DNA from: Gammaproteobacteria bacterium
GTDB taxonomy: Bacteria > Pseudomonadota > Gammaproteobacteria > Steroidobacterales > XN24
Reading direction: 5' to 3'
DNA: 64,000 nt
Assembly (NCBI GenBank): GCA_024640085.1
Contig: JAHEFR010000015.1
Location: 1 to 64,000, forward strand
This document shows, piece after piece, positions 1 through 64,000 of this stretch. Made by a program: the position numbers and the translations under genes. Numbering within the stretch: position 1 is the first letter of the stretch; every line of letters starts with the position of its first letter. A model generated the notes under the pieces. It was not told where the DNA came from. It did not search any database and was given only the letters and a program-made list of their open reading frames with translations.

Positions 1-2
1 CG

Positions 3-2822
3 CGCCTTATTCTCATGCATTTCCTGGTGGACGGTGGTGCTGCGGACGTGACCGACCTCAGCCGGCAAACGGACTTCTCCACCCGGTTCGGCCCCATCCG
101 CCTGGAACTCGCTTCCCTGAGCACACTCCCCAACAAGGAGGCCGGGCACAATTTCAAGGTGGTGACGGAAAGCGGCGCCGAGATCGTATGGAGTGGCCAG
201 TTCCAGGCCAACCCTGTCAGGCTGACGGGCCACCTCGAGGCCAACGGGGAACGTCCGCGCCTGATATGGCGATATATTCAGGATCAGGTCGGGTTCGAGG
301 TCGCGGACGGGCACGCGTCCCTGTCGCTGGATCTGGATGTCGCAACGACCGACGGCCCCGTGAAAGTCGCCGTGGACAACATCACATACACCCTGGACAA
401 CCTGCTGCTGCGGCCCAAGGGGGTGGAGCAGGACGTCCTGCTTGTGCCGAAGGCATCGATCTCCGGCGGCCGGTTGCGACTTCCGGAGCAGACTTTTCAC
501 ATCGAAGAGGCGCGGATCGAGGGCGCGCGTCTGACGGCGTTTCGCGACGAGCAGGGGGTCGTGAACCTGGTAACACTGCTACAACCTTCCGGTTCGCCGG
601 CGGACGTCATGACGAAAACCGACGAACCCGCGGCCGAGCCCGAAAACGTTGCCACAGAGAGAGACCTTCCCGCGAACGCCAGCGCCGCGCCGGAACAAGT
701 GACCGGGGGGCCCCCCCCATCCGGGATGACATCCACTGAAGGGATGGCCCCGCAAAGGACCGCCCCGGAGGATGGATCTGTCGACGCCGGCAGCGCCTCC
801 GACCAGGTTCCTGCCGGGCAACCGGATGTGATCGCTGTCGAAACGGGCGGGTCGGCAGGTATCCGGTCGGAATCTTCCGCCGAGGGCCAGCAAGACTGGC
901 TGTTCACCCTCGCAAATCTCGTGGTCGAGGACTTCGGGGCGGAGTTCGAGGACCGCTCCTGGAGTCAGCCCATTCGGACCGGCGTCGAGAAACTGAATCT
1001 GACCATCAGCGACTTCAGCACAGAGCGGGGAAATCAGTTCCAGGTGAAGCTGGATTCGGACATTACTTCCGGCGGACGGCTGAACGCCGAGGGCACCATC
1101 GCTCTCGAACCGCAGTCCGCTGAGGTGGACGTGGACCTGCAGTCCCTGAACCTCGACCCGCTGGAAACAATGATCGCCGACCAGGTCAACCTGAGGCTGT
1201 TATCCGGCGCCCTCAGCGTCAACGGGAAAGTCACCCACGACGCTGAGGAAACGCTGAGCTTCGCCGGCTCGGCAGCAGTCGACGAACTGGCGACCCAGGA
1301 CACGATCCTTGACGAACGTTTCGTCGCCTGGAAACGACTTTCCATACCCTCGATCCAGTTCGCTCTCGATGGAGGTACGCTCGCCATCGATACCGTGAAC
1401 TTCGACGCTCCTTACGGCAAGCTCACCGTCAAGGCGGATGGCACCACGAATATCAACGACGTGTTCGCCACCCGCGACGCGTCCGGTGATGTGCCGGCGA
1501 CCGCTGCCCCCGCCCCGCGTGACCAGGACAGATCCCCGCTCAAGGTCGATATCAACACGGTCACGCTCAAGGAAGGGTCGGCAAACTTCGCCGACCTGTC
1601 CCTGCCCCTGCCGTTCGCGACGGCCATCCATTCCATGAATGGCGAGGTCGGCAATATCAGCTCGGAAGACAACGGCCCGGCCACGGTCAGCATCGCCGGC
1701 GTCGTGGACGAGTCGGGCAGCGCCGATATCGACGGCGAGCTGAATCCCTTCGCGCCGACGGATTTCCTGAAGATGGACGTGGTATTCAAGAACGTCCACA
1801 TGCCCAGGCTGACACCGTATTCGGCCAAGTTCGCGGGCCGCGAGATCGAGAGCGGCAAGCTGAGCCTGGATCTCAAGTACCGCATCGAAAAGGGCAAGCT
1901 CGACTCGACCAACAAGTTCGTCGTCGACCGTATCAAGCTCGGCAAGAAAGTGGACTCCCCGGAAGCGATGAACCTGCCGCTCGATCTGGCCATCGCGCTG
2001 CTGCAGGATTCCAACGGCCAGATCGATCTCGACCTGCCGATTACCGGTGATCTCAACGACCCGGAATTCCATTACGGCGCCGTCGTCTGGAAGGCATTCG
2101 TGGGCATCCTGGTCAAGGCGGTCACCGCCCCGTTCAAGCTGCTCGGCGCGCTCATCCCGGGCGGAGGGAAAGGCGAGCAACTCGAGTTCATCGAGTTCGA
2201 TCCGGGCAGCGCCGTTCTATCACCGACCGAGACTACGGATCTCGACACGATCGCCGAGGCCATTGGCAAGCGGCCGCAGCTGGTGCTGAAGGTTCCCAGC
2301 GCGTACTCGGCGTCTACTGACAAGCAAGCCCTGCAGGCACAGAAACTCCAGCGGCAAGTGGACGAACGGCTGCCGAATATAAAGTCTCGCGGTGGCGCCA
2401 CTCCCGAGCGTGTCGCTCTGGAAGATATCTACATCGAGGAATTCTCCAAGACGGAACTGGACAACCTGGAGGCCGCCAACACCCGCGCCACGGAGGACAC
2501 CGGTGGCAAGCCCCAACTCGACGAGGAGGCATATATGGCCGCGCTGACTCGCAGCCTCCGGGAAAATGAGATCGTCGATACCGCCGAACTGGTGGCCCTC
2601 GCGAGGGAACGCGGGCAGGCCATCACCGATTACCTGGTCAATACAGCCGGCATCGCACCGGGCCAACTCGGCCAGACCGACGTCACCACAGTGGAGCCGA
2701 CGGCTGACGGCAAGATCCAGCTCAAGTTCGAGGTGGGAAGCGGCGGACCGGGCGTGCATCCGGCGGCCGAGCCCGCCGACAACGCGCCAGACGGCGAGCC
2801 TGCTCCCGCCACCGCCAGCTGA
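3..2822 (+). CDS. DUF748/AsmA-like envelope protein, 5' partial
   Basis: The frame is open through the left edge, so the N-terminus is outside the window; the first in-frame ATG, at 15, is probably internal. About 935 residues remain. They show long runs of alternating hydrophobic and polar residues, typical of the beta-strand repeats of AsmA/DUF748 proteins. A Pro/Glu/Ala/Thr-rich linker lies at about residues 195-290. The C-terminal part contains EFIEFDPGSAVLSPTE, like the OmpA-type opening common at the end of DUF748 proteins, and ends in an Ala/Pro-rich tail. Related proteins span the periplasm and have been linked to lipid transport or outer-membrane integrity; a role here is inferred only from the family. 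A G6C8 tract sits in the linker. A hairpin follows the stop, and the next gene begins 144 bp later. Confidence 0.75.
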   Translation, partial: RLILMHFLVDGGAADVTDLSRQTDFSTRFGPIRLELASLSTLPNKEAGHNFKVVTESGAEIVWSGQFQANPVRLTGHLEANGERPRLIWRYIQDQVGFEVADGHASLSLDLDVATTDGPVKVAVDNITYTLDNLLLRPKGVEQDVLLVPKASISGGRLRLPEQTFHIEEARIEGARLTAFRDEQGVVNLVTLLQPSGSPADVMTKTDEPAAEPENVATERDLPANASAAPEQVTGGPPPSGMTSTEGMAPQRTAPEDGSVDAGSASDQVPAGQPDVIAVETGGSAGIRSESSAEGQQDWLFTLANLVVEDFGAEFEDRSWSQPIRTGVEKLNLTISDFSTERGNQFQVKLDSDITSGGRLNAEGTIALEPQSAEVDVDLQSLNLDPLETMIADQVNLRLLSGALSVNGKVTHDAEETLSFAGSAAVDELATQDTILDERFVAWKRLSIPSIQFALDGGTLAIDTVNFDAPYGKLTVKADGTTNINDVFATRDASGDVPATAAPAPRDQDRSPLKVDINTVTLKEGSANFADLSLPLPFATAIHSMNGEVGNISSEDNGPATVSIAGVVDESGSADIDGELNPFAPTDFLKMDVVFKNVHMPRLTPYSAKFAGREIESGKLSLDLKYRIEKGKLDSTNKFVVDRIKLGKKVDSPEAMNLPLDLAIALLQDSNGQIDLDLPITGDLNDPEFHYGAVVWKAFVGILVKAVTAPFKLLGALIPGGGKGEQLEFIEFDPGSAVLSPTETTDLDTIAEAIGKRPQLVLKVPSAYSASTDKQALQAQKLQRQVDERLPNIKSRGGATPERVALEDIYIEEFSKTELDNLEAANTRATEDTGGKPQLDEEAYMAALTRSLRENEIVDTAELVALARERGQAITDYLVNTAGIAPGQLGQTDVTTVEPTADGKIQLKFEVGSGGPGVHPAAEPADNAPDGEPAPATAS

Positions 2823-2849
2823 AAGCAGCGCCTGATCGATGAGGCGGCC

Positions 2850-2875
2850 CTGCGACCATTGAGCCGCAGGGGTTT
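2850..2875 (+). terminator. Possible terminator after the DUF748 gene
   Basis: CCCTGCG and CGCAGGG form a 7-bp stem around a loop of about 12 nt, followed by GTTTCC. The T tract is short, so this is a weak intrinsic terminator candidate between the DUF748 gene and the following TolB/TPR gene. Confidence 0.3.
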
Positions 2876-2906
2876 CCATTTCAGCTATCCCGTTTGCGGC
2901 TCTGCA

Positions 2907-2966
2907 AATCGACATGAGCAGCGCAATGGGCCATTCTCCCGGTGACGGGGGGAGGCCGGTACAGCC
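2907..2966 (+). promoter_or_regulatory. Conserved leader: AATCGACA motif plus SD-occluding hairpin
   Basis: AATCGACA occupies 2907-2914, 53 nt before the ATG at 2967. Downstream, CTCCC (2936-2940) can pair with GGGAG (2950-2954) around a 9-nt loop. The 3' arm is part of the G-rich Shine-Dalgarno tract, 12 nt before the ATG. The same arrangement precedes the paralogue at 6495, and a similar hairpin precedes the one at 55020. Its function, for example translational control, is inference. Confidence 0.45.
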
Positions 2967-5186
2967 ATGTCGCTGTTCACCGAACTGGAGCGACGCAACG
3001 TCTTCCGCGTGGGAGCCGCCTACGCGGCGATATCCTGGCTCGTCATCCAGATCGCAGAAACCACTTTCCCCGCCTTCGGCCTCGGAGAAGCGGCGATCCG
3101 TTTCGTCATCATCCTCGCGGCGGTCGGCTTCATCCCCTCGCTGATCTTCGCCTGGGCATTCGAGCTCACCCCGGAGGGATTCAAGCGCGACAGCGAGGTC
3201 GACCGAGCGTCGCCCGTGACGCGGCGGATGACCCAACGACTCGACCGCTTGGTCATGGTGACCCTGGCTCTGGCGCTGGGCTATTTCGCCATAGACAAGT
3301 TCGTCCTATCTCCGGAACGACAGGCACAGGAGCTTGCCACGGCCACCGAGGAGGCCCGTCAGGAGGGGCGCACCGAAGCCATCATCGAGTCTTACGGCGA
3401 CAAATCGATTGCCGTGTTGCCGTTCGCCGACCTCTCGCTCGAGGGTGACCAACAGTACCTGTCGGACGGTATTTCCGAGGAGCTGCTGAATCTGCTCGCG
3501 AAGTACGACGGGCTCCGGGTGATCTCTCGGTCCTCTTCATTCAGCCTGCGAGATTCGGGCCTGAGTGTCCCGGAACTGGGACGGCAGCTGGACGTGGGCT
3601 ACGTCCTCGAAGGCTCCGTGCGGAAACAGGGGAAAACCGTCCGTATCACGGCACAGCTGATCGAGGCACGCTCCGACACGCATTTGTGGTCCGAAACTTA
3701 CGACCGCGAGCTGGATGATGTCTTCGCGATCCAGGACCAGATATCGGCGCGCGTGGTCCAGGAACTGAAGGTCCGCCTGCTGACGGCCGCTGTGTCAACT
3801 CCGACCGACACCGATGCGTATGAACTCTACCTCCAGGGTCTCCTGCGTCTGGCGCGGCGTGGCCCTGGCGATCCTAGCCACGCCGTGGAACTCTTCGAGC
3901 GAGCCATCGATCTGGATCCGGACTATGCCCCTGCCCATGCGAGTCTGGCTCTGGCGCAAATCTGGGACTGGGAGGGCAATTACGGCGAACGGATCGAGGC
4001 GGAGGCTAATCGTGCGCTCGAACTGGACCCGGGAAATTCGGACGCACTGTCGGCACTGGGCCTTTTGTGGACCAATCTGGGAAGGACCGAGGAAGCGAGG
4101 CAAGCCCTGGAGGAAGCGATTGCCAGCAACCCCAATAACGCCACGGCCTACCGATGGCTGGGCAGGTCGTACAGCAACGTCGATCCAGCTCGCTATCTCG
4201 CCCTCGTCGAGAGGGCCTACCATCTCGATCCGCTTGACCCATCCATCCATTATCACCTCGCCATTGCGAATCTGAAGTTCGGGCGTATCAAGAGCGCACT
4301 GAGTGCAGCCCGGCAACGACTGAAGATCGATCCGACCGATGGCATGTCATTCATGCTGGCGGGGATGATTCACCGCCAGACCGGGCATCTGGACCTGGCG
4401 CTACAGAGTTTCTACCAGGGCTATCTGGCAGACCCAACCCAGTGGAATTTCGGCGCGATTTTCTGGACCCTCGCGGATCTCGGGGAACTGGAGTTGGCCG
4501 AGACCTGGCAGGAGGAGCTGAAGCGGCAGGCGCACTGGACCTACGTCGAGCCTGACGAAGCTATCCTCACGTTCCTGACAGGGCGGCCCGACGAAGCATT
4601 GCAACTGCAGTCCGCCGCCTTCCAGCGTGGCGAGATTTCGGCCCAGGACCTGGCCTTCTGGGTGATGCGATTCAGTAACGACTTCGATCGCGCACTGACC
4701 CTTTACCAGCAAGGATTCTCCGAGCTGGGCCTGGACCCGGACCAGTTCGATGCCGATCTACCGTGGCGGTGGTACACCGACTACGCGCTGCTGATGCGCC
4801 GTAGCGGTAACGATGCACGCGCGGAGGGATTGATCCGCGATATCAGGACGATGACGGACGCCCAGCTTGCTGCCGGCGTCATCATCGGATCGGTGGTTCA
4901 TCTGAAAGTCGTCCAGGCAATGACATATGCCCTCAGCGGGGACTCAGAGCGGGCTGTGGAAGCGTTGCATGGGGCAATGCAGGATGGTCAAACCTGCGTG
5001 TGGTGCCTGGAATATTTTCCCAATTTCGACAGCCTTCGGGATGAGCCCCAGTTCAACGAGCTGATCGCTGAGATGGAGGCGAGGAATGCCGCTCAGCATC
5101 GTGACTTGGCGAACCGGGGCCTGCTCCTGACACCGCAGGAACTCCTTCAGCTCAAGGACTACTCGTTCGATCCATTCTCTAATTGA
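2967..5186 (+). CDS. TolB-like/TPR membrane protein (copy 1)
   Basis: This 739-residue protein has the shared N-terminal module of the family. It starts MSLFTELERRNV; TM1 is at about 14-33, TM2 at 45-65, followed by ELTPEGFKRDSEVDR (66-80), and TM3 at about 95-111. A TolB-like domain follows (about 147-265, beginning SIAVLPFADLS and including SDGISEELLNLL, VLEGSVRK and HLWSETYDR). From about residue 275 to the end there are TPR-type repeats. The charged N-terminus suggests it is cytoplasmic, which would put the TolB and TPR parts in the periplasm. Such proteins are often annotated as adenylate-cyclase-like TPR proteins, but no cyclase or DNA-binding domain is visible. The function is unknown; envelope sensing or scaffolding is plausible. 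The nearest paralogue in the window is at 6495. Confidence 0.8.
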   Translation: MSLFTELERRNVFRVGAAYAAISWLVIQIAETTFPAFGLGEAAIRFVIILAAVGFIPSLIFAWAFELTPEGFKRDSEVDRASPVTRRMTQRLDRLVMVTLALALGYFAIDKFVLSPERQAQELATATEEARQEGRTEAIIESYGDKSIAVLPFADLSLEGDQQYLSDGISEELLNLLAKYDGLRVISRSSSFSLRDSGLSVPELGRQLDVGYVLEGSVRKQGKTVRITAQLIEARSDTHLWSETYDRELDDVFAIQDQISARVVQELKVRLLTAAVSTPTDTDAYELYLQGLLRLARRGPGDPSHAVELFERAIDLDPDYAPAHASLALAQIWDWEGNYGERIEAEANRALELDPGNSDALSALGLLWTNLGRTEEARQALEEAIASNPNNATAYRWLGRSYSNVDPARYLALVERAYHLDPLDPSIHYHLAIANLKFGRIKSALSAARQRLKIDPTDGMSFMLAGMIHRQTGHLDLALQSFYQGYLADPTQWNFGAIFWTLADLGELELAETWQEELKRQAHWTYVEPDEAILTFLTGRPDEALQLQSAAFQRGEISAQDLAFWVMRFSNDFDRALTLYQQGFSELGLDPDQFDADLPWRWYTDYALLMRRSGNDARAEGLIRDIRTMTDAQLAAGVIIGSVVHLKVVQAMTYALSGDSERAVEALHGAMQDGQTCVWCLEYFPNFDSLRDEPQFNELIAEMEARNAAQHRDLANRGLLLTPQELLQLKDYSFDPFSN

Positions 5187-5315
5187 CGCCATCTGTCACG
5201 AATGTCCGCCACTCGACCTGGTAAGTTCATACGGTGACGGAATGGCAGGCGAGGGGTAGAAACGGGCCAGCCGTCACGGGCAATATGCGCACGCAGCGAG
5301 AGGAACGTCGGGACC

Positions 5316-6326
5316 ATGGATGACATAAGCAAGGGCATCGTTTACGTCGCCACGAAGCAGGAGCGCTACGTGGCCGAAGCCTTCCTGTCTGCAGGCAGCG
5401 CGAAGATGCTCGCGCCCGATATACCGATCACGCTGTTCACAAACCTCGTCGATTCGGCTTTCGCGACGGCGCCGTGTTTCGATAACGTGGTCCCCGTCGA
5501 TACCATCGAGGACTTCAATCGATCCTGGTCCGAAGGCCAGCTCGACCGCATCCTCTGCCTGCCCCAGTCTCCCTACGAATACACGCTTCACCTGGATTCG
5601 GACACCAGGGTGCGCGACGCGGCCATCGGGTCGGCCTTTTCGATCCTGGATGACAAGGACCTGGCGATCGTGGAGTGCGGCGAGGACAACAGTTACAGCC
5701 GCCGCCTCTATGGCTCACCCATGTTCAACGTGGGCTTCGTCCTATATCGCAATGTCGCCAAAGTCCGGCAGCTATTCCAGGCATGGGCGGATCTTACGGC
5801 GGAACACTTCAGTCTCGCCCGGAGCGAGGACGAATCACGGATCGAGTGCATGGCCCACATCGACGATCCCGACGTGCGCCGCAAGCTGCTGTTCATGGAC
5901 CAGATCAGCATGGTCCAGTTGTTCAGCCCGGAGGTGAACCAGTTCGGGCTCGATTACATGACACTGGACGAAAGCTGGAATTACCGGGGATCGAGGACCG
6001 GGAGACCGCCGCCGCCCGACCTGAAGCTCGACCACCATCCCGATCTCAGGAAGAAGTATTTTGTCCGTGACCTCACCGTCGAAGCGATGCGGTATCACAG
6101 CGAAGGCCAGCGCGATCTCGCCATCGGTGTCCTCCGGTGGACCGACGCTGAATATCCCGGAAACATCAACGTGATGAAGTTCCTCATCCTCTGCCTGGTG
6201 GAGGGCGGGCAGGACGACGAGGCGATCGCGACCCTTGACCGCATGCTGGAGCAATTCCCTGGATACGGATGGGCCGAGAAAGCCAGGGCCCGTATAGAAA
6301 GTCGGCGCGAGCAGCACAGACACTGA
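5316..6326 (+). CDS. Glycosyltransferase-like (GT-A fold) protein with C-terminal TPR-like tail
   Basis: The 336-residue product begins GIVYVATKQERYVAEAF and has HLDSDTRV near residue 90, the DxD-type metal and nucleotide-sugar binding motif of GT-A glycosyltransferases. PMFNVGFVLYRN further on resembles the acceptor-side region of GT8-like and related nucleotide-diphospho-sugar transferases. The last 70 residues read as one or two TPR-like helix pairs (DLAIGVLRWTDAEYPG and DEAIATLDRMLEQFPG). The start is supported by GAGAGGAA upstream. No signal peptide is seen, so it is probably cytoplasmic. The donor and acceptor are unknown. It lies between two TolB/TPR paralogues, so it may modify an envelope component related to them; that is inference. 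Confidence 0.65.
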   Translation: MDDISKGIVYVATKQERYVAEAFLSAGSAKMLAPDIPITLFTNLVDSAFATAPCFDNVVPVDTIEDFNRSWSEGQLDRILCLPQSPYEYTLHLDSDTRVRDAAIGSAFSILDDKDLAIVECGEDNSYSRRLYGSPMFNVGFVLYRNVAKVRQLFQAWADLTAEHFSLARSEDESRIECMAHIDDPDVRRKLLFMDQISMVQLFSPEVNQFGLDYMTLDESWNYRGSRTGRPPPPDLKLDHHPDLRKKYFVRDLTVEAMRYHSEGQRDLAIGVLRWTDAEYPGNINVMKFLILCLVEGGQDDEAIATLDRMLEQFPGYGWAEKARARIESRREQHRH

Positions 6327-6434
6327 CACCGGCATCCCCGATCCCCGGGAATTGCAGCGGATTGGCTGGTCCAGCCCGCCGCCGGCGCTGCACGATCCCG
6401 CGCATGGCGTCGTTGTTGCGTTGAAGCGGGCCAG

Positions 6435-6494
6435 AATCGACAAAACCATCGTGTTCGACCATGCTCTCCGTAGCGAAGGGAGCCCGTTACCACG
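6435..6494 (+). promoter_or_regulatory. Conserved leader: AATCGACA motif plus SD-occluding hairpin
   Basis: AATCGACA occupies 6435-6442, 53 nt before the ATG at 6495, the same spacing as in copy 1. GCTCTC (6463-6468) can pair with GGGAGC (6478-6483), including one T-G pair, around a 9-nt loop. The 3' arm contains the Shine-Dalgarno GGGAG and ends 11 nt before the start. The flanking sequence is only partly alike, so the motif and the fold are better conserved than the region as a whole. Confidence 0.45.
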
Positions 6495-8303
6495 ATGTCG
6501 TTCATCGAGGAACTCAAGCGCCGCAACGTGATCCGCATCGCCGCCGCCTACCTGGTGGCCGCATGGCTGATCGTGCAGGTGGTGGAGACGATCTTCCCCG
6601 CCTTCGGCTTCGGTGATGCCGCCGTCCGAGTCGTGGTCATCGTCCTCGCCAGCGGTTTCCTGCCGGTCCTCGTCTTCGCCTGGGCATTCGAGCTGACGCC
6701 GGAGGGACTCAAACGAGACAGCGAGGTCGACCGGACTTCGACGGCGACCCGCCGCATGAGCCGGCGGCTTGACCGGGTCATCATGGTCGTACTCGCCCTG
6801 GCGTTGGGCTATTTCGCCTTCGACAAGTTCATCCTCGAACCGGCCCGGGACGCGGAACTGGCCGAATCCGTCGCACGCGTCACCCGCGACCAGACCGTGC
6901 TGGGGTCCCGTGCCGACAATTCCATTGCCGTGCTGCCGTTCGTCAATATGAGTTCCGACCCCGACCAGGATTACCTGTCCGACGGTATCGCCGAGGAGGT
7001 CCTCAACCTGCTGGCGGGAATCCCGGAGCTGCGGGTCATCTCGCGATCCTCCTCTTTTGCCTTCAAGGGCAGGGACGTAAAGCTCGCGGACCTGGCACGA
7101 GAACTGGACGTCGATTATGTGCTCGAGGGTTCCGTGCGAAAGTCGGGGGAACGGCTGCGGATCACCGCCCAGTTGATCGACGCGCCCAGCGAGACACACC
7201 TCTGGTCCCAGACCTACGATCGGGCGCTTGGCGACATTCTTGCCATCCAGGACGAAATCGCCCGGGCCGTGGTCCCGGCGCTGAGGGTCAGGGTGTTGGG
7301 CCAACTACCCACGCCGACCCCGGCCGATCCCGCTGCCTACACCCTGTATCTCCAGGCCCTGCATCTGTACCGCCAGCGCACGTCCCACGGACTCGAACGG
7401 GCGATCGAGCATCTCCAGGAGGCGCTGGGAATCGATCCCGACTATGCGCCGGCGTGGACTCTGCTGGCCTCGTCCTATATCAACCAAACCCACGGCGGGC
7501 TGCGTCCGGCCGCCGAGACTTATGCCCTGGCAGGCGCAGCCGTGAGTCGCGCCCTGGCGATCGACCCGGGCTATCCGTTCGCCCATTCCGCCCGGGCATG
7601 GATCGCCATGGTCTTCGAACGCGACTTCCCCCTCGCGGCACTGCACTTCCAGCAGGCCCTCCAACTGCTGCCGAACGACGGTGGGATCCTGGCGAACAGT
7701 GCGGTGCTGGCCGTCAAGCTTGGCCGTCTGCAGGATGCATTGCGTCTGACGGAGAGGAGTATCGAGGTCAACCCCGTCAGCTCCGTCACGTACAGCAATC
7801 TCGCGGATCAGCTGGCCAGAACGGGCCGGCTCAAAGAGGCCCAGGCGGCAGCGGAAACCGCCGTCGAACTCAATCCCGATAGCAGTTTCTCCGCGGGTAA
7901 CCTCGCCGGCATTCTGGTGCTCCGTGGTCAGCCAGAGCGGGCTGTCGTCATTGCAGAGCCCATGGAGAACGAACAGGCCAGGCTGACCTACGTCTCCATG
8001 GCCTACTGGGACATGGACGACCGGGTCGCATCTGACCAGACCCTGCTCCTGCTGGAGGATCGCTATGCTTCCGAGGCGGCCTATCTCATCGCGACCGTCC
8101 GCGCGTGGCGCGGCGAGATCAACGAGGCCTTCGACTGGCTGAACCGGGCCCTGGACGAAGGGCAGCCCCTGGCCAGTGTCAGGACGGAGCCCTATCTGAA
8201 ACCGCTGCATGACGACCCCAGGTGGGTGCCGCTGCTGGAGCGGGCCGGAGTCTCCGATACCCAGGTGGACGCCATCGAGTTCGATGTACCGCCGGCCGCT
8301 TAG
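6495..8303 (+). CDS. TolB-like/TPR membrane protein (copy 2)
   Basis: This 602-residue paralogue of the protein at 2967 has the same order: MSFIEELKRRNV, two membrane helices (about 14-33 and 45-65), ELTPEGLKRDSEVDR, a third helix (about 95-111), a TolB-like domain beginning SIAVLPFVNMSSDPDQ (about 143-260) and TPR repeats to the C-terminus. It is about 135 residues shorter because it has fewer TPR units. It ends WVPLLERAGV, resembling the ends of several other copies. The next gene, an MltF-like transglycosylase, overlaps its 3' end, so the two are probably co-transcribed. That suggests, as inference, a link between this TolB/TPR protein and peptidoglycan turnover. Confidence 0.8.
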   Translation: MSFIEELKRRNVIRIAAAYLVAAWLIVQVVETIFPAFGFGDAAVRVVVIVLASGFLPVLVFAWAFELTPEGLKRDSEVDRTSTATRRMSRRLDRVIMVVLALALGYFAFDKFILEPARDAELAESVARVTRDQTVLGSRADNSIAVLPFVNMSSDPDQDYLSDGIAEEVLNLLAGIPELRVISRSSSFAFKGRDVKLADLARELDVDYVLEGSVRKSGERLRITAQLIDAPSETHLWSQTYDRALGDILAIQDEIARAVVPALRVRVLGQLPTPTPADPAAYTLYLQALHLYRQRTSHGLERAIEHLQEALGIDPDYAPAWTLLASSYINQTHGGLRPAAETYALAGAAVSRALAIDPGYPFAHSARAWIAMVFERDFPLAALHFQQALQLLPNDGGILANSAVLAVKLGRLQDALRLTERSIEVNPVSSVTYSNLADQLARTGRLKEAQAAAETAVELNPDSSFSAGNLAGILVLRGQPERAVVIAEPMENEQARLTYVSMAYWDMDDRVASDQTLLLLEDRYASEAAYLIATVRAWRGEINEAFDWLNRALDEGQPLASVRTEPYLKPLHDDPRWVPLLERAGVSDTQVDAIEFDVPPAA

Positions 8304-9780
8304 GCGGGGCGGGACCGGCGCACCCATCGGGCGTGCCTTGCTGGCGACTGTCGCGATACTGTGTGCCGCCTGCTCCAGGGAGGAAGGAGGCGGAGCGGAC
8401 GACGTCCTATCCAACGAGGCGCTGGCGCCCTTGCTGAAACCATGGAAAGGCGATCTCGATGGCATGATCGAGCGCCGCTACATCAGGGTGCTGACAGTCA
8501 ACAGCCCGGTACTCTACTTCGTGGATCGGGGCCGGCAACGGGGTGTCGTCTTCGAGATGGCGCGCCGGTTTGAGGACTACCTTAACAAGAAGCTGGAGAA
8601 ACGCCATGTCCGGGTGCATGTGGTGATCCTGCCGGTGGGGCGTGACGAGGTGCTGCCGCGTCTCGCTGGCGGACAGGGTGACCTGGCGATGGCCCAGCTG
8701 ACGATCACGCCGGAGCGCGAGGCCGTGGTGGACTTCTCCATTCCGGTGATCCGCGACGTTTCCGAAATCCTGGTGACCGGCCCCGGCAGCAAGCCCATAC
8801 GGACGATCGACGATCTTGCCGGTCGGGAGGTCTACGTGCGGAAATCCAGCAGCTACGCGGAGCACCTCGCGAATCTCAACCGGGACTTCAGGGAACGTGG
8901 TCTCGCCCCCGTGAAGATCCAACCCACTGACGAACTCCTCGAAGTAGGCGACATCCTCGAGATGGTCAATGCGGGCCTCGTGCCGGCGACCATCGTCGAC
9001 AATTCCCTGGCGGAGCTTTACGCCCAGGTTCTCGGTAAGCTCAAGATCCATGGCGATATCGCGATCAACAGCGGCGGTCAGATCGCCTGGGCATTCAGGA
9101 AGAACAGCCCGGAGCTTGCGGCGATGGTCAACAATTTCCTCAAGACCAGCCGCCAGGGGACCCTCGTCGGCAACGTGCTCCTGAAACGGTATCTGAAAGA
9201 CACGCAGTGGGTGGACAACGCGCAGGACCGGAAAAGCCTGAAACGCTACCGGTCCATGGTCAATCTGTTCCGGAAATATGGCGAACGCTACGGCCTCGAT
9301 CCACTCCTGCTCATGGCGCAGGCCTACCAGGAGTCGCGGCTCGACAATTCCAAGCGCAGCCGTGCGGGCGCGGTCGGCGTCATGCAGATGCTGCCTTCCA
9401 CCGCCAACGACAAGAACGTCGGGATGCCCGATATCGCGGGACTGGAAGACAACATCCACGCCGGCGCAAAATACATGAAGTGGATGATGGATCGTTACTA
9501 CGATGACCCCGGGATGACGGGCATCCAGCGGGAGCTGTTCGCCCTGGCGTCCTACAATGCCGGCCCGGCGAAGGTGGCGCGACTGCGCAAGGAAGCAGCC
9601 GCCCGCGGGCTGGACCCGGACCGGTGGTTCGACAACGTGGAGGTCGTCGCAGCCGGCAAGATCGGGCGTGAAACCGTCCAGTATGTCGCCAATGTCTACA
9701 AGTACTACCTGGCCTACGTGACACTGGAGGCCCGGGAGGAAGCGAGGAACGAGGCGAAGGAGAAGGCGCTGGGCGGCTGA
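8284..9780 (+). CDS. mltF: Membrane-bound lytic murein transglycosylase, MltF-like lipoprotein
   Basis: The protein joins an N-terminal periplasmic solute-binding-type domain (SBP_bac_3; about residues 50-290, including PVLYFVDRGRQRGVVFEMARR and AMAQLTITPERE) to a C-terminal SLT lysozyme-like domain. The latter has the catalytic Glu in QAYQESRLDNSK, followed by GAVGVMQMLPSTA. This is the MltF architecture; the length, 498 aa, is close to E. coli MltF. I chose the ATG at 8284 over the longer frame from 8209. It gives an Arg-rich n-region, a hydrophobic stretch and the lipobox LCAAC, so the mature protein would be an outer-membrane lipoprotein that cleaves glycan strands. It overlaps the end of the TolB/TPR gene by 20 bp. 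Confidence 0.85.
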   Translation: MYRRPLRRGGTGAPIGRALLATVAILCAACSREEGGGADDVLSNEALAPLLKPWKGDLDGMIERRYIRVLTVNSPVLYFVDRGRQRGVVFEMARRFEDYLNKKLEKRHVRVHVVILPVGRDEVLPRLAGGQGDLAMAQLTITPEREAVVDFSIPVIRDVSEILVTGPGSKPIRTIDDLAGREVYVRKSSSYAEHLANLNRDFRERGLAPVKIQPTDELLEVGDILEMVNAGLVPATIVDNSLAELYAQVLGKLKIHGDIAINSGGQIAWAFRKNSPELAAMVNNFLKTSRQGTLVGNVLLKRYLKDTQWVDNAQDRKSLKRYRSMVNLFRKYGERYGLDPLLLMAQAYQESRLDNSKRSRAGAVGVMQMLPSTANDKNVGMPDIAGLEDNIHAGAKYMKWMMDRYYDDPGMTGIQRELFALASYNAGPAKVARLRKEAAARGLDPDRWFDNVEVVAAGKIGRETVQYVANVYKYYLAYVTLEAREEARNEAKEKALGG

Positions 9781-9883
9781 CCCGGACCCCGGATGCCGTG
9801 ACAGACATCGCGTCGCCCCGGCAGGAGCCTCGAGCTGCCACTGGCCCCTGGACCCGTCGCGTCCGAATCGCGATGCCGCCTGA

Positions 9884-10789
9884 CTATTCGAGTCCCGGGG
9901 CCGGGTAGCTTTCCTCCAATCCGGCCCGCTGCGACAGCGCCAGGGCGATACCGCCGAGGACGGCGGTGGAGGAGACCAGCAGCCGCAGCGTGATCTGCTC
10001 GGACAGGAAAAGGACGCCCCCGAACGCGGCGATCACGGGGACGGATAACTGCACCGTCGCGGCACGCGTCGCCGTGAGGCCTGCCAGCGCGGCATACCAG
10101 ACGGCGTAACCGAGACCCGAGGCCACCGCGCCCGAGGTAACGGCCAGCACCACACCTCGCCAGGACAGGTGCAAATCCCCGAGGAAGAACAGACTGACGC
10201 CTATGGCCAGGGGCACCGCCAACAGGAAATTGTTGGCGGTATCGCCCAAGGGATCGGCCGCCGCCTGGCCGAGCAATGAATAGGACCCCCATGCCACGCC
10301 GGCGGCAGCCATCAGCAGCGCACCGACGGGATCCGGCGCGGTGACGCCCGGCGCGACCAGGTAGACGAGGCCGGTGCAGGCCACCGCCAGCCCGACCCAC
10401 GACCAGGCCGGGAAGCGCTCTCGTCTAGCAACGGCGACAGCGAACATCGTGAGCAGCACCGCCCCGAAAAGGATCAGTGCGCCAGTCCCGACGCTGAGGG
10501 ACACGTACGCAAACGCGAACAGGATCATGTAGGCGAACAGCATGGTGACCGCGCGCCAGTCCACCGTCGGCCGGCCGTGGGTCAGCCAGCGGGGCATGAC
10601 CAAAATGCCCAGGATCAGGGCCCCCGAAACGACCCTGATGGTCGCGAAACTGGCAGGGTCGATCTCTGCGGTCCCCATCGCCATGCGACACAGAAGTGGA
10701 TTCGCTGCGAAAGCGAGCATGGTCACGCCTGTCAGCGCGAGGGTGCGCGCCGATGACGGGCGACCGGATCCGGGGCGAGCGCGATTCAC
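9884..10789 (-). CDS. DMT-superfamily (EamA) transporter
   Basis: The product is almost wholly hydrophobic, with about ten predicted membrane helices in two EamA repeats, the second beginning near GALLMAAAGVAWGSYSLLGQAAADPLGD. This is typical of drug/metabolite exporters of about 300 residues. The substrate cannot be read from the sequence. The frame is open up to a GTG at 10840. I prefer the GTG at 10789 (VNRARPGSGRP), which places TM1 (LALTGVTMLAFAANPLL) near the N-terminus, but no clear ribosome-binding site decides between them. It lies alone between convergent mltF and a minus-strand secreted protein. Confidence 0.75.
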   Translation of the reverse strand: MNRARPGSGRPSSARTLALTGVTMLAFAANPLLCRMAMGTAEIDPASFATIRVVSGALILGILVMPRWLTHGRPTVDWRAVTMLFAYMILFAFAYVSLSVGTGALILFGAVLLTMFAVAVARRERFPAWSWVGLAVACTGLVYLVAPGVTAPDPVGALLMAAAGVAWGSYSLLGQAAADPLGDTANNFLLAVPLAIGVSLFFLGDLHLSWRGVVLAVTSGAVASGLGYAVWYAALAGLTATRAATVQLSVPVIAAFGGVLFLSEQITLRLLVSSTAVLGGIALALSQRAGLEESYPAPGLE

Positions 10790-10999
10790 CGGGACAGTGC
10801 ACTTCAGTTGACGGACGGCGTCAATGCGACCTGCGTCCACCCCTGTGGCCAGTCGATATTCCCAGGGTCGCTACGGAGCTGAAACCGGCACGACCAAATC
10901 CAGTACGCAGCCCCCGCCTGACCGGGGACAATCTGCTCCCGGCCATTGTCTCGGCACGCTTCTCGTCGGCCGTATACGACCGCTCCGTCACGGACTTAT

Positions 11000-11860
11000 C
11001 TAGTCGTCTTCACAGCCTTCGTCTTCGTTGGCGCAGAAGCCGTCAGCTTCCGCGCAGGTGCCGTTGTCCTCGCCTCCGATCGCGCACACTTCGATCTTGA
11101 CGGGCGTGTCCTCCGGCAGCGACGCGAGATATTCGGCGGGGACCGAGACGGCCTTGATCACGATGTCACCAGGCACCCGGATCGCGTACTTCAGGCCACC
11201 GAGAGGATCGCCATCTTCCACGTCGGGTTCGAGCACCGCCTCGAACTCGTCGACGGTGACGTTCATCGGATGCTCCGGAAGCGTCCCGTCGGCCACGAGG
11301 GCATTCAGATCGTCATAAGAGGCGCAGTGTCCAAGGTCGTCGCCTGCCGACCAGGTGATCTGGGCGCCGTCAAAATCCAGGTCAACGGGTGCCGCGGGAA
11401 GCAGGTAGGTAAGCTCCGTCTCGCCGTGCGACCTCTCTCCCCCTTCATTGCGGCCCCAGAACCGATAGGTACCCTCGGCCCAGCGCTCCAGGAACTCCTC
11501 CAGCGTCACCACGTCTTCCAGGTCATCCGGGTCTGCGTCGGGGTCCATCCAGCACAGCGGTTCGGCGCTCTCGGCAAACGTCTCCGTCAGCTTCTGTTCC
11601 GCCAGTGGCCCCTTGACGGCGTACTGAAAGACCTTGGTGCCATCGGGATCGAAAATCCGCGCCGCATTGAGATCATCGCCGTCCATCAAGAAATGGAAGC
11701 CGATGTCTCCGTCGGATGAATTGATCTCGATCAGGACCTTACATTCGCCAAAGTCGTCGCAAGGCTCCGTGGCCCCCACGGCTCCCGATGCCAGCCCCCC
11801 AAGCACAACACAGGTCCCTGCGACCCACGGCAACCGGGGCGTGTTCTTGATGTTCCACAT
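11000..11860 (-). CDS. Secreted acidic protein of unknown function
   Basis: This 286-residue protein starts at the ATG at 11860, 4 nt after the end of a strong GAGAGGAGGAAA ribosome-binding site; a longer open frame upstream is unlikely to be translated. MWNIKNTPRLPWVAGTCVVL and the following small residues form a signal peptide. The mature part is very acidic and contains at least eight cysteines, with pairs near the start (CDDFGECK) and clusters near the end (EVCAIGGEDNGTCAE, GFCANEDEGCEDD). This suggests a disulfide-stabilised extracytoplasmic protein. I recognise no family. The Asp/Glu-rich composition would fit a calcium-binding or halophilic secreted protein, but no defined metal-binding repeat is visible. 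Confidence 0.7.
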   Translation of the reverse strand: MWNIKNTPRLPWVAGTCVVLGGLASGAVGATEPCDDFGECKVLIEINSSDGDIGFHFLMDGDDLNAARIFDPDGTKVFQYAVKGPLAEQKLTETFAESAEPLCWMDPDADPDDLEDVVTLEEFLERWAEGTYRFWGRNEGGERSHGETELTYLLPAAPVDLDFDGAQITWSAGDDLGHCASYDDLNALVADGTLPEHPMNVTVDEFEAVLEPDVEDGDPLGGLKYAIRVPGDIVIKAVSVPAEYLASLPEDTPVKIEVCAIGGEDNGTCAEADGFCANEDEGCEDD

Positions 11861-12088
11861 GGTCGATTTCCTCCTCTCCAAGCGGGCCGCATCACGCGAA
11901 CAGAATCGCTCGCTGATCGCCTGCTCCCTCGATCGGGACGCAACGACCCATCTGATAGGTTGACGGTAGCGCCGCGGAAATCCTTCGCCGGCAGACACGC
12001 TCTTCAAGATCCGGGAATCGTCGCCTGATGGGAAACGGCGCGGATTATCCAGTTGCGTTTGACATAATCCCGAGTCGGGGACGGTTCA

Positions 12089-14287
12089 TCACCCGGCCAG
12101 GGCATCGGCGCGCTTTTCGTTGATCATGAACAATAATTCCGCCGCGGCCTCGGCATCGCACATGGCCCGATGATGCTGCCTGAGCGGGATCCCGAATTGC
12201 CGGCACAATTCACCGAGGCTGTAGGACGGCAGGCCCGGGTAGAACTTGCGCATGGACGAACAGGTGCAGAGCTTCGGGTAGCGGAAACCACGGCCGATGC
12301 GGGTGAACTCCCGGGAGACGAAGCCGTAGTCGAAGCTGACGTTGTGGGCGACGAAGATCGACCCCTCCATGAACGCCTCGAACTCCCCTGCCACGTCGGC
12401 GAACAGGGGCGCGTCGGCCACCATCGCATCGCTGATCCCGGTCAGGCGCGTGATATTGGGCGGGATCGGGCGCTGGGGGTTGAGCAGGGTCTGGAAACGG
12501 TCGACGATCCGCCCGTCCCGCACCTTGACCGCCGCCAGTTCCGTCATCCGGTGCTGCTCGCCGCTGCCGCCGGTCGTTTCGACATCCACGACAACGTACG
12601 CCTGCTGCGGATCCAGGACCCAGCGGACACGGACCACGTCGGCCCGGAGACCGGCCGCCCGCATCTGTCGGAGCCGGGTGAGTTGGTTGCGTCGGAGCTG
12701 GTCACCCTCGGCCTTGATTTCCACGAACCGCGCCCCTGACGGGTCCACGACCAGCAGGTCCGGGAACCCGTACCGGGTCCGGAGGTAGTCGCGGCACATG
12801 TGGCGGAGCATACCGGCCAGCGCCAACGGGTCCGCACTGTCCAGCAAGGCGAACAGCGCCTCCGCCGTCGACCGGCGCCACCGGAACACGCCGTTGGGAG
12901 TGCCGAAATGAGCGGTGATCGCCTTGAGCAGGCGGCGCTTCGTCCCGGCCACATCGGCGAGGCCGGCAAGCCGGTCATCGATGGCCCGGGCGTGAGCGCC
13001 ATGGAACGTGCCGTCGGTCAGCGTGGAGGGCAGCGCCTCGAACGGGGAGTGTAGCGCGGCGTTGTCGCCTGCAAAAAGCTCATCCCAGAACAGCAACCCG
13101 AACAGCGAACGCCACAGGGTGTTCTCCGCCCGGAACGCCTGGTGGCCCAGGTCCTGGAAGTGTGCGATGGCGGCCCGCTCCGGTGACCCGATATGGGCCT
13201 CGTCCAGGTCAAGGGTCTCCGCGGCCCGGAGTACGTCGGTCAGCGGGGAGGTCCGCTTGGCACCGAACTTTCGCTGGTAGAGGTCGCTGGCGAACAGCCA
13301 TTCCTCGTCGCTGCGCGGGCCGTCGAGGATAGACTCGAGGCACTCCCTGGCCTCCTCCCGCCGGCCGGCGGCGAACAACAGTCGGACGAGACGCTCGCCG
13401 CAGCGGGCCGAGTCTCCCCGACGGTAAATCGCCATGGCCCGCTCGGCGTCCCCGGCTCTCTCGCGATCCCTCCCGGCGGCATAGGCGAGCCGGTCCCGGA
13501 GGGTGGCAGCTGCCTCGAACTGGGGGTCGGGCCACTGGTCGGCGGCATCCGCGATCCGTTCCCGCTGCCGTTCGCTGCCGCGTTCGAAGCGTCTCAGCAG
13601 CTCCGCAAAGCGGTAGGTCTCGACCGCCTCCCCCCGGTCGGCGAAGCGGGGCTCGTAGGCATCGGTAAAGGAGTGGGTCCGAACCAGCCCCAGGTCTCTG
13701 AGGGTGAATCGGGACAGGCCATCCCGCATCTCGCCAAAGTACAGGAACAGCAGGAACTGCACCCATGCCGTGCGGCGCTGAACCAGCAGACGCCGCAGGT
13801 CGACGCTGCCGATGAACCGGTCGGCTGCGCAGTGCTCGAGTACGAAACCGGTAAGCTCGTCCTTCTTCATGGATCGAGCAATGCCGGGGAAGTGAGGGGC
13901 GATGGCGCCGAGGATCTCGGTCTTGGTGAGGAACCCGAGCACGTCCTCGAGCAGGTCCGGTCCCGGCGAGCCGACCCAGCCGCCGGCGCCCAGGGCCGCC
14001 AGCGGTCCGCCGAGATCTCCGATCTCTGGGTAACGCAGCTTGTTGATCGCAAAGATGCGGCCCTTGCGGTTCACCAGGCGCACATAGAGGCACCGGGCGG
14101 GCCGGTCGAGGGCCCGGAATTCGCCGATCAGGCGCGTGTCCCTTTCGTCCAGGACGTGCCCATAGTGTCCGGCGACAAAATCCAGCAACTCCAGAAAATG
14201 CTGGTGGTAATAGAAGGTCGGCAGTTCCCGCTGCCGGGCGGGGACCGCGTCTGTCAGATCCTGCCGGGTGTCGCGGTCAGCCCGCAT
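12089..14287 (-). CDS. FAN1-like VRR-NUC nuclease fused to DnaQ-type 3'-5' exonuclease
   Basis: The 732-residue protein has two nuclease modules. The first ~560 residues resemble bacterial FAN1: an N-terminal region starting RELPTFYYHQHFLELL, a SAP-like segment (KKDELTGFVLEH), TPR-like helices, and a VRR-NUC domain with GFPDLLVVD and FVEIKAEGDQL (PD-(D/E)xK motif). The last ~170 residues are a DEDDh exonuclease: VVVDVETTG, FVAHNVSFDYGF and HHRAMCDAEAA supply the acidic and histidine residues of Exo I-III. FAN1 proteins incise interstrand-crosslinked or flap DNA and usually end after VRR-NUC, at about 550 residues in bacteria. The fusion could couple incision to trimming. It overlaps the 3' end of the ureohydrolase gene by 11 bp, so the pair is probably one transcript. 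Confidence 0.85.
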   Translation of the reverse strand: MRADRDTRQDLTDAVPARQRELPTFYYHQHFLELLDFVAGHYGHVLDERDTRLIGEFRALDRPARCLYVRLVNRKGRIFAINKLRYPEIGDLGGPLAALGAGGWVGSPGPDLLEDVLGFLTKTEILGAIAPHFPGIARSMKKDELTGFVLEHCAADRFIGSVDLRRLLVQRRTAWVQFLLFLYFGEMRDGLSRFTLRDLGLVRTHSFTDAYEPRFADRGEAVETYRFAELLRRFERGSERQRERIADAADQWPDPQFEAAATLRDRLAYAAGRDRERAGDAERAMAIYRRGDSARCGERLVRLLFAAGRREEARECLESILDGPRSDEEWLFASDLYQRKFGAKRTSPLTDVLRAAETLDLDEAHIGSPERAAIAHFQDLGHQAFRAENTLWRSLFGLLFWDELFAGDNAALHSPFEALPSTLTDGTFHGAHARAIDDRLAGLADVAGTKRRLLKAITAHFGTPNGVFRWRRSTAEALFALLDSADPLALAGMLRHMCRDYLRTRYGFPDLLVVDPSGARFVEIKAEGDQLRRNQLTRLRQMRAAGLRADVVRVRWVLDPQQAYVVVDVETTGGSGEQHRMTELAAVKVRDGRIVDRFQTLLNPQRPIPPNITRLTGISDAMVADAPLFADVAGEFEAFMEGSIFVAHNVSFDYGFVSREFTRIGRGFRYPKLCTCSSMRKFYPGLPSYSLGELCRQFGIPLRQHHRAMCDAEAAAELLFMINEKRADALAG

Positions 14288-15191
14288 CCCGCCGGCCGGC
14301 CGCCAGCACGTGGAGGAACTCCAGCGCCAGGGTGGCGCCGGCCAGGGAGGTCAGCTCCGCGTGATCGAACGCGGGCGCCACTTCAACCACGTCGAAACCG
14401 ATGATGTTTAGGCCCGCCAGCCCGCGGACGATGGCCAGCGCCCGGTCCGAGCTGAGCCCGCCGGCCACCGGCGTCCCCGTCCCCGGGGCGAAGGCCGGAT
14501 CCAGGCAGTCGATGTCGAAGCTCAGGTAGGCGGGTGCCGATCCCACCCGCTCACGGATCCGCGCCACGCTATCGGCGGCGCCATGTTCGTTGGCCCAGGC
14601 GGCGTCGAGGACCTCGAAGGGATGCCCGTCCCGGGTGTAGTGGGTGCGGATGCCGACCTGGACCGAGCGATCCGCCTGGAGGAGGCCTTCGTCATCCGCC
14701 CGCTTGAACATGGTGCCGTGATCGAACTCGCCGCCTTCGCCATAGGTATCGGTATGGGCGTCGAAGTGGATCAGGGCCAGCGACCCGTGCCGCTGGGTAT
14801 GGGCACGCAGCAACGGCAGGGTCACGTAGTGGTCGCCGCCGAGGGTCACCAGGGTCTTGCCCGCATCGACGATCCTGCCGGCCTCCTGCTCGAGGCGGCG
14901 CGTGAATCCCGCCGGGTCGCCCGTGGGTACCGACACATCACCGGCATCCTCCACCCGCAGTTCCCGAGAGAGGTTGAAATCCCAGGGCCAGCGCTCCTCT
15001 TCCCAAGCCAGGTGGGCCGAGGCGTTACGGATTCCGAGGGGACCGGACCGGGTGCCGGCCCTGCCGGTCGTCGCCAGGTCGAAGGGCGCGCCCAGGACCA
15101 GGGCCTCGGCCCGTGACCCGGCCACATCGGTGCACGGCGGCAGCCGCAGGAACGTGGGGGCGCCGGTATACAGGGGCGCGTCGATGGCCAT
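14277..15191 (-). CDS. speB: Agmatinase-family ureohydrolase
   Basis: This 304-residue protein has the full Mn2+-binding set of the arginase/agmatinase family: LGGDHYVTLP, HFDAHTDTY and SFDIDCLDPAFAPGTGTP. It probably hydrolyses a guanidino substrate such as agmatine to putrescine and urea; guanidinobutyrase or related activities cannot be excluded by sequence. The start at 15191 (MAIDAPLYTGAPTFL) is preceded by GGAG at 9-nt spacing; the frame is open further upstream. It is followed with overlap by the FAN1-DnaQ gene. Two other enzymes acting on guanidino compounds are encoded at 38 and 39-40 kb. Confidence 0.8.
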   Translation of the reverse strand: MAIDAPLYTGAPTFLRLPPCTDVAGSRAEALVLGAPFDLATTGRAGTRSGPLGIRNASAHLAWEEERWPWDFNLSRELRVEDAGDVSVPTGDPAGFTRRLEQEAGRIVDAGKTLVTLGGDHYVTLPLLRAHTQRHGSLALIHFDAHTDTYGEGGEFDHGTMFKRADDEGLLQADRSVQVGIRTHYTRDGHPFEVLDAAWANEHGAADSVARIRERVGSAPAYLSFDIDCLDPAFAPGTGTPVAGGLSSDRALAIVRGLAGLNIIGFDVVEVAPAFDHAELTSLAGATLALEFLHVLAAGRRDAG

Positions 15192-15309
15192 CGGACGTTC
15201 TCCGTTCGGGATCGCGAGGATTGGCAGAATGACCGGCAGCATAGCATCGCCGCCGGCTTCCGGCAGCACGGCCTGAAAGGCCTCGCGGGCAGGCCAACCG
15301 GCAGCCCCG

Positions 15310-15373
15310 AATCGACAAACGGGGCCCCTTGTTTCATGATCGGGCCACCGTTTCAGATGGACCCCGTCTCCGC
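15310..15373 (+). promoter_or_regulatory. Leader with AATCGACA motif (TolB/TPR copy 3)
   Basis: AATCGACA at 15310-15317 lies 57 nt before the ATG at 15374. Unlike copies 1, 2 and 6, I could not draw a 9-nt-loop hairpin over the ribosome-binding region here, so only the motif is shared. Confidence 0.35.
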
Positions 15374-17245
15374 ATGTCGTTATTCGAGGAACTCAAGCGC
15401 CGCAACGTCATCAGGGTCGCCCTGCTCTACGGGGTCGCCGCCTGGCTGACGCTGCAGGTGGCGGACCTGCTGTTCGAGGCGATGGAGCTGCCCGCATCCT
15501 GGCTCCGGCTGGTCCTGGCCCTGCTGATCCTCGGCTTCCCCTTCGCCCTCATCTTCTCCTGGGTCTTCGAAATGACGCCGGAAGGGCTGAAACGGGAAAA
15601 GGACGTGGATCGCTCCCGCTCGATCACCCCCCACACCGGCCGGAAGATCAACATCCTGATCGCCGTGCTACTGGTGCTGGCCATCGGATCGGTGGCGGTG
15701 GACCGGCTGATCCCCGAACGGGAGGCGCCCGCACAGACAGCCGCCGTCGAGGATGCTCCGGGTGAGCAGACGGTAGATCCCAGCCAGCTGGTGGCGGAGA
15801 AATTCGCGCCGGTACCGGAACAGTCCATCGCCGTGCTTCCGTTCGTGAACATGAGCGGCGATGAGGAGAATGAATATTTCGCCGATGGCTTGTCCGAGGA
15901 GATCCTGAACTTCCTCGCCGGCATCCCCGACCTGCAGGTCACCGCGCGAACCTCGTCCTTCCAGTTCAAGGGGAAGAACATGGACGTGCGGGAAGTGGGC
16001 GAGGCGCTCAACGCCGCTCACGTCCTCGAGGGCAGCGTCAGGCGGTCGGGGGATCGTGCCCGCATCACCGCGCAATTGATCCGGGCCTCCGACGGCTACC
16101 ACCTCTGGTCCGAGACCTACGACCGTACCCTGGACGACATCTTCGAAGTTCAGACCGACATTGCCGAGAGCGTGACCCGTGCCCTGGGCGTCGTGATGGA
16201 CGACACCCAGCGCCAGCAGATGCAGGACGCAGGCGTGCGGGACGTGGAAGCTTTCATCGCCTTCCAGAAGGGCCGGGCCAAGTTCATGGAGGCTCACGTG
16301 GACGAGGTCAACCTGGACATGATGGCCGAGGCCGGAGATTGGTTCACCGAAGCGATCCGGCGGGAGCCCCGGTTCGCCAACGCCTATTTCCTCCGGAGCG
16401 ACCTGTATGCCCACCGGACCACGACGGACGCCATCTCGGACGACGAACGGAAAGCCGCTTACGAGCGCTACATCAGTGACCTCGCTTCCGCCAGCGAGTA
16501 CGCCCGCGGCAACGCGGAAAAGGCCATGATCGACGTCGATCGCACGCTCGCCTCGTCCAACTGGGGCCCATTGCCCGAACGAGTCGAGGCCGCGCTCTCC
16601 GCGGAGAAGTGCGTGGAGCCGGTCTGGATCGAAGTGATTCCGCCTTTCGCATACGCGGAAAAATCCCTCGACTTCAGGCTCCGCGAAATCGAGTGTGATC
16701 CGCTGAATTTTTATCCGTACTACTCGGCGGCTCAGTCGGCAATGTGGTCCGGACAGCCGGAACTGGCGCTTCAGCTCAGCATGCGAGGACTGGAGATAGA
16801 GCCGGAGCAGCCCTTCCTGCAGAGCATGATCACCGTTGCGCTTCTGGCGCTGGGCCGCATCGACGAAGCCAGGGCCAGGGTGGAAGGCTACGACGGCTGG
16901 AACCGGGATCTACTGCTGACCTCGGTGGCCGCGGCGTCGGGCGACATGGCAGTCGCCAGGGAGGCAGCGGCGCGGATGCTGGAAAAAGCCCGAGGCTGGA
17001 CCCGCCGATTCCTGGCCATCGAAGTGAACGCCGTCTCAGGCAATCGCAAGGCCGCCAATGAGGCGGCCGCCTGGTTCGATAGTATCCCGGCCGGGCAACT
17101 GATGCTGGCGGGGGCCACCATGGAATGCATGTGCGGGGCGCCCTTCGATCTCGAAGCCACGCCCGTGTTTGCAAAGCGCCTGAAGGAGGCCGGATTCTCC
17201 TGGCCTCCGTCGAATCCCGTCGCGAAGCGGGCGGCAGGACCGTAA
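15374..17245 (+). CDS. TolB-like/TPR membrane protein (copy 3)
   Basis: The 623-residue product starts MSLFEELKRRNVIRV. It carries the family module (TM1 about 14-33, TM2 about 45-65, EMTPEGLKREKDVDRS, TM3 about 97-114), then a TolB-like domain (SIAVLPFVNMSGDEENEYFADGLSEEILNFL to HLWSETYDRTLDDIF). The C-terminal half has few canonical TPRs and ends in helical repeats with unusual loops, including an ECMCGAPF segment near the end. An in-frame GTG lies further upstream (15329), but the ATG at 15374 matches the N-termini of the other copies. The cysteine-bearing tail differs from copies 1 and 2, suggesting that the output end has diverged while the membrane module has been kept. Confidence 0.8.
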   Translation: MSLFEELKRRNVIRVALLYGVAAWLTLQVADLLFEAMELPASWLRLVLALLILGFPFALIFSWVFEMTPEGLKREKDVDRSRSITPHTGRKINILIAVLLVLAIGSVAVDRLIPEREAPAQTAAVEDAPGEQTVDPSQLVAEKFAPVPEQSIAVLPFVNMSGDEENEYFADGLSEEILNFLAGIPDLQVTARTSSFQFKGKNMDVREVGEALNAAHVLEGSVRRSGDRARITAQLIRASDGYHLWSETYDRTLDDIFEVQTDIAESVTRALGVVMDDTQRQQMQDAGVRDVEAFIAFQKGRAKFMEAHVDEVNLDMMAEAGDWFTEAIRREPRFANAYFLRSDLYAHRTTTDAISDDERKAAYERYISDLASASEYARGNAEKAMIDVDRTLASSNWGPLPERVEAALSAEKCVEPVWIEVIPPFAYAEKSLDFRLREIECDPLNFYPYYSAAQSAMWSGQPELALQLSMRGLEIEPEQPFLQSMITVALLALGRIDEARARVEGYDGWNRDLLLTSVAAASGDMAVAREAAARMLEKARGWTRRFLAIEVNAVSGNRKAANEAAAWFDSIPAGQLMLAGATMECMCGAPFDLEATPVFAKRLKEAGFSWPPSNPVAKRAAGP

Positions 17246-17284
17246 GCGACGCGGACGAGAAGCGGCGGAGATCGAAAACTGGGG

Positions 17285-18601
17285 TCAGCTCGCCTCCGGC
17301 AGCGGTGCTCCCATCGACGGCGGCGTCCCCGCCGGCTTGCGCTCGGCCAGGAACGGGATCAGCAGTATCGGCACGACGGCGATAAGGGCATCGGCATAGA
17401 GCAGCGTGCTGTAGCCCCAGGTGTCGACCGCGGCCCCCTCCCATGCGTTCGTATAGGAGATCGCCAGGTTCCTCAGCGCCATGAACCCGGTGAACTGGGT
17501 GGCGGCGATCGCGGGATTGGTCAGCCCCATGAAGATCGCGGCGCTGGTGCCGTAGTGCATGCCCATGAACAGATAGAAGGCCATAGCCGCCGCGAAGAAC
17601 TCGGGGATGGTGATGCCGGCGGTGCCGGTCCCACCGCCCAGCTTGACCGCCACATACAGCGTCGGCACGGTTGTGAGCGCGTAATAGAGAGCGAGCATCT
17701 TGCGCTTGCCCAGCTTGTCGGCCAGCCATCCACCGACAATGCAGCCGAGGCCGGAAATCGCCGTACTGTAGATGTTGAGCTGGGCGATCTGGTCGTTGGT
17801 CATGCCGATATCGACCTGCAACGTGGTCGACACGGCGTTGGCGAGGGCCATGGCGCCGAACGGCATGAGCGCAAAGGCGACGCCAATCAGGGGCCCCTTG
17901 CCGGACTTGAAGAACCCTACCTGCAACTCGCGGGCGAACCCCGCCACAGACGCCTTGAACTTGTTCCAGACCTCCGACGATTTCTCGGTGACCACGGATG
18001 CAAGGGCCGGGTCCCGCACGAAAAATACCACGAAGGCCAGGACCAGCCCGAGCAACAGGCTGACGTATAGGAAGGAGACGTCGAAGCCATACATCCCGGA
18101 GACAAAAATCGCGCCGCCCCCGCCGAGACCCTGGCCGATATAGGCGCCGGCAAACATAAAGCCATTGCCCTGCCCGCGTTCCTCCGGACGCAGGGCGTTG
18201 ACCGCCAGGGAATCGATCGCCACGTCGCAGGTCGCAGCGAACACATTGTGGACGATCACCATGGCGATCAGCAGATCGAAATGCTGCGAATAGTCCACCT
18301 GGGAGACGACATAGAGGGTGACGATCATCAGGGACTGGCAGATCACGATCCAGGCCTTGCGGCCGCCGAAGCGCTTCAGCCCGATGAGGTCCACCAGCGG
18401 CGCCCAGGACCACTTGAACGCCCAGGGCAGATAGAACGCACCGACGAAGGCGCCCACCTGGGCGACGTCCACGCCCTGCCGCCGCATGTAGGCCGCCATG
18501 GCGACGGCGGCGAAACCCAGCGGCACACCCTCGCAGATATAGAGAATCCCGAAGGTGGTCAGGCGACCCCGCTTTGTATCCAGCATGTTGCGAGACGTCA
18601 T
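17285..18601 (-). CDS. MFS permease, AmpG/PAT-like
   Basis: This 438-residue membrane protein has twelve predicted helices. ILYICEGVPLGFAAVAMAAYMR and the WAFKWSWAPLVD segment match the AmpG/acetyl-CoA transporter (PAT) branch of the major facilitator superfamily. AmpG imports muropeptides for recycling, so a peptidoglycan-recycling role is possible and would suit the nearby MltF, but other PAT members carry different substrates. The ATG start at 18601 is preceded by GGAAAGG. It is transcribed divergently from the ArsR operon. Confidence 0.75.
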   Translation of the reverse strand: MTSRNMLDTKRGRLTTFGILYICEGVPLGFAAVAMAAYMRRQGVDVAQVGAFVGAFYLPWAFKWSWAPLVDLIGLKRFGGRKAWIVICQSLMIVTLYVVSQVDYSQHFDLLIAMVIVHNVFAATCDVAIDSLAVNALRPEERGQGNGFMFAGAYIGQGLGGGGAIFVSGMYGFDVSFLYVSLLLGLVLAFVVFFVRDPALASVVTEKSSEVWNKFKASVAGFARELQVGFFKSGKGPLIGVAFALMPFGAMALANAVSTTLQVDIGMTNDQIAQLNIYSTAISGLGCIVGGWLADKLGKRKMLALYYALTTVPTLYVAVKLGGGTGTAGITIPEFFAAAMAFYLFMGMHYGTSAAIFMGLTNPAIAATQFTGFMALRNLAISYTNAWEGAAVDTWGYSTLLYADALIAVVPILLIPFLAERKPAGTPPSMGAPLPEAS

Positions 18602-18724
18602 CCCGGGCCTTTCCTGTCCCGGGGCCGTCCCGGGAACGGTGATAACGCTGTCGGTCGTCCGGGCATAAGTTGGCCTTGGCGTCGTGGTACGGGGATCAGC
18701 GGTCGAGGCTCGTTAATGTAGAGC

Positions 18725-18746
18725 AAATCGCTCTCTGACCCTAATT
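18725..18746. repeat. Single copy of the GGGTCAGAGAGC repeat
   Basis: On the minus strand this reads AATTAGGGTCAGAGAGCGAT. It matches one arm of the perfect inverted repeat at 22204-22262 with small differences. It lies in the divergent intergenic region between the MFS permease and the ArsR operon. Similar GGGTCAGAG repeats are often found near REP-associated transposase systems in gammaproteobacteria; no such transposase is in this window. Confidence 0.4.
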
Positions 18747-18761
18747 CGGTGCAGACCGGAC

Positions 18762-18798
18762 TTGACAGGATCGAGCCAATAGGTAACCATCCAGTTAC
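18762..18798 (+). promoter_or_regulatory. ArsR promoter and putative autoregulatory operator
   Basis: TTGACA at 18762-18767 is a good -35 box. The -10 position, 16-17 bp downstream, falls on TAACCA. It overlaps an inverted repeat, GTAAC-N6-GTTAC (18783-18798), just before the ArsR start at 18801. A TAAC-N6-GTTA core over the -10 resembles operators of the ArsR regulators that accompany SRPBCC genes, so autorepression is likely. Confidence 0.5.
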
Positions 18799-18800
18799 GT

Positions 18801-19130
18801 ATGACACCGAAATCCATGGACATGCTGTTTCAGGCCCTGGCCTCGGCATCGCGGCGACAGATCCTCGACATCGTCCGCGACAAGCCCGGCTGCAGCGTCA
18901 TGGACGTCTGCCGCCACTTCGACGTCAGCCGCATCGCCGTCATGAAACACATCAACGTGCTGGAGAAAGCCGACCTGCTGATCTCCGAAAAGCAGGGCCG
19001 GACGCGACGCCTGTACTTCAATGCAGTCCCGATACAGATGATCCACGAGCGCTGGACCACCGAGTACAGCGCCCTGTGGGCCGGACGCCTGACCGAGTTC
19101 AAGCGCCGGGTAGAGAGCAGACAACCATAG
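18801..19130 (+). CDS. ArsR-family transcriptional repressor
   Basis: This 109-residue winged-helix regulator contains LASASRRQILDIV, then a recognition-helix region (VMDVCRHFDVSRIAVMKHI) and the beta-wing LLISEKQGRTRRLYFN, as in ArsR/SmtB proteins of the SdpR type. I see no cysteine metal-binding pair of the ArsR or SmtB kind. The context, followed at once by DUF4287/DUF5655 and SRPBCC genes, matches the common ArsR-SRPBCC pair in which the regulator represses its own operon. The intergenic distance to the next gene is 12 bp. Confidence 0.85.
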   Translation: MTPKSMDMLFQALASASRRQILDIVRDKPGCSVMDVCRHFDVSRIAVMKHINVLEKADLLISEKQGRTRRLYFNAVPIQMIHERWTTEYSALWAGRLTEFKRRVESRQP

Positions 19131-19142
19131 AGGGGGAAGACC

Positions 19143-19712
19143 GTGGCCACTAATTCACCAGATGCAGCAACCCAAACCATGATCAACAACCTGCCGCAGA
19201 AGACCGGCAAGTCGCTGGACCAGTGGCTCAAGCTGCTGTCGAAGCAGAAATTCGAAAAGCACGGCGAGATCGTCAAGTGGCTCAAGACCGAACATGGCGT
19301 CACCCACGGTTTCGCCAACCTGATCGCCCACATGCACCGCAACAGCGCCGCCGGTGGGGCCGGCGGCGAGACGGACCTGGTGGCGGCCCAGTACCAGGGC
19401 CCCAAGGCCGGGCTGAAGCCCATCTACGACGACCTCGTCAAGGCCGTGAAGCCCTTCGGCAAGGACGTCGAGATCGCTCCGAAAAAGACCTATGTGAGCC
19501 TCCGGCGCAGCAAGCAGTTCGCCCTGATCCAGGCCTCCACCAAGGACCGGGTCGACGTCGGCATCAATCTCAAGGGCACGGCGCCCTCCGGCCGGCTCGA
19601 GGCCTCGGGGAGCTTTAACGCCATGGTCAGCCACCGCGTCCGCGTCACCAGCAAGAAAGACGTCGACGCCGAACTGAAGTCGTGGCTGCGCAAAGCCTAC
19701 GACGCCGCCTGA
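19143..19712 (+). CDS. DUF4287/DUF5655 domain protein
   Basis: The 189-residue protein starts at GTG behind GGGGGAAG. The N-terminal ~70 residues (KTGKSLDQWLKLLSKQ to VTHGFANLIAHMHR) match DUF4287. The rest (GLKPIYDDLVKAVKPFG to SWLRKAYDAA), with YVSLRRSKQFALI, matches DUF5655, a domain often found with DUF4287 next to ArsR/SRPBCC genes. No catalytic residues are established. It is the second gene of the ArsR operon and is followed 16 bp later by the SRPBCC gene. Confidence 0.75.
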   Translation: MATNSPDAATQTMINNLPQKTGKSLDQWLKLLSKQKFEKHGEIVKWLKTEHGVTHGFANLIAHMHRNSAAGGAGGETDLVAAQYQGPKAGLKPIYDDLVKAVKPFGKDVEIAPKKTYVSLRRSKQFALIQASTKDRVDVGINLKGTAPSGRLEASGSFNAMVSHRVRVTSKKDVDAELKSWLRKAYDAA

Positions 19713-19728
19713 GCGGGAGAGGACGAAC

Positions 19729-20313
19729 ATGAAAGACTCGCCAGCCCCGACGACGCAGCCCCAATCCGGCCTTGACGATTCCTCCGCGGTCGAACGCAGC
19801 TACTTCCGCGTCGTCATCCGCGCACCCATCCACAAGGTGTGGGCGGAGATCACCCGCACCGACAGCGTGCTGCCGTTTTTCTTCAACAGCGTCTGCCGGA
19901 CTCCCGGCTTTCAGGTCGGGGCACCCATCCGCATGGTCTCGAAGGACGGCAAGCACACCTCCGTGGTCGGCGACGTCATCGAGTTCGACCCGCCGCACCG
20001 GTACGCCCACACCTTCAAGTTCACCAACCTGGACGACCCGGTCTGCACGGTCCGCTACGTGCTCAAGGAAGTCGAGGGCGGCACCGAGTTCACGCTGATC
20101 AACGAAGGCGTCCCGGCCGGCACCAGGACCGAGAAGTACATGACCTCGGGCGGCGATTTCATCACCAGGAATCTGAAGGCCTGCATCGAGACCGGCAAAC
20201 CAACACTGGGCGGGCGATTCGCGCTCGTCATGATGGGCCTGATGGCGCCGTTCACGCCGAAGCAGTGCCGCGCCGAGTTGTGGCCGTTCGACAGGGACAT
20301 CGGCAAGCCCTGA
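19729..20313 (+). CDS. SRPBCC (AHSA1/START-like) protein
   Basis: This 194-residue protein has an SRPBCC lipid-binding-type fold: YFRVVIRAPIHKVWAEITR at the start of the domain, HTSVVGDVIEFDPPHRYAHTF in the middle, and GGTEFTLINEG before the long C-terminal helix. The family binds hydrophobic ligands or acts as a chaperone-like module; the ligand here is unknown. The ATG is preceded by GGGAGAGGA. Together with ArsR and DUF5655 it forms a conserved type of small stress operon. Confidence 0.75.
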   Translation: MKDSPAPTTQPQSGLDDSSAVERSYFRVVIRAPIHKVWAEITRTDSVLPFFFNSVCRTPGFQVGAPIRMVSKDGKHTSVVGDVIEFDPPHRYAHTFKFTNLDDPVCTVRYVLKEVEGGTEFTLINEGVPAGTRTEKYMTSGGDFITRNLKACIETGKPTLGGRFALVMMGLMAPFTPKQCRAELWPFDRDIGKP

Positions 20314-20325
20314 TCCTTACACCCG

Positions 20326-20811
20326 GTGACAACCAGATTGGCGCCTCTCATTGTGATACGCCCCGCCACGCCCGATGACCTGCAAACTGCCGCATCGTGG
20401 ATCACCACAGCGGCGGAATGCGAGCGCTGGGCCGGTCCTGGGGTCCCCTTTCCCATCGATCAGGGCACCCTGCCAGCGGCCGTCCGACTCGCGGAAAGTG
20501 AGGCGTTCGCACTGACACATCGGCGAGGTCTCGTTGGCTTCGGACAACTGTTCGACAAAGGGGGCCGGGGCCACATTGCGCGATTGATCATCGATCCATC
20601 GATGCGCGACCGCGGCCACGGTCAGCGTCTCATGCGAGCGCTGATCGATCACGCTCGTCGCGAATCTTTTGAGTGCGTCAGTCTGAATGTCGAGGTGACC
20701 AACGCCCGCGCGATCAAGCTGTATCGCAAGCTCGGTTTCGAGGATGCAACGCCACCCGGGACGGAGCCGCACGGGCGAGGGGTACGCTACATGGAGCTTC
20801 GCCCCGGCTAG
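20326..20811 (+). CDS. GNAT-family N-acetyltransferase
   Basis: The 161-residue product has the GNAT core: RLIIDPSMRDRGHGQRLMRALIDHAR includes the acetyl-CoA pyrophosphate-binding (Q/R)xxGx(G/A) motif as RDRGHGQ. NVEVTNARAIKLYRKLGFED is the usual motif B. The substrate is unknown. A GTG at 20326 is used here; a second GTG at 20353 (VIRPATPDDL) would place the GNAT motif nearer the N-terminus and is equally possible, as neither has a clear ribosome-binding site. It follows the SRPBCC gene by 12 bp. Confidence 0.75.
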   Translation: MTTRLAPLIVIRPATPDDLQTAASWITTAAECERWAGPGVPFPIDQGTLPAAVRLAESEAFALTHRRGLVGFGQLFDKGGRGHIARLIIDPSMRDRGHGQRLMRALIDHARRESFECVSLNVEVTNARAIKLYRKLGFEDATPPGTEPHGRGVRYMELRPG

Positions 20812-20906
20812 TACGGGCGTTCCGGGTGATCGACGCCCTCGGCGGGCGCAGTGCCAGGTTCCCGCTAAACTTGTGTGGACGCATCCGGCCATATCCTGGA
20901 GGAACC

Positions 20907-21425
20907 ATGGTTCTGCGCGAGATCTCCCAGAAGGAGCTTGGCGTCATCGCAGCTTGGGAGCTGGATCCAGGCAATGCACCATTTATCATGCCGTGGGACG
21001 AAGCGCGCCACCGGGAGGCACTCCGGGACCCGGATCTCCGATACTTCATCCTGGACGAGGATGGGCGGGCCGTCGGGTTCGTCCTCCTCGCGGGTATCAC
21101 GAGTGAGAACAATTCAGTGGAGTTTCGCCGGATAGTCGTGGTGGAAAAGGGTCGGGGGTTCGGACGCACTGCAGTAGAGTTGGTGCAGGTATACTGCTTC
21201 GAAAATCTGGGCGCTCACCGCCTGTGGCTCGATGTCGTTGAAACAAACCGCAGGGCCCGTACCCTCTACGAGTCGGCGGGATTCCGAACGGAAGGCATTC
21301 TTCGTGACGCTCTGAAGCAGAAAGGCACGTTTCACTCGCTGGTCGTGATGTCCATGCTGTCTTCGGAGTACGCCTGTGACGGGCCGGCACGTCATCCTCC
21401 TGGAGAGGGTCGTGGAAAATCTTGA
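20907..21425 (+). CDS. GNAT-family N-acetyltransferase
   Basis: Starting at ATG 20907 behind CTGGAGGAA, this 172-residue protein shows the GNAT pattern of ribosomal-protein or small-molecule acetyltransferases: RRIVVVEKGRGFGRTAVELVQ (acetyl-CoA loop) and LWLDVVETNRRARTLYESAGF. The open frame extends further upstream but there it overlaps the preceding GNAT gene. The 3' end overlaps the methyltransferase start by 14 bp, so the two are probably translationally coupled. The substrate is unknown. Confidence 0.75.
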   Translation: MVLREISQKELGVIAAWELDPGNAPFIMPWDEARHREALRDPDLRYFILDEDGRAVGFVLLAGITSENNSVEFRRIVVVEKGRGFGRTAVELVQVYCFENLGAHRLWLDVVETNRRARTLYESAGFRTEGILRDALKQKGTFHSLVVMSMLSSEYACDGPARHPPGEGRGKS

Positions 21426-22062
21426 CAGGCAAGCTCACTGGCAGAAGGTATACGAGGGGAAATCTCCCTCGGAGGTCAGCTGGTTTCAATCCGAACCCAC
21501 CGTTTCCCTCGACTTCATTCACCAGTGCGGCCTCAAGCCATCCGACCCGATCATCGACGCAGGGGGCGGCGCATCGGTCCTGGTCGACCATCTTCTCGAT
21601 GAAGGATATTCACAACTGACGGTGCTGGACGTTTCCGGTGCTGCTCTGGCTGCTTCACGGAAGCGGCTCGGCACCCGTGCCGGGCAAGTCGAGTGGATCG
21701 AATCCGATGTCACGTCCTATGCGCCGAAGCGGAGGTTTGCACTCTGGCACGACCGCGCGGCGTTCCATTTTCTGACGGACCCCACCGATCGGCGCGGCTA
21801 TGTCAGTGCATTGGGGAGGGCGCTGATGCCGGGAGGGCACCTGATCATCGCCAGCTTCGCCATCGGTGGGCCGGAACGATGCAGCGGGCTCCCGATCGTG
21901 CAGTACGACTCGAAAAGACTCCTGGGGGAACTCGGGTCTGGATTCCGACTGACAATAGAGCGGTCCGAGACGCATGTCACGCCGGCTGGACATACCCAGG
22001 AGTTCGCCTACTTCCTGCTGGACCGCATCGTAGAAGAGGATCTGGTGCCGGTCATAGCTTAA
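21412..22062 (+). CDS. Class I SAM-dependent methyltransferase
   Basis: This ~216-residue protein starts MENLDRQAHWQKVYEGK at a GTG preceded by GGAGAGG. It contains the SAM-binding motif I as PIIDAGGGASVLVDHLL, motif II as LTVLDVSGAAL and a motif-post-I acidic segment (WIESDVTSY). ALMPGGHLIIASF is the usual post-motif strand. The HWQKVYEGKSPSEVSWFQ opening is typical of small class I methyltransferases annotated as trans-aconitate or thiopurine-like, but the substrate is not determined. It is the last gene of the ArsR operon. A 20-bp stretch at its 3' end is repeated 66 bp downstream. Confidence 0.75.
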   Translation: MENLDRQAHWQKVYEGKSPSEVSWFQSEPTVSLDFIHQCGLKPSDPIIDAGGGASVLVDHLLDEGYSQLTVLDVSGAALAASRKRLGTRAGQVEWIESDVTSYAPKRRFALWHDRAAFHFLTDPTDRRGYVSALGRALMPGGHLIIASFAIGGPERCSGLPIVQYDSKRLLGELGSGFRLTIERSETHVTPAGHTQEFAYFLLDRIVEEDLVPVIA

Positions 22063-22124
22063 TAGCTCTAGCAGCAAACCCGAAACGGGGCAATCGTCCA
22101 CATCGATCTGGCGCCGGTCATAGC
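22039..22124 (+). repeat. Short direct repeat (20 bp, 1 mismatch, 66-bp period)
   Basis: GATCTGGTGCCGGTCATAGC at 22039-22058 covers the last codons of the methyltransferase gene and recurs at 22105-22124 as GATCTGGCGCCGGTCATAGC. The region looks like a short tandem duplication or recombination scar at the end of the operon. Confidence 0.5.
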
Positions 22125-22203
22125 AGGAGCCGTTGAGAGCTAGATCCGTAACCGTCGTAGGAGAGTTCGACTGACAAGCCGCTGAGCCAGGACGTTGACA
22201 TGG

Positions 22204-22262
22204 AATCGGGGTCAGAGAGCAATCTCTCTTGCTACGCAATAAATTGCTCTCTGACCCCGATT
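22204..22262. repeat. Perfect 20-bp inverted repeat with GGGGTCAGAGAGCAAT arms
   Basis: The arms at 22204-22223 and 22243-22262 are exact reverse complements (AATCGGGGTCAGAGAGCAAT) separated by 19 nt. It lies between the ArsR operon and tRNA-Thr. It could act as a bidirectional terminator-like structure. The GGGTCAGAG core recalls short repeats mobilised by REP-associated tyrosine transposases in related bacteria. A single-arm relative lies at 18725-18746. Confidence 0.6.
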
Positions 22263-22291
22263 TGAGAGAAGACGGTAACCGTTTGAATTAT

Positions 22292-22367
22292 TGGAGCCGG
22301 CGACAGGAGTCGAACCCGCGACCTACTGATTACAAATCAGTTGCTCTACCAACTGAGCTACGCCGGC
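22292..22367 (-). tRNA. tRNA-Thr (TGT anticodon)
   Basis: The minus strand gives a 76-nt cloverleaf: acceptor GCCGGCG paired with CGCCGGC, D-arm GCTCAGTTGGTAGAGC, anticodon stem CTGAT/ATCAG around loop TTTGTAA with anticodon TGT, T-arm GGTTCGACTCC and an encoded CCA end. It follows birA-coaX in the direction of transcription, as tRNA genes commonly do upstream of tuf in gammaproteobacteria, although here tuf does not follow. Confidence 0.95.
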
Positions 22368-22440
22368 GCCTTTTGGCGCTGGATGTTAGCGTCTGGTCCG
22401 GGTCGCGGCAACGCGCGGCCCGTCATCAGTGCCGATCCGC

Positions 22441-23199
22441 TCAGCGACCCATGCCTTCGCTTGCCAGCCGCGCCAGGCCTTCCAGGGTGAGGTGGGGCAG
22501 GTATTCCACGTACTCGTCCAGCAGCGGCAACAGCGCCTCGGCGTCGCCGCCGCTTAAGAGCAGCGCCGGCGCCTTGCCGGCCCGCCTCGCCATCTCCTCG
22601 CGGCTGCGCTGGATCAGGCTGGCGGCGGCCAGCAGGGTGCCGCGGACGATGGACTCCCGGGTGTCGGTGGCGAAGAGCGACATGCCGCCTTCGAGGGGTT
22701 CCTCGGACAGCACCCGCAGGTTGCCGGTCTCGGAGAACAGCGCCGCCCGCATCAGGCCAATTCCGGGTGCGATCAGTCCGCCCAGGTGGCGGCCGTTGAC
22801 CAGGCCGTCGATGGTGAGCGCGGAGCCCGCGTCCACGATGCAGGCCGCCTGGTACCCGCGGGCGTGGGCGCCGATGAGTCCCGCCCAGCGATCGGCCCCG
22901 AGGCGGGCGGCTTCCGGGTACGAGTTAATGACACCGCAGGCCTTGCGGGTCGCCGTGACGAAGACCGGCTCGACGCCGAGGACGTCCCGCAGGGTGGCTT
23001 CCAGTTCCCGTCGCACCGCCGGGGCGGCCACGCTGCAGACGATGACGTCGGTGACCTTGCCCGGGATGCGATCGGCCTCGGCGATGGCCGGCCCGAGACC
23101 CACGTCGCGGTGACGGACGCTGCCGAGAGGGGTCATGATCCCTTCGGTCAGCATGCCGGCCTTGATGTTGGTGTTGCCCACGTCGAGAAGGAGAATCAT
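22441..23199 (-). CDS. coaX: Type III pantothenate kinase
   Basis: This 252-residue enzyme makes 4'-phosphopantothenate, the first step of coenzyme A synthesis. Family motifs are visible: LLLDVGNTNIKAG (ATP-binding ASKHA phosphate 1), GADRWAGLIGAHARG, IVDAGSALTIDGL, and GGLIAPGIGLMRAALF. The ATG at 23199 overlaps the birA stop (ATGA), the usual coupling in gammaproteobacteria; a longer open frame upstream is an extension inside birA. CoaX needs a monovalent cation and is not feedback-inhibited by CoA, unlike CoaA. Confidence 0.92.
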   Translation of the reverse strand: MILLLDVGNTNIKAGMLTEGIMTPLGSVRHRDVGLGPAIAEADRIPGKVTDVIVCSVAAPAVRRELEATLRDVLGVEPVFVTATRKACGVINSYPEAARLGADRWAGLIGAHARGYQAACIVDAGSALTIDGLVNGRHLGGLIAPGIGLMRAALFSETGNLRVLSEEPLEGGMSLFATDTRESIVRGTLLAAASLIQRSREEMARRAGKAPALLLSGGDAEALLPLLDEYVEYLPHLTLEGLARLASEGMGR

Positions 23200-24200
23200 C
23201 GTTCCGGCCTCACGCTCACGTCCCCCGCGGTCACCCGCACCATGCCGCCCTCCTGCTCGATACGCAGGGCGCCGTCGAGATCGATCCCCGCGGCACGGCC
23301 CGGGATGCTGCGCCCGCCGGTCTCGACCACGACCTGCCGGCCGGCGAGGGCGTCGCTCCTGCGCCATTCCGTCCTGACGTCGCCCGCCCCCTGCCGGGCC
23401 ACCGCCTCAAGCCGTACCGCCAGCGCCGAGATGACCGCCGCGGCCACGGCGTTCCTCGACGGGACTGCGCCGGCGGCATTCACCGTCGCGAGGTCCACGG
23501 GCGCCAGTCCGCCGGCCTCGCACACCTCTGCGGCCAGCCTTGCCGGCAGCCGGTGATTGATGCCGACGCCGATCACGACGAGACAGGGCCCATTGCCCTC
23601 GGCCCGCATCTCCACCAGCACGCCGCCGAGTTTCTCGTCGGCCACCACCAGGTCGTTGGGCCATTTCAGCAGGATATCGTCGACGCCCAGCCCGGCCAGG
23701 GCCTCGCGGACCGCCAGGCCAGCTACCAGCCCGAGGGCAGACAGGTTCTCCGGCGGACGATCGAATTGCCAGGCCAGGGAGAGCCAGACGCCGGCGCCGG
23801 GCGGCGACAGCCATCGGCGACCGCGGCGACCGCGACCTCCGGTCTGGAATTCAGCCAGGCACACCACCGCCCGGCCGGGGGGTGGCGGCGGCGACGCCAT
23901 GAGGCGGGTGCTGGTGGAGTCCACCTCCTGCATCACCCGGACGGCATCGACGTACCCACCACCGACGCCCAGCCCCGAACGGATCCTTTCCTCTTCCAGC
24001 CAATCCACGGCCGCGGGCAGCCGGTACCCCTTGCCCCGAACGGCGTGGATCTCCAGACCCCTATCCCTGAGCGTCTGCAACGCATTGAACACGGTGGACC
24101 GGGTCACGCCCCACTCTGCGGCCAGGGACTGGCCGGAGTGGAACCGCCCGTCCGCCAGTTTCCGGGCCAGGCCCCAGGCCAGTTCCATGGCCAGTTCCAT
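23196..24200 (-). CDS. birA: Bifunctional biotin-protein ligase / biotin operon repressor
   Basis: The 334-residue protein has an N-terminal winged helix (GQSLAAEWGVTRSTVFNALQTLRDRGLEIHAVRGKGYRL) followed by the biotin-protein ligase catalytic domain, with QTGGRGRRGRRWLSPPG as the ATP/biotinyl-AMP loop and LLKWPNDLVVADEKLGGVLVE. It attaches biotin to acetyl-CoA carboxylase carrier protein, and with its DNA-binding domain probably represses biotin synthesis genes. It starts 3 bp after the plsY stop and overlaps coaX by 4 bp; plsY-birA-coaX form one unit. Confidence 0.9.
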   Translation of the reverse strand: MELAMELAWGLARKLADGRFHSGQSLAAEWGVTRSTVFNALQTLRDRGLEIHAVRGKGYRLPAAVDWLEEERIRSGLGVGGGYVDAVRVMQEVDSTSTRLMASPPPPPGRAVVCLAEFQTGGRGRRGRRWLSPPGAGVWLSLAWQFDRPPENLSALGLVAGLAVREALAGLGVDDILLKWPNDLVVADEKLGGVLVEMRAEGNGPCLVVIGVGINHRLPARLAAEVCEAGGLAPVDLATVNAAGAVPSRNAVAAAVISALAVRLEAVARQGAGDVRTEWRRSDALAGRQVVVETGGRSIPGRAAGIDLDGALRIEQEGGMVRVTAGDVSVRPER

Positions 24201-24203
24201 GGC

Positions 24204-24827
24204 TCAGTGCCTGCGCGACAGCAGCGCCTTGAACATGCGGTGCTCCGTCCCATCGCGCAGGCGGCTGATGTTGCTGCGGTGGGTATAGATGATCAGCAGG
24301 GCCATGATAAGACCGAACAGCAGCAACGGATCGGTAACGCCCGCGCCGACGAGGGCGAAATAAACCGGTGCCGCGACCGCGCCGGCGATGGTGGCCGCAC
24401 CAACGTAGCCACACAGGATCAGGGCCACGACCCAGGTCAGCAGGACCACCAGCAGGGCCATGGGAGCCAGCACGGCGTAGGCGCCGATCAGCGTGGCCAT
24501 GCCCTTGCCGCCGCGGAAGCCGAAAAAGATCGGGTAACAATGCCCGATGACCGCGGCGCCACCGCAGGCCACCTCGATCCATGGCAGCGACGCGCCCGGT
24601 TCGCCCATGGGTGCCACCCAGGCGACGGCGATCACGGACTTGAGGATGTCGATAAGCATCACGCCGAGGGCAAACAGCTTGCCGTGGGTGCGCAGGGCGT
24701 TGGTTCCGCCGGCGTTGCCGCTGCCTTCGGTGCGGATATCCACACCGATGAAGCGCCCCAGCACCAGGCTGCCATTGACCGAGCCGAGCAGGTAGGCCGC
24801 GACGATTTTCAGGATTACGGCGAACAT
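24204..24827 (-). CDS. plsY: Acyl-phosphate glycerol-3-phosphate acyltransferase
   Basis: The 207-residue membrane protein has the conserved PlsY loops: LLGSVNGSLVLGRFIGVDIRTEGSGNAGGTNALR (loop 1, with the invariant Ser and Asn), GHCYPIFFGFRGGKGMAT (loop 2, phosphate-binding Gly/Lys) and HRSNISRLRDGTEHR near the C-terminus. It transfers acyl groups from acyl-phosphate to glycerol-3-phosphate at the inner membrane, starting phospholipid synthesis. Five to seven helices are predicted. It precedes birA on the same strand. Confidence 0.92.
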   Translation of the reverse strand: MFAVILKIVAAYLLGSVNGSLVLGRFIGVDIRTEGSGNAGGTNALRTHGKLFALGVMLIDILKSVIAVAWVAPMGEPGASLPWIEVACGGAAVIGHCYPIFFGFRGGKGMATLIGAYAVLAPMALLVVLLTWVVALILCGYVGAATIAGAVAAPVYFALVGAGVTDPLLLFGLIMALLIIYTHRSNISRLRDGTEHRMFKALLSRRH

Positions 24828-24897
24828 AAGCGGATTCTAGCCCGGAACCCTCCCCCGCTTCCCGGGAGATTGCGGGGCAGTCGTTGGCGCCCGAGCC

Positions 24898-25320
24898 TCA
24901 GGAATCGAGATGCGCCCGGATGGCGGCGGCGTGATCCGCCAACAGGTCGGGATCCTCCGCCGGCTTGCCGTGGAAACGGAAGCCACCGGGCTCGTAGCGC
25001 GGAATGATATGGAAGTGGAGATGGAATACGGTCTGGCCGGCCATGGCGCCGTTCAACTGGCCGATCATCATGCCTTCCGGCTCGAATGCCGCCCTGACCG
25101 CTGCCGCCACTTTCCGGGTGGTCAGGATGGTCGCCGTCAGCATCTCCGGCGACAGGTCGAAGATATTCTCCGCCTCCGCCTTGGGGATCACCAGGGTGTG
25201 GCCGCGTGTCTGGGGCATGATGTCCATGAACGCCAGCGTGGCGTCGTCCTCGAAGACCTTGTGGGCCGGCACCTCGCCGCGCAGTATCTTCGCGAACACG
25301 TTGTTCGGATCGTAGGCCAC
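24898..25320 (-). CDS. HIT-family nucleotide hydrolase/transferase
   Basis: This 140-residue protein has the histidine triad HLHFHIIPR near residue 100 and the N-terminal FAKILRGEVPAHKVFEDD typical of Hint/HinT-type HIT proteins. Members hydrolyse purine nucleoside phosphoramidates or related adenylylated compounds. The ~25 residues after the triad suggest the bacterial HIT group rather than strict HinT. It is separated from plsY by 70 bp on the same strand and divergent from the lipid-kinase gene. Confidence 0.85.
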   Translation of the reverse strand: MAYDPNNVFAKILRGEVPAHKVFEDDATLAFMDIMPQTRGHTLVIPKAEAENIFDLSPEMLTATILTTRKVAAAVRAAFEPEGMMIGQLNGAMAGQTVFHLHFHIIPRYEPGGFRFHGKPAEDPDLLADHAAAIRAHLDS

Positions 25321-25442
25321 GGCCTCCCCTCCTCGTCCGTCGGTCGCTGCATTTTAACCCGCCGGGCCGGCCCGGCGCCGACGGCCCGCACCGGCCGCCG
25401 CCCATGGTGTACTCTCGCCCGATCTTGCATCGATGGAAGGCA

Positions 25443-26360
25443 ATGGCCACGGACCCCGAAGACCAGCGCCCCCTCGCCCGGCTGATCGTCAACCCGAAGG
25501 CCGGCCGCGGCCGCGGCCGGCGCTACGCCCGGCGGATCCGGCGCTACCTGGAGCGCAGCGGCCTCCGCTTCCGGGCCGTGTTCAGTCGGGCCCGGGGCGA
25601 CGTGGAGCGGCAGGCTTTCGAGGCCTGCGGGAACGGCTGTCGTCACGTGGTCGTGGTAGGCGGAGACGGTACGGTCCACGAAGCGGTTAACGGCATTATG
25701 ACAGCCGGTACCGGCGCGGCGCTGGGCCTGATCCCGCTGGGCACCGGTAACGATTTTGCCAAGGCCGTCAGTCTGCCCATGGACTGGCGGGCGGCCTGCG
25801 ACCGGGTGGTCGAGCAGATCGGCCAGGAACCACGCCGTATCGACGCGGCGCGCTGCAATGATTTCTACTTCGCCAACGGCATCGGCGTCGGCCTGGACGC
25901 CCGGGTCACCATCGCCAGCGAGAAGCTCAAGTGGCTGCCGGGCTCCATCGGCTACGTGGCGGCCCTGGTCAAGGTGCTGATCGACGGCATCCCGCGAACC
26001 ATGGCGCGCATCGTCCACGACGGCCAGTTGCTGGAGCAGGAAATCAGCCTGATCTCGATCTGCAACGGGCAATACATCGGCGGCGTCTTCCACATCGCCC
26101 CCACCGCCCTCAACGATGACGGGGTACTGCAGATGGTGCTGGCCGAAGGCGTCAACCGGCGGCAGGTGCTGGTGCTGGCGCCAAAGGTCATCCGCGGCAG
26201 CCACATCGACGCCCGGGAGGCGACCTTTATCGACGGCGCGCGGTTCACCGTGGAAACCGACCTGCCGATGCCAGTGGAGGCCGACGGCGAGGTGCGTTAC
26301 ACGGACGCACGCCGCCTGGAGATCCAGGTTCTACCCGGCGCCCTGCCCGTGCTTGCCTGA
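25443..26360 (+). CDS. YegS/DagK-type lipid kinase
   Basis: The protein of about 305 residues has the diacylglycerol-kinase catalytic signature: [14 protein letters not shown] at the N-terminus, [32 protein letters not shown], and a late EADGEVRY segment with the catalytic acidic residues. It phosphorylates a lipid such as diacylglycerol, phosphatidylglycerol or a sphingolipid-like substrate. The ATG at 25443 is chosen ([10 protein letters not shown]); an upstream GTG at 25404 is also in frame. Its 3' end overlaps the convergent DMT gene by 30 bp. Confidence 0.85.
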
Positions 26361-27257
26361 GCCTCGGCCCGCGTCGGGGCGGCTGCCGAGATAGATGGCG
26401 AACAGCGCCAGGGCCGCGCCGCCGATTTCGACCGGCCCGAAATCCCGCCCGAAGATCAGTACGTCCCAGATGAAGGCCAGCGTGGGCTGGAACAGCAGCA
26501 GCAGGCCGACCATGGACGCGGGCACGTCCTTCAGACTGCTGGTGATCAGCAGCCAGCCCAGCACCTGGGCCACCAGGGCATATCCGACCAGTAATCCGGC
26601 GTCCCGGACCGTCGGCACGGCAAGGGACACGCCCTCGCCGAGCGCCACCAGCAGGAGCGCCGCGGCGGAGAACAGTGACGCCACGGTGAGATCGCCCACC
26701 ACCGTGACCCGGATGGCTTTCAGCCGGGCGCGACGCAGGCACAGGATGTAAGCCGCGTAGGACACGGCGGTCACCAGCCCGAAGATAATCCCCCAGCGGT
26801 AGTCTGACCCGAGACTGCTCCAATCCACGCCGACGATCAGGGCCAGCCCGACGAAGGCCAGGGGGATGGCGATGACCAGCCGGGCCCGCAATCGCTCGCC
26901 GAAGAGCGCCACGCCCGCCAGCGCCAGGCAGAACACCTGGAAATTTGCCAGCAGGGTGGACAGGCCGGGGCCGACGTACCAGATGCTCCGGTGCCATGCC
27001 CACAGGTCCAGGGCGAAGAACAGGCCTGCCGCGACGAGGGCCAGGATCGCCCCACGGCCGGACCAGAGCCGTTCGCCGCGTATCCGAACCACCGCCAGCA
27101 GCATCAACCCGCCGATCAGGGTGCGGTAGAAGGCGCTGGTGGTGGGAGGCACGGACATGAGGCGAACGAACACCGGGGCGAAGCTGATCATCGCCGCCCC
27201 GGCCAGCACCCGGATGGCCCCGCCCCGGGCTGTGGAACTGCCTTGTCCGTCGCTCAC
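26331..27257 (-). CDS. DMT-superfamily (EamA) transporter
   Basis: This ~308-residue protein has ten predicted helices in two EamA halves; the first runs from [22 protein letters not shown] with [14 protein letters not shown], the second from [25 protein letters not shown] chose the GTG at 27257 because GAGGAGGAAGG lies just upstream; the open frame extends further but without support. The substrate is unknown. It is convergent with and overlaps the lipid-kinase gene. It belongs to the same superfamily as the transporter at 9.9 kb but to a different subgroup by sequence. Confidence 0.8.
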
Positions 27258-27351
27258 GCGCCTTCCTCCTCGGACGTGTCGGATTAGATCACAGGGCGTC
27301 TCCCGCCGCGCGTCGGGTGCCCGGCGATGCGCGGGCGGGCATAATTGCGGC

Positions 27352-28071
27352 GTGCTCAATCCCGATCTCGACCTGCCGGCGCTGGCGGAGGAATTCTCGG
27401 CCCGCGGCCGGGTCTCGATCCGCGACGCCTTTGTTCCAGAGGTCGCGGAGGCTGCCCGCGCCTGTCTGAAGAGCGAGGTGCCCTGGCGGCTGTCCTGGTA
27501 CGACAACCGCCTCCCGCCCGAGGATCGGTCAGTGAAGCTGACCGCCGAGCAGATCCGGGGCATGGGCCGGGAAAACTGGGCCGCCCTGCAGCGGGAGATC
27601 CTGTCCCAGGCCCGGGACCGCTTCCAGTACGCCTACCAGTCCTTCGACCTGCTGGACGGCTATCGCCGCGGTGAGCGGCCCGGCCTGTTCCTCTACCGGC
27701 TGATGGCGTTCCTTGCCGGCGACGAGTTCTTCGCCTTCGCCCGCACCTTGATCGGGGATGCCGACATCGACCACGTAGATGGCCACGCCACCCGCTACGT
27801 CGCCGGTCATTTCCTCAAGAACCACGCCGACGAGTCTCCCTTCGAGCAGCGCCGCACCGCCTACGTCATCGGCATGACCCGGGACTGGACGGCGGACATG
27901 GGCGGGCTGCTGATGTTTCTGGACAAGGAGGGCGCGGTGCAGGAAACCCATGTGCCCGCCTTCAATACCCTGACGGTGTTCCGGGTGCCCGTGCCGCACC
28001 TGGTCAGCGACGTGGCGCCATGGGTGACCGGGGAACGGCTGGCCGTGACCGGGTGGTTCACGGTGGGTTAA
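27352..28071 (+). CDS. 2-oxoglutarate/Fe(II)-dependent oxygenase
   Basis: This ~239-residue protein has [13 protein letters not shown] supplying the HxD iron ligands, followed by [12 protein letters not shown], a distal His in PHLVSDV and the 2-oxoglutarate-binding Arg in [10 protein letters not shown]. This is the jelly-roll prolyl-hydroxylase type of 2OG oxygenase. The substrate is unknown; protein hydroxylation is possible by family. The start is a GTG at 27352 ([15 protein letters not shown]), though the frame is open upstream. The stop codon lies within the first copy of a 52-bp tandem repeat. Confidence 0.75.
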
Positions 28072-28170
28072 CGGTGCCGGTGTTCGCTTTCTTAGGTTTT
28101 CTGAGCAATTGGTGGGTGGTTAACGGTGCCGGTGTTCGCTTTCTTAGGTTTTCTGAGCAATTGGTGAGGT
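28067..28170. repeat. 52-bp tandem duplication
   Basis: A block beginning GGTTAACGGTGCCGGTGTTC and ending in TTTTCTGAGCAATTGGTG occurs at about 28067-28118 and again at 28119-28170 with a near-perfect match. The first copy contains the stop codon of the oxygenase gene; because the second copy also has TAA in that position, the duplication may have extended the 3' end without changing the protein. Confidence 0.75.
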
Positions 28171-28280
28171 TCCGGTCGCCATCGCTGCCACGATCCCTAG
28201 TGAGCCCGGAATGGGCGCAGCTCCGGAAAAGTAGATAGGCCGAGATCCTCGAATACACGAAGAAACCGAACACCGGCACC
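28073..28280. repeat. 208-bp segment bounded by 21-bp inverted repeats (MITE-like)
   Basis: GGTGCCGGTGTTCGCTTTCTT at 28073-28093 (and again at 28125-28145) recurs inverted at 28260-28280 with one mismatch. The three copies bound about 208 bp that carry no gene. The arrangement resembles a short non-autonomous element, or a remnant, between the oxygenase gene and the end of the minus-strand TolB/TPR gene. No transposase is present. Confidence 0.45.
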
Positions 28281-28284
28281 AAGG

Positions 28285-30198
28285 CTAATCGGGCAGCTTC
28301 ACCTCAAACTTGATCGCGGCAAGCTGCTGCGGCGCCTTGCCGGCTCGTTCGAGAAACGGCAACCAGCGCGGATCGTCGCGGATGTTGGCAAACAGCGGCT
28401 CTAACGCAATATCCGTGAGTCCCGGATCCTTGTAGGCCACCGCCTTGTCCAGCCACTCGAAGGCCCGGTCCGCCTCACCTCGATAGGCGTAGACGTAGGC
28501 GATGTTGTAGGCCGCATCCCGCTCCTGGTTTTCGATCAGCTCGGCCAGCGCGGCGTCGGACTCTGCCTTTCGGCCGAGCCCCCAGTAGGCGACCGGAAGA
28601 TAGATTTCACGCCAGAGGGAGGGCTCCTGCTGTATCGCGGCAAGGGCCTCCTCCGGCTTGCCCTTGCGCAGCAGCACGTCGCCCAGGTTCGCCTGGACGG
28701 CGATTCGAGCCGGGCTCAGCGCGAGTGCAGTCCGCAGGGAAGCGATAGCCTCGTCCAGACGCCCCGCGTACGAATAGACGACCCCCAGGTAGAAATGATG
28801 GGTGGGGTTGATCGGGTCCCGCTCGACGGCGTATTGCAGAAGCTCAATGCCCTCGTCCGGGCGCCCCAGGGCACGAGCCAGCACCGCCGCATTGCCGAGG
28901 ATATCCGAGTTGCCGGGATCCAGCGCCAGGGCCAGCTCGTAGTGCGCTGCTGCGGCGGCAAGGTCCCTGTCTACGGTCATTGCGATCGCCCCGGCGGCAT
29001 CGTGGGCCGGCGCATAGTCCGGGTCGAGCGCTACGGCCTTGTTCGCCGCCTCGCGGGCCCGCGCGAGGCCTTGCTCCATCGTCAACTCGCCCTCGCCCTG
29101 GCTTGCAAGGCCACTGTAGACCTGGGCCAGGCCGGCCCAGGCCGGCGCGTAGTCCGGGGCGATCCCCAGCGCCTTCTGATAAAGCACCATGGCCTGCTTC
29201 CAGGCCTCGACCGTGCCCTGACGATCCAAGTGCTGGGCCTGTAGGGCGAGGGTATAGGCCTCCGGGTCAGTCTGCCTGACCTTGGGTGTCGCGCCCAGCA
29301 ACGTAACCTTCAACTGCGCCACGACCTCGGCCGCGATCTCGTCCTGGATGGCGAAGATGTTGTCCAGGGTCCGGTCGAACGTCTCCGACCACATGTGCGT
29401 GTCAGTGCTCGCATCGATCAGCTGGGCCGTGACCCGCACCTGGTTCCCCGACTTCCTGACCGAACCCTCCAGGACGTGGGCGACGTTCAGTTTCTGCGCC
29501 ACCTCCGGGATGTCGATCTTCTCGCCCTTGAAGGCGAAGGCGGAACTGCGCGAGGTGACCTGCAGCTCCGGGACCTTGGCAAGCAGGTTCAGCAGCTCTT
29601 CCGAGAGGCCGTCCGAGAAATACTCCTGCTCGGGGTCGGAGCTCATGTTGACGAACGGCAGCACGGCGATGGAGCGGTCCGCGGCCGGCGCGAACTTCGC
29701 CGCGGCCAGCGTGGCGGGATCTGCTGCCGCGGTCTCCTCGCCCTCCTCGATCGCCGTCATCTCCACGACCGGTGTGGATTGCGGCATCAGCCGATCCAGG
29801 ACCACCGTGCCGATCGCCAGGATCAGCAGGACGATAATGAGGACATTGATCTTGTGCCCGGTCGCAGGGGTGATGGACTGGCTGCGGTCGATATCCTTTT
29901 CTTTCTTCAATCCCTCCGGGGTCATCTCGTAGACCCAGGAGAAGATCAGGGCGAGCGGGAACCCGAGAGCCAAAAGCAGGAATATCGCCTTGCCGATCCA
30001 TTCAGGCAGCCCGAGGAGCGATACGCCCACGTCCGCGACCTGCAATATCAGCCAGGAGGCGATGATGTAGAGCACCGCCACCCTGGCGACGTTGCGTCGC
30101 TTCAGTTCCTGGAAGAAAGTCGTGGTGATTATTCTGGTCTCTCCGAACGACGGGCAGATGATGGAGGAAACTGGGGGCCGTGTCGATTGCGGGTGCAT
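28285..30198 (-). CDS. TolB-like/TPR membrane protein (copy 4), start codon doubtful
   Basis: The ~637-residue frame contains the family module (FFQELKRRNVARVAVLYIIASW, TM1; TM2; EMTPEGLKKEKDIDRSQSITPATGHKINV; TM3), a TolB-like domain (SIAVLPFVNMSSDPEQEYFSDGLSEELLNLL to HMWSETFDRTLDNIF) and a regular TPR array ending RWLPFLERAG. It is the copy most like the one at 15374 in the membrane part. The only ATG in frame (30198) adds about 25 residues absent from the other copies. The residues aligned with their initiator Met fall on ATA/ATC/ACC/ACG codons (30132-30121), so translation may begin at a non-AUG codon, or the true ATG has been lost. Its leader motif supports the later start. Confidence 0.75.
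   Translation of the reverse strand: MHPQSTRPPVSSIICPSFGETRIITTTFFQELKRRNVARVAVLYIIASWLILQVADVGVSLLGLPEWIGKAIFLLLALGFPLALIFSWVYEMTPEGLKKEKDIDRSQSITPATGHKINVLIIVLLILAIGTVVLDRLMPQSTPVVEMTAIEEGEETAAADPATLAAAKFAPAADRSIAVLPFVNMSSDPEQEYFSDGLSEELLNLLAKVPELQVTSRSSAFAFKGEKIDIPEVAQKLNVAHVLEGSVRKSGNQVRVTAQLIDASTDTHMWSETFDRTLDNIFAIQDEIAAEVVAQLKVTLLGATPKVRQTDPEAYTLALQAQHLDRQGTVEAWKQAMVLYQKALGIAPDYAPAWAGLAQVYSGLASQGEGELTMEQGLARAREAANKAVALDPDYAPAHDAAGAIAMTVDRDLAAAAAHYELALALDPGNSDILGNAAVLARALGRPDEGIELLQYAVERDPINPTHHFYLGVVYSYAGRLDEAIASLRTALALSPARIAVQANLGDVLLRKGKPEEALAAIQQEPSLWREIYLPVAYWGLGRKAESDAALAELIENQERDAAYNIAYVYAYRGEADRAFEWLDKAVAYKDPGLTDIALEPLFANIRDDPRWLPFLERAGKAPQQLAAIKFEVKLPD
30130..30188 (-). promoter_or_regulatory. 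Leader with AATCGACA motif (TolB/TPR copy 4)
   Basis: On the minus strand AATCGACA occupies 30188-30181. It lies 49-52 nt before the ATA/ATC codons aligned with the initiator of the paralogues, and a GGAG stands about 8 nt before the ATA codon at 30132. The upstream ATG at 30198 would place this motif inside the coding region. Confidence 0.4.
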
Positions 30199-30426
30199 GG
30201 GCAATTATTGCCTTCCGCCCGGACGAGCGCTTCGCTTGTGCCGCTGCATTCACGCTGGGCGAGAGGGAACCATAGCTGGAAAATCAGCCGTGCTGACCAC
30301 GGACCCGGCCGGTGGCTTGTAGCCGGTGGCCACCGCAGCAAAGAATTGCGTGATCGAGGGAGCAGGCACCGCGGGACAAGAAATCTCCTCCGCGATAACG
30401 GCGATGCAAGTAGGACGGGATGAACG

Positions 30427-31128
30427 ATGCTATTGTGCATACGCGAGCGTTATGCACCTGAGGAGATGTCCCTGGACTCGTCCATCTTCCCAAGCCCGCC
30501 CAGGAACCCGTTCAGGCGATTCTGTCTCTGGATCCTCTCGCTCTTCGGCTGGCGGACGGTGCTCGCCCCGTTCCCCGAAGCGAAAGGCGTCGTCGTGGTC
30601 TATCCCCATACATCGAACTGGGATTTCGTGGTCGGCATGCTCTACCGACTCGGACACGCCGTGCCGGTGCACTGGCTCGGCAAGCATTCGCTCTTCCGCT
30701 GGCCGTTCGCGGGACTGCTGCAGAGACTGGGCGGGATCGCCATCGATCGCCGGACCCCCGGGGGCGCGATCCGCTCCATCGTGGACGAGTTCGACCGCCG
30801 CGAATTCATGTGGCTGGCGCTGGCGCCGGAAGGCACACGCTCGTACACGGATCACCTGAAATCCGGTTTTTACCAGATCGCGCTCGCGGCGGGCGTTCCG
30901 TGCGGCCTCGGCCACATCGACTACGTCAATAAGACCGTGGGCATCGGCACCTTCGTGAGCTTTTCCGGCGACATGGACGAGGACATGGACAAGCTTCGGG
31001 CCTTTTACGCCGACAAGCAGGGGCTGCGTCCGGAGCAGGCCAGCGAGCTACGGCTCCGCCTCCTGCCATCACCCGAGGCAGATGCGGCGCCACCGCGGCA
31101 GGACATGCGGGAGCGCGATCCCGGCTGA
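30427..31128 (+). CDS. LPLAT-family acyltransferase (PlsC-like)
   Basis: This 233-residue protein has the acyltransferase motifs HTSNWD (HxxxxD, catalytic) near residue 60, GGIAIDRR, and APEGTRS (glycerophosphate-binding block III). LAAGVPCGLGHIDYVNKTVGIG follows as block IV. It resembles small cytosolic-face 1-acyl-glycerol-3-phosphate-type acyltransferases that lack long membrane domains. The lipid acceptor is unknown. A second in-frame ATG at 30466 (MSLDSSIFPSPP), directly after TGAGGAG, is an alternative start. It is divergent from TolB/TPR copy 4. Confidence 0.8.
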   Translation: MLLCIRERYAPEEMSLDSSIFPSPPRNPFRRFCLWILSLFGWRTVLAPFPEAKGVVVVYPHTSNWDFVVGMLYRLGHAVPVHWLGKHSLFRWPFAGLLQRLGGIAIDRRTPGGAIRSIVDEFDRREFMWLALAPEGTRSYTDHLKSGFYQIALAAGVPCGLGHIDYVNKTVGIGTFVSFSGDMDEDMDKLRAFYADKQGLRPEQASELRLRLLPSPEADAAPPRQDMRERDPG

Positions 31129-31190
31129 CGCCTTGGCGACGATTCCGGATTTCCGCTTCAGATCGACATCAGACCCGGGGGGACTCGAAC

Positions 31191-31679
31191 ATGGATTGGG
31201 ACGCGATCGCGGCGACCGCGGAACTGCTCGGCGCGGCGGGCGTCATCGTCTCGCTGATATACCTTGCCATCCATGTCCGCATCTATAGCGCGGACACGCG
31301 TCACGCATCGATCGATCGCCTCGTGGAGATATGGTCCACATCTATCGGAGCCCTCGCCGACAATCGGGATCTCGCCCTCGTATGGGCAAACGGCCATCGG
31401 GACCTGTCGGCGCTGGATGCGACCGACAAGGCCATGTTCTTCGCCCATTCGGCCCGTATCCTGAGAGTATCGGAGGCCATCTATTTCCACTACCGGGACG
31501 GCACCATGGACGAGAGTCTGTGGGAGGGGATCGACGCATGCCTGACCGATGTTCTTGGTGTTCCCGCCATGGGTGAGTACTGGGAGATCAGGGGGCACTG
31601 ATTCAGCAGCGATTTTCGCCAGTATGTCGCTGAACGCATCGGCAGGAAGGCGGGGATGGAGTTCTATCCGGCCGGCTAG
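31191..31679 (+). pseudogene. Small membrane protein gene with in-frame TGA at codon 137
   Basis: A 136-residue frame begins MDWDAIAATAELLGAAGVIV, with one membrane helix near the N-terminus, and stops at TGA 31599-31601 after EYWEIRGH. The same frame continues for 25 codons (FSSDFRQYVAERIGRKAGME...) to TAG 31677-31679, which shares CTAG with the stop of the convergent hydrolase gene. The continuation reads like protein with good codon use, so the gene is probably 162 codons long with TGG mutated to TGA, read through, or miscalled. I do not recognise its function. Confidence 0.6.
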
Positions 31680-32578
31680 TGCCGTCCCAGCCGGTCGCCA
31701 ATGAACCGCGCGGCTCGCAGCAGCGCCGTATCCGCCTCCGGCAGGATCCCGGCGAACAATTGCCAGGCGTGCCAGAGGGTGGGCTCGAGTTCGAGCCGGA
31801 CATCGGTGCCGGTGGCCCTGGCGGCAGTCGCCAGCCGGATGGCGTCGTCCAGCAATATCTCGCGCCCGCCCGCCTGGATCAGCATGGGCGGAAAGTCGGT
31901 GAAGTCTCCGAAAAGCGGCGAGGCCGCGGGGTCGGTGGCGGCCCGGCCGCCGAGGTAGGTTCTGGCCGCCCAGGCCAGGTAGTCCGGTCGCAGCATGGGG
32001 TCAGAGGACGCGAGCGAAGTTAACGTCTCGCCGGTGAGAGAGAGATCGACCCAGGGCGAGAACACCACCACCGAGGACGGCTGCTCGACCTCGCCAACCA
32101 GGGACTGGGCCAGGGCCACGGCCAGCCCGCCGCCCGCGGAGTCGCCCACGATGGCGATGCGTTCGGGTGGCAGGCCGCAATCCAGCAGGTGGGACCAGGC
32201 CGCGCGGGCGTCGGTCAGCGCGGCTGGGCACCGCGACCCTGGCGCCAGCCTGTAGTCCGGCAACAGCACGGGGAGGCCGGTCAGTCGCGCCAGCCTCGAG
32301 GCCATGGCGCGGTGCGTTCGTGGCGATCCGAGCACGTAGGCGCCGCCATGCAGATATAGCACCGCGCCCTTGCCGTTCGTCGCCTTCGGCGCCAGCCACA
32401 AGGCCTCGCTCTTGCCGATCTTGTGACTCGAAACCTCGACGCCGCGGACCCCGGGCAGTACCCGGGCGGCCCGCAGCACCTGGCGCCGCTGGTGGTCCAC
32501 GGCCAGGCTGGGGTCCAGCGCGGCACGGATCCATCGGCGGACGAAAATCTCGAGGAGACGCTTGCGCGCTCCGATCAC
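31676..32578 (-). CDS. Alpha/beta-hydrolase, hormone-sensitive-lipase family esterase
   Basis: The 300-residue enzyme has the HSL-family oxyanion motif YLHGGAYVLGS, the nucleophile motif GDSAGGG, and Asp/His partners in ILLDDAIRLATAARATGT and TLWHAWQLF. It probably hydrolyses short-chain esters in the cytoplasm. It begins 10 bp after the flavin monooxygenase gene, so the two form an operon in which an ester made by oxygen insertion could be cleaved; that pathway is inference. The frame opens with GTG at 32578; the exact start is uncertain. Confidence 0.85.
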   Translation of the reverse strand: MIGARKRLLEIFVRRWIRAALDPSLAVDHQRRQVLRAARVLPGVRGVEVSSHKIGKSEALWLAPKATNGKGAVLYLHGGAYVLGSPRTHRAMASRLARLTGLPVLLPDYRLAPGSRCPAALTDARAAWSHLLDCGLPPERIAIVGDSAGGGLAVALAQSLVGEVEQPSSVVVFSPWVDLSLTGETLTSLASSDPMLRPDYLAWAARTYLGGRAATDPAASPLFGDFTDFPPMLIQAGGREILLDDAIRLATAARATGTDVRLELEPTLWHAWQLFAGILPEADTALLRAARFIGDRLGRH

Positions 32579-32588
32579 TGTGTTGCCC

Positions 32589-33992
32589 TCAGGAAGCGGC
32601 CTGCATCCCGGTCCGACCGCCGGCTACCGTCGCCCCGGCATTCGGGGTTACGGGCAGAGCATAGCCCATCTTGCGCGCAAGCTTGGCGCCCCTCTGGCGG
32701 TGCCTGTCCAGGCGCCGGAAGTACGTCTTGAAATCGACCTGCATCGTGTGACGAGGTGCACGATCGGCGTAACGGGTGAACATGGCGCGGCGCTCTCCGT
32801 CGATAGACCGGCTCATCTCGTCTGCCGGGGGCAAAGCCAGCCGGCCTGTCAGATAGTCGCCGATGAACTGCGCCTGGGCCTCTGCTATCGGCATGATCGC
32901 CCCGAGAGGCTGCAGCAGGCCGATGAAGAAGAGGTTGTCTATCTCCGGCTTTACCATGCGCTCCCACAGAGGCAGGTCGTTGCCCGGGGCAGAGATAAAG
33001 TCCGGGTCGAAAAACGGGAAGCTCACGTTGTAGCCAGTACACCAGATGATGACATCCACATCGGCGCGGTTGCCATCCACGAACTCCACCTGGCGACCGG
33101 CCATTCGGCTTATCCCGGGACGTGGACGGATAGCGCCCTCGCCCAGACGAAGAAAGATGTCCTGGCTGATGGTTGGATGAGCCTGCAGGATCCGGTGGTC
33201 GGGTCTGGGCAGCCCGTAATTCCAGGGCTTGCCGACATTCAGGGAGACGATCCGCTGAATCAACCAACTGTTGAGCCGCCACGGCAGCCAAGGGGGCAAG
33301 CCGGTCATGCGGGTGGTGGGCTTGCCGAACAAGTACTTGGGCACTACCCAGACGCCATGCCGCGCGGACAGACACACCTCTTGTGCCAGTCCCGGCCGGG
33401 ACAGTTCGCAGGCGATGTCCATGGCGCTGTTGCCCATACCGACCACAAGGACTCTTTTCCCCTTGCAGTTCACCGGCTCCTCCGGGCCTATATAAGCGTG
33501 GGAGTGGATCTGCTCGCCATCGAATACCCCCGGATAGGCCGGCTCCGGCCAGCGGGGAGCCCAATGGTGGCCGTTGGCCACCAGCAATACGTCGTACTCC
33601 ATGATGCGACCGTCGTCGAGAGTGATCTCCCAGATGCGTTCGTCCCGACGGCATGCGTGACTGACGCCGGTGTTGAACGTAATCGTCTCCCGGACCCCGA
33701 AGTGGTCCACGTAATCATTGAAGTAGGCCATGATCACCCGGTGATCCGGATAGTCAGGAGTGCCTTCCGGCATCGGGTAGTCCCGGTACTCCATTTGCCG
33801 GCAATCGGTGTTGATATGAAGGGACTCGTAAGCGGCGGACATGCCGTTGGGATTGCGACAGTACCAATTACCACCCACCTGGTCGCTCTTCTCAAAACAG
33901 TCGTAGGGTATGCCCCTGTCTTTCATGGCCTTTGCCGCGGCGATGCCGCTAGAGCCGGCGCCGATGATGCAGACCCTGGGAAGCTGGTCCAT
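32589..33992 (-). CDS. Class B flavin-dependent monooxygenase (FMO type)
   Basis: The 467-residue protein has two Rossmann motifs: VCIIGAGSSGIAAAKAM for FAD and VLVVGMGNSAMDIACEL for NADPH. Between them lies the fingerprint FxGxxxHxxxY as FDGEQIHSHAY, which is FMO-like rather than the FxGxxxHxxxWP of classical Baeyer-Villiger enzymes. VIIWCTGY near the C-terminus is also typical. It may oxygenate N, S or ketone substrates. The ATG at 33992 follows GGAGATTTC. It is co-transcribed with an esterase and divergent from a TetR gene, the usual layout of a substrate-induced monooxygenase operon. Confidence 0.85.
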   Translation of the reverse strand: MDQLPRVCIIGAGSSGIAAAKAMKDRGIPYDCFEKSDQVGGNWYCRNPNGMSAAYESLHINTDCRQMEYRDYPMPEGTPDYPDHRVIMAYFNDYVDHFGVRETITFNTGVSHACRRDERIWEITLDDGRIMEYDVLLVANGHHWAPRWPEPAYPGVFDGEQIHSHAYIGPEEPVNCKGKRVLVVGMGNSAMDIACELSRPGLAQEVCLSARHGVWVVPKYLFGKPTTRMTGLPPWLPWRLNSWLIQRIVSLNVGKPWNYGLPRPDHRILQAHPTISQDIFLRLGEGAIRPRPGISRMAGRQVEFVDGNRADVDVIIWCTGYNVSFPFFDPDFISAPGNDLPLWERMVKPEIDNLFFIGLLQPLGAIMPIAEAQAQFIGDYLTGRLALPPADEMSRSIDGERRAMFTRYADRAPRHTMQVDFKTYFRRLDRHRQRGAKLARKMGYALPVTPNAGATVAGGRTGMQAAS

Positions 33993-34056
33993 GAAATCTC
34001 CGATCGAGGGCAACGAAGGAGTCGTCCGCCCGGTAACAACAGCCTGAGACTGGCAG

Positions 34057-34078
34057 TTATTGATAAAAGTGTCAATAA
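34057..34078. promoter_or_regulatory. Putative TetR operator in the divergent promoter
   Basis: An inverted repeat TTATTGA-N8-TCAATAA lies in the 93-bp region between the monooxygenase and tetR start codons, 8 bp before the tetR ATG. On the minus strand it contains TTGACA (34075-34070), a candidate -35 box of the monooxygenase promoter, so binding here could repress both genes. Confidence 0.55.
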
Positions 34079-34085
34079 TGGGGCC

Positions 34086-34691
34086 ATGCCGCGAGCTGAC
34101 TCTATCGCCTCCCGCCGCCGGCTGCCGCCTGCTGCCCGGCGCGCCCAGTTGCTGGATTGCGCCCTCCGAGCGTTCGAATCCGAGGGCCTGAGCGGCGCCG
34201 GGCACGCGAAGGTCGCCCAGATGGCCGGTGTCTCCGTGCCTACAGTGTTCCACTATTTCCCGACCCGGGACGCCCTGCTTGACGCCGTGCTGGATGAAGT
34301 GGAGAGGTTCTTTACGGATCTCGCTGTGCAGATTCACGGGCGGCCAGGCGATGCAGCGTCGAAGCTAACGACCCACGGACTGGCCTTCCTGGACTCAGCG
34401 GACACCCACCCGGCTCATCTCCGGGTGTGGCTCGACTGGAGCACCGCCATCCGGGAACACGTTTGGCCGCGCTACCTGGCTTTCCAGGAACGACTGGTGA
34501 CCATTGTGGCTGGAACGATCGCCGCCGGTCAGCAAGTCGGGGAGGTACCGGATCACGTTGAACCCGATAGCGCAGCCCGGTTGTTTGTCGGCAACGCCCA
34601 CATGGCAGCGGTGATGAAGTTCGCCCCCGATTCCCCCCTGGACCTGAAAGCCCTGGTTCGGCAGGCCGTCAAGACTCTCCTCGCACACTGA
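34086..34691 (+). CDS. TetR-family transcriptional regulator
   Basis: This 201-residue regulator has the TetR helix-turn-helix LDCALRAFESEGLSGAGHAKVAQMAGVSVPTVFHYFPTRDALLDAVLDEV near the N-terminus and an all-helical ligand-binding C-terminal part. The ATG at 34086 is used because the longer open frame upstream is antisense to the monooxygenase gene. It is divergent from the monooxygenase/esterase operon and probably represses it until an inducer binds. Confidence 0.85.
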   Translation: MPRADSIASRRRLPPAARRAQLLDCALRAFESEGLSGAGHAKVAQMAGVSVPTVFHYFPTRDALLDAVLDEVERFFTDLAVQIHGRPGDAASKLTTHGLAFLDSADTHPAHLRVWLDWSTAIREHVWPRYLAFQERLVTIVAGTIAAGQQVGEVPDHVEPDSAARLFVGNAHMAAVMKFAPDSPLDLKALVRQAVKTLLAH

Positions 34692-34762
34692 TCGACGACG
34701 GTCAGCATCAGGTGGTCGCCCGACCGATCTTCCGACTTCCTCCTCCCTGAACGGTACTTTTA

Positions 34763-36682
34763 TTGAGGCATCGGCACCGGGCAGGTTACCCTTCACCCGG
34801 AAGACTTCGAGGGAAGGTCCTGAAAAAAGAAGAACATACGGCCCGCCCCCAGGGAGCGGGACTCATTGATCGCCTGATCAAGCGTCACGTCATCCAGGCG
34901 GCGGCCATCTATGTCGCGGTCGCCTGGGGCGCGCTGGAAATCCTCATCACGCTGCAGGAGAAGCTGGGCTGGCCGGAGGCCATTTCCACCTGGGCCACGC
35001 GGCTGTTCGTCGCCGGCTTCCCGCTGGCCGTGATCCTTGCCTGGCGGCGAGACATTCAGAGCAAACCTGCCAAGATCGGACTGGTTGGCCTCGCCGTCGC
35101 CGTGGCGGGCGCGGCCCTCTGGCTGACCTGGTCTGCAGGACCCGGTCCCGGTGGCCCGGCGGCCAGGCTGCCGCCGGTGAGCGATGCCATTGCCACCGTC
35201 GCCGTGCTGCCCTTCGAGAACGGCAACGGTGACCCGGCCTACGATTACCTGGCTACCGGGTTTACTGGCGAACTCATCGGCCGCCTGTCCAAGCACCCGG
35301 ATCTGGCGGTGGTCCAGGAGCAATCCATAAACGCGCCCCTGCTGGCCAGCCTCGTCCCGGTTGCGAAAGCCGCGACACTCAATGCCGACTTCCTCGTCGA
35401 GGGCCGGGTGGTGCGGGAAGACAAGTTCATCGAGGTCAGTGCCAGCCTGGAGGATCTCGACGGCCGGGTGCTCTGGTCCGAAGTCCTCAGGGGGCCCTAC
35501 TCGGCCGAAGACGTGATCGCCATGCAGCGGCGGATCAGCGGGGAGATCAGCCGCGTCCTGGGCACCGCGCTGGACGCGCCGGTCTACTGCGGTGAGACCG
35601 CTGATCTGGACGCCATGGAGCTCTATTACCGTGGCCGCATGAAAGTCGGGACGCGCATTACCGAGACCATGGAAGACGGCATGGAACTGCTCAAGCAGGC
35701 GGTTGAGACTGACCCCTACTACGGTCGGGCCTGGAGTGAACTCGGCGGCGCGCAGCTGGTGATGGCGGGTCGGATGATGGACCCGGTCGACGGAGACCGG
35801 CAGCGTGCCGGCATGCTCAGGTCCATGGCCATGACGTCGTTCCGTCGTGCCCTGGACATCTGCCCGACCATCGGTGGTGCCTACAAAGTCATCGTGCCAC
35901 CCTACGAGGGGATCGACAACGAGTCCATCGATCAGGAGATGCAGTTTCGGGATTCCCTGGCCATGGATCCCAATGACGCGGGCCTGCTGCGGCATTACGC
36001 CTTCCACCTGATGCAGCACGGCTTGAACGAGGAGGCCGTCGAGGCGATGCAGCGTGCCTACGAAAACGAACCCCTGATGCCGATGATGCCGCGCCAGCTG
36101 GCCCATGCGCTGATGAAGGCAGGTCGTTGCGACGAGGCGCTCCCGCTGGCAGCGGAAGCCGAAGAGATGGGCGGCCAGCCCGCAGTCGGTATCGAGGGTC
36201 CCTGCGCCCAGCAGCGGAGAAACCTCGAAGCGCTGCAGGGTGCGTTCCGGGGTTATGTCAGTGTCGGCATGGGATTCCCTTTCGAGGCGCTGGAACTGGC
36301 CCCGGAGGACATGGCCGAGGCCGTGCTGGTCGAGGGCCATCCCCTGCGGCCGGTCATCGCCGACAGGATGCGGGCGCTATGGGAAGAGAACCCGGACCCG
36401 GCGAAGAACATGCACATTTACTGGATAGTCGCTACGGCAACCCATATCGGCGACCTGGACCTGGCCTTCGAGATCCTCGACACCATCGCCCACGAAGACG
36501 GGTTCTATCCCTATACCATCGCATGGTCTCCCCTGTTCGAGGCCGAGGAGACCAGCAGCCGCCTGCGCTCCGACCCACGCTTCGTTGAACTGATCGAAAA
36601 GGCAGGTTACCCGGAATATTGGCGGAAATATGGCTGGCCCACGGGCTGCAGATCCGACGGAGACGACTTCCGCTGTTTCTGA
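34763..36682 (+). CDS. Divergent TolB-like/TPR membrane protein (copy 5)
   Basis: This copy of up to 639 residues has a related but divergent N-terminal module (LIDRLIKRHVIQAAAIYVAVAWGALEIL, a second helix, AWRRDIQSKP instead of TPEGLKRE, then a third helix). A TolB-like domain follows (TVAVLPFENGNGDPAYDYLATGFTGELIGRL to VLWSEVLRGPYSAED), then TPR-like helical repeats. It ends in a short Cys-containing tail. The start is unclear: the frame opens with TTG at 34763, and GGGAAGG precedes a CTG near 34820, but no ATG is well placed. Two intrinsic-type terminators follow the stop. Confidence 0.7.
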   Translation: MRHRHRAGYPSPGRLRGKVLKKEEHTARPQGAGLIDRLIKRHVIQAAAIYVAVAWGALEILITLQEKLGWPEAISTWATRLFVAGFPLAVILAWRRDIQSKPAKIGLVGLAVAVAGAALWLTWSAGPGPGGPAARLPPVSDAIATVAVLPFENGNGDPAYDYLATGFTGELIGRLSKHPDLAVVQEQSINAPLLASLVPVAKAATLNADFLVEGRVVREDKFIEVSASLEDLDGRVLWSEVLRGPYSAEDVIAMQRRISGEISRVLGTALDAPVYCGETADLDAMELYYRGRMKVGTRITETMEDGMELLKQAVETDPYYGRAWSELGGAQLVMAGRMMDPVDGDRQRAGMLRSMAMTSFRRALDICPTIGGAYKVIVPPYEGIDNESIDQEMQFRDSLAMDPNDAGLLRHYAFHLMQHGLNEEAVEAMQRAYENEPLMPMMPRQLAHALMKAGRCDEALPLAAEAEEMGGQPAVGIEGPCAQQRRNLEALQGAFRGYVSVGMGFPFEALELAPEDMAEAVLVEGHPLRPVIADRMRALWEENPDPAKNMHIYWIVATATHIGDLDLAFEILDTIAHEDGFYPYTIAWSPLFEAEETSSRLRSDPRFVELIEKAGYPEYWRKYGWPTGCRSDGDDFRCF

Positions 36683-36757
36683 GGGCGTGACCCGGGGCTG
36701 CAGCGACACCACGGACCAGCCGGCCGCGCCGCTCTCTGTGGGTGTCCCTTTTCGGCG

Positions 36758-36783
36758 GCGGATTTATTCCTCCGCTTTTTTTT
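36758..36783 (+). terminator. Rho-independent terminator of TolB/TPR copy 5
   Basis: GCGGA-N8-TCCGC forms a short stem followed by eight T residues (36776-36783), 75 bp after the stop of the plus-strand TolB/TPR gene. Confidence 0.65.
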
Positions 36784-36876
36784 GAATCCATCGCGGCCGC
36801 GCCCGCGAAAGGAATCAGAGCAGGTGCACCGGTGTCTTGCTCCCCCGATCCGGAGCCTCAAAGACCCCCGCGCCGG

Positions 36877-37986
36877 TCACCTGTCACTCTCTGTCGATTG
36901 CGCCGGCCTATTGAGCCGGCGCTTTTTTTCCACGACCGGTTCGCCGGGCGTAAAGACCGTCACGCCCTCGGCGACCGCCTGTCCCGGACCCATTCCCCCG
37001 ACGATGAGGAACCGCTCCCCCAGCTCCAGCAGTCCCCGGTGATCCATAGACGGCCATGGCAGCTGGCCAAGCTCCACCCACGCGCCGGACCCGGGCCGGT
37101 GGCCGAAAATCCGGTCGGAAGGGGAAGAGGCCAGGCCGTCGTAACCGATGCCGTCATAGTTGTAGGGGTTGCCGCTGCCGCCGGCGAACACCACCATGCC
37201 CAGCCGCTCGCTGCCCGTGGCCGCCATGCGGTAGGTGGCCGGGCCGCCGTGGTGAGGAATCTTCCGCCAATCGATGCGGGCTGGATCGCCGGGATCGATT
37301 GCCCCCAGGTAGCAGGCTGGCACCGCTACGAATCGACGGCCGCCATCCGGATTCTGACGGACGCCCACGCCGTCGCAGATCACCGCCATGCCACCTGCCG
37401 CCCCACCGGCGTGGCCAAACACAGGCTCGCCCGGGAAGGGGGTTGCCTGGAACCAGCGATCCGTGTCCGCGTCGTAGACCTGCACCAGGTCCACGTTGTG
37501 GTCGTCGTGCCACCCGCTCACCAGATACACGAACCGGTCCCGGTAGACGAAAGACACCGCATCGTCCACAGCCACCGGCATCGGCGCCGCCGGGCGATAC
37601 TCGTCGCGCTCGGGGTCGAAACGGTGCACCAGGTTTACCGAGACTTCCGCGCCATCCGCTGCGACGGTGTAACCGCCGATGATGATGACCTCAGACCCGA
37701 TGCCCACTGCCGTGGCGGCGAGCCTGCCGCCGGGCCCGGGCACATCCCTCATCCGTTGCCACGCCGGGTCGCCTAGGCGGAGGCGGTAGGCGGCGACGGA
37801 GGTGTCACGCCAGGTCTTGCCCGGCCCCAGACCGAGGAAACTCGTCAGGTAGGTGTCTTCGCCGACCTGAACCCGGGCGACGGCGTTGTTAGTGATCGGT
37901 TCCGGCAGGGGCGGGATCCCGGGTCCGGCGGCGATGGCAGCAAGCCATCCGGCCAGCAGCGGCACGGCCAGGCCAAGGCTTCCCAT
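36877..37986 (-). CDS. Secreted kelch-repeat protein
   Basis: Starting at ATG 37986, the 369-residue protein has a signal peptide (MGSLGLAVPLLAGWLAAIAAG) and a beta-propeller of kelch-type blades, seen as recurring GG-containing turns: IIIGGYTV, LVSGWHDD, VFAGGSGN and LIVGGMG. Each is preceded by strands with conserved aromatic residues. Such periplasmic propellers include N-acetylneuraminate epimerases and galactose-oxidase-like folds, but no catalytic set is recognisable. It follows the DDAH-like gene by 11 bp and is probably co-transcribed. The C-terminal coding end overlaps a plus-strand terminator. Confidence 0.75.
   Translation of the reverse strand: MGSLGLAVPLLAGWLAAIAAGPGIPPLPEPITNNAVARVQVGEDTYLTSFLGLGPGKTWRDTSVAAYRLRLGDPAWQRMRDVPGPGGRLAATAVGIGSEVIIIGGYTVAADGAEVSVNLVHRFDPERDEYRPAAPMPVAVDDAVSFVYRDRFVYLVSGWHDDHNVDLVQVYDADTDRWFQATPFPGEPVFGHAGGAAGGMAVICDGVGVRQNPDGGRRFVAVPACYLGAIDPGDPARIDWRKIPHHGGPATYRMAATGSERLGMVVFAGGSGNPYNYDGIGYDGLASSPSDRIFGHRPGSGAWVELGQLPWPSMDHRGLLELGERFLIVGGMGPGQAVAEGVTVFTPGEPVVEKKRRLNRPAQSTESDR
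36900..36929 (+). terminator. Strong plus-strand intrinsic terminator inside the kelch gene 3' end
   Basis: GCGCCGGC-N7-GCCGGCGC, an 8-bp perfect stem, is followed by seven T residues. It points in the plus direction although it lies in the last codons of the minus-strand kelch gene. It is the second T-tailed hairpin within 175 bp in the same direction. Confidence 0.7.
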
Positions 37987-37997
37987 CCCGCCTCGTC

Positions 37998-38825
37998 TCA
38001 CGCCCTCTTCGGCTCGGTGAGCTTCAGAGTGAGGCACTTGGCGGAGCCACCGGCCTTGAGGAACTCCGACAGGGAGATCTGGGTGACGAAGAACCCCTTT
38101 TCTTCCAGGGCGGGGATCAGGCGACCCCGGGTGCGGTGGAGGAAGATGCGATCGCCCACGTTGACTGCATTGCAGGCGAAGTGGCCGGCATTCTGGACGC
38201 TGACGGCGATGCGCTTCTCCTTCGGCACGCGCTTCTCGATCTCGGCTCGGGACGCCTCGTCGAAGGCAGGCGGATGGTAAAGCAGGTACCCGCCTTCCAG
38301 GGGGCACAAACAGGTGTCGATGTGATAGAAACGCTCATCCACCAGCCGGATGGAAACCATCTCCAGGTCGAACCATTTGGCGATATGGGCGTGGGCCTCG
38401 ATCTCGGTGCGGAAACCGTATCCGGTCCAGAGCCACGGACCGCCGCGATCCACCAGGGCGTCGCCGGCGCCCTCGAAGCCGATGTCCTCGGGCAGGTCGT
38501 AAAGCTCGAAGCCGTTGTCGGCAAACCAGCGCTTGTAGTAGGGCTCTTCCGGGCGGCGCTCCATGGGCATGAAGTGGCTGGCGATCGCCCTGTTGCCGTA
38601 CACCACGCCGGCGTTGGCGGTGAACACCATGTCAGGCAGGCCCTTCCTGGGTTCCATGATGACCACGTCGGCGACCTGGGAGATGGACCAGCGCAGAATC
38701 TCCCACTGGATCCTCGCCCGGTCGGCATCCACCGGGCCCTCGTTTCCGTCCATCCAGGGGTTGATCACGTAATCCACCTCGAAATGCTCGGGAGGACACA
38801 TCAGAATCCGGGTTCGGTCACTCAT
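37998..38825 (-). CDS. DDAH/amidinotransferase-like guanidino-modifying hydrolase
   Basis: This 275-residue protein belongs to the arginine-deiminase superfamily. PDMVFTANAGVVYGNRAIAS and GFEGAGDALVDR are substrate-binding strands; FYHIDTCLCPL contains the catalytic His; AGGSAKCLTLKL near the C-terminus holds the nucleophilic Cys. It most resembles dimethylarginine dimethylaminohydrolase-type enzymes (COG1834), which would give citrulline from methylated arginine, but amidinotransferase or deiminase activity is not excluded. It is divergent from the CMD gene across a region with a small inverted repeat and precedes the kelch gene. Confidence 0.8.
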   Translation of the reverse strand: MSDRTRILMCPPEHFEVDYVINPWMDGNEGPVDADRARIQWEILRWSISQVADVVIMEPRKGLPDMVFTANAGVVYGNRAIASHFMPMERRPEEPYYKRWFADNGFELYDLPEDIGFEGAGDALVDRGGPWLWTGYGFRTEIEAHAHIAKWFDLEMVSIRLVDERFYHIDTCLCPLEGGYLLYHPPAFDEASRAEIEKRVPKEKRIAVSVQNAGHFACNAVNVGDRIFLHRTRGRLIPALEEKGFFVTQISLSEFLKAGGSAKCLTLKLTEPKRA

Positions 38826-38887
38826 AGGGCATGCCTGTCCATGGGGTCCGGAAACGCTCCGGGGGTTTGGCGCGGATTTTACTGAAT

Positions 38888-38901
38888 ACTATGCGAATAG
38901 T
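38888..38901. promoter_or_regulatory. Inverted repeat in divergent promoter region
   Basis: ACTAT-GCGA-ATAGT is a perfect 5-bp-arm inverted repeat, about 48 bp before the CMD start and 62 bp before the DDAH-like start. It may be an operator or part of a -10 region; no regulator gene is adjacent. Confidence 0.3.
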
Positions 38902-38948
38902 CGCCGCCGGTTTCCGGCGCCGGACCTTTGCCACTAGGAGAAACTGCA

Positions 38949-39305
38949 ATGGGTGCGAAACTGGATGAATTTGACGCCTACCGGGCAAAGATGAACGAGC
39001 GGATCCTCGACCTGGACAACCGGGTGATCAAACGCATCTTCTCGGTGGACTCCCTTGCCTACACCGCGGACGGCCGCCTGCCCCGCCAGACCCGCGAACT
39101 TCTGGGGCTGGTCGCCTCCCTGGTGCTCCGATGCGACGACTGCGTCCGGTACCACGTGGCCGAGTCCGTGCGTGCGGGCCTGGGCAGGGAGGAGATCGTG
39201 GAGGCCATGAGTATCGGCCTGGTGGTGGGCGGCACCATCGTGATCCCTCATCTCCGTCGGGCCGTGGAGTTCCTGGACGAGGTGCTGGAATCGGCTGTCG
39301 ACTAG
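38949..39305 (+). CDS. Carboxymuconolactone decarboxylase / AhpD-like protein
   Basis: The 118-residue protein contains RELLGLVASLVLRCDDCVRYHVAESVRAG, the CxxC...H signature of the CMD/AhpD family; such proteins act as small thiol peroxidase-associated or decarboxylase-like helical proteins. The CxxC pair suggests redox activity of the AhpD kind rather than lactone decarboxylation. The ATG at 38949 follows AGGAGAAACTGCA. Its stop overlaps the convergent CtlX-like gene by 4 bp. Confidence 0.8.
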   Translation: MGAKLDEFDAYRAKMNERILDLDNRVIKRIFSVDSLAYTADGRLPRQTRELLGLVASLVLRCDDCVRYHVAESVRAGLGREEIVEAMSIGLVVGGTIVIPHLRRAVEFLDEVLESAVD

Positions 39306-40282
39306 AGCCTGTTACCTCTATCGACCGGGCTCTGGACCTCGGGCCGGCGCGGCAGGTGGATCTCGGCCAGCATGCAGCGGACGCTGCCCCCGGCGCTGCG
39401 TTCGATATCGTGGATGGGCGCGGACACGATGCGCCCGTGGCGCCGCAGGCGCGCCGCCTGGCCCTCGGTCAGCGCCTCCTCCGCCTGGCGGGACATGACG
39501 ATCAGCCGGCTGCCGTCTGCCGCTTCCAGCTGGAGGCAGTTGCCCAGGAATCGGCCCAGCTGTGACTCTTCGATGGAGATAATCTCATTCCCCGTATCGC
39601 CCAGCTTGCGAAGCACCGCCTGACGCTGTGCCGGGTCCCGGATGGTCTCGTCGCAGATCACGGCGAAGCCGTCGCCCAGGCTCATCATTACGTTGGTGTG
39701 GTAGATGGCGTGACCGTCCCGGTCGAGAGCATCGAAAGCGATCAATTCGTACTCCAGCCGCTGGCCGAATTCCGCCAGCCCCTCCAGCGTGGTCCGGGGC
39801 GACAGGGCCGCGTAGGCCACACGATGGTGGCGGTCCAGGATCAGGCTGCCGGTGCCTTCCAGGAAATGGCCGGACTCCGCCTCCCCGGTCAGGTCGAAGA
39901 CGCGGTCCACCCGGTAGCCGCGATCCCGGCTCAGGCGCTCGATGATGTCCGGCCGGACCTCTGCGCGGCGGTTCGGCGCCATCATGGGATAGAAAACCAC
40001 GGTCCCGTCGGCGTGGAAGCTGACCCAGTTGTTGGGAAAGATGGAATCCGGCGTATCCGGCTCCGGCCGGTCGGGCTCCACCACGACCGAGACACCGGCG
40101 GCGCGGAGCGTGTCCACCAGGCCCTGGAACTGGGACGCGGCCGCGCGCTGTTCCACGGCCCGGCTCACGGACCCCGGGTCCGCCTGGAACTGATTGGACG
40201 CAGCGGTCTGAGGGTTACTGCGAAAGGCCACGGGCCTGATCATCAGGACCGTCGTTGCCAGTTGCCGTTCTGCTACACACAT
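39302..40282 (-). CDS. ctlX: CtlX-type citrulline utilisation hydrolase
   Basis: The product of about 315-326 residues is an arginine-deiminase-superfamily hydrolase of the CtlX group. MIRPVAFRSNPQTAASNQFQ opens the domain, DSIFPNNWVSFHADG supplies the acidic binding residues, GHAIYHTNVMMSLGDGFAVIC the catalytic His, and SAGGSVRCMLAEIHLP the nucleophilic Cys. CtlX is reported in citrulline-degradation clusters. The conserved domain begins about 12 residues into the frame (MIRPVAF, near 40231-40249), so the start may be later than 40282. It lies near the DDAH-like enzyme, which could supply citrulline. Confidence 0.8.
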   Translation of the reverse strand: MCVAERQLATTVLMIRPVAFRSNPQTAASNQFQADPGSVSRAVEQRAAASQFQGLVDTLRAAGVSVVVEPDRPEPDTPDSIFPNNWVSFHADGTVVFYPMMAPNRRAEVRPDIIERLSRDRGYRVDRVFDLTGEAESGHFLEGTGSLILDRHHRVAYAALSPRTTLEGLAEFGQRLEYELIAFDALDRDGHAIYHTNVMMSLGDGFAVICDETIRDPAQRQAVLRKLGDTGNEIISIEESQLGRFLGNCLQLEAADGSRLIVMSRQAEEALTEGQAARLRRHGRIVSAPIHDIERSAGGSVRCMLAEIHLPRRPEVQSPVDRGNRL

Positions 40283-40336
40283 CCGCGGATTCTATCCCCG
40301 GTCGAAGCCCCCGAGATAGTCGGGGCCATTGCCGTG

Positions 40337-40719
40337 CTAGATATCCTGGTCCGGCCCCACGACCAGCTCACTCGGCGCCCGGGAGGAGACCACCACACCG
40401 CCCGGTCGCTCTGCCGTCACCGCCCGCGGCACCGATTCCCCAGCGTTCAGTCTGGCGCGGATCTGGACGACGATGTCGGGGCCAGCCAGTGATCCGCCAC
40501 GGTCTCCAGACGCTTGCGCAGATCCTCCGGCACCGGCCTGGATTCAAGGTCCGAGATTGCGACTGCCGCGGCCACCCGGTCAATGGCGTCATCGTCGTAG
40601 TCCCGGTGCCTGCAGGACAACCTGGTCAGTTCCTTGCTCGATTCGCGGGAAAGACCGTCGATCGCGCGCTCCACCAGCAGATCGACGACGCGCTCGTCGG
40701 CGAGAAACCCGGGGGTCAT
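40337..40719 (-). pseudogene. ECF-sigma partner gene with probable frameshift near 40475-40484
   Basis: The gene overlaps the sigma-factor stop (ATGA), so it is probably its regulator. In frame it gives 90 residues (MTPGFLADERVVDLLVERAI to HWLAPTSSSRSAPD). From the GGGGCC region onwards, a neighbouring frame gives a more credible continuation, DIVVQIRARLNAGESVPRAV to GPDQDI, ending at TAG 40337. One missing base at the GGGG run (40475-40484) would restore a product of about 127 residues. No zinc-binding HxxxCxxC anti-sigma motif or membrane helix is visible, so an anti-sigma role is inferred only from position. Confidence 0.5.
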
Positions 40720-41291
40720 GCTTCCGGGCCCTCAGCCCCGGAATCCACCTCCATCATCTCGCGGACCTTGATCAGCCCGCGGCGCATCTGGGTCTTGACC
40801 GTTCCCAGGGGCATGCCCGTGTGTTCGGCGATCTCACTGTGGCTCAAGCCCCTGATCAATCCCAGTTCCAGCACTTTCTGCTGGGCGGGCCTGAGCGTCT
40901 CCAGCGCCCTGGCCGCCAGGGTGGCCTCGGTGCTGACTTCCTGGTTATGTCCCACGTCCCCGGCCAGGTTCAGGCCGGGCTCGTCCACCGACTCCGTATA
41001 GGGCTGCCGCCCCTGCTTGCGCAGTCGATCGATCAGTCGCCGCCTGGCGATCGTGGCCACGAACACGGTCTCGGTTCCGAGGCTGGCGTTGAACCGGCCG
41101 GCGTTCTGCCATATCTCCACAAATATTTCCTGGACCGCATCTTCCGCGTCCTGAGGCGAGGAAAGGGTCCGGCGCGCGAGCGACCAGACCAGGCCGCTGA
41201 AGCGGTCCAGACATTCCTTCACGGCTGCTTGCTCGCCCGCGGCGACGCGCTCCAGCACCGGAACTTCAGCTTGTTCCGTCGATTCAGTCAT
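40716..41291 (-). CDS. ECF-family RNA polymerase sigma factor
   Basis: This 191-residue protein has sigma-70 region 2 (FSGLVWSLARRTLSSPQDAEDAVQEIFVEIWQNAGRF) and region 4 (LRPAQQKVLELGLIRGLSHSEIAEHTGMPLGTVKTQMRRGLIKVREMM) joined by a short linker, the layout of ECF sigma factors of the RpoE/SigK kind. It directs RNA polymerase to a small regulon in response to a signal. It is followed, with a 4-bp overlap, by the frameshifted partner gene, and is preceded by the AI-2E-type permease on the same strand 266 bp away. Confidence 0.9.
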   Translation of the reverse strand: MTESTEQAEVPVLERVAAGEQAAVKECLDRFSGLVWSLARRTLSSPQDAEDAVQEIFVEIWQNAGRFNASLGTETVFVATIARRRLIDRLRKQGRQPYTESVDEPGLNLAGDVGHNQEVSTEATLAARALETLRPAQQKVLELGLIRGLSHSEIAEHTGMPLGTVKTQMRRGLIKVREMMEVDSGAEGPEA

Positions 41292-41557
41292 TCAGTTCCA
41301 CACGTCCAGGCTATTCAACGCCGCCACCAAGGCCGACCCGCGTGCCCCGGATTGTCGCATGGAATGCGGTCGCACCGACCCCCTGGCGCCGCTTGGTTCC
41401 CGCAACGTCACCCGAGCCCGCAGACTTGCCAGGCAGCGGCCGGGAATGGCGAGTGTCTCGTCGTCGACGGTGGCTGCCGCACGGGCCGTTCCCTCGTCAC
41501 GAGACGTCGGCCACCGACCGCGGGAGATTGGTGCTCCAGGTCCATTCCAGTGATCGG

Positions 41558-42661
41558 CTATCCTGACGACGGCACTTGCCCGGGCTCAGACGCCTCCGCC
41601 GACGCGTTCAGATCCCCGGCTTTGACCTTCATCCACTCGGTGAGGATGCTGTGGCCCACCGCCAGCAGGGTCGGGCCCAGGAAGATGCCCAGGAAACCGA
41701 AGGCCATCATGCCGCCGAGGAGACCCAGCAGGATCATGAGGAAGTGGAGTTGGGACTCCCTGCCGATGAACAGTGGCTTGAGAACGTTATCGGACATGCC
41801 CACCGCCACCCCACCCCAGGCCACAAGGAAGATGGCGGATACCAGGTGCCCCTGGGCCAGGAGCCAGAAGGCGGCCGGACCCCAGACCAGGATCGGCCCG
41901 GCGGGCAGGAAGGCGGCGAAGCCTGCGATCACTCCCAGTACCATGGCGCCGGGGATGCCTGTGATGGCGAGCCCGACGGCGGTCAGCAAACCCTGGGCGA
42001 ATGCCGTGCCGACAGTGCCGTAGACCACACCCTTCATCGTGCCTTCGGCGACCTGCAGCACTCTCGACGAGCGTTCACCCCCTATTCGGTTAGCGATATG
42101 GACCAGGTCGCGACCCGCTTCCTCGCCGTCTCGATAGAGGAAGAAAAGGGTCAGGAGGCCGATGGAGAGTTCGAACACTGCCCGCCCGATCCGGGCGCCG
42201 GCCTGCACCAGCCAGTTCCCCACCGGCTGTATGACTTTGGGCACGTATTGTCCCAGCGAAATCGTGCCCTCGGCGATGTCCCGCCACAGCGCCGCCAGAC
42301 GTTCTCCCACCAGCGGCAGGCCCGCCAACCAGGCCGGCGCCGTCGGCGTCCCCTCGGCAAAGAAGGCGCGGACACGCTGGACGAATCCGCCTGCATCCTC
42401 GGCCAGGCTGAACGCCAGCACGACCATCGGGACCAGCAGCACCAACACCAGCAGCAGTATCATCAGGGAAGCCGCCAGTGTCCTCCGGCCTTTGACCGCC
42501 GCCTGCAGCCTCAGGAACGCCGGCCAGGTGACCAGGGCCAGGATCAGGGCCCAGAGGATCGGCGCCAGGAAAGGAAGCAGCACGACAAAACACCCGGACG
42601 CCAGCGCCGCAAGCAGCAACATGGCGATCGGTCGTTCGACGCTCCCCTTGTCGATGGCCAT
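41558..42661 (-). CDS. AI-2E/PerM-family permease
   Basis: The 367-residue membrane protein has about eight predicted helices and the AI-2E transporter (PF01594) pattern: LLLAALASGCFVVLLPFLAPILWALILALVTWP at the N-terminus, a large soluble segment after the first helices, and GVVYGTVGTAFAQGLLTAVGLAITGIP, then a C-terminal helix pair with AFGFLGIFLGPTLLAVG. Members export small molecules or act as Na+/H+ antiporters; the name reflects the family, not a proven autoinducer role. Start and end agree with the usual length. It is divergent from dacB. Confidence 0.8.
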   Translation of the reverse strand: MAIDKGSVERPIAMLLLAALASGCFVVLLPFLAPILWALILALVTWPAFLRLQAAVKGRRTLAASLMILLLVLVLLVPMVVLAFSLAEDAGGFVQRVRAFFAEGTPTAPAWLAGLPLVGERLAALWRDIAEGTISLGQYVPKVIQPVGNWLVQAGARIGRAVFELSIGLLTLFFLYRDGEEAGRDLVHIANRIGGERSSRVLQVAEGTMKGVVYGTVGTAFAQGLLTAVGLAITGIPGAMVLGVIAGFAAFLPAGPILVWGPAAFWLLAQGHLVSAIFLVAWGGVAVGMSDNVLKPLFIGRESQLHFLMILLGLLGGMMAFGFLGIFLGPTLLAVGHSILTEWMKVKAGDLNASAEASEPGQVPSSG

Positions 42662-42738
42662 CGGAACCCCTCTACTCCGTGGCGGTCGATGTCATTGTCC
42701 CTGCGCTCGTCGATATAATCCACCGCGACCGGCAGCTT

Positions 42739-44175
42739 ATGAAGACGCGCTCACCCGCCATCATCGCCCTGATCTGGTTCGCCCTCGGACCATCGCCCGC
42801 CATGGCGGCGGACACGGACCCCCTGCCCCCGGAACTGCAACGGGTCCTGGACGGGCATGATCTCGGCCGCAGCGGACTCAGTATCGTGGTGCAGGCGGTG
42901 GACGCGGATGAGCCCGTGTTGTCGCTGAACCCGGACGTCCCGCGCAGTCCCGCGTCCACTATCAAACTGCTGACTACGTTCGTCGCCCTCGATCTCCTGG
43001 GTCCAGCCTACTCATGGCGTACCGAGGCGTATATCGACGGACCCATCGACGACGGCCGGCTGGCGGGCGATCTGGTGCTCAAGGGCGGCGGCGACCCCTA
43101 CATGACGACAGAGCGCTTCTGGAGCTTTCTCCGGGAACTCGACGCCAGGGGGTTACGGCACATCGAGGGTGACCTGGTTATCGATCGCTCCTATTTCGAG
43201 CCGGATCCGGAGGAGCCGGGGGCCTTCGACGGTCAGCCGTGGCGGACCTACAACGTCGCCCCGGACGCCCTGCTGATCAATATGAAGGCCGTCGAATTCA
43301 GGATCTACCGCCCGATCACCGGCAACCGGCCCCAGGTCATCACCGACCCTGCCCTGGCCAATCTGAAGATCGACAACCGGATCGGCAACACCAGCGGCCC
43401 ATGCCGGGGTTTCCAGCGGGGCGTGGCCATCGACCTGCCGGATGGTCTTGCCGGCGATAAAGTCACCCTGTCAGGAAGGTTCCCCACCGGCTGCAAGGAA
43501 TATGCCATCTACCGGACAGTGATGACGCCGCCGAATTTCGCCTACGGTGTCTTTAAGCCCCTGTGGTCGCAACTGGGCGGGAGCCTGTCCGGCAAGGTGC
43601 GCACTGGCCCGGTCCCCGAGTCCGCCACCCTTTTCGCTCACTTCGATTCTGTGCCGCTGGCCGAGGTCGTCCGCAACGTCAACAAGTTCAGCAACAACGT
43701 CATGACCCGGCAACTGCTGCTGACCATCGGCGCGGAGGCCGGCACGCCCCCCGGGACCGAGGCCAGCGGCCGGTCCGCGATCGCAGACTGGCTGTCGGCC
43801 CGTGGCATCGAGGCGCCGGGACTGTTCCTGGAGAACGGCTCGGGGCTGTCCCGCGAGACGCGAATTTCCGCGCAGACCATGGCCGGCATGCTCGTCGCCG
43901 CCTGGCGCCACCCCTACATGCCGGAGTTCATCGCTTCAATGCCCCTGTCGGGCATGGACGGCACCATGCGCAACCGATTCCGGGGGTCTTCCCTTGCAGG
44001 CCGCATGCACCTTAAGACCGGGCGCCTCGACCACGTCTATGCCATCGCCGGCTATGTACAGGCGCGCTCAGGCGCCCGTTACGTGGTGGTGGCCTTCCAC
44101 AACGACACGGACGTGCATCGCGGTCCGGGCGGGGAACTCCAGGACGCGTTGCTGCGATGGGTCTACGACAGGTGA
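42739..44175 (+). CDS. dacB: D-alanyl-D-alanine carboxypeptidase/endopeptidase (PBP4)
   Basis: This 478-residue periplasmic enzyme starts at ATG 42739 with a signal peptide (MKTRSPAIIALIWFALGPSPAMA). It carries the three penicillin-binding motifs of class C PBPs: SPASTIKLL (SxxK), KFSNNVM (SxN) and LKTGRLDH (KTG). PBP4 cleaves the terminal D-Ala or cross-links of peptidoglycan and aids remodelling. Its length equals that of E. coli DacB (477 aa). With MltF and the AmpG-like permease, it is one of several peptidoglycan-turnover genes in the window, though they are not adjacent. Confidence 0.9.
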   Translation: MKTRSPAIIALIWFALGPSPAMAADTDPLPPELQRVLDGHDLGRSGLSIVVQAVDADEPVLSLNPDVPRSPASTIKLLTTFVALDLLGPAYSWRTEAYIDGPIDDGRLAGDLVLKGGGDPYMTTERFWSFLRELDARGLRHIEGDLVIDRSYFEPDPEEPGAFDGQPWRTYNVAPDALLINMKAVEFRIYRPITGNRPQVITDPALANLKIDNRIGNTSGPCRGFQRGVAIDLPDGLAGDKVTLSGRFPTGCKEYAIYRTVMTPPNFAYGVFKPLWSQLGGSLSGKVRTGPVPESATLFAHFDSVPLAEVVRNVNKFSNNVMTRQLLLTIGAEAGTPPGTEASGRSAIADWLSARGIEAPGLFLENGSGLSRETRISAQTMAGMLVAAWRHPYMPEFIASMPLSGMDGTMRNRFRGSSLAGRMHLKTGRLDHVYAIAGYVQARSGARYVVVAFHNDTDVHRGPGGELQDALLRWVYDR

Positions 44176-44215
44176 GCGGGAAACCCTTCGCGCGGCCCGC
44201 CGAACCGCCGATGCC

Positions 44216-44503
44216 CTACCCCTGGCCGCGGCGCTGATCTTCGTAGCCAGCCACGGTCACGCCGGCTCTGGCCAGGAATTCCCGCAGGTGGCGGACGTCG
44301 TGCTTGCCACAGGAACCGCTGTGATGAGGACGGTGTAGCTGGCCTTCGACGCGGTTCAGCAGGACGCGGACCCGCGCACCGTGGGTGTAATCCACCTCAG
44401 CGCCCAGGTGCAGCAGCAAGGATTCCACGTCACGCCAGTGGATGTTGCCGCTGACGGGCTCCGCGTAGATCGTACGCAGAAGTCGCTTGTGCTTGTGGCT
44501 CAT
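44216..44503 (-). CDS. Solitary HicA-like protein
   Basis: The 95-residue protein (from ATG 44503) resembles HicA toxin-family double-stranded RNA-binding folds: KHKRLLRTIYAEPVSGNIHWRDVESLLLHLGAEVDY, then GARVRVLLNRVEGQLHRPH and HLREFLARAGV. Active HicA toxins carry a catalytic His in a GS(H)-type strand, but here the aligned position reads GARVRV, so RNase activity is doubtful. No HicB antitoxin gene is adjacent. Lone HicA-like genes of this length occur in many proteobacteria. Confidence 0.6.
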   Translation of the reverse strand: MSHKHKRLLRTIYAEPVSGNIHWRDVESLLLHLGAEVDYTHGARVRVLLNRVEGQLHRPHHSGSCGKHDVRHLREFLARAGVTVAGYEDQRRGQG

Positions 44504-44643
44504 GGTTGCCAACGCCTGCGAAATTCGCCTTTAATCTTAGTACTGCCTGGAGCCCGTTGCGATGTGGGAGAGGATGGGGCACGAACACGACCCTGGGCCG
44601 CGGCTGCAAAAAGACATCACTGATTCAAACGGAGAAACTGCAA

Positions 44644-45033
44644 ATGAGAAAACTGATCATCCTGCTCGCTGCCCTGGCTGCCACGGGCGGCGCCTGGGCG
44701 GAGGGGGACTCCGAGGGCAAGGCGATACTCGACTTCGCCGTTCCGCCCAACGAGTTGTACCCGGCCCGCCTGGTGGGTCTGGACGGCAAGAACATCGATA
44801 TGGGCGCCATGCGTACCAGTTACTGGGTGGAACCGGGGGAGCACCAGATCACCGTGACGGCACTGATCGACGACTCCATGCAGGTCGGCACCATCGACAT
44901 CCAGAAGAAGACCGATCCTGGCACGGTGACCATCACGGTCGAGGCCGGCAAGCGGTACATGATCGCCGCGCAGGCCACCGACAAAAAAGGCGACTGGCAG
45001 CCCGTCATCTGGAAGGAAGAAGTCGTCAAGTAG
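44644..45033 (+). CDS. Small secreted protein of unknown function
   Basis: The 129-residue product starts at ATG 44644 behind CGGAGAAACTGCAA, nearly the same ribosome-binding sequence as the CMD gene. MRKLIILLAALAATGGAWA is a signal peptide. The mature part is beta-rich (WVEPGEHQITVTALI, TVTITVEAGKRYMIAAQATD), recalling DUF2057 or PEGA-like carbohydrate or stress-associated small domains, but I cannot assign it. A perfect 10-bp-stem hairpin follows the stop. Confidence 0.7.
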   Translation: MRKLIILLAALAATGGAWAEGDSEGKAILDFAVPPNELYPARLVGLDGKNIDMGAMRTSYWVEPGEHQITVTALIDDSMQVGTIDIQKKTDPGTVTITVEAGKRYMIAAQATDKKGDWQPVIWKEEVVK

Positions 45034-45042
45034 CCCGCAAGG

Positions 45043-45066
45043 CCGATGCAGGAAAGCCTGCATCGG
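45043..45066. terminator. Perfect hairpin after the secreted-protein gene
   Basis: CCGATGCAGG-AAAG-CCTGCATCGG is a perfect 10-bp stem with a 4-nt loop, 9 bp after the stop. It is not followed by a T tract, so it could be a terminator helped by Rho or a 3' stabilising hairpin. A second stem (AAGCCCGG/CCGGGCTT, 45087-45118) follows. Confidence 0.5.
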
Positions 45067-45086
45067 ACGGATAAGAGATGACCGGA

Positions 45087-45118
45087 AAGCCCGGGACGCC
45101 GGATGGCGCTCCGGGCTT
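45087..45118 (+). terminator. Terminator-like hairpin
   Basis: AAGCCCGG pairs with CCGGGCTT across a 16-nt loop that can fold further (CGCC/GGCG), ending in TTCTCC. It is the second stem downstream of the small secreted-protein gene. Confidence 0.4.
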
Positions 45119-45227
45119 CTCCGTTGACGCCCCGGGACCAGCGATCAGTATGGCATGCCCGCTGGTGTCGCGAGTCTCCCCCCGGATCGGGTTATCAGGC
45201 CCCGGCGCGGCATGCTAGCCTTTTTCG

Positions 45228-46058
45228 ATGACCGGAAACAGTCAAGCCAGGCGCAACGAACCGTGCCCCTGCGGCAGCGGCCGGCGCTACAAACACTGCT
45301 GCGGAAAACTCGGCGTCCCGCCCCGGGGAGAGGAATCCCGGGTCCCGCCCTACCTGGATATGCAGAACCATGTCCTGGTGGTCCCGGGGTTTCTCACCCG
45401 GGAGGAGTGCGCCCGCCTGAGGGCCATCGCCGATGACCTCCGCACGGAGGAAGCCCAGATCGCACGGCGGGTGGATGGCCAGCTCACGTCGCTGCCGTCG
45501 GAGCGCCGCATCACTACGCTGATAAAGACGTTCGAGTCGCCGGACACGTTCGTGCCAGTGGTGGCGCGGGCCCTCCGCGACCATGTGGAGCCGGCCTACG
45601 CCACCCGGATCGAGTGGTTCGAGTGGCCCGATGTCCTCCTGTATTCGGCGGGCGGGCGCTACCGCCTCCACACCGACGCCGACCTGCGAGACGAGCCGGG
45701 CGGTCGCTGGCACAGGGCGCTTGACAGGGATGTCAGCCTCCTCGTTTATCTGAACGACGATTTTGCCGGGGGCCAGCTGGAATTCCCGACACGGGGCGAG
45801 ACCATCCAGCCGGAGGCAGGCATGCTGGTGGCGTTCCCGTCTGACCACCGCTTCGCCCACGCGGCTCTGCCGGTCGAGACCGGCAAGAGGTACGTGATCG
45901 TGAGCTGGGCGGCGACCCACGGCAGCCCCCGTGTCCTGACCGGACCCCGCCTGCGCGTCGTGTACCCGGACCGGGACGCCCTGCCGGGCCACATCCCTGT
46001 GGAAGAGATCGAGGGCGGTGGGGTCGTCGTCGTCCCCCGCCGGAACCGACCCGACTGA
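45228..46058 (+). CDS. SEC-C motif protein with 2OG-Fe(II) prolyl-hydroxylase domain
   Basis: The 276-residue protein begins with a SEC-C zinc motif, RRNEPCPCGSGRRYKHCCGK (C-x-C...CC), within the first 26 residues. The rest is a P4Hc-type dioxygenase: YRLHTDADL supplies HxD, FAHAALPVETGKRYVIVSWAA the distal His and 2-oxoglutarate-binding Arg, and DVSLLVYLNDDFAGGQLEF the conserved strand. SEC-C is normally at the C-terminus of SecA and related proteins, where it helps bind SecB or ribosomes. The combination suggests a hydroxylase targeted to ribosomes or translocation components; that is inference. Confidence 0.8.
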   Translation: MTGNSQARRNEPCPCGSGRRYKHCCGKLGVPPRGEESRVPPYLDMQNHVLVVPGFLTREECARLRAIADDLRTEEAQIARRVDGQLTSLPSERRITTLIKTFESPDTFVPVVARALRDHVEPAYATRIEWFEWPDVLLYSAGGRYRLHTDADLRDEPGGRWHRALDRDVSLLVYLNDDFAGGQLEFPTRGETIQPEAGMLVAFPSDHRFAHAALPVETGKRYVIVSWAATHGSPRVLTGPRLRVVYPDRDALPGHIPVEEIEGGGVVVVPRRNRPD

Positions 46059-46183
46059 CGGCACTCCCCCGCAGGCCTTCAACCCCGCCCAAACGCCCGA
46101 GCCACCCGGACCGGATATCGGTCCGGCAGGGCCCCCACGCGCCGCTGACCGGGAGCGCCCGGTCAGGCTGATGAGGCACTCAT

Positions 46184-46224
46184 TGATCTAGATCAGCAAG
46201 CGCCAAGCCGTTGAGCGTTATAAA
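46184..46224 (+). promoter_or_regulatory. FNR/Anr-type class II promoter of the hydrogenase operon
   Basis: TTGATCTAGATCAG at 46184-46197 differs by one base from the FNR/Anr consensus TTGAT-N4-ATCAA; its inner TGATCTAGATCA is a perfect palindrome. TATAAA at 46219-46224 is a good -10 box and would start transcription near 46231. The FNR box is then centred close to -41, the class II activation position. Low-oxygen activation of the operon is therefore likely. Confidence 0.65.
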
Positions 46225-46358
46225 AGCAGCAGCGGCATCGGTCACGGTGCCGCCTCGACGAATTTGGGTATTACCGTCATCCCTGGCTCGGGGGCGATGA
46301 CGGGTGAAAACATTAATAAATTTGCCCGGGCATGAGTCCAGCCAGAGAGGCAATCGCT

Positions 46359-47450
46359 ATGGCAGTTCAAGAGACTTTCTACGAGGTCATGCGGAAGCAT
46401 GGCATCACGCGACGCAGCTTCCTCAAGTTCTGCAGCCTGACCGCGGCGGGCCTGGGACTGGGGCCGGAGTTCGCCGGCAAGATTGCTCACGCGATGGAGA
46501 CCAAACCGCGGACGCCAGTAATCTGGCTGCACGGCCAGGAATGCACCTGCTGCACCGAGTCATTCATCCGCTCCGGCCATCCGCTCGCCAGCGACGCCAT
46601 CCTGTCCATGATCTCGCTCGATTACGACGACACCATCATGGCTGCCGCCGGTCACCAGGCCGAGGAGATCCTCGAGCAGACTATCGAGAAGTACGACGGC
46701 GAGTACATCCTGGCCTGCGAGGGCAACCCCTCTCTGGGCGAGGACGGCATGTACTGCATGCAGGCCGGCAGGCCATATCTGGACAAGCTCAAACACATGG
46801 CCGCGCACTGCAAGGCCATCATCGCCTGGGGTTCATGCGCTTCCTGGGGATGCGTCCAGGCTGCCCGCCCGAATCCGACGACGGCGGTGCCGATCCATAA
46901 GGTCATCACCGACAAGCCCATCATCAAGGTGCCAGGCTGCCCGCCCATCGCCGAGGTGATGACCGGCGTGATCACCTACATGGTGGCGTTCGGCAGACTG
47001 CCACCGCTCGACCGGCAGGGACGCCCGAAGATGTTCTACAGCCAGCGGCTGCACGACAAGTGCTATCGCCGGCCGCATTTCGACGCCGGCCAGTTCGTCG
47101 AGCGATTCGACGACGAGGGCGCTCGCAAGGGTTACTGCCTGTACAAGGTCGGCTGCAAGGGCCCCACCACCTACAACGCCTGCTCCACCGTCGAGTGGAA
47201 CGGCGGCCTGTCCTGGCCCGTCAAGTCCGGTCACGGCTGTCTCGGCTGCGCCGAAGACGATTTCTGGGACAAGGGCTCGTTCTATAGCGCCGTCACCAAT
47301 CTCAGCGTGCTCGGCGGTGCCGAGGCCAACGCCGACCGTGTCGGCGGGATCCTGGCGGGAGCGGCGACCATCGGCGTGGCTGCCCACGCGGCGGCCTCGG
47401 TCGTCAGCCGCATGACGGACAAGAATCGGAAGGAGAGCAGCAATGACTAG
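46359..47450 (+). CDS. hupS: [NiFe]-hydrogenase small subunit, O2-tolerant type
   Basis: This 363-residue protein carries the electron-transfer FeS clusters of a membrane-bound H2-uptake hydrogenase. The start at 46359 ([24 protein letters not shown]) matches HyaA/HupS N-termini and includes the twin-arginine signal [19 protein letters not shown] and WGSCASWGC together supply the six cysteines of the proximal [4Fe-3S] cluster known from O2-tolerant group 1d enzymes; O2-sensitive enzymes have ECTGC in the first motif. The C-terminus has a membrane helix ([19 protein letters not shown]) that anchors it to the cytochrome subunit. It overlaps hupL by 8 bp and is the first gene of the operon. Confidence 0.95.
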
Positions 47451-49257
47451 CATGGTCACCCCCAACGGCTTCTCCCTCGACAACAGCGGTCAGCGGGTGG
47501 TGGTCGACCCGATATGCCGGATCGAAGGCCATCTGCGGATCGAGGTCAACGTCGACGAGAGCAATGTGATTCAGAACGCCGTGTCCACCGGCAACATGTG
47601 GCGCGGCCTGGAGATCATCTTGCAGGGCCGCGACCCGCGTGACGCCTGGGCGTTCGTCGAACGCATCTGCGGCGTTTGCACCGGCGTACACGCCCTGGCT
47701 TCGGTCAGAACGGTGGAGGACGCGCTGGGCATCGTGATCCCGGCCAACGCCAACCACATCCGCAACCTGATGATGCTGGCGCAGTACACGCAGGACCACC
47801 TGGTGCACTTCTATCACCTCCACGCCCTCGACTGGGTGGACGTGGTCAGCGCGCTGTCGGCGGATCCGGCCGAGACATCGGCCCTGCAGAAGGCCATCTC
47901 GCCCTGGCCGAAATCCTCGCCGGCCTATTTCCGCGATGTTCAGAACAAGCTGAAGCGCTTCGTGGAATCCGGCCAGCTCGGGCCCTTCGCCAACGCCTAC
48001 TGGGGCAGCCCGGCCTACAAGCTGCCGCCGGCAGCCAACCTGATGGCGGTGACCCACTATCTGGAAGCGCTGGATTTCCAGAGGGAGATCGTCAAGATCC
48101 ACACCATCTTCGGTGGCAGGAACCCGCACCCGAACTGGCTCGTGGGCGGCATGCCCTGTTCGATCAACGTGGACCAGACCGGCGCCACGGGTACGGTCAA
48201 CATGGCCTGGCTGAACCAGGTGTCGGATATCATCAACAAGTCCATCGAGTTTATCGATCAGGTGTACATCCCGGACCTGAAAGCCATCGCCGGCTTCTAC
48301 CTGGACTGGGCCGGGATCGGCGGCGGGCTTTCCGGCAAGAACATGCTGTCCTACGGCGATTTCCCCATCGACGTGATGGCCGACCCGGACGCATACTGGT
48401 CCAACGACAACCTGATGATGCCGGCCGGTGCGATCATCGACGGCGATCTCAGCACCGTCCATCCGGTGGACGTCCGCAACCCGGACGAGATTCAGGAATT
48501 CGTCACCCACTCCTGGTATACCTACCCGGACGAGAACGCGGGCCTGCATCCCTGGGACGGGATTACACAGGCCGACTTCGTGCTCGGCCCGAATTTCAAG
48601 GGCACGAAGACGGACATCAAGCAGCAGGACGAGGGCGCCAAGTACTCCTGGCTCAAGGCCCCGCGCTGGAAGGGTCACGCCATGGAGGTCGGCCCGCTGT
48701 CCCGCTACGTGATCGCCTACGTGCAGGGCCGCGAGGATATCCAGGAACAGGTCGACGGCATCCTGACCGATCTCGGCGGATTGCCGGTGACGGTACTGTT
48801 CTCGACCCTCGGCCGCACCGCAGCCCGCGGCCTGGAGTGCTCCTGGGCGGCCCACAAGATGCGCGAAGTCTTCGACCGCATGATGGCCAACATCATCGCC
48901 GGCGACGTCGCCACCGCAAACATGGAGATGTGGGAGCCGTCCACCTGGCCGGCCACCGCTCGTGGCGTGGGTCGCGTGGAGGCGCCGCGGGGCGCACTGG
49001 GTCACTGGATCAACATCGCCAACGGCAAGATCGACAACTACCAGGCGATCGTGCCATCCACCTGGAACGCCGGTCCCCGGGACCCCGCTGGCAATATCGG
49101 GGCCTACGAGGCGGCGCTCCTGGGGACGCCGATGGCGGATCCGGCCCAGCCACTGGAGATCCTGCGCACCATCCACAGCTTCGACCCGTGCCTGGCCTGT
49201 GCCAGCCACGTCATGTCGCCGGATGGAGAGGAGTTGTCGGTCGTCAAGATCCGCTGA
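47443..49257 (+). CDS. hupL: [NiFe]-hydrogenase large subunit
   Basis: The 604-residue catalytic subunit binds the Ni-Fe(CN)2CO centre. The N-terminal CxxC pair is in [22 protein letters not shown] (about residue 75) and the C-terminal pair in [10 protein letters not shown], followed by [14 protein letters not shown], the extension removed by the HupD protease. The gene overlaps hupS by 8 bp, as in hya/hup operons. The mature large subunit is exported with HupS through the Tat system without its own signal peptide. Confidence 0.95.
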
Positions 49258-49273
49258 TCGGGAGGAATCCGAA

Positions 49274-49981
49274 ATGACTACAGAAGTAGCGGCCAGCGGT
49301 CACGACCCCAAGTACCAGAAGGCGGTGTACGTCTTCGAGGCGCCCGTCAGAATCTGGCACTGGTTGCACGCGCTGAGTATCGGGGTGCTCTGCATCACCG
49401 GATACTTTATCGCCAACCCGTTGCCGGCCCTGCAGGGCGAAGCCAGCGATCACTTCCTGATGGGGACCATCCGGGAGATCCACTTCATCGCTGCCTACGT
49501 CTTCGCCATCGGGTTCGCGGTCAGGATCTACTGGGCCATCGTCGGCAACAAGTACGCCAGGGAATTGTTCCTGCCCGCGGTGTGGAGACCAGCGTGGTGG
49601 AAGGGGCTTGGGCACGAACTCAAGTACTACCTCTTCCTGACCCGCAAGAGCCACAAGGTCATGGGTCACAACCCGCTGGCGCAGATGGCCATGTGGCTGT
49701 TCAACGTGGTGCTGGTCCTGTTCCTGATCTTCACGGGCTTCGCTCTCTACGGTGAGGGTCTGGGGCTCGGCAGCTGGGCGGACCGCTGGTTCGGCTGGGT
49801 GATCCCGGCCCTGGGCGGTTCCATGGAAACCAAGATGTGGCACCTGCTGGGGATGTGGGTGATGCTGGTATTCGTCGTCATCCATATCTACATGGCGATC
49901 CGTGCCGACATCATGGACCGTGAGAGCAGCGTCAGCACCATCATGGGCGGCTGGCGGATGTTCAAGGACGACCGTCCGTAG
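49274..49981 (+). CDS. hupC: Hydrogenase cytochrome b subunit
   Basis: This 235-residue membrane protein starts at ATG 49274 behind GGGAGGAATCC. It has four predicted helices with conserved heme-binding histidines: VRIWHWLHALSI, IREIHFIAAYV, KSHKVMGHNPLAQM and LLGMWVMLVFVVIHIYMAIR. It takes electrons from the small subunit to the quinone pool at the inner membrane. The next gene starts within its stop codon region (TAGTG), so it is translationally coupled. Confidence 0.92.
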   Translation: MTTEVAASGHDPKYQKAVYVFEAPVRIWHWLHALSIGVLCITGYFIANPLPALQGEASDHFLMGTIREIHFIAAYVFAIGFAVRIYWAIVGNKYARELFLPAVWRPAWWKGLGHELKYYLFLTRKSHKVMGHNPLAQMAMWLFNVVLVLFLIFTGFALYGEGLGLGSWADRWFGWVIPALGGSMETKMWHLLGMWVMLVFVVIHIYMAIRADIMDRESSVSTIMGGWRMFKDDRP

Positions 49982-50583
49982 TGGCTACCGAAACCGAGAC
50001 CGGGGGCCTCGTGGACAACGCCTTCGAGACCCTGGTCCTCGGTCTCGGCAACATTCTGTGGGCCGACGAGGGGTTTGGCGTGCGGGCGGTGGAGGCCCTC
50101 AACGAGGCCTATCGTTTCCCGTCCGGCGTACGGCTCATGGACGGAGGTACCCAGGGCATATTCCTGTTGCCCTGGGTACGAGCCGCTGATCACCTGCTGA
50201 TCCTGGACGCCATTGATTTCGGCCTGGAGCCGGGAGAACTGCGCGTGATGTACCAAGAAGACGTGCCCAGGTTCATGGGGGTCAAGAAAGTCAGCATGCA
50301 CCAGGCTGGCTTCCAGGAGGTACTGATGTCGGCCCAGCTATCCGGCCAGTTCCCGGGAAAGATCGCGTTGGTAGGGGTGCAGCCGGAATTGCTCGACGAC
50401 TACGGCGGCAGCCTGCGCCAGTGCGTAAAGGACCGGGTCCCCGAAGCGGTCGAGGCTGCCGTCACGGTGTTGCGGGCGTGGGGAATCGAAGCGGAACCAC
50501 GCACGGAGCCTCCCGGGCCGGAGGATCGCGTGGGTCCCGGTGAACTGGGTCTGGCCGCTTACGAGAACGGCCGGTCGAGCTGA
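49981..50583 (+). CDS. hupD: Hydrogenase maturation endopeptidase
   Basis: The 200-residue protease removes the C-terminal peptide of HupL after Ni insertion. VLGLGNILWADEGFGVRAVEAL is the family signature, with the Ni-binding Glu and Asp, and ADHLLILDAIDFGLEPGE contains the second Asp; SMHQAGFQEVL provides the His. The GTG at 49981 overlaps the hupC stop by 1 bp. The C-terminal tail of about 30 residues (EPRTEPPGPEDRVGPGE) is longer than in many homologues. Confidence 0.9.
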   Translation: MATETETGGLVDNAFETLVLGLGNILWADEGFGVRAVEALNEAYRFPSGVRLMDGGTQGIFLLPWVRAADHLLILDAIDFGLEPGELRVMYQEDVPRFMGVKKVSMHQAGFQEVLMSAQLSGQFPGKIALVGVQPELLDDYGGSLRQCVKDRVPEAVEAAVTVLRAWGIEAEPRTEPPGPEDRVGPGELGLAAYENGRSS

Positions 50584-50598
50584 GAGAGGGAGCCCCGA

Positions 50599-51042
50599 AT
50601 GCGCCATCCGCTGATCCAGCGTCTTCGCGACGATTTCGGCTACCCGGAAGTGACCCTTGAGAACCACGAGGAATTCGTGGCCCCGGGCCAGACCGGCGTG
50701 CTTTTTTTTGCGGGCGACCCGAAACGCTACAAGGAGACCACCGACGTCGCCGTGGTGCTCCCCGAACTGGTCGCCGCTTTCGGTGACCGGCTGCGACCCG
50801 CCGTGGTCGCCACCGGCGATGAAATCGCCCTGCAGAAACACTACGGGTTCAGGGCCTGGCCCTCCCTGGTATTCGTCCGCGACGGCGGATATCTGGGGAC
50901 CATCTCACGCATGAAGGACTGGTCGGAGTACCTGGAGGAGATCGCCGAACTGTTGACCGCGGAGCCTCGGGAGGCTCCCGGATTCAAGGTGCTCCGGGGA
51001 GACGGGGCGGCTGGCGAAGAAAAGCGAGACGGAGCAACGTGA
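50599..51042 (+). CDS. hupG: Hydrogenase accessory protein HyaE/HupG
   Basis: This 147-residue protein belongs to the HyaE/HupG family, which has a thioredoxin-like fold without a redox CxxC. LFFAGDPKRYKETTDVAVVLPEL and ALQKHYGFRAWPSLVFVRDGGYLGTISRMKDW are characteristic. Members probably act as chaperones of the Tat-exported small subunit. A run of eight T bases (50704-50711) codes for its FF pair and is not a terminator. The stop overlaps hupH (ATGA-type junction). Confidence 0.85.
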   Translation: MRHPLIQRLRDDFGYPEVTLENHEEFVAPGQTGVLFFAGDPKRYKETTDVAVVLPELVAAFGDRLRPAVVATGDEIALQKHYGFRAWPSLVFVRDGGYLGTISRMKDWSEYLEEIAELLTAEPREAPGFKVLRGDGAAGEEKRDGAT

Positions 51043-51914
51043 TGAAACTCAGAGACATTCCCGTCGTGCCGCTGGGTCCGGGGAGCCAGCCGGAGGAAGC
51101 CGACGGCGCACAGCTGGACTATATCGCCATGCCCAGGGGCATGAGCACGTACGACCGCCCCGACACGCCGGAGCCGACAGAGGTCCGCGATCTGCTCGGC
51201 GCGAGGGAGGCGATGGAATGGCTCCGCAGCGCGCTGGAACGCTACGATCCCGAGGGCGAGCCGGTGATGGCGAACATCAGCCGGCTCGACGAAACCAACC
51301 GGGAGTTCGTCAATCAGATCCTCGGTGACGGCGAGGTCAGCGCCAAGTTCGACGGCGTGGTCAAGGCACGCATGCAGGAATCCGTGCTGGCAGGCGTGTG
51401 GCGTACCTTCTATATGGGCGAGGACGAGACCATTTCTCACGATCTCATCGAGGTAGGGGACGTCCCCTACCTCGTGCGTATGCCCGCATCGTCGGAGCCG
51501 GATCCATCCGGAAGGTTTAAGAAGTTCAAGAGCCGGGAGGGCGTAGCCAACGCCATGCCGCTACTGACCGAGATCGCAGAGTACGCGGACAAGTTCCCGC
51601 TGACCCGCAGGCCCCACTCGATCAACCTGACCCTGCTGCCCCTGTCCAAGGAAGACCTGGCCTTGCTCGAGGAGGCCCTGGGCAAGGGTCCGGTGGACGT
51701 CCTGTCCCGGGGTTACGGCGATTGCCGGGTGAGCAGCACTCTTGTGGCCAACGTGTGGCGGGTACGGTACTACAATTCTGTAGGGACCTTGATTCTCGAC
51801 AGCATCGAGATCATCGACGCGCCAGGCGTGGCCTGTGCCGCCCTGGAGGATATCCAGGACTCCAGGAGCCGCCTGGAAGACATCCTCGAGCCTTACTGGG
51901 CCGATATGGCATGA
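51042..51914 (+). CDS. hupH: Hydrogenase accessory protein HyaF/HupH
   Basis: The 290-residue protein resembles HyaF/HupH, which helps assemble the small subunit's proximal cluster or match subunits in O2-tolerant hydrogenases. Typical segments are LLGAREAMEWLRSALERYDPEGEPVMANISRLDE and GKGPVDVLSRGYGDCRVSSTLVANVWRVRYYNS. The ATG at 51042 has GGAG at 7-nt spacing; a GTG one codon upstream is also possible. The start overlaps the hupG stop. Confidence 0.85.
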   Translation: MKLRDIPVVPLGPGSQPEEADGAQLDYIAMPRGMSTYDRPDTPEPTEVRDLLGAREAMEWLRSALERYDPEGEPVMANISRLDETNREFVNQILGDGEVSAKFDGVVKARMQESVLAGVWRTFYMGEDETISHDLIEVGDVPYLVRMPASSEPDPSGRFKKFKSREGVANAMPLLTEIAEYADKFPLTRRPHSINLTLLPLSKEDLALLEEALGKGPVDVLSRGYGDCRVSSTLVANVWRVRYYNSVGTLILDSIEIIDAPGVACAALEDIQDSRSRLEDILEPYWADMA

Positions 51915-51942
51915 GGCCGAGGGGCGACCCCGGGGTCTAGCG

Positions 51943-52176
51943 ATGAACGATCCGATCCGCCGAGTGAACGACAGCGACATCGAGTCCCGGCTCAGGCCCG
52001 ACATGCGCCTGGAATGCCGGATCTGCTGGCATGTTTACGATCCCGCCGAAGGGGACGAGATGGAGCAGATCGCCCCGGGCACGCCGTTCGCGGACCTTCC
52101 GGACCACTGGCGCTGCCCGCAATGTGACGCCGAGAAGGGGATGTTCCTGCTCATAGAAGACGACGGGGACTTGTAA
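51943..52176 (+). CDS. hupI: Hydrogenase-operon rubredoxin
   Basis: This 77-residue protein has the rubredoxin CxxC pairs ECRICWHVYDP and WRCPQCDAEKG that bind a single iron. HupI rubredoxins protect or help mature the small subunit under oxygen, and occur only in hup operons of this type. The ATG at 51943 is chosen because the longer open frame is antisense-free but lacks homology. The stop TAA overlaps the hupJ ATG (TAATGG). Confidence 0.9.
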   Translation: MNDPIRRVNDSDIESRLRPDMRLECRICWHVYDPAEGDEMEQIAPGTPFADLPDHWRCPQCDAEKGMFLLIEDDGDL

Positions 52177-52673
52177 TGGACGACCGCATCCGGACGCTTA
52201 TCGCGGCTCACCGGCGGATCGCCGAGGAGCGCATGCGGGGCCTGCCTGTTTTCAACCAGCGCCTCACCGTGGAAGCCGTCGGCTTCCGAGTGGTCGAAGG
52301 CCGCCTCCTGGGCGTCCTGATCTCTCCCTGGTTCCTTAACCTGGTCCTGCTGCCGGGCGAGGAAGACGACTGGACGGATGTCGCGGTAGGTTCCGCCTGC
52401 GTGTGGGAATTCCCGGCCGGGCAGTACGAGTTTCACGCAGCGGAACTCCCAGGTGTGGGCCTGCATTACACCGCCGCCCTGTTCTCGACCGTGGCCGACT
52501 TCAGCGATCAGGAAACCGCGAGGGCGGTGGCCGAAGGTGTGATGGAACGGTTGCTGAACGACGACCGGAGTCGCCCCCCGGAGACCGTCCGGAAGGGCGG
52601 CGGAGACGTACTGTTCGGTCGCAGCATGTCACGTCGGGGCCTGCTCCGACGCGTCATGCTCATGCCGGAGTAG
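52176..52673 (+). CDS. hupJ: [NiFe]-hydrogenase assembly chaperone HybE/HupJ
   Basis: The 165-residue protein matches HybE/HupJ, a chaperone that holds the small or large subunit precursor until assembly. MRGLPVFNQRLTVEAVGFRVVEGRLLGVLISPWFLNLVLLPGE is the family core and VWEFPAGQYEFHAAELPGVGLHYTAALFSTVADF follows. It starts within the hupI stop codon and precedes hypA by 13 bp. Confidence 0.85.
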   Translation: MDDRIRTLIAAHRRIAEERMRGLPVFNQRLTVEAVGFRVVEGRLLGVLISPWFLNLVLLPGEEDDWTDVAVGSACVWEFPAGQYEFHAAELPGVGLHYTAALFSTVADFSDQETARAVAEGVMERLLNDDRSRPPETVRKGGGDVLFGRSMSRRGLLRRVMLMPE

Positions 52674-52686
52674 CGGGCCTGGCACG

Positions 52687-53103
52687 ATGCACGAACTCTC
52701 CGTCTGTCTCGCACTGATGAGCCAGGTCAACCGGATCGCTGCGGATCACCGCGCCCGGCGGGTGGAGAAGATCGTGCTCCAGATCGGACCCCTGGCCGGG
52801 ATCGAGCCCGCCCTGCTAAGCAATGCCTTTCCGCTGGCCGCCGCGGGTACGGTGGCGGAAGACGCGGAACTGGTCATCGACCATAGCCCCGTGAGGGTGA
52901 AATGCACGGTCTGCGGGATCGAGAGCGAGGCAAGCGCGAACCGGCTGCTGTGCGGATCATGCGGTGACTTCCGTACCCGTGTCGTCAGCGGCGAGGAGAT
53001 GACTCTGGTGAGCCTGGAACTGGCCACCGGGGACGAGCCGCCGTCCCGCGGCGGTTCGCGCGGCGCGGCGGACAGCGCCGATGTGACGGGCCCACCGTCA
53101 TGA
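52687..53103 (+). CDS. hypA: Hydrogenase nickel-incorporation protein HypA
   Basis: The 138-residue metallochaperone begins MHELSVCLALMSQV, whose His2 binds nickel, and has a zinc site formed by VKCTVCGIES and LLCGSCGDF. It delivers nickel to the hydrogenase large subunit with HypB. The Ser/Gly/Asp tail after about residue 115 is longer than usual. It overlaps the Ni-permease gene (ATGA). No other hyp genes (hypB-F) are in this window. Confidence 0.92.
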   Translation: MHELSVCLALMSQVNRIAADHRARRVEKIVLQIGPLAGIEPALLSNAFPLAAAGTVAEDAELVIDHSPVRVKCTVCGIESEASANRLLCGSCGDFRTRVVSGEEMTLVSLELATGDEPPSRGGSRGAADSADVTGPPS

Positions 53104-53816
53104 CGCTCAGCCTGCTCCTGCTCGGTTTCCTGATCGGCATGCGTCACGCGGTCGAAACCGACCACGTGGCCGCGGTGGCCTCCCTGGCGACTCGTGCCAA
53201 CTCCGTGCGCGACACCATCCGCCAGGGGGCAGCGTGGGGCCTGGGCCATACCTTGACGCTGTTCCTGTTCGGATCCGTGGTGCTCGTCCTGGACCTGGTC
53301 ATGCCCCAGCCCATGGCTCACGTTCTGGAGATGCTGGTGGGTGTGATGCTGGTCGTGCTGGGCCTGGACGTGCTGAGACGACTGGTGCAGGAGAGGATCC
53401 ATTTCCACCTCCATCGGCACAATGACGGCGAAGTCCATTTTCACGCCCATTCCCACGTAGGGGAGGAGGATCACAATCCGCGCCGGCATGTCCACGAACA
53501 CCCGGAGGGATTCCCGTTGAGAGCCCTGTTCGTCGGGCTCATGCATGGCATGGCCGGGTCCGCCGCACTCATACTGTTGACCCTGCAGACCGTCCACTCG
53601 CCCCTGCTGGGCCTGCTCTATATCGCCCTGTTCGGTGTCGGCTCGATGCTTGGAATGGCTTTGCTTTCCATCGTCATCGCTGTACCCCTCAGGTACTCCG
53701 CCAAAGGCTTGACCTGGCTGCACAACGGGCTGCAGACAGCGATCGGCGTGGCGACAGTCGGTGTCGGAGTCATGCTCGTATACCGGATCGCCTGGACCGA
53801 ACACCTCCTGTTCTGA
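53100..53816 (+). CDS. UreH/NicO-type nickel permease
   Basis: This 238-residue protein has six predicted helices. RHAVETDHVAAV near the N-terminus is the HX4DH nickel/cobalt-binding signature. A His-rich loop (HFHLHRHNDGEVHFHAHSHV, HVHEHPEG) lies between the third and fourth helices. Its place at the end of the hydrogenase operon and overlap with hypA indicate nickel supply to the hydrogenase. It is distinct from HupE and from NixA-type permeases in length. Confidence 0.85.
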   Translation: MTLSLLLLGFLIGMRHAVETDHVAAVASLATRANSVRDTIRQGAAWGLGHTLTLFLFGSVVLVLDLVMPQPMAHVLEMLVGVMLVVLGLDVLRRLVQERIHFHLHRHNDGEVHFHAHSHVGEEDHNPRRHVHEHPEGFPLRALFVGLMHGMAGSAALILLTLQTVHSPLLGLLYIALFGVGSMLGMALLSIVIAVPLRYSAKGLTWLHNGLQTAIGVATVGVGVMLVYRIAWTEHLLF

Positions 53817-53823
53817 CCGGGAC

Positions 53824-53970
53824 TCAGTCCACTAGCCAGATCGCAAGGGGCAGCAGCATCCATGCCATGCCCTTTACGAGGAAAAATGCGAATCCCAGTC
53901 GGCCGGCCCGCCGCAACCACAACCGCATGCGGCCATCCCGGTCTGCCTCGTTGCCAGTCATCGTAATCAT
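53824..53970 (-). CDS. 48-residue membrane protein
   Basis: A 48-codon frame on the minus strand starts at ATG 53970 behind GGGAG, reads MITMTGNEADRDGRMRLWLR at first and ends GMAWMLLPLAIWLVD. It has one helix preceded by a basic segment, so the N-terminus is probably cytoplasmic. Its stop is 7 bp from the convergent Ni-permease stop. Such short FF-K-G-W-LLP proteins occur in proteobacteria with no known role. Being small, it could be chance. Confidence 0.45.
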   Translation of the reverse strand: MITMTGNEADRDGRMRLWLRRAGRLGFAFFLVKGMAWMLLPLAIWLVD

Positions 53971-54045
53971 CGGAGTCTCCCGTCTGTCCAGTGCATAGGG
54001 GGCCAGGCGCAGCCGGGCGTCAGGACCCGGCCGCGCCTGCCGTTG

Positions 54046-54819
54046 TCAGGCGGAGACTTCCGAGACCGTGGCGGTCCCTGCGTCCCCGGTCTGCCCGCGC
54101 TTCCGACCCGGGAAGATCATCGGCACGCGCTCCCGGTACTGCCGGTACTCGGGATGGGCCTCCAGCAGGTCCCGCTCCTCGAAGACGATGGCAAGGAAGA
54201 TGTAGGCCGTCGTGGCCACCGCGAATACCAGGTGGGCTGCTGTCATGGTCGGGGTCGCCCAGAACGCGAACAGCCAGCCCAGGTAGAGCGGGTGGCGGAC
54301 GACCTTGTAGAGACCCGGTGTCCCGAACTTCAACGGCGTGTACGGCTTGCCGAGCAGTTCCAACCAAACCTGGCGCAGGCCAAAAAGATCGAAATGGTTG
54401 ATCAGGAACGTGCTGACCAGCACCAGCAGCCATCCCAGGCCGGCGGCCGCGAACAGCGCGATCCGCCCGGCCTGGTTGCTGACCTGCCAGACGACTCCGC
54501 CCATAGGCTCCCACAGGGCGAACAGCAGGATCAGCGCCAGGCTGGAAAGCAGCACGTAGGTGCTGCGCTCGGCGGCGGCGGGGATGATCCTCGTCCACCA
54601 GCGTTTGAAGGCCGGCCGCGCCATGACGCTGTGCTGCAGTGCGAAAATCCCCAGCAGACACAGATTGATCACCAGGGCCTGTCCAAAGGGTGCCTGGGGC
54701 ACGGAATCCATGGCCTTGGGTACGAAGACGTTGGCGACGAAACCGATGGCATAAAGGAACGTGGAGAAGAAGATCGCATAGCACACCAGGCCGTATGCGA
54801 AGATGGAGATGCGTTTCAT
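54046..54819 (-). CDS. MddA-like methanethiol S-methyltransferase (isoprenylcysteine-methyltransferase fold)
   Basis: The 257-residue membrane enzyme starts at ATG 54819 after the strong site [53 protein letters not shown] and [21 protein letters not shown] form the signature of MddA/NnrU-type methyltransferases, with five or six helices and a C-terminal SAM-binding site. MddA makes dimethyl sulfide from methanethiol; the acceptor here is inferred from family similarity. It stands alone on the minus strand between the hydrogenase operon and TolB/TPR copy 6. Confidence 0.75.
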
Positions 54820-54961
54820 GACTGACCTCCTCGGGTCGTGTAACTTACTGATTCGGCCAGAGTTCTGGCCTGGCAAGCAGTCTGCGCCTACAATCCGCTG
54901 AAAATCCTGACCGGCGGGGAATCATTTCCTGACCAATTCATGACCCCGGCCTCCGGAGCAC

Positions 54962-55019
54962 AGATCGATCGTGACGGAGCCCGAAACAGGCACCCTGCCA
55001 GGAGGGGTGAGACGTCGGT
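54962..55019 (+). promoter_or_regulatory. Leader with SD-occluding hairpin (TolB/TPR copy 6)
   Basis: CACCC (54991-54995) can pair with GGGTG (55005-55009) around a 9-nt loop. The loop and 3' arm include the Shine-Dalgarno AGGAGGGG, and the arm ends 10 nt before the ATG at 55020. AGATCGAT (54962-54969), a partial match to AATCGACA, lies about 50 nt before the start. The hairpin geometry equals that of copies 1 and 2. Confidence 0.45.
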
Positions 55020-57617
55020 ATGGCCAGCAATCTGTTTCAGGAACTGAAGCGCCGCCATGTTTTCCGGGCGACCGGCGTCTATCTGCTGGTTGCCTGGGGG
55101 GTCCTGCAGCTTGCGGATATCGTCGTCCCGGCCCTGGGGCTGCCCGGGTGGGTGGTCACCGCCGTGCTGGCTATTCTCGTCCTCTGCTTCCCGCTGGCCC
55201 TGGTGCTGGCGTGGATCTTCGATCTCACCCCCCACGGGCTGCAACGGTCGCTTTACGACGAACCTCCGATGGCAGCCGAGCAGGCGCAACCGCAGGGTGA
55301 CTCGAGGTCAAAGCTCTGCTTCGGCGAGTTCGAACTCGATCTGCCGGGACGGGAACTGCGCCGAGACGGCGAACCGGTCGAGATCCAACCGCGGGTCTTC
55401 TCGGTGCTCGCCTACCTTGTAGAGCACCGGGATCGGGCCGTATCCAAGGAGGAACTCCAGGAACAGGTGTGGGCGGGAGTGGTGGTGACCGAAGCGTCTT
55501 TGACCCGGGCGATCATGAAGCTGAGGCAGGCCCTGGGAGACGACGCCGGCGCGCCCTCGACGGTCAAGACCGTTCACGGTCACGGATACCGTTTCGTCGC
55601 ACCTCTGTCAGACGCTGATGCGCCACCCGGAGCGCAGGCGTCGTCCGGGACCGCAGCAACCGGTACCACCGTGACGGGAACCTGGATTCCGCTCGCGATC
55701 GCAGGACTGCTGGTCGCCGCAGTGGCAGTCGGCATCGTCTCCCTCATTCCCCGGGACGTGACCGGGACCCGCGTAGCGGTGCTGCCGGTCATCAACGGAA
55801 CCGACGATCCGGACCTGACCTGGGCGCGTCTCGGACTGATGAGCTTCGCCAGCGATCTGATCGCCAATTCGGAGCAGCTGTCGGTGGTCCCGGACGCGCA
55901 GGTCGTCAGACTCGCCGAGGATGTTGCAGGGGACCAGGCGCTGATGGCGGAACGACTGCGGCGCGGGTTCGGGGCCACCCACATCCTGAAGCTGGAACTG
56001 ACCAGCGGGGGCGGTGGACTTCGGCTCAGCTACTCCCTGATCGGCGACGATGACTCCGAGGTTCGCGGCACCATGGTGGACGAGGACGCCACGGTGCTCA
56101 CCCGGGGCGTGGCGAGGAGCGTCGTGGCGGCCATCGCCGGCCAGCGCCGCATGAGGGATCAGTTCAAGAGCGTCTCCGACGACCCTTTCCTGAACGAGGC
56201 TTACGCCCGGGGCATGAGCCTGGTGCTCGAGGGACGGTGTTCCGACGCCAGGGGATTGTTCAAAGTCGTCATCGACCAGGAGCCAGACTCGTTCGAGCCC
56301 AGGTTCGAATATGCCTTCTGCTCGAGAATACTGGGGGAGCCGGACACGGCCGAGGAAATCCTCGTCGCCCTGATCGACGAGCAACGGCCGAACGGTCCCA
56401 GCCGGGCGCTGGCTAAGGCGCTCGAGTTGCTTGGTGTGCTCTACAACCGCACCGGCCGGCTGGACGAGGCCGAGACCGCGGAACTCGAAGCCCTGGAGAT
56501 CGCCAGGGGCATCGGCGACCACGACCTGGCCGGCGGCCTGTTGGTCAACCTGTCCATCGTCGCGGAGGACCGGGCCGACTTCCCGCTGGCCAAGGAGCGG
56601 CTCGGCCGGGCCATGGTCGCCTACCGGGACGCCGGCAGGGAGATCCTGCCGGGCCAGATCTATTCGGCCTTGGCCAACCTGGCCATGGACCGCGGCGAAC
56701 TGGACGAGGCGGAGAAAAACCTCGCCCAGGCGCTGGAGTCGTTCCGCTTCGTCGGCGACCGCCGCAGCGAGGCGATGATGCTCAACAATACCGGTTACCT
56801 GTTTCGACTCCAGGGACGGCTGGACGAGGCCGAAACGTTCCACGAACAGTCCTATTCCCTGCGCCAGGAGCTCGGCGACCGGGTCGGCATGGGCCGTGTG
56901 CGCAACATGATGGCCCAGCTTCACCTGGCGCGCGGCCGCTTCGACACTGCGCTGGAAGCGGCGAGCGAGGCGGCTACGATCCTGCACGCCAGCAAGGACC
57001 GTCTGTTCGAGGCGACGGCCCGGATGCACATGGGTCAGGCGGAACTGGGCCGGCGCAACTTCGACGCCGCCGAGGACCACTTCCGCCAGGCCCGAGATAT
57101 CTTCGAGCAGATCCAGGACCGCATGCGGGTGATGTCCTCCGATGTGGACCTCGCCCGGGTCGAGTTCGAACTCGGCATCCCCGGTGTGGAAGCCCGGGTC
57201 CAGGCGCTGGCGGACCGGGCGAGCCAGGAGCAGTTCAACCTGGTGCAGATCGAGGCGCTGGAATTGCTCGGTGACATCGCCGCGAGGGCGGAAGATCCTA
57301 CAGGGGCCCGGGAGCGTTACGGGGAGGCGCTCGAGCTACTGGAACAGTTGAGCTGGGACAGCAAGGAAACCGAGATTACCGTGAAGCTGGGGGAGGTCCT
57401 CGTCGCCGAGGGCTCGCTGGAAGCGGCGGAGCCGCTGCTCGGACTCATCAGCCAGCGGCCCGAGGACCTGGCGAGTCTGCGGTTGCGGGCCCACTATGCG
57501 GCCGCCACGGGCCATGTCTCGGCTGCGGCCGAATTGATGCAGCGGGGCCGGGACCTGGGTGACGGCCGCTGGACGGAGTCCGACGAACGGGAGCTCGCCC
57601 TGTACCTCGCTGACTGA
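55020..57617 (+). CDS. Winged-helix TolB-like/TPR membrane regulator (copy 6)
   Basis: The 865-residue protein starts MASNLFQELKRRHVFRATGV with the family membrane module (TM1 about 17-36, TM2 about 46-66, LTPHGLQRS). Residues 99-195 form an OmpR/CadC-type winged helix (FGEFELDLPGRELRRDGEPV, TEASLTRAIMKLRQALGDDA, TVHGHGYRFV). TM3 is at about 222-243, then a weakly conserved TolB-like region (RVAVLPVINGTDDPDLTWARLG) and a long TPR array (about 370-860). This puts the DNA-binding domain in the cytoplasm and the TolB/TPR part in the periplasm, like a CadC-type one-component sensor. It is the only copy with DNA-binding ability, so it could link envelope signals sensed by the family to transcription. 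Confidence 0.8.
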   Translation: MASNLFQELKRRHVFRATGVYLLVAWGVLQLADIVVPALGLPGWVVTAVLAILVLCFPLALVLAWIFDLTPHGLQRSLYDEPPMAAEQAQPQGDSRSKLCFGEFELDLPGRELRRDGEPVEIQPRVFSVLAYLVEHRDRAVSKEELQEQVWAGVVVTEASLTRAIMKLRQALGDDAGAPSTVKTVHGHGYRFVAPLSDADAPPGAQASSGTAATGTTVTGTWIPLAIAGLLVAAVAVGIVSLIPRDVTGTRVAVLPVINGTDDPDLTWARLGLMSFASDLIANSEQLSVVPDAQVVRLAEDVAGDQALMAERLRRGFGATHILKLELTSGGGGLRLSYSLIGDDDSEVRGTMVDEDATVLTRGVARSVVAAIAGQRRMRDQFKSVSDDPFLNEAYARGMSLVLEGRCSDARGLFKVVIDQEPDSFEPRFEYAFCSRILGEPDTAEEILVALIDEQRPNGPSRALAKALELLGVLYNRTGRLDEAETAELEALEIARGIGDHDLAGGLLVNLSIVAEDRADFPLAKERLGRAMVAYRDAGREILPGQIYSALANLAMDRGELDEAEKNLAQALESFRFVGDRRSEAMMLNNTGYLFRLQGRLDEAETFHEQSYSLRQELGDRVGMGRVRNMMAQLHLARGRFDTALEAASEAATILHASKDRLFEATARMHMGQAELGRRNFDAAEDHFRQARDIFEQIQDRMRVMSSDVDLARVEFELGIPGVEARVQALADRASQEQFNLVQIEALELLGDIAARAEDPTGARERYGEALELLEQLSWDSKETEITVKLGEVLVAEGSLEAAEPLLGLISQRPEDLASLRLRAHYAAATGHVSAAAELMQRGRDLGDGRWTESDERELALYLAD

Positions 57618-57649
57618 CCAGGCCCGCGGCGGCACGCCCGCGCCGCAGC

Positions 57650-58561
57650 TCACTCCACAAGATCCCAATAGGGGCGTTCGGTGATGCGTCCGGCCAGATA
57701 ATCCACGAACAAGCGGACTTTTGCCGCGAGATGGCGGTGGCGGGGATAAAGGGCGAAGATCCGTACGTCCGCCGGCGCGTAGTCACAGAGCACGGTGCGC
57801 AGGAGGCCCTGCTGCAAATCGGGACCCACGATGAAAGTCGGCAGCATGGCGATGCCCTGGCCCGCCATGGCGGCATCCTTCAGCACCTCGCCGTTGTTCG
57901 ACCACATCACGCATCGAATCCGCGTGGGGTGGTCGCCGTCGGGACCGGTCAACGGCCAGGTGCTGCCGCTCTCAAGATGACCGTAGTGCAGGCATCGATG
58001 GTCCCGGAGATCTCCGGGCCGAAGCGGTTCACCGGCGGAGTCCAGGTAGGCCGGCGAGGCGCAAAGGACCCGGCGGGCCGGCGCCAGGTCGCGCATCACC
58101 AGGCTGGTGGAATGCCTCGGCCGTGCCACGCGGATGGTCACGTCGAAGCCCTCCTCGATGGGGTCGACAAACCGGTCGCTGAGGGACAACTCGAGCTGCA
58201 GGTCGGGATAGAGGTCGATGAAGTCCGCCACCATCCTCGACAGGTGCAACGTGCCCAGGGACATGGGCGCGTTGACCCGCAGATGCCCGCGGATCTCTCC
58301 CTGACGCTGGCCCACCGCCAGGAACGCGGCATCGAGATCGGCCAGCACGAGCAGGGCCCGCTCGTAAAAGGCGAGGCCGGTCTCGGTCGGGCTCACCCGG
58401 CGAGTACTGCGGCGGAAAAGCTGGGCTCCAAGTTCGTTCTCCAGAGCCTTGATGTGCTTGCTGACCGCAGACCGGGTGATGCCCTGCGACCGGGCAGCCG
58501 CCGCGAAACTGCCCTCGTCGACCACGCGGGTGAAGGTTCGGATGGACGCCGTCTTGTCCAT
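57650..58561 (-). CDS. LysR-family transcriptional regulator
   Basis: This 303-residue regulator has the LysR winged helix-turn-helix TFTRVVDEGSFAAAARSQGITRSAVSKHIKALENELGAQLFRRSTRRV at the N-terminus and a periplasmic-binding-protein-like effector domain. The ATG at 58561 gives MDKTASIRTF, the usual start for this group. It is divergent from a pirin-family gene, a common pair in which the LysR protein controls the quinone- or flavonoid-responsive pirin. A candidate binding site lies between them. Confidence 0.88.
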   Translation of the reverse strand: MDKTASIRTFTRVVDEGSFAAAARSQGITRSAVSKHIKALENELGAQLFRRSTRRVSPTETGLAFYERALLVLADLDAAFLAVGQRQGEIRGHLRVNAPMSLGTLHLSRMVADFIDLYPDLQLELSLSDRFVDPIEEGFDVTIRVARPRHSTSLVMRDLAPARRVLCASPAYLDSAGEPLRPGDLRDHRCLHYGHLESGSTWPLTGPDGDHPTRIRCVMWSNNGEVLKDAAMAGQGIAMLPTFIVGPDLQQGLLRTVLCDYAPADVRIFALYPRHRHLAAKVRLFVDYLAGRITERPYWDLVE

Positions 58562-58576
58562 GATCACCGTTATTGG

Positions 58577-58595
58577 TTCTTGAATGGATACAGAA
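58577..58595. promoter_or_regulatory. LysR-type binding site in divergent promoter
   Basis: TTCT-N11-AGAA fits the T-N11-A LysR-box pattern with extended palindromic ends. It lies 16 bp before the LysR start and 76 bp before the pirin start, where autoregulation and activation sites are usual. Confidence 0.45.
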
Positions 58596-58670
58596 TGTTG
58601 CAATATTACCTAATTGTCTCCTCTTTTTCCGTCTCATAGACTGTCGTCGAGCAATTTCGAGGAGACGCTC

Positions 58671-59372
58671 ATGATCCACATACGACGCGCAGGGGACCGG
58701 GGACGGGCCAATTTCGGCTGGCTCGACTCCCGCCACACTTTTTCCTTCGGGCATTACTACGACCCTGATCACATGGGCTTCGGCTCCCTGAGGGTCATCA
58801 ACGAGGACCGGGTTTCCCCTGGCGCGGGGTTCGACACGCACGGGCACCGGGACATGGAGATCATCTCCTATGTTCTGGACGGCGCCCTGGAACACCGGGA
58901 CAGCATCGGCAACGGCTCCGTCATCCGCCCCGGGGACGTCCAGCGCATGACGGCGGGCACGGGTATCCGCCACAGCGAGTTCAACGCCTCCTCTAAGGAT
59001 CCGGTGCATTTCCTCCAGATCTGGATCTTTCCCGAGCGGCCCGGGTTGGAGCCAGGATACGAACAGAAACGCTTCACGGAAACTTCCGACGGCGGCGACC
59101 TGCGCCTGGTTGCCTCCCGGGATGGCCGGGACGGCTCGGTGACGATCCACCAGGATGTGGATGTCCATGCCGGCCGCCTGGCCGACGGCCGGGAAACCCG
59201 CCTGGACCTCGGCGACGAGCGGCGCGCATGGTTGCAGCTCGCACGCGGCGCTGTCGACCTCAACGACCAGCCCATGGCCGCGGGAGACGGCGCCGCCATA
59301 GACGGTGAGTCCTCGCTTGTCATCCGGTCGCGGGCGCCCGATACGGAGGTACTGCTGTTCGACATGGGTTGA
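58671..59372 (+). CDS. Pirin-family bicupin (YhaK/quercetinase-like)
   Basis: The 233-residue cupin protein starts at ATG 58671 behind GAGGAGACG. Metal ligands are visible in FDTHGHRDMEIISYVLDGALEHRDS (HxH, E) and TAGTGIRHSEFNAS (H), as in YhaK/YhhW pirins with quercetin 2,3-dioxygenase activity. QIWIFPERPGLEPGYEQKRF follows. It may act in redox-stress response; the substrate is not known. It is regulated with the divergent LysR gene. Confidence 0.85.
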   Translation: MIHIRRAGDRGRANFGWLDSRHTFSFGHYYDPDHMGFGSLRVINEDRVSPGAGFDTHGHRDMEIISYVLDGALEHRDSIGNGSVIRPGDVQRMTAGTGIRHSEFNASSKDPVHFLQIWIFPERPGLEPGYEQKRFTETSDGGDLRLVASRDGRDGSVTIHQDVDVHAGRLADGRETRLDLGDERRAWLQLARGAVDLNDQPMAAGDGAAIDGESSLVIRSRAPDTEVLLFDMG

Positions 59373-59594
59373 TGTGACGGCGAACGCGTCAGGTGCACCC
59401 CTCCTCAGCGCAGGGGGAAATCCCTCGGCGACCATGGCGTCACTGAAGACGCCGCTGTCTCCTCTGCGTGGGGCGAACCGGATGAAAGCTGTCTATGTCA
59501 GAATACGCACCAGCGGCCGTATCGGCTTGGCTAGACATCTGACGACCGGCTCGGCCAAACTGCCGGTTATCGTTTTACAGGAAGGAGGTTTCCG

Positions 59595-59915
59595 ATGACC
59601 GACCTGCCGGATATGGACAGCGCCACCCGCACCGAGATCGAGTCCCAGGTATACCGGCGCCTCGTCGAACACCTGAGGAAATATCCCGACGTCCAGAATA
59701 TCGACCTGATGAACCTGGCCTACTTCTGCCGCAATTGCATATCGAAGTGGTATCTCGCCGCTGCGGCCGAGCAGGGCCTGGAGATGGACTACGACCAGGC
59801 GCGGGAGATCGTGTACGGGATGCCGTACACGGAATACAAGGCCAGGCACCAGAAGGACGCCACCCCCGAGCAGATCGGCGCTTTCAGGGAGTCCGAGAAG
59901 AAAGCGTCCGTCTGA
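59595..59915 (+). CDS. DUF1244 protein
   Basis: This 106-residue helical protein contains RLVEHLRKYPDVQNIDLMNLAYFCRNCISKWYLAAAAEQG, the conserved core of DUF1244, found mainly in alpha- and gammaproteobacteria. CRNC may bind a metal. The ATG follows AGGAGGTTTCCG, an excellent ribosome-binding site. The function of the family is unknown. The 220 bp before it hold only weak open frames, with no clear gene. Confidence 0.85.
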   Translation: MTDLPDMDSATRTEIESQVYRRLVEHLRKYPDVQNIDLMNLAYFCRNCISKWYLAAAAEQGLEMDYDQAREIVYGMPYTEYKARHQKDATPEQIGAFRESEKKASV

Positions 59916-59982
59916 CCGGACTGCCCGGTGTGGCTGCCGGAGTCGCCGAGGAATCCACTTCAGGCGTCACCCGGCGACGCAC

Positions 59983-60240
59983 TCAATCGCGGGGGACTTG
60001 CTCGATCAGGTCCACGACGTCGCCGTCGAAATGCACGACGATCAGAAAACGCTGATCGCCTTGGTCGTAGATCCATTGATCGCCTTCCCGATCCGTGGGC
60101 TCGCCGCAGTACTCGAGGACCATCACCTTCTGCTCCCCGTCGTCGATGATGCGCTCACCGCAAGTGAATGGGTCGTCCGCCGATGCTGCGCCGGCTACGG
60201 CCAACAGCCCCGCGAAGGCCAATGCTGATTTCGTCTTCAC
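59983..60240 (-). CDS. DUF2845 secreted protein
   Basis: This 85-residue protein starts at GTG 60240 behind GGAGAAAGAT with a signal peptide (MKTKSALAFAGLLAVAGAASA). FTCGERIIDDGEQKVMVLEYCGEPTDREGDQWIYD matches the DUF2845 pattern of two cysteines, GEPT and a Trp-Tyr pair. It is periplasmic and of unknown function. It is on the strand opposite to the DUF1244 gene and precedes nothing further in its own operon. Confidence 0.8.
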   Translation of the reverse strand: MKTKSALAFAGLLAVAGAASADDPFTCGERIIDDGEQKVMVLEYCGEPTDREGDQWIYDQGDQRFLIVVHFDGDVVDLIEQVPRD

Positions 60241-60354
60241 ATCTTTCTCCTTGTCCGCGCCGTGGCGGGCGCCTCCGGTCATGGTGATCGTAGTTATATT
60301 AGCGGTACCGGGACCGCTTGCCAGTCCCCTCTCCCGATATCCCGCCGATCAGCC

Positions 60355-61854
60355 TCAGGATCCGGACCTGGGGTGGAGCCAGCCCGGCAGGAAGGAGTAT
60401 GGGTCTACGCCGTCCGTTTCCGCCATTTCGATTCCCAGGTCAAGCAACTGCTCGCGAAGGCTCCCCTCCGCCAGGGCATCGAACAATTCCGTGCAGCCAC
60501 CGAGGTGCCGCCCGCCGATGAAGATCTGAGGTATCGTCGGCGTCCCCGTGCGCGCCTTCAGCACCGCGCGGATCTTGCCGCCGAGGTCGTCTTCCTGGTA
60601 CGCGACCGAATCCAGGTCGACCGCCCGGTATGGAATATCCAGGCTGGCAAACAGTTTCCTGGCGGACCAGCAGAACTCACACCATTCCAGGGCAAACATC
60701 ACCACAGGCTGCGCCTCGGAGTCGATGACCTGGGCGACCATGGCTTCGACCTCCGGCTCGAGTGCCTCCTTCGATGAGGTCTCCGGCGCAGGCTCGGCGA
60801 CCGGCGTCACGTCGAACCGGAAATTCGGCGTCGAACAGGAGATCGCCACCTCCTCCTCGGTCATGTCCTCGGGGACGTCCTCGAACAACGGCGTGCTCAG
60901 GTATCGTTCACCGGTGTCCGGCAACATGCACAGGATGGTCGAGCCCTCGGCGGCCGACTCGCAGACCTTCAGGGCGCCCGCGAACGTCGCCCCGCCGGAG
61001 ATGCCCGTCAGGATACCTTCCTTGCGCGACAGTTCACGGGACAGTCTCAAGGCTTCGGCTCCCGCCACCGGGATGATCTCGTCGATGACTTCCATGTCGA
61101 CGGCATCTTCGGCCAGTTTCGGAATGAAGTCCGGTGACCATCCCTGGACCAGATGAGGGCGGAAGCTGGGGTGGCTGGCCGCAGGAACGCCGTCAGGCAT
61201 GCGCTGCTGCCGGATGCCGCTGCCCAGAACTTGCGAGTTGTCCGGCTCGCAGACGATGATCCTGGTATCCGGACTCTCCGCGCTGAGCACCCTGGCCACG
61301 CCCTTGAGTGTGCCGCCGGTGCCAAACCCTGTCACCCAGTAGTCCAGGCCACGGTCGTCGAAGTCTCCCAGGATTTCGCGGGCCGTGGTCCGGGAGTGAA
61401 TGTCCGCGTTGGCCTCGTTCTCGAACTGTCGGCAGAGGAACCAGCCGTGGGCCTCGGCCAGTTCGACAGCCTTGGCGAGCATGCCGGTGCCCTTGTTCGC
61501 CGCCGGGGTCAATATGACGCTCGCGCCGAGAAACCGCATCAGCTTGCGGCGCTCGATAGAGAAATTTTCGGCCATCACCACCACCAGCGGATATCCCTTC
61601 GCCGCGCACACCATGGCCAGGCCGATGCCGGTGTTGCCGCTAGTAGCCTCGATGACGGTCTGTCCGGGCGCCAGGGCTCCCGAACGCTCGGCGTCCTCGA
61701 TGACGCCGAGGGCCAGCCGATCCTTGACCGAACCCATGGGATTGAAGGCCTCGCACTTGACGTAGAGATCCACTCCCGGCGGAGCCAGGGAATTGACACG
61801 CACCACCGGCGTGCGCCCGATGGTCCCCAGGATGCTTTCGTAGATTGTCCCCAT
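60355..61854 (-). CDS. Cysteine synthase fused to a C-terminal glutaredoxin domain
   Basis: Residues 1-320 are a PLP-dependent O-acetylserine sulfhydrylase: CEAFNPMGSVKDRLAL holds the catalytic lysine, VIEATSGNTGIGLAM the substrate-binding loop, GTGGTLKGVARVL the phosphate loop and GILTGISGGATFAGAL the C-terminal PLP-side loop. After a Glu/Pro-rich linker (about 340-375) comes a glutaredoxin-like domain (about 378-460) with WCEFCWSARKLF (CxxC) and GTPTIPQIFIGGRHLGGCTEL. The enzyme makes cysteine from O-acetylserine and sulfide; the glutaredoxin part may reduce it or use glutathione. Single-domain CysK enzymes are about 310 residues. Confidence 0.85.
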   Translation of the reverse strand: MGTIYESILGTIGRTPVVRVNSLAPPGVDLYVKCEAFNPMGSVKDRLALGVIEDAERSGALAPGQTVIEATSGNTGIGLAMVCAAKGYPLVVVMAENFSIERRKLMRFLGASVILTPAANKGTGMLAKAVELAEAHGWFLCRQFENEANADIHSRTTAREILGDFDDRGLDYWVTGFGTGGTLKGVARVLSAESPDTRIIVCEPDNSQVLGSGIRQQRMPDGVPAASHPSFRPHLVQGWSPDFIPKLAEDAVDMEVIDEIIPVAGAEALRLSRELSRKEGILTGISGGATFAGALKVCESAAEGSTILCMLPDTGERYLSTPLFEDVPEDMTEEEVAISCSTPNFRFDVTPVAEPAPETSSKEALEPEVEAMVAQVIDSEAQPVVMFALEWCEFCWSARKLFASLDIPYRAVDLDSVAYQEDDLGGKIRAVLKARTGTPTIPQIFIGGRHLGGCTELFDALAEGSLREQLLDLGIEMAETDGVDPYSFLPGWLHPRSGS

Positions 61855-61998
61855 CGCTCCACTCCCCTCTCGAGTGCGCCCCGCCGCGGATCACGGTCTG
61901 GACGATAGCGTCAGCTGGCTCTAGTCTAACCGCTGAACCCGTGAACGATCATGGACGGGCCCTGTCCCTAGTCATATGAGCACCTCGTCGGCATCGTG

Positions 61999-63051
61999 AT
62001 GATGAATTCAGTCCTCAGACCGTTGGCGTCCGTCACCGCCGCACTCGCCACCCTGGCGCTCACCGACCTGAGCCTGGCCGAGTCCGCGGCGCCGGAACCG
62101 GGGCAACTGCTGGGAGGGAAGCAGACCACCTACCCGGGCTGGTTCAAGGACAGCTTTCTGGAGTTCGAGGATGATGTGCTCGAGGCGGCGGAGAACGGGC
62201 GGAGAGTGATCCTGTTCTTCCACCAGGACAACTGCCCGTACTGCAACGCCTTGGTCGAACGCAACCTGTCACAGAAGCAAATCGAGGACAAGATCCGTGG
62301 AAACTTTGACGTCATCGCCCTCAACCTGAGAGGAGATCGAGATATCGTCAGCGTCGACGGCACCAGTTACTCCGAGAAGGATTTTGCCCGCGCCCTCGAC
62401 ATACAGTTCACGCCGACTCTGCTGTTCCTGGACGAAGACGGCGGTCTCGTACTTCGGCTCAACGGGTACGTTCCCCCTCCCGAGTTCGAAGCGGCGTTGG
62501 ACTTTGTGGCCCAAAAACTGAAGGCCCGCGGGATCAGCTACAGAGATTATGTTTCCAGCGTAGTGACACCGGGCGGTGGCGGGGAGTTAATCCAGGAGCC
62601 ATTTTTCTCGCCCCCCCCGCACGATTTCAGGGCGACTTCCGGCCGGCCCATGGCCGTATTCTTCGAGCAGAGACAATGCCCCGGTTGCGACGAACTGCAC
62701 TGGGAGATCCTGGCCGACGAAGACACGGCCCGCTTCGTGGAACCTTTCTACGCCGTACAGCTGGACATGTGGTCGGACCAGGTCCTGACGACGCCGTCGG
62801 GTGAACAGAAAACGGCCCGCGAATGGGCCCGGGACCTGGATATCCAGTATGCGCCGACCATCGTCCTGTTCTCACGTGACAGCGAGGAGATCATCCGCAG
62901 CGAAGCCGGGTTCAAGCGTTTTCACACCCAGTCCATCCTTGATTATGTGGCCAGCGGGGCTTACGAGACCGAGCCAGATTTCCAGCGTTTCCTGACGGAG
63001 CGGGCGGACCGGATAATGGCCACGGGCCAGGACGTGGATATCTGGAAATAG
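61999..63051 (+). CDS. Periplasmic protein with two thioredoxin-like domains
   Basis: The ~350-residue product has a signal peptide (VLRPLASVTAALATLALTDLSLA). Domain 1 has DNCPYCNALVERNLSQKQIEDKI with an active-site CPYC; domain 2 has RQCPGCDELHWEILADEDTARFV with CPGC. Each domain also has the cis-proline strand (FTPTLLFLDEDGG; YAPTIVLFSRDSE). SoxW/DsbD-gamma-like periplasmic thioredoxins are similar but usually single-domain. It is divergent from the CysK-Grx gene; two ATGs (61999, 62002) stand at the start. C8 run at 62611-62618 encodes SPPP. Confidence 0.8.
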   Translation: MMNSVLRPLASVTAALATLALTDLSLAESAAPEPGQLLGGKQTTYPGWFKDSFLEFEDDVLEAAENGRRVILFFHQDNCPYCNALVERNLSQKQIEDKIRGNFDVIALNLRGDRDIVSVDGTSYSEKDFARALDIQFTPTLLFLDEDGGLVLRLNGYVPPPEFEAALDFVAQKLKARGISYRDYVSSVVTPGGGGELIQEPFFSPPPHDFRATSGRPMAVFFEQRQCPGCDELHWEILADEDTARFVEPFYAVQLDMWSDQVLTTPSGEQKTAREWARDLDIQYAPTIVLFSRDSEEIIRSEAGFKRFHTQSILDYVASGAYETEPDFQRFLTERADRIMATGQDVDIWK

Positions 63052-63054
63052 GTG

Positions 63055-63080
63055 CGTCCCGTCAGAGCCGGGACGGGTTT
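63055..63080 (+). terminator. Possible terminator after the double-thioredoxin gene
   Basis: CGTCCCG-N7-CGGGACG is a perfect 7-bp stem starting 3 bp after the stop, followed by GGTTTC. The T tract is short, so strength is uncertain. Confidence 0.4.
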
Positions 63081-63317
63081 CAGAACCGTGGCGACCCGGG
63101 ATGGACCGGCAAAGGACACCGCCGGCCCGGTATCGGGCCGTGATTCCGCGGCAAATAACGCGGAGAGTCGCAGGTCCTGAGTATGCCGTCTGGTCCGGCG
63201 CGGGGCGGAACGCGCATGCACGCCATGTTCTCCCTTAACAGAACCGAGGTAATATGCGGCACTTTGTGGCGGGGTCGGACCGTGGTCTGACGTTGCCCCG
63301 GGGGAACGGGAGAGAAC

Positions 63318-64000
63318 GTGTATCGCCTTATTTCGCTGATCGTGTTATTCCTGCTGGGCCCGGCGGCGCTTGCCGGGCCCTGGATCGATCCCGGCGACGC
63401 CGGTCTGCGCCACGACATACAGGTGCTGGCCGACGCCGGCGTCATCACCGGTCCGGTCTCCACCTGGCCCCTGTCCACTGCCGATCTGTCCCTGGCTCTG
63501 GAGACGGTGCCTGACGATCTGTCCGGGGAGGCGAAGGCGGCCCTCGCCCGCGTGGGACGCCGCCTCGAGGCTGCCCGGGAAGTCGGCAAGATCACTGTTG
63601 TGGGCCACGTTTCCGCCGCCCAGCACCCGCAGGAGATCCGCTCGTTCGAGGACGAACCCAGGGACACTGGCGAGATCGGCGCGGGTTTCGAATGGACAGG
63701 GGACCGCTACGCCCTCCGGCTGCAGGGACAGTGGGTGGACGACCCGGACGATGGCAAGGAATGGCGGGCAGACGACAGCTACCTCGGTGTCGCGCTGGGC
63801 AACTGGATGCTCGCCGCCTCGACCTCGGAACGCTACTGGGGCCCGGGTTGGCAGAGCAGCTTGATGCTGAGCAACAATGCCCGCCCGATCCCCGCATTCA
63901 CCCTCGAGCGGAACCTGACGACACCGTTCGAGTCCCGCTGGCTGAGCTGGATTGGTTCCTGGGATCTGGCCGTCATGTGGGGATTCCTGGACGACGACAG
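63318..64000 (+). CDS. Capsule-assembly Wzi-family outer-membrane protein, 3' partial
   Basis: A frame from GTG 63318, behind GGGAGAG, runs to the right edge, giving 227 codons. The signal peptide (YRLISLIVLFLLGPAALAG) is followed by PWIDPGDAGLRHDIQVLADAG and TWPLSTADL, the N-terminal motif of Wzi-like beta-barrels, then beta strands with FEWTGDRYALRLQGQWVDD, ERYWGPGWQSSLMLSNNARP and TTPFESRWLSWIG. Wzi proteins hold capsular polysaccharide on the cell surface. The C-terminus is outside the window. Confidence 0.85.
   Translation, partial: MYRLISLIVLFLLGPAALAGPWIDPGDAGLRHDIQVLADAGVITGPVSTWPLSTADLSLALETVPDDLSGEAKAALARVGRRLEAAREVGKITVVGHVSAAQHPQEIRSFEDEPRDTGEIGAGFEWTGDRYALRLQGQWVDDPDDGKEWRADDSYLGVALGNWMLAASTSERYWGPGWQSSLMLSNNARPIPAFTLERNLTTPFESRWLSWIGSWDLAVMWGFLDDD

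Follow-up and report, generated by a model that had tools for sequence, protein, structure and literature searches.

A membrane-anchored winged-helix protein as probable regulator of the divergent methanethiol S-methyltransferase gene mddA

What does a DNA-binding domain control when it is encoded between predicted membrane helices? The question is raised by one gene, termed copy 6, in the 64,000 nucleotides of gammaproteobacterial DNA that were analysed here (the window). A preliminary description had read its winged helix as an insertion into one member of a membrane-protein family, which would thereby have become the transcriptional output of relatives that only sense. We consider a different answer highly probable: copy 6 would be a membrane-bound one-component regulator of the ToxR/CadC kind, with the neighbouring gene mddA as its main target and with a two-helix hairpin fused to it in this genus.

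Domain architecture of copy 6

The gene and its parts lie in the window as follows.

55020–57617, plus strand: regulator gene (copy 6), one ORF of 865 amino acids with helix pair, winged helix, third membrane helix, TolB/FlgO-like domain and TPRs
55020–55253, plus strand: helix pair, residues 1–78, with 42 other matches in the genome
55308–55607, plus strand: OmpR/PhoB-type winged helix, residues 97–196 (Pfam, model, closest solved chains)
55491–55532, plus strand: recognition helix, residues 158–171 (helix from the AlphaFold2 model, conservation from alignments)
55686–55748, plus strand: third membrane helix, residues 223–243 (hydropathy, model)
55758–56135, plus strand: TolB N-domain/FlgT/PelC-like fold, residues 247–372, predicted periplasmic (model and fold search)
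56184–57611, plus strand: TPR superhelix, residues 389–864, predicted periplasmic (Pfam, model, fold search)
56238–56321, plus strand: Cys407 codon (56238–56240) to Cys434 codon (56319–56321) (alignment, n = 24)

The winged helix described between the second and third membrane helices is real, with an extent of about residues 97–196 rather than the 95–200 first given: the whole length of Pfam Trans_reg_C matches residues 117–192 (E = 3.8e-17 and 62.6 bits, the cut-off being 26.2), and in an AlphaFold2 model of copy 6 (24 sequences, mean pLDDT 85) residues 98–192 fold into four strands, three helices and a hairpin, the ten-residue blocks from 101 to 200 having pLDDT values of 93 to 95 in six of ten and 81 to 91 in four. 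Its closest solved chains include CadC (5ju7, 1.2e-11), OmpR and PhoB. The Pfam search placed TPRs behind the winged helix and found no receiver domain in copy 6. Elsewhere the model has helices at 14–39 and 44–77 (the tail of the second at low confidence), low-confidence linkers on both sides of the winged helix, a third membrane helix at 223–242, an alpha/beta domain and a long TPR superhelix. Hydropathy gives three hydrophobic segments that the three modelled helices match, so at least one membrane helix is predicted, and a basic stretch precedes the first helix. Taken together, hydropathy, flanking charges and the model suggest an N-in orientation, which would place the winged helix in the cytoplasm, as had been proposed, and the C-terminal half in the periplasm.

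Modelled alone, the predicted periplasmic domain reached a pLDDT of 92.6, and a fold search with it returned the TolB N-domain at a Z of about 13 and, lower, FlgT and PelC at about 10.5; all three are envelope proteins. The periplasmic part of CadC is a weak match (E 0.017), and with the whole copy 6 model TPR-type proteins top the listing. Cys407 and Cys434 are the only cysteines of copy 6 after the third membrane helix; both are present in 18 of 24 aligned sequences (copy 6 included), both are absent in four, and half of the pair is present in two. In CadC, according to the available part of the source, two periplasmic cysteines form a regulatory disulfide (PMC3096576). Given that this pair is conserved, the regulator could plausibly respond to a thiol or redox signal.

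The linker ahead of the winged helix contains an in-frame ATG at 55269–55271 (residue 84), and linker ATGs occur in the same-genus relative (L042) too; an internal start at residue 84 would yield a form that lacks the hairpin, and by eye a ribosome-binding site is not evident.

The divergent neighbour mddA

Directly divergent from copy 6 lies its probable target.

54046–54819, minus strand: mddA, methanethiol S-methyltransferase (NF045656, 343.7 bits, cut-off 270)

MddA converts methanethiol into dimethyl sulfide, and a thiol signal would suit a regulator of thiol methylation. We know of no described regulator of mddA. A literature search that included the available parts of PMC5607357, PMC10819757 and PMC13280387 found none described.

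A pattern scan of 84,980 species genomes, with two winged-helix peptides as bait, returned 56 loci, 29 of which hold long relatives of copy 6 (L042–L068, L070 and L071). Of these 29, 25 have mddA at a distance of no more than 1 kb, 23 of them upstream on the opposite strand and two downstream (L045 and L056); those without it are L048, L052, L070 and L051, the last on a contig that starts 140 bases upstream. Among the other 27 loci of the scan, mddA occurs in one (L069). Copy 6 fits this mddA-linked winged-helix/TPR group, as its alignment with the members extends from winged helix to C terminus, mddA is nearby and a candidate operator lies in between. An extra gene on mddA's strand separates regulator and mddA in six of the 25 loci; named by eye, it is hydrolase-like in L060, L061, L063 and L064 and globin-like in L067 and L071. 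These intervening genes lie between operator and mddA and are possible operon partners.

Several neighbouring observations concern mddA or sulfur. A cysteine synthase gene with a glutaredoxin-like end is found at 60358–61854 (minus strand), and its homologue in L042 lies directly downstream of the regulator; a cysteine synthase near the regulator keeps to the sulfur theme. The genome of the window has a second mddA (L177, G000:C56:3000-9000), 51% identical to the one in the window and without the operator, the next gene downstream of which encodes a helix-pair TPR protein without winged helix. A separate group of mddA-linked winged-helix proteins is found at L138, L142, L147 and L153, and the intergenic DNA of L138 and L142 holds another repeat with an 11-bp period (CCGGGA-like, seen without a shuffle control); mddA may thus have acquired such regulators more than once.

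A candidate operator and the recognition helix

The DNA between copy 6 and mddA contains a repeat element, its half-sites arranged head-to-tail.

54904–54945, plus strand: candidate operator, four TGACC-type half-sites at an 11-bp period, starting at 54908, 54919, 54930 and 54941, the second degenerate

At period 11, 17 of 19 intergenic stretches score 15–20 of 20, a level that none of 200 dinucleotide shuffles reached; L062 and L065 fail this scoring in the stretch as cut. The 19 comprised the stretch of the window, that of L069 and those of 17 of the 25 long relatives linked to mddA; L060, L061, L063, L064, L067 and L071, in which the gaps are long, and L045 and L056, with mddA downstream, were left to a matrix test. 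Because the stretches scored had also supplied the motif, the better test is a hold-out matrix of 15 sites from which the window and L042 were excluded (and in which the L057 site is moved by one repeat relative to its best period-11 placement). This matrix scores 33.4 bits at 54904–54945, with the next value in the 64 kb at 7.2, and it reaches 24 bits or more in 13 of 16 further loci, including L042, L062 and L065. The three others, without a site in the stretch scanned (L048, L052 and L070), all lack mddA; L048 and L052 are full-length relatives with neither. With a 28-site sequence model that includes the window, the operator has an E of 4e-7 in the window's genome (next 0.64), and the orthologous site has 9e-8 in the sister genome (next 0.42); no second operator above noise was found in the window's genome among the 150 of 2,046 first-look candidates that were scored. 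At L045, L056 and L173, where the regulator lies elsewhere, the 42-bp site keeps its orientation and a distance of 73–81 bp to mddA.

An array of four half-sites, arranged head-to-tail and spaced by one helical turn, is the layout that would be expected for a winged helix of the OmpR/PhoB type. PhoP, which has the same fold, binds direct repeats of 7 bp with a 4-bp spacer, according to the part of PMC4832192 that was available. On these grounds copy 6 probably binds the candidate operator and controls mddA.

The element could belong to another factor and merely travel with regulator and mddA. When the best 30 MddA loci were fetched by MddA alone with 1.5-kb flanks (nine of them cut by contig ends, and some overlapping the earlier set), a winged-helix ORF was present in 15 of 30 flanks and the operator scored above 15 bits in 11, two of these being weak (16–17 bits); many mddA genes thus do without the operator. 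That some mddA loci have no regulator would suit another factor, as would L136 (2,471 bases), in which a site lies near the end and no winged-helix gene lies in that short stretch. However, 10 of the 11 MddA loci with a site have a winged-helix neighbour, the three long relatives that lack mddA and have enough upstream DNA also lack the site in the stretch scanned, and the repeat layout suits the winged-helix fold, all of which makes this reading improbable.

The recognition helix keeps its basic residues: K167 and R169 are invariant in 10 of 10 sequences from the whole-protein search and in 24 of 24 of a larger alignment, in which the invariance of K167 is partly given because the scan peptide contained it. 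Copy 6 and L042 differ from the other 22 aligned sequences in having L168 instead of A and Q170 instead of R or K. These substitutions, together with the degenerate second half-site of the window, would suit a winged helix that had ceased to bind DNA, leaving a membrane TPR scaffold with inherited mddA linkage. We find such a loss hardly credible, as the winged helix is the best-conserved domain against the same-genus orthologue (77%), the site is kept in both genomes, and so are K167 and R169. Across loci, the second half-site may be weaker beside hairpin-bearing regulators, a lead only (p = 0.018, uncorrected over four tests and drawn from 6 against 24 non-independent sites, with L176 counted as hairpin-bearing though it has a single hydrophobic segment and no match to the helix-pair HMM).

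Two sites lie outside the mddA setting. At L072 (5904–5945) an operator of 33.7 bits precedes a gene whose winged-helix product has no predicted membrane helix, and 12.6 kb of sequence there contain no mddA. At L176 (1311–2251) a site of the operator type, scoring 42.1 bits, precedes a gene for an alpha/beta hydrolase that follows a winged-helix regulator, and mddA was not found in the 8 kb examined; the target is therefore not always mddA.

Promoter and direction of control

On the mddA side of the operator a possible promoter element can be read by eye.

54879–54884, minus strand: CAGACT, a −10-like element facing mddA

In 11 of 17 promoters CANACT, read towards mddA, begins 23 or 24 bases beyond the last repeat; for CANANT the count is 15 of 17 (by eye and without a control). 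The distance to the start codon, by comparison, ranges between 74 and 129 bp. We infer that CANACT may be the −10 element. In L051 the site (123–164) overlaps the chosen ORF start (159), and in L055 the site (5980–6021) overlaps the start at 6016, in each case with its last half-site; binding there should hinder the regulator's own expression, hinting that the regulator may limit itself.

The same overlap would suit a regulator that binds the same site but represses mddA (or only its own gene) until a signal releases it. We regard repression as possible, if rather unlikely; the argument against it, a weak one, is that the repeats lie upstream of the −10-like CANACT in those 11 promoters, as they would for an activator. 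Activation of mddA by bound copy 6 is the direction that we prefer.

In the mddA leader, the palindrome GGCCAGAGTTCTGGCC spans 54855–54870, and both of its arms have changed together in L042. A conserved RNA hairpin in this leader was considered and rejected (mean z of −0.63 over 17 leaders, with 3 of 17 below −1.65), and no Rfam matches were found in 54000–58700.

Origin of the helix pair

The helix pair recurs in five other genes of the window (at 2964, 6498, 15377, 30129 on the minus strand and 34856), none of which has a winged helix. Genome-wide there are 43 matches at E ≤ 1e-5, copy 6 included, in 3.2 Mb. Such a number in a single genome amounts to a large paralogue expansion. PF00486 has 11 matches in the same genome, of which only copy 6 and a gene on C18 (L005) also have the helix pair. 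Compared with the helix-pair TPR family, copy 6 has the N-terminal pair, but a winged helix rather than a short loop lies between helices 2 and 3.

The body of copy 6 points elsewhere: it is orthologous to the mddA-linked regulators and is not closest to the helix-pair TPR family. Searching 147 related genomes, we found a same-genus protein that matches residues 2–865 at 63%; the next best six (40–43%) begin at residue 79–97 of copy 6, and G014 and G027 give split matches in the same region as the hairpin-less relatives. A 10-sequence alignment, the members of which were found by whole-protein search, includes eight hairpin-less relatives, the alignment of which with copy 6 opens shortly ahead of the winged helix and continues to the C-terminal end at 38–42% identity. 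Among the 29 long relatives a hairpin preceding the winged helix occurs only in L042 (same genus, CP070833.1); L067 and L071 (Pseudomonadales/Pseudomonadaceae) have a diverged hairpin behind it, a call that rests on the helix-pair HMM (8e-13 and 1e-10), with two hydrophobic segments in L067 and one in L071 by hydropathy at the chosen threshold, and three assumed there. In a maximum-likelihood tree of the shared part (27 rows, midpoint root, with L063, L065 and L070 left out), copy 6 and L042 form one clade (100/100) that is nested in the hairpin-less proteins (97/95), apart from L067 and L071. The existence of hairpin-less orthologues and this nesting indicate that the helix pair was added rather than the winged helix inserted. 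Thus, a CadC-like regulator appears to have gained its helix pair, in this genus, from the expanded paralogue family. Outside the genus, the closest relatives of the hairpin among the loci compared are L033 (60%) and L037 (55%), both helix-pair TPR proteins without winged helix from the same bacterial family as the window. Copy 6 and L042 are 70% identical in the hairpin, 77% in the winged helix and 41% in the third membrane helix, and 9% (from pair to winged helix) and 32% in the linkers; these values suggest that the hairpin is constrained beyond mere hydrophobicity.

The helix pair, with its 42 other matches in the genome and its presence in five other window genes, would suit a sensor-family member into which a winged helix had been set after the second membrane helix, before the third, and which now serves as output for the other copies. 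We consider this very improbable, since the winged helix of copy 6 and all that follows it are orthologous to proteins that open with a winged helix, and since there is a single operator in the window, away from copies 1–5, and a single one above noise in the genome. The single operator at mddA thus gives no sign of copy 6 as an output of the other copies.

As far as these searches reach, a hairpin followed by a winged helix is a rare order. The hairpin-fused form of the mddA-linked family was found in two genomes only (copy 6 and L042). A four-row model covering both pair and winged helix matched at least 4 of 396 genomes of the order, the other two with this order being L024 and L027, in which the winged helix is different; across the class, both modules occur only in the window's own genome among the matches listed (at least 1 of 369, E ≤ 1e-42). 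These counts are lower bounds, as no more than eight candidates were scored in each genome and the search missed L173.

Variation of the membrane anchor

The operator is linked to winged helices with different anchors. No membrane helix is predicted in L069 and L072; one is found in L049 by hydropathy and in the other hairpin-less relatives by alignment; the hairpin stands behind the winged helix in L067 and L071 and in front of it in copy 6, L042 and L173. In L173, which adjoins mddA, the hairpin in front is more diverged and there are three hydrophobic segments. L176 resembles the hairpin form by eye, but it has one hydrophobic segment and no match to the helix-pair HMM. A second helix-pair and winged-helix protein in the window's genome (L178 4047–6323, minus strand; that is, G000:C18, also L005) has the opposite order, winged helix first, and in the 12 kb examined there neither mddA nor the operator was found.

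One could speculate that the hairpin is a portable membrane-sensing module that reads a volatile, membrane-soluble thiol or sulfide in the bilayer and relays it to a winged helix tethered at both ends, alongside a periplasmic cysteine switch, an idea that we hold to be doubtful. That such a module was set before the winged helix in this genus and in L173 and after it in L067 and L071, with a shared operator, is likewise a conjecture to which we give little weight.

What these loci offer is a natural experiment on membrane-bound transcription factors, in which the same operator accompanies winged helices that have no predicted membrane helix, a single one, or an extra hairpin on either side of the winged helix. 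In many gammaproteobacterial genomes a candidate regulator can now be named along with its operator and promoter, which makes the question of mddA regulation testable, and a named strain is among the regulator–operator loci (Mangrovimicrobium sediminis, L056, with mddA downstream of the regulator). To our knowledge, both the regulator–operator–mddA unit and the exchange of membrane anchors while the DNA-binding part is conserved are new; our literature search, with subscription papers mostly outside its scope, found neither described.

Discussion

From the features computed directly (that is, domains, relatedness, mddA linkage, the repeat element and its near-uniqueness, and nesting in the tree), we infer DNA binding, activation, topology, signal and the effect of the hairpin for copy 6 as follows. 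The winged helix, held at the cytoplasmic face of the membrane, would bind the four TGACC-type half-sites in the shared promoter region, and bound copy 6 would most likely activate mddA and perhaps limit its own expression. The periplasmic TolB-like domain and TPRs are the likely sensor. In this genus, a hairpin from the expanded paralogue family would have been fused before the winged helix and would tether it to the membrane at both ends. As the hairpin adds an even number of passes, the predicted topology of winged helix and sensor is unchanged, and that neither would be moved may be why the hairpin was tolerated.

Among known systems, CadC of Escherichia coli starts with its winged helix, has one membrane helix and has its target operon cadBA nearby, as copy 6 has mddA. 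The two proteins share a cytoplasmic OmpR-type winged helix, a membrane anchor, a large periplasmic part and, according to the available part of PMC3096576, two periplasmic cysteines. Copy 6 differs in its leading two-helix hairpin, its TolB-like and TPR sensor and its mddA neighbour, and it scores 52.9 bits against the NCBIfam CadC model NF007540, for which the cut-off is 400. With the response regulators of the PhoB/OmpR family it has in common the winged-helix fold and direct-repeat DNA of about one helical turn (PMC4832192, available part), but it is predicted to be membrane-bound and no receiver domain was found. Transmembrane transcription regulators have been defined by a DNA-binding domain and at least one membrane helix, about 56% being single-pass and 17 and 27% two-pass and higher (Demey et al. 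2023, PMC10269533, available part); copy 6 has both (Trans_reg_C at E = 3.8e-17 and predicted membrane helices). The preliminary suggestion that the arrangement had not been described is not supported as it stands: multi-helix membrane regulators are known from that survey, and neither the order hairpin–winged helix–helix nor an mddA target was found in the portion of it available. Copy 6 is thus best filed as a variant within the ToxR/CadC kind of membrane transcription regulators, with mddA as its probable target.
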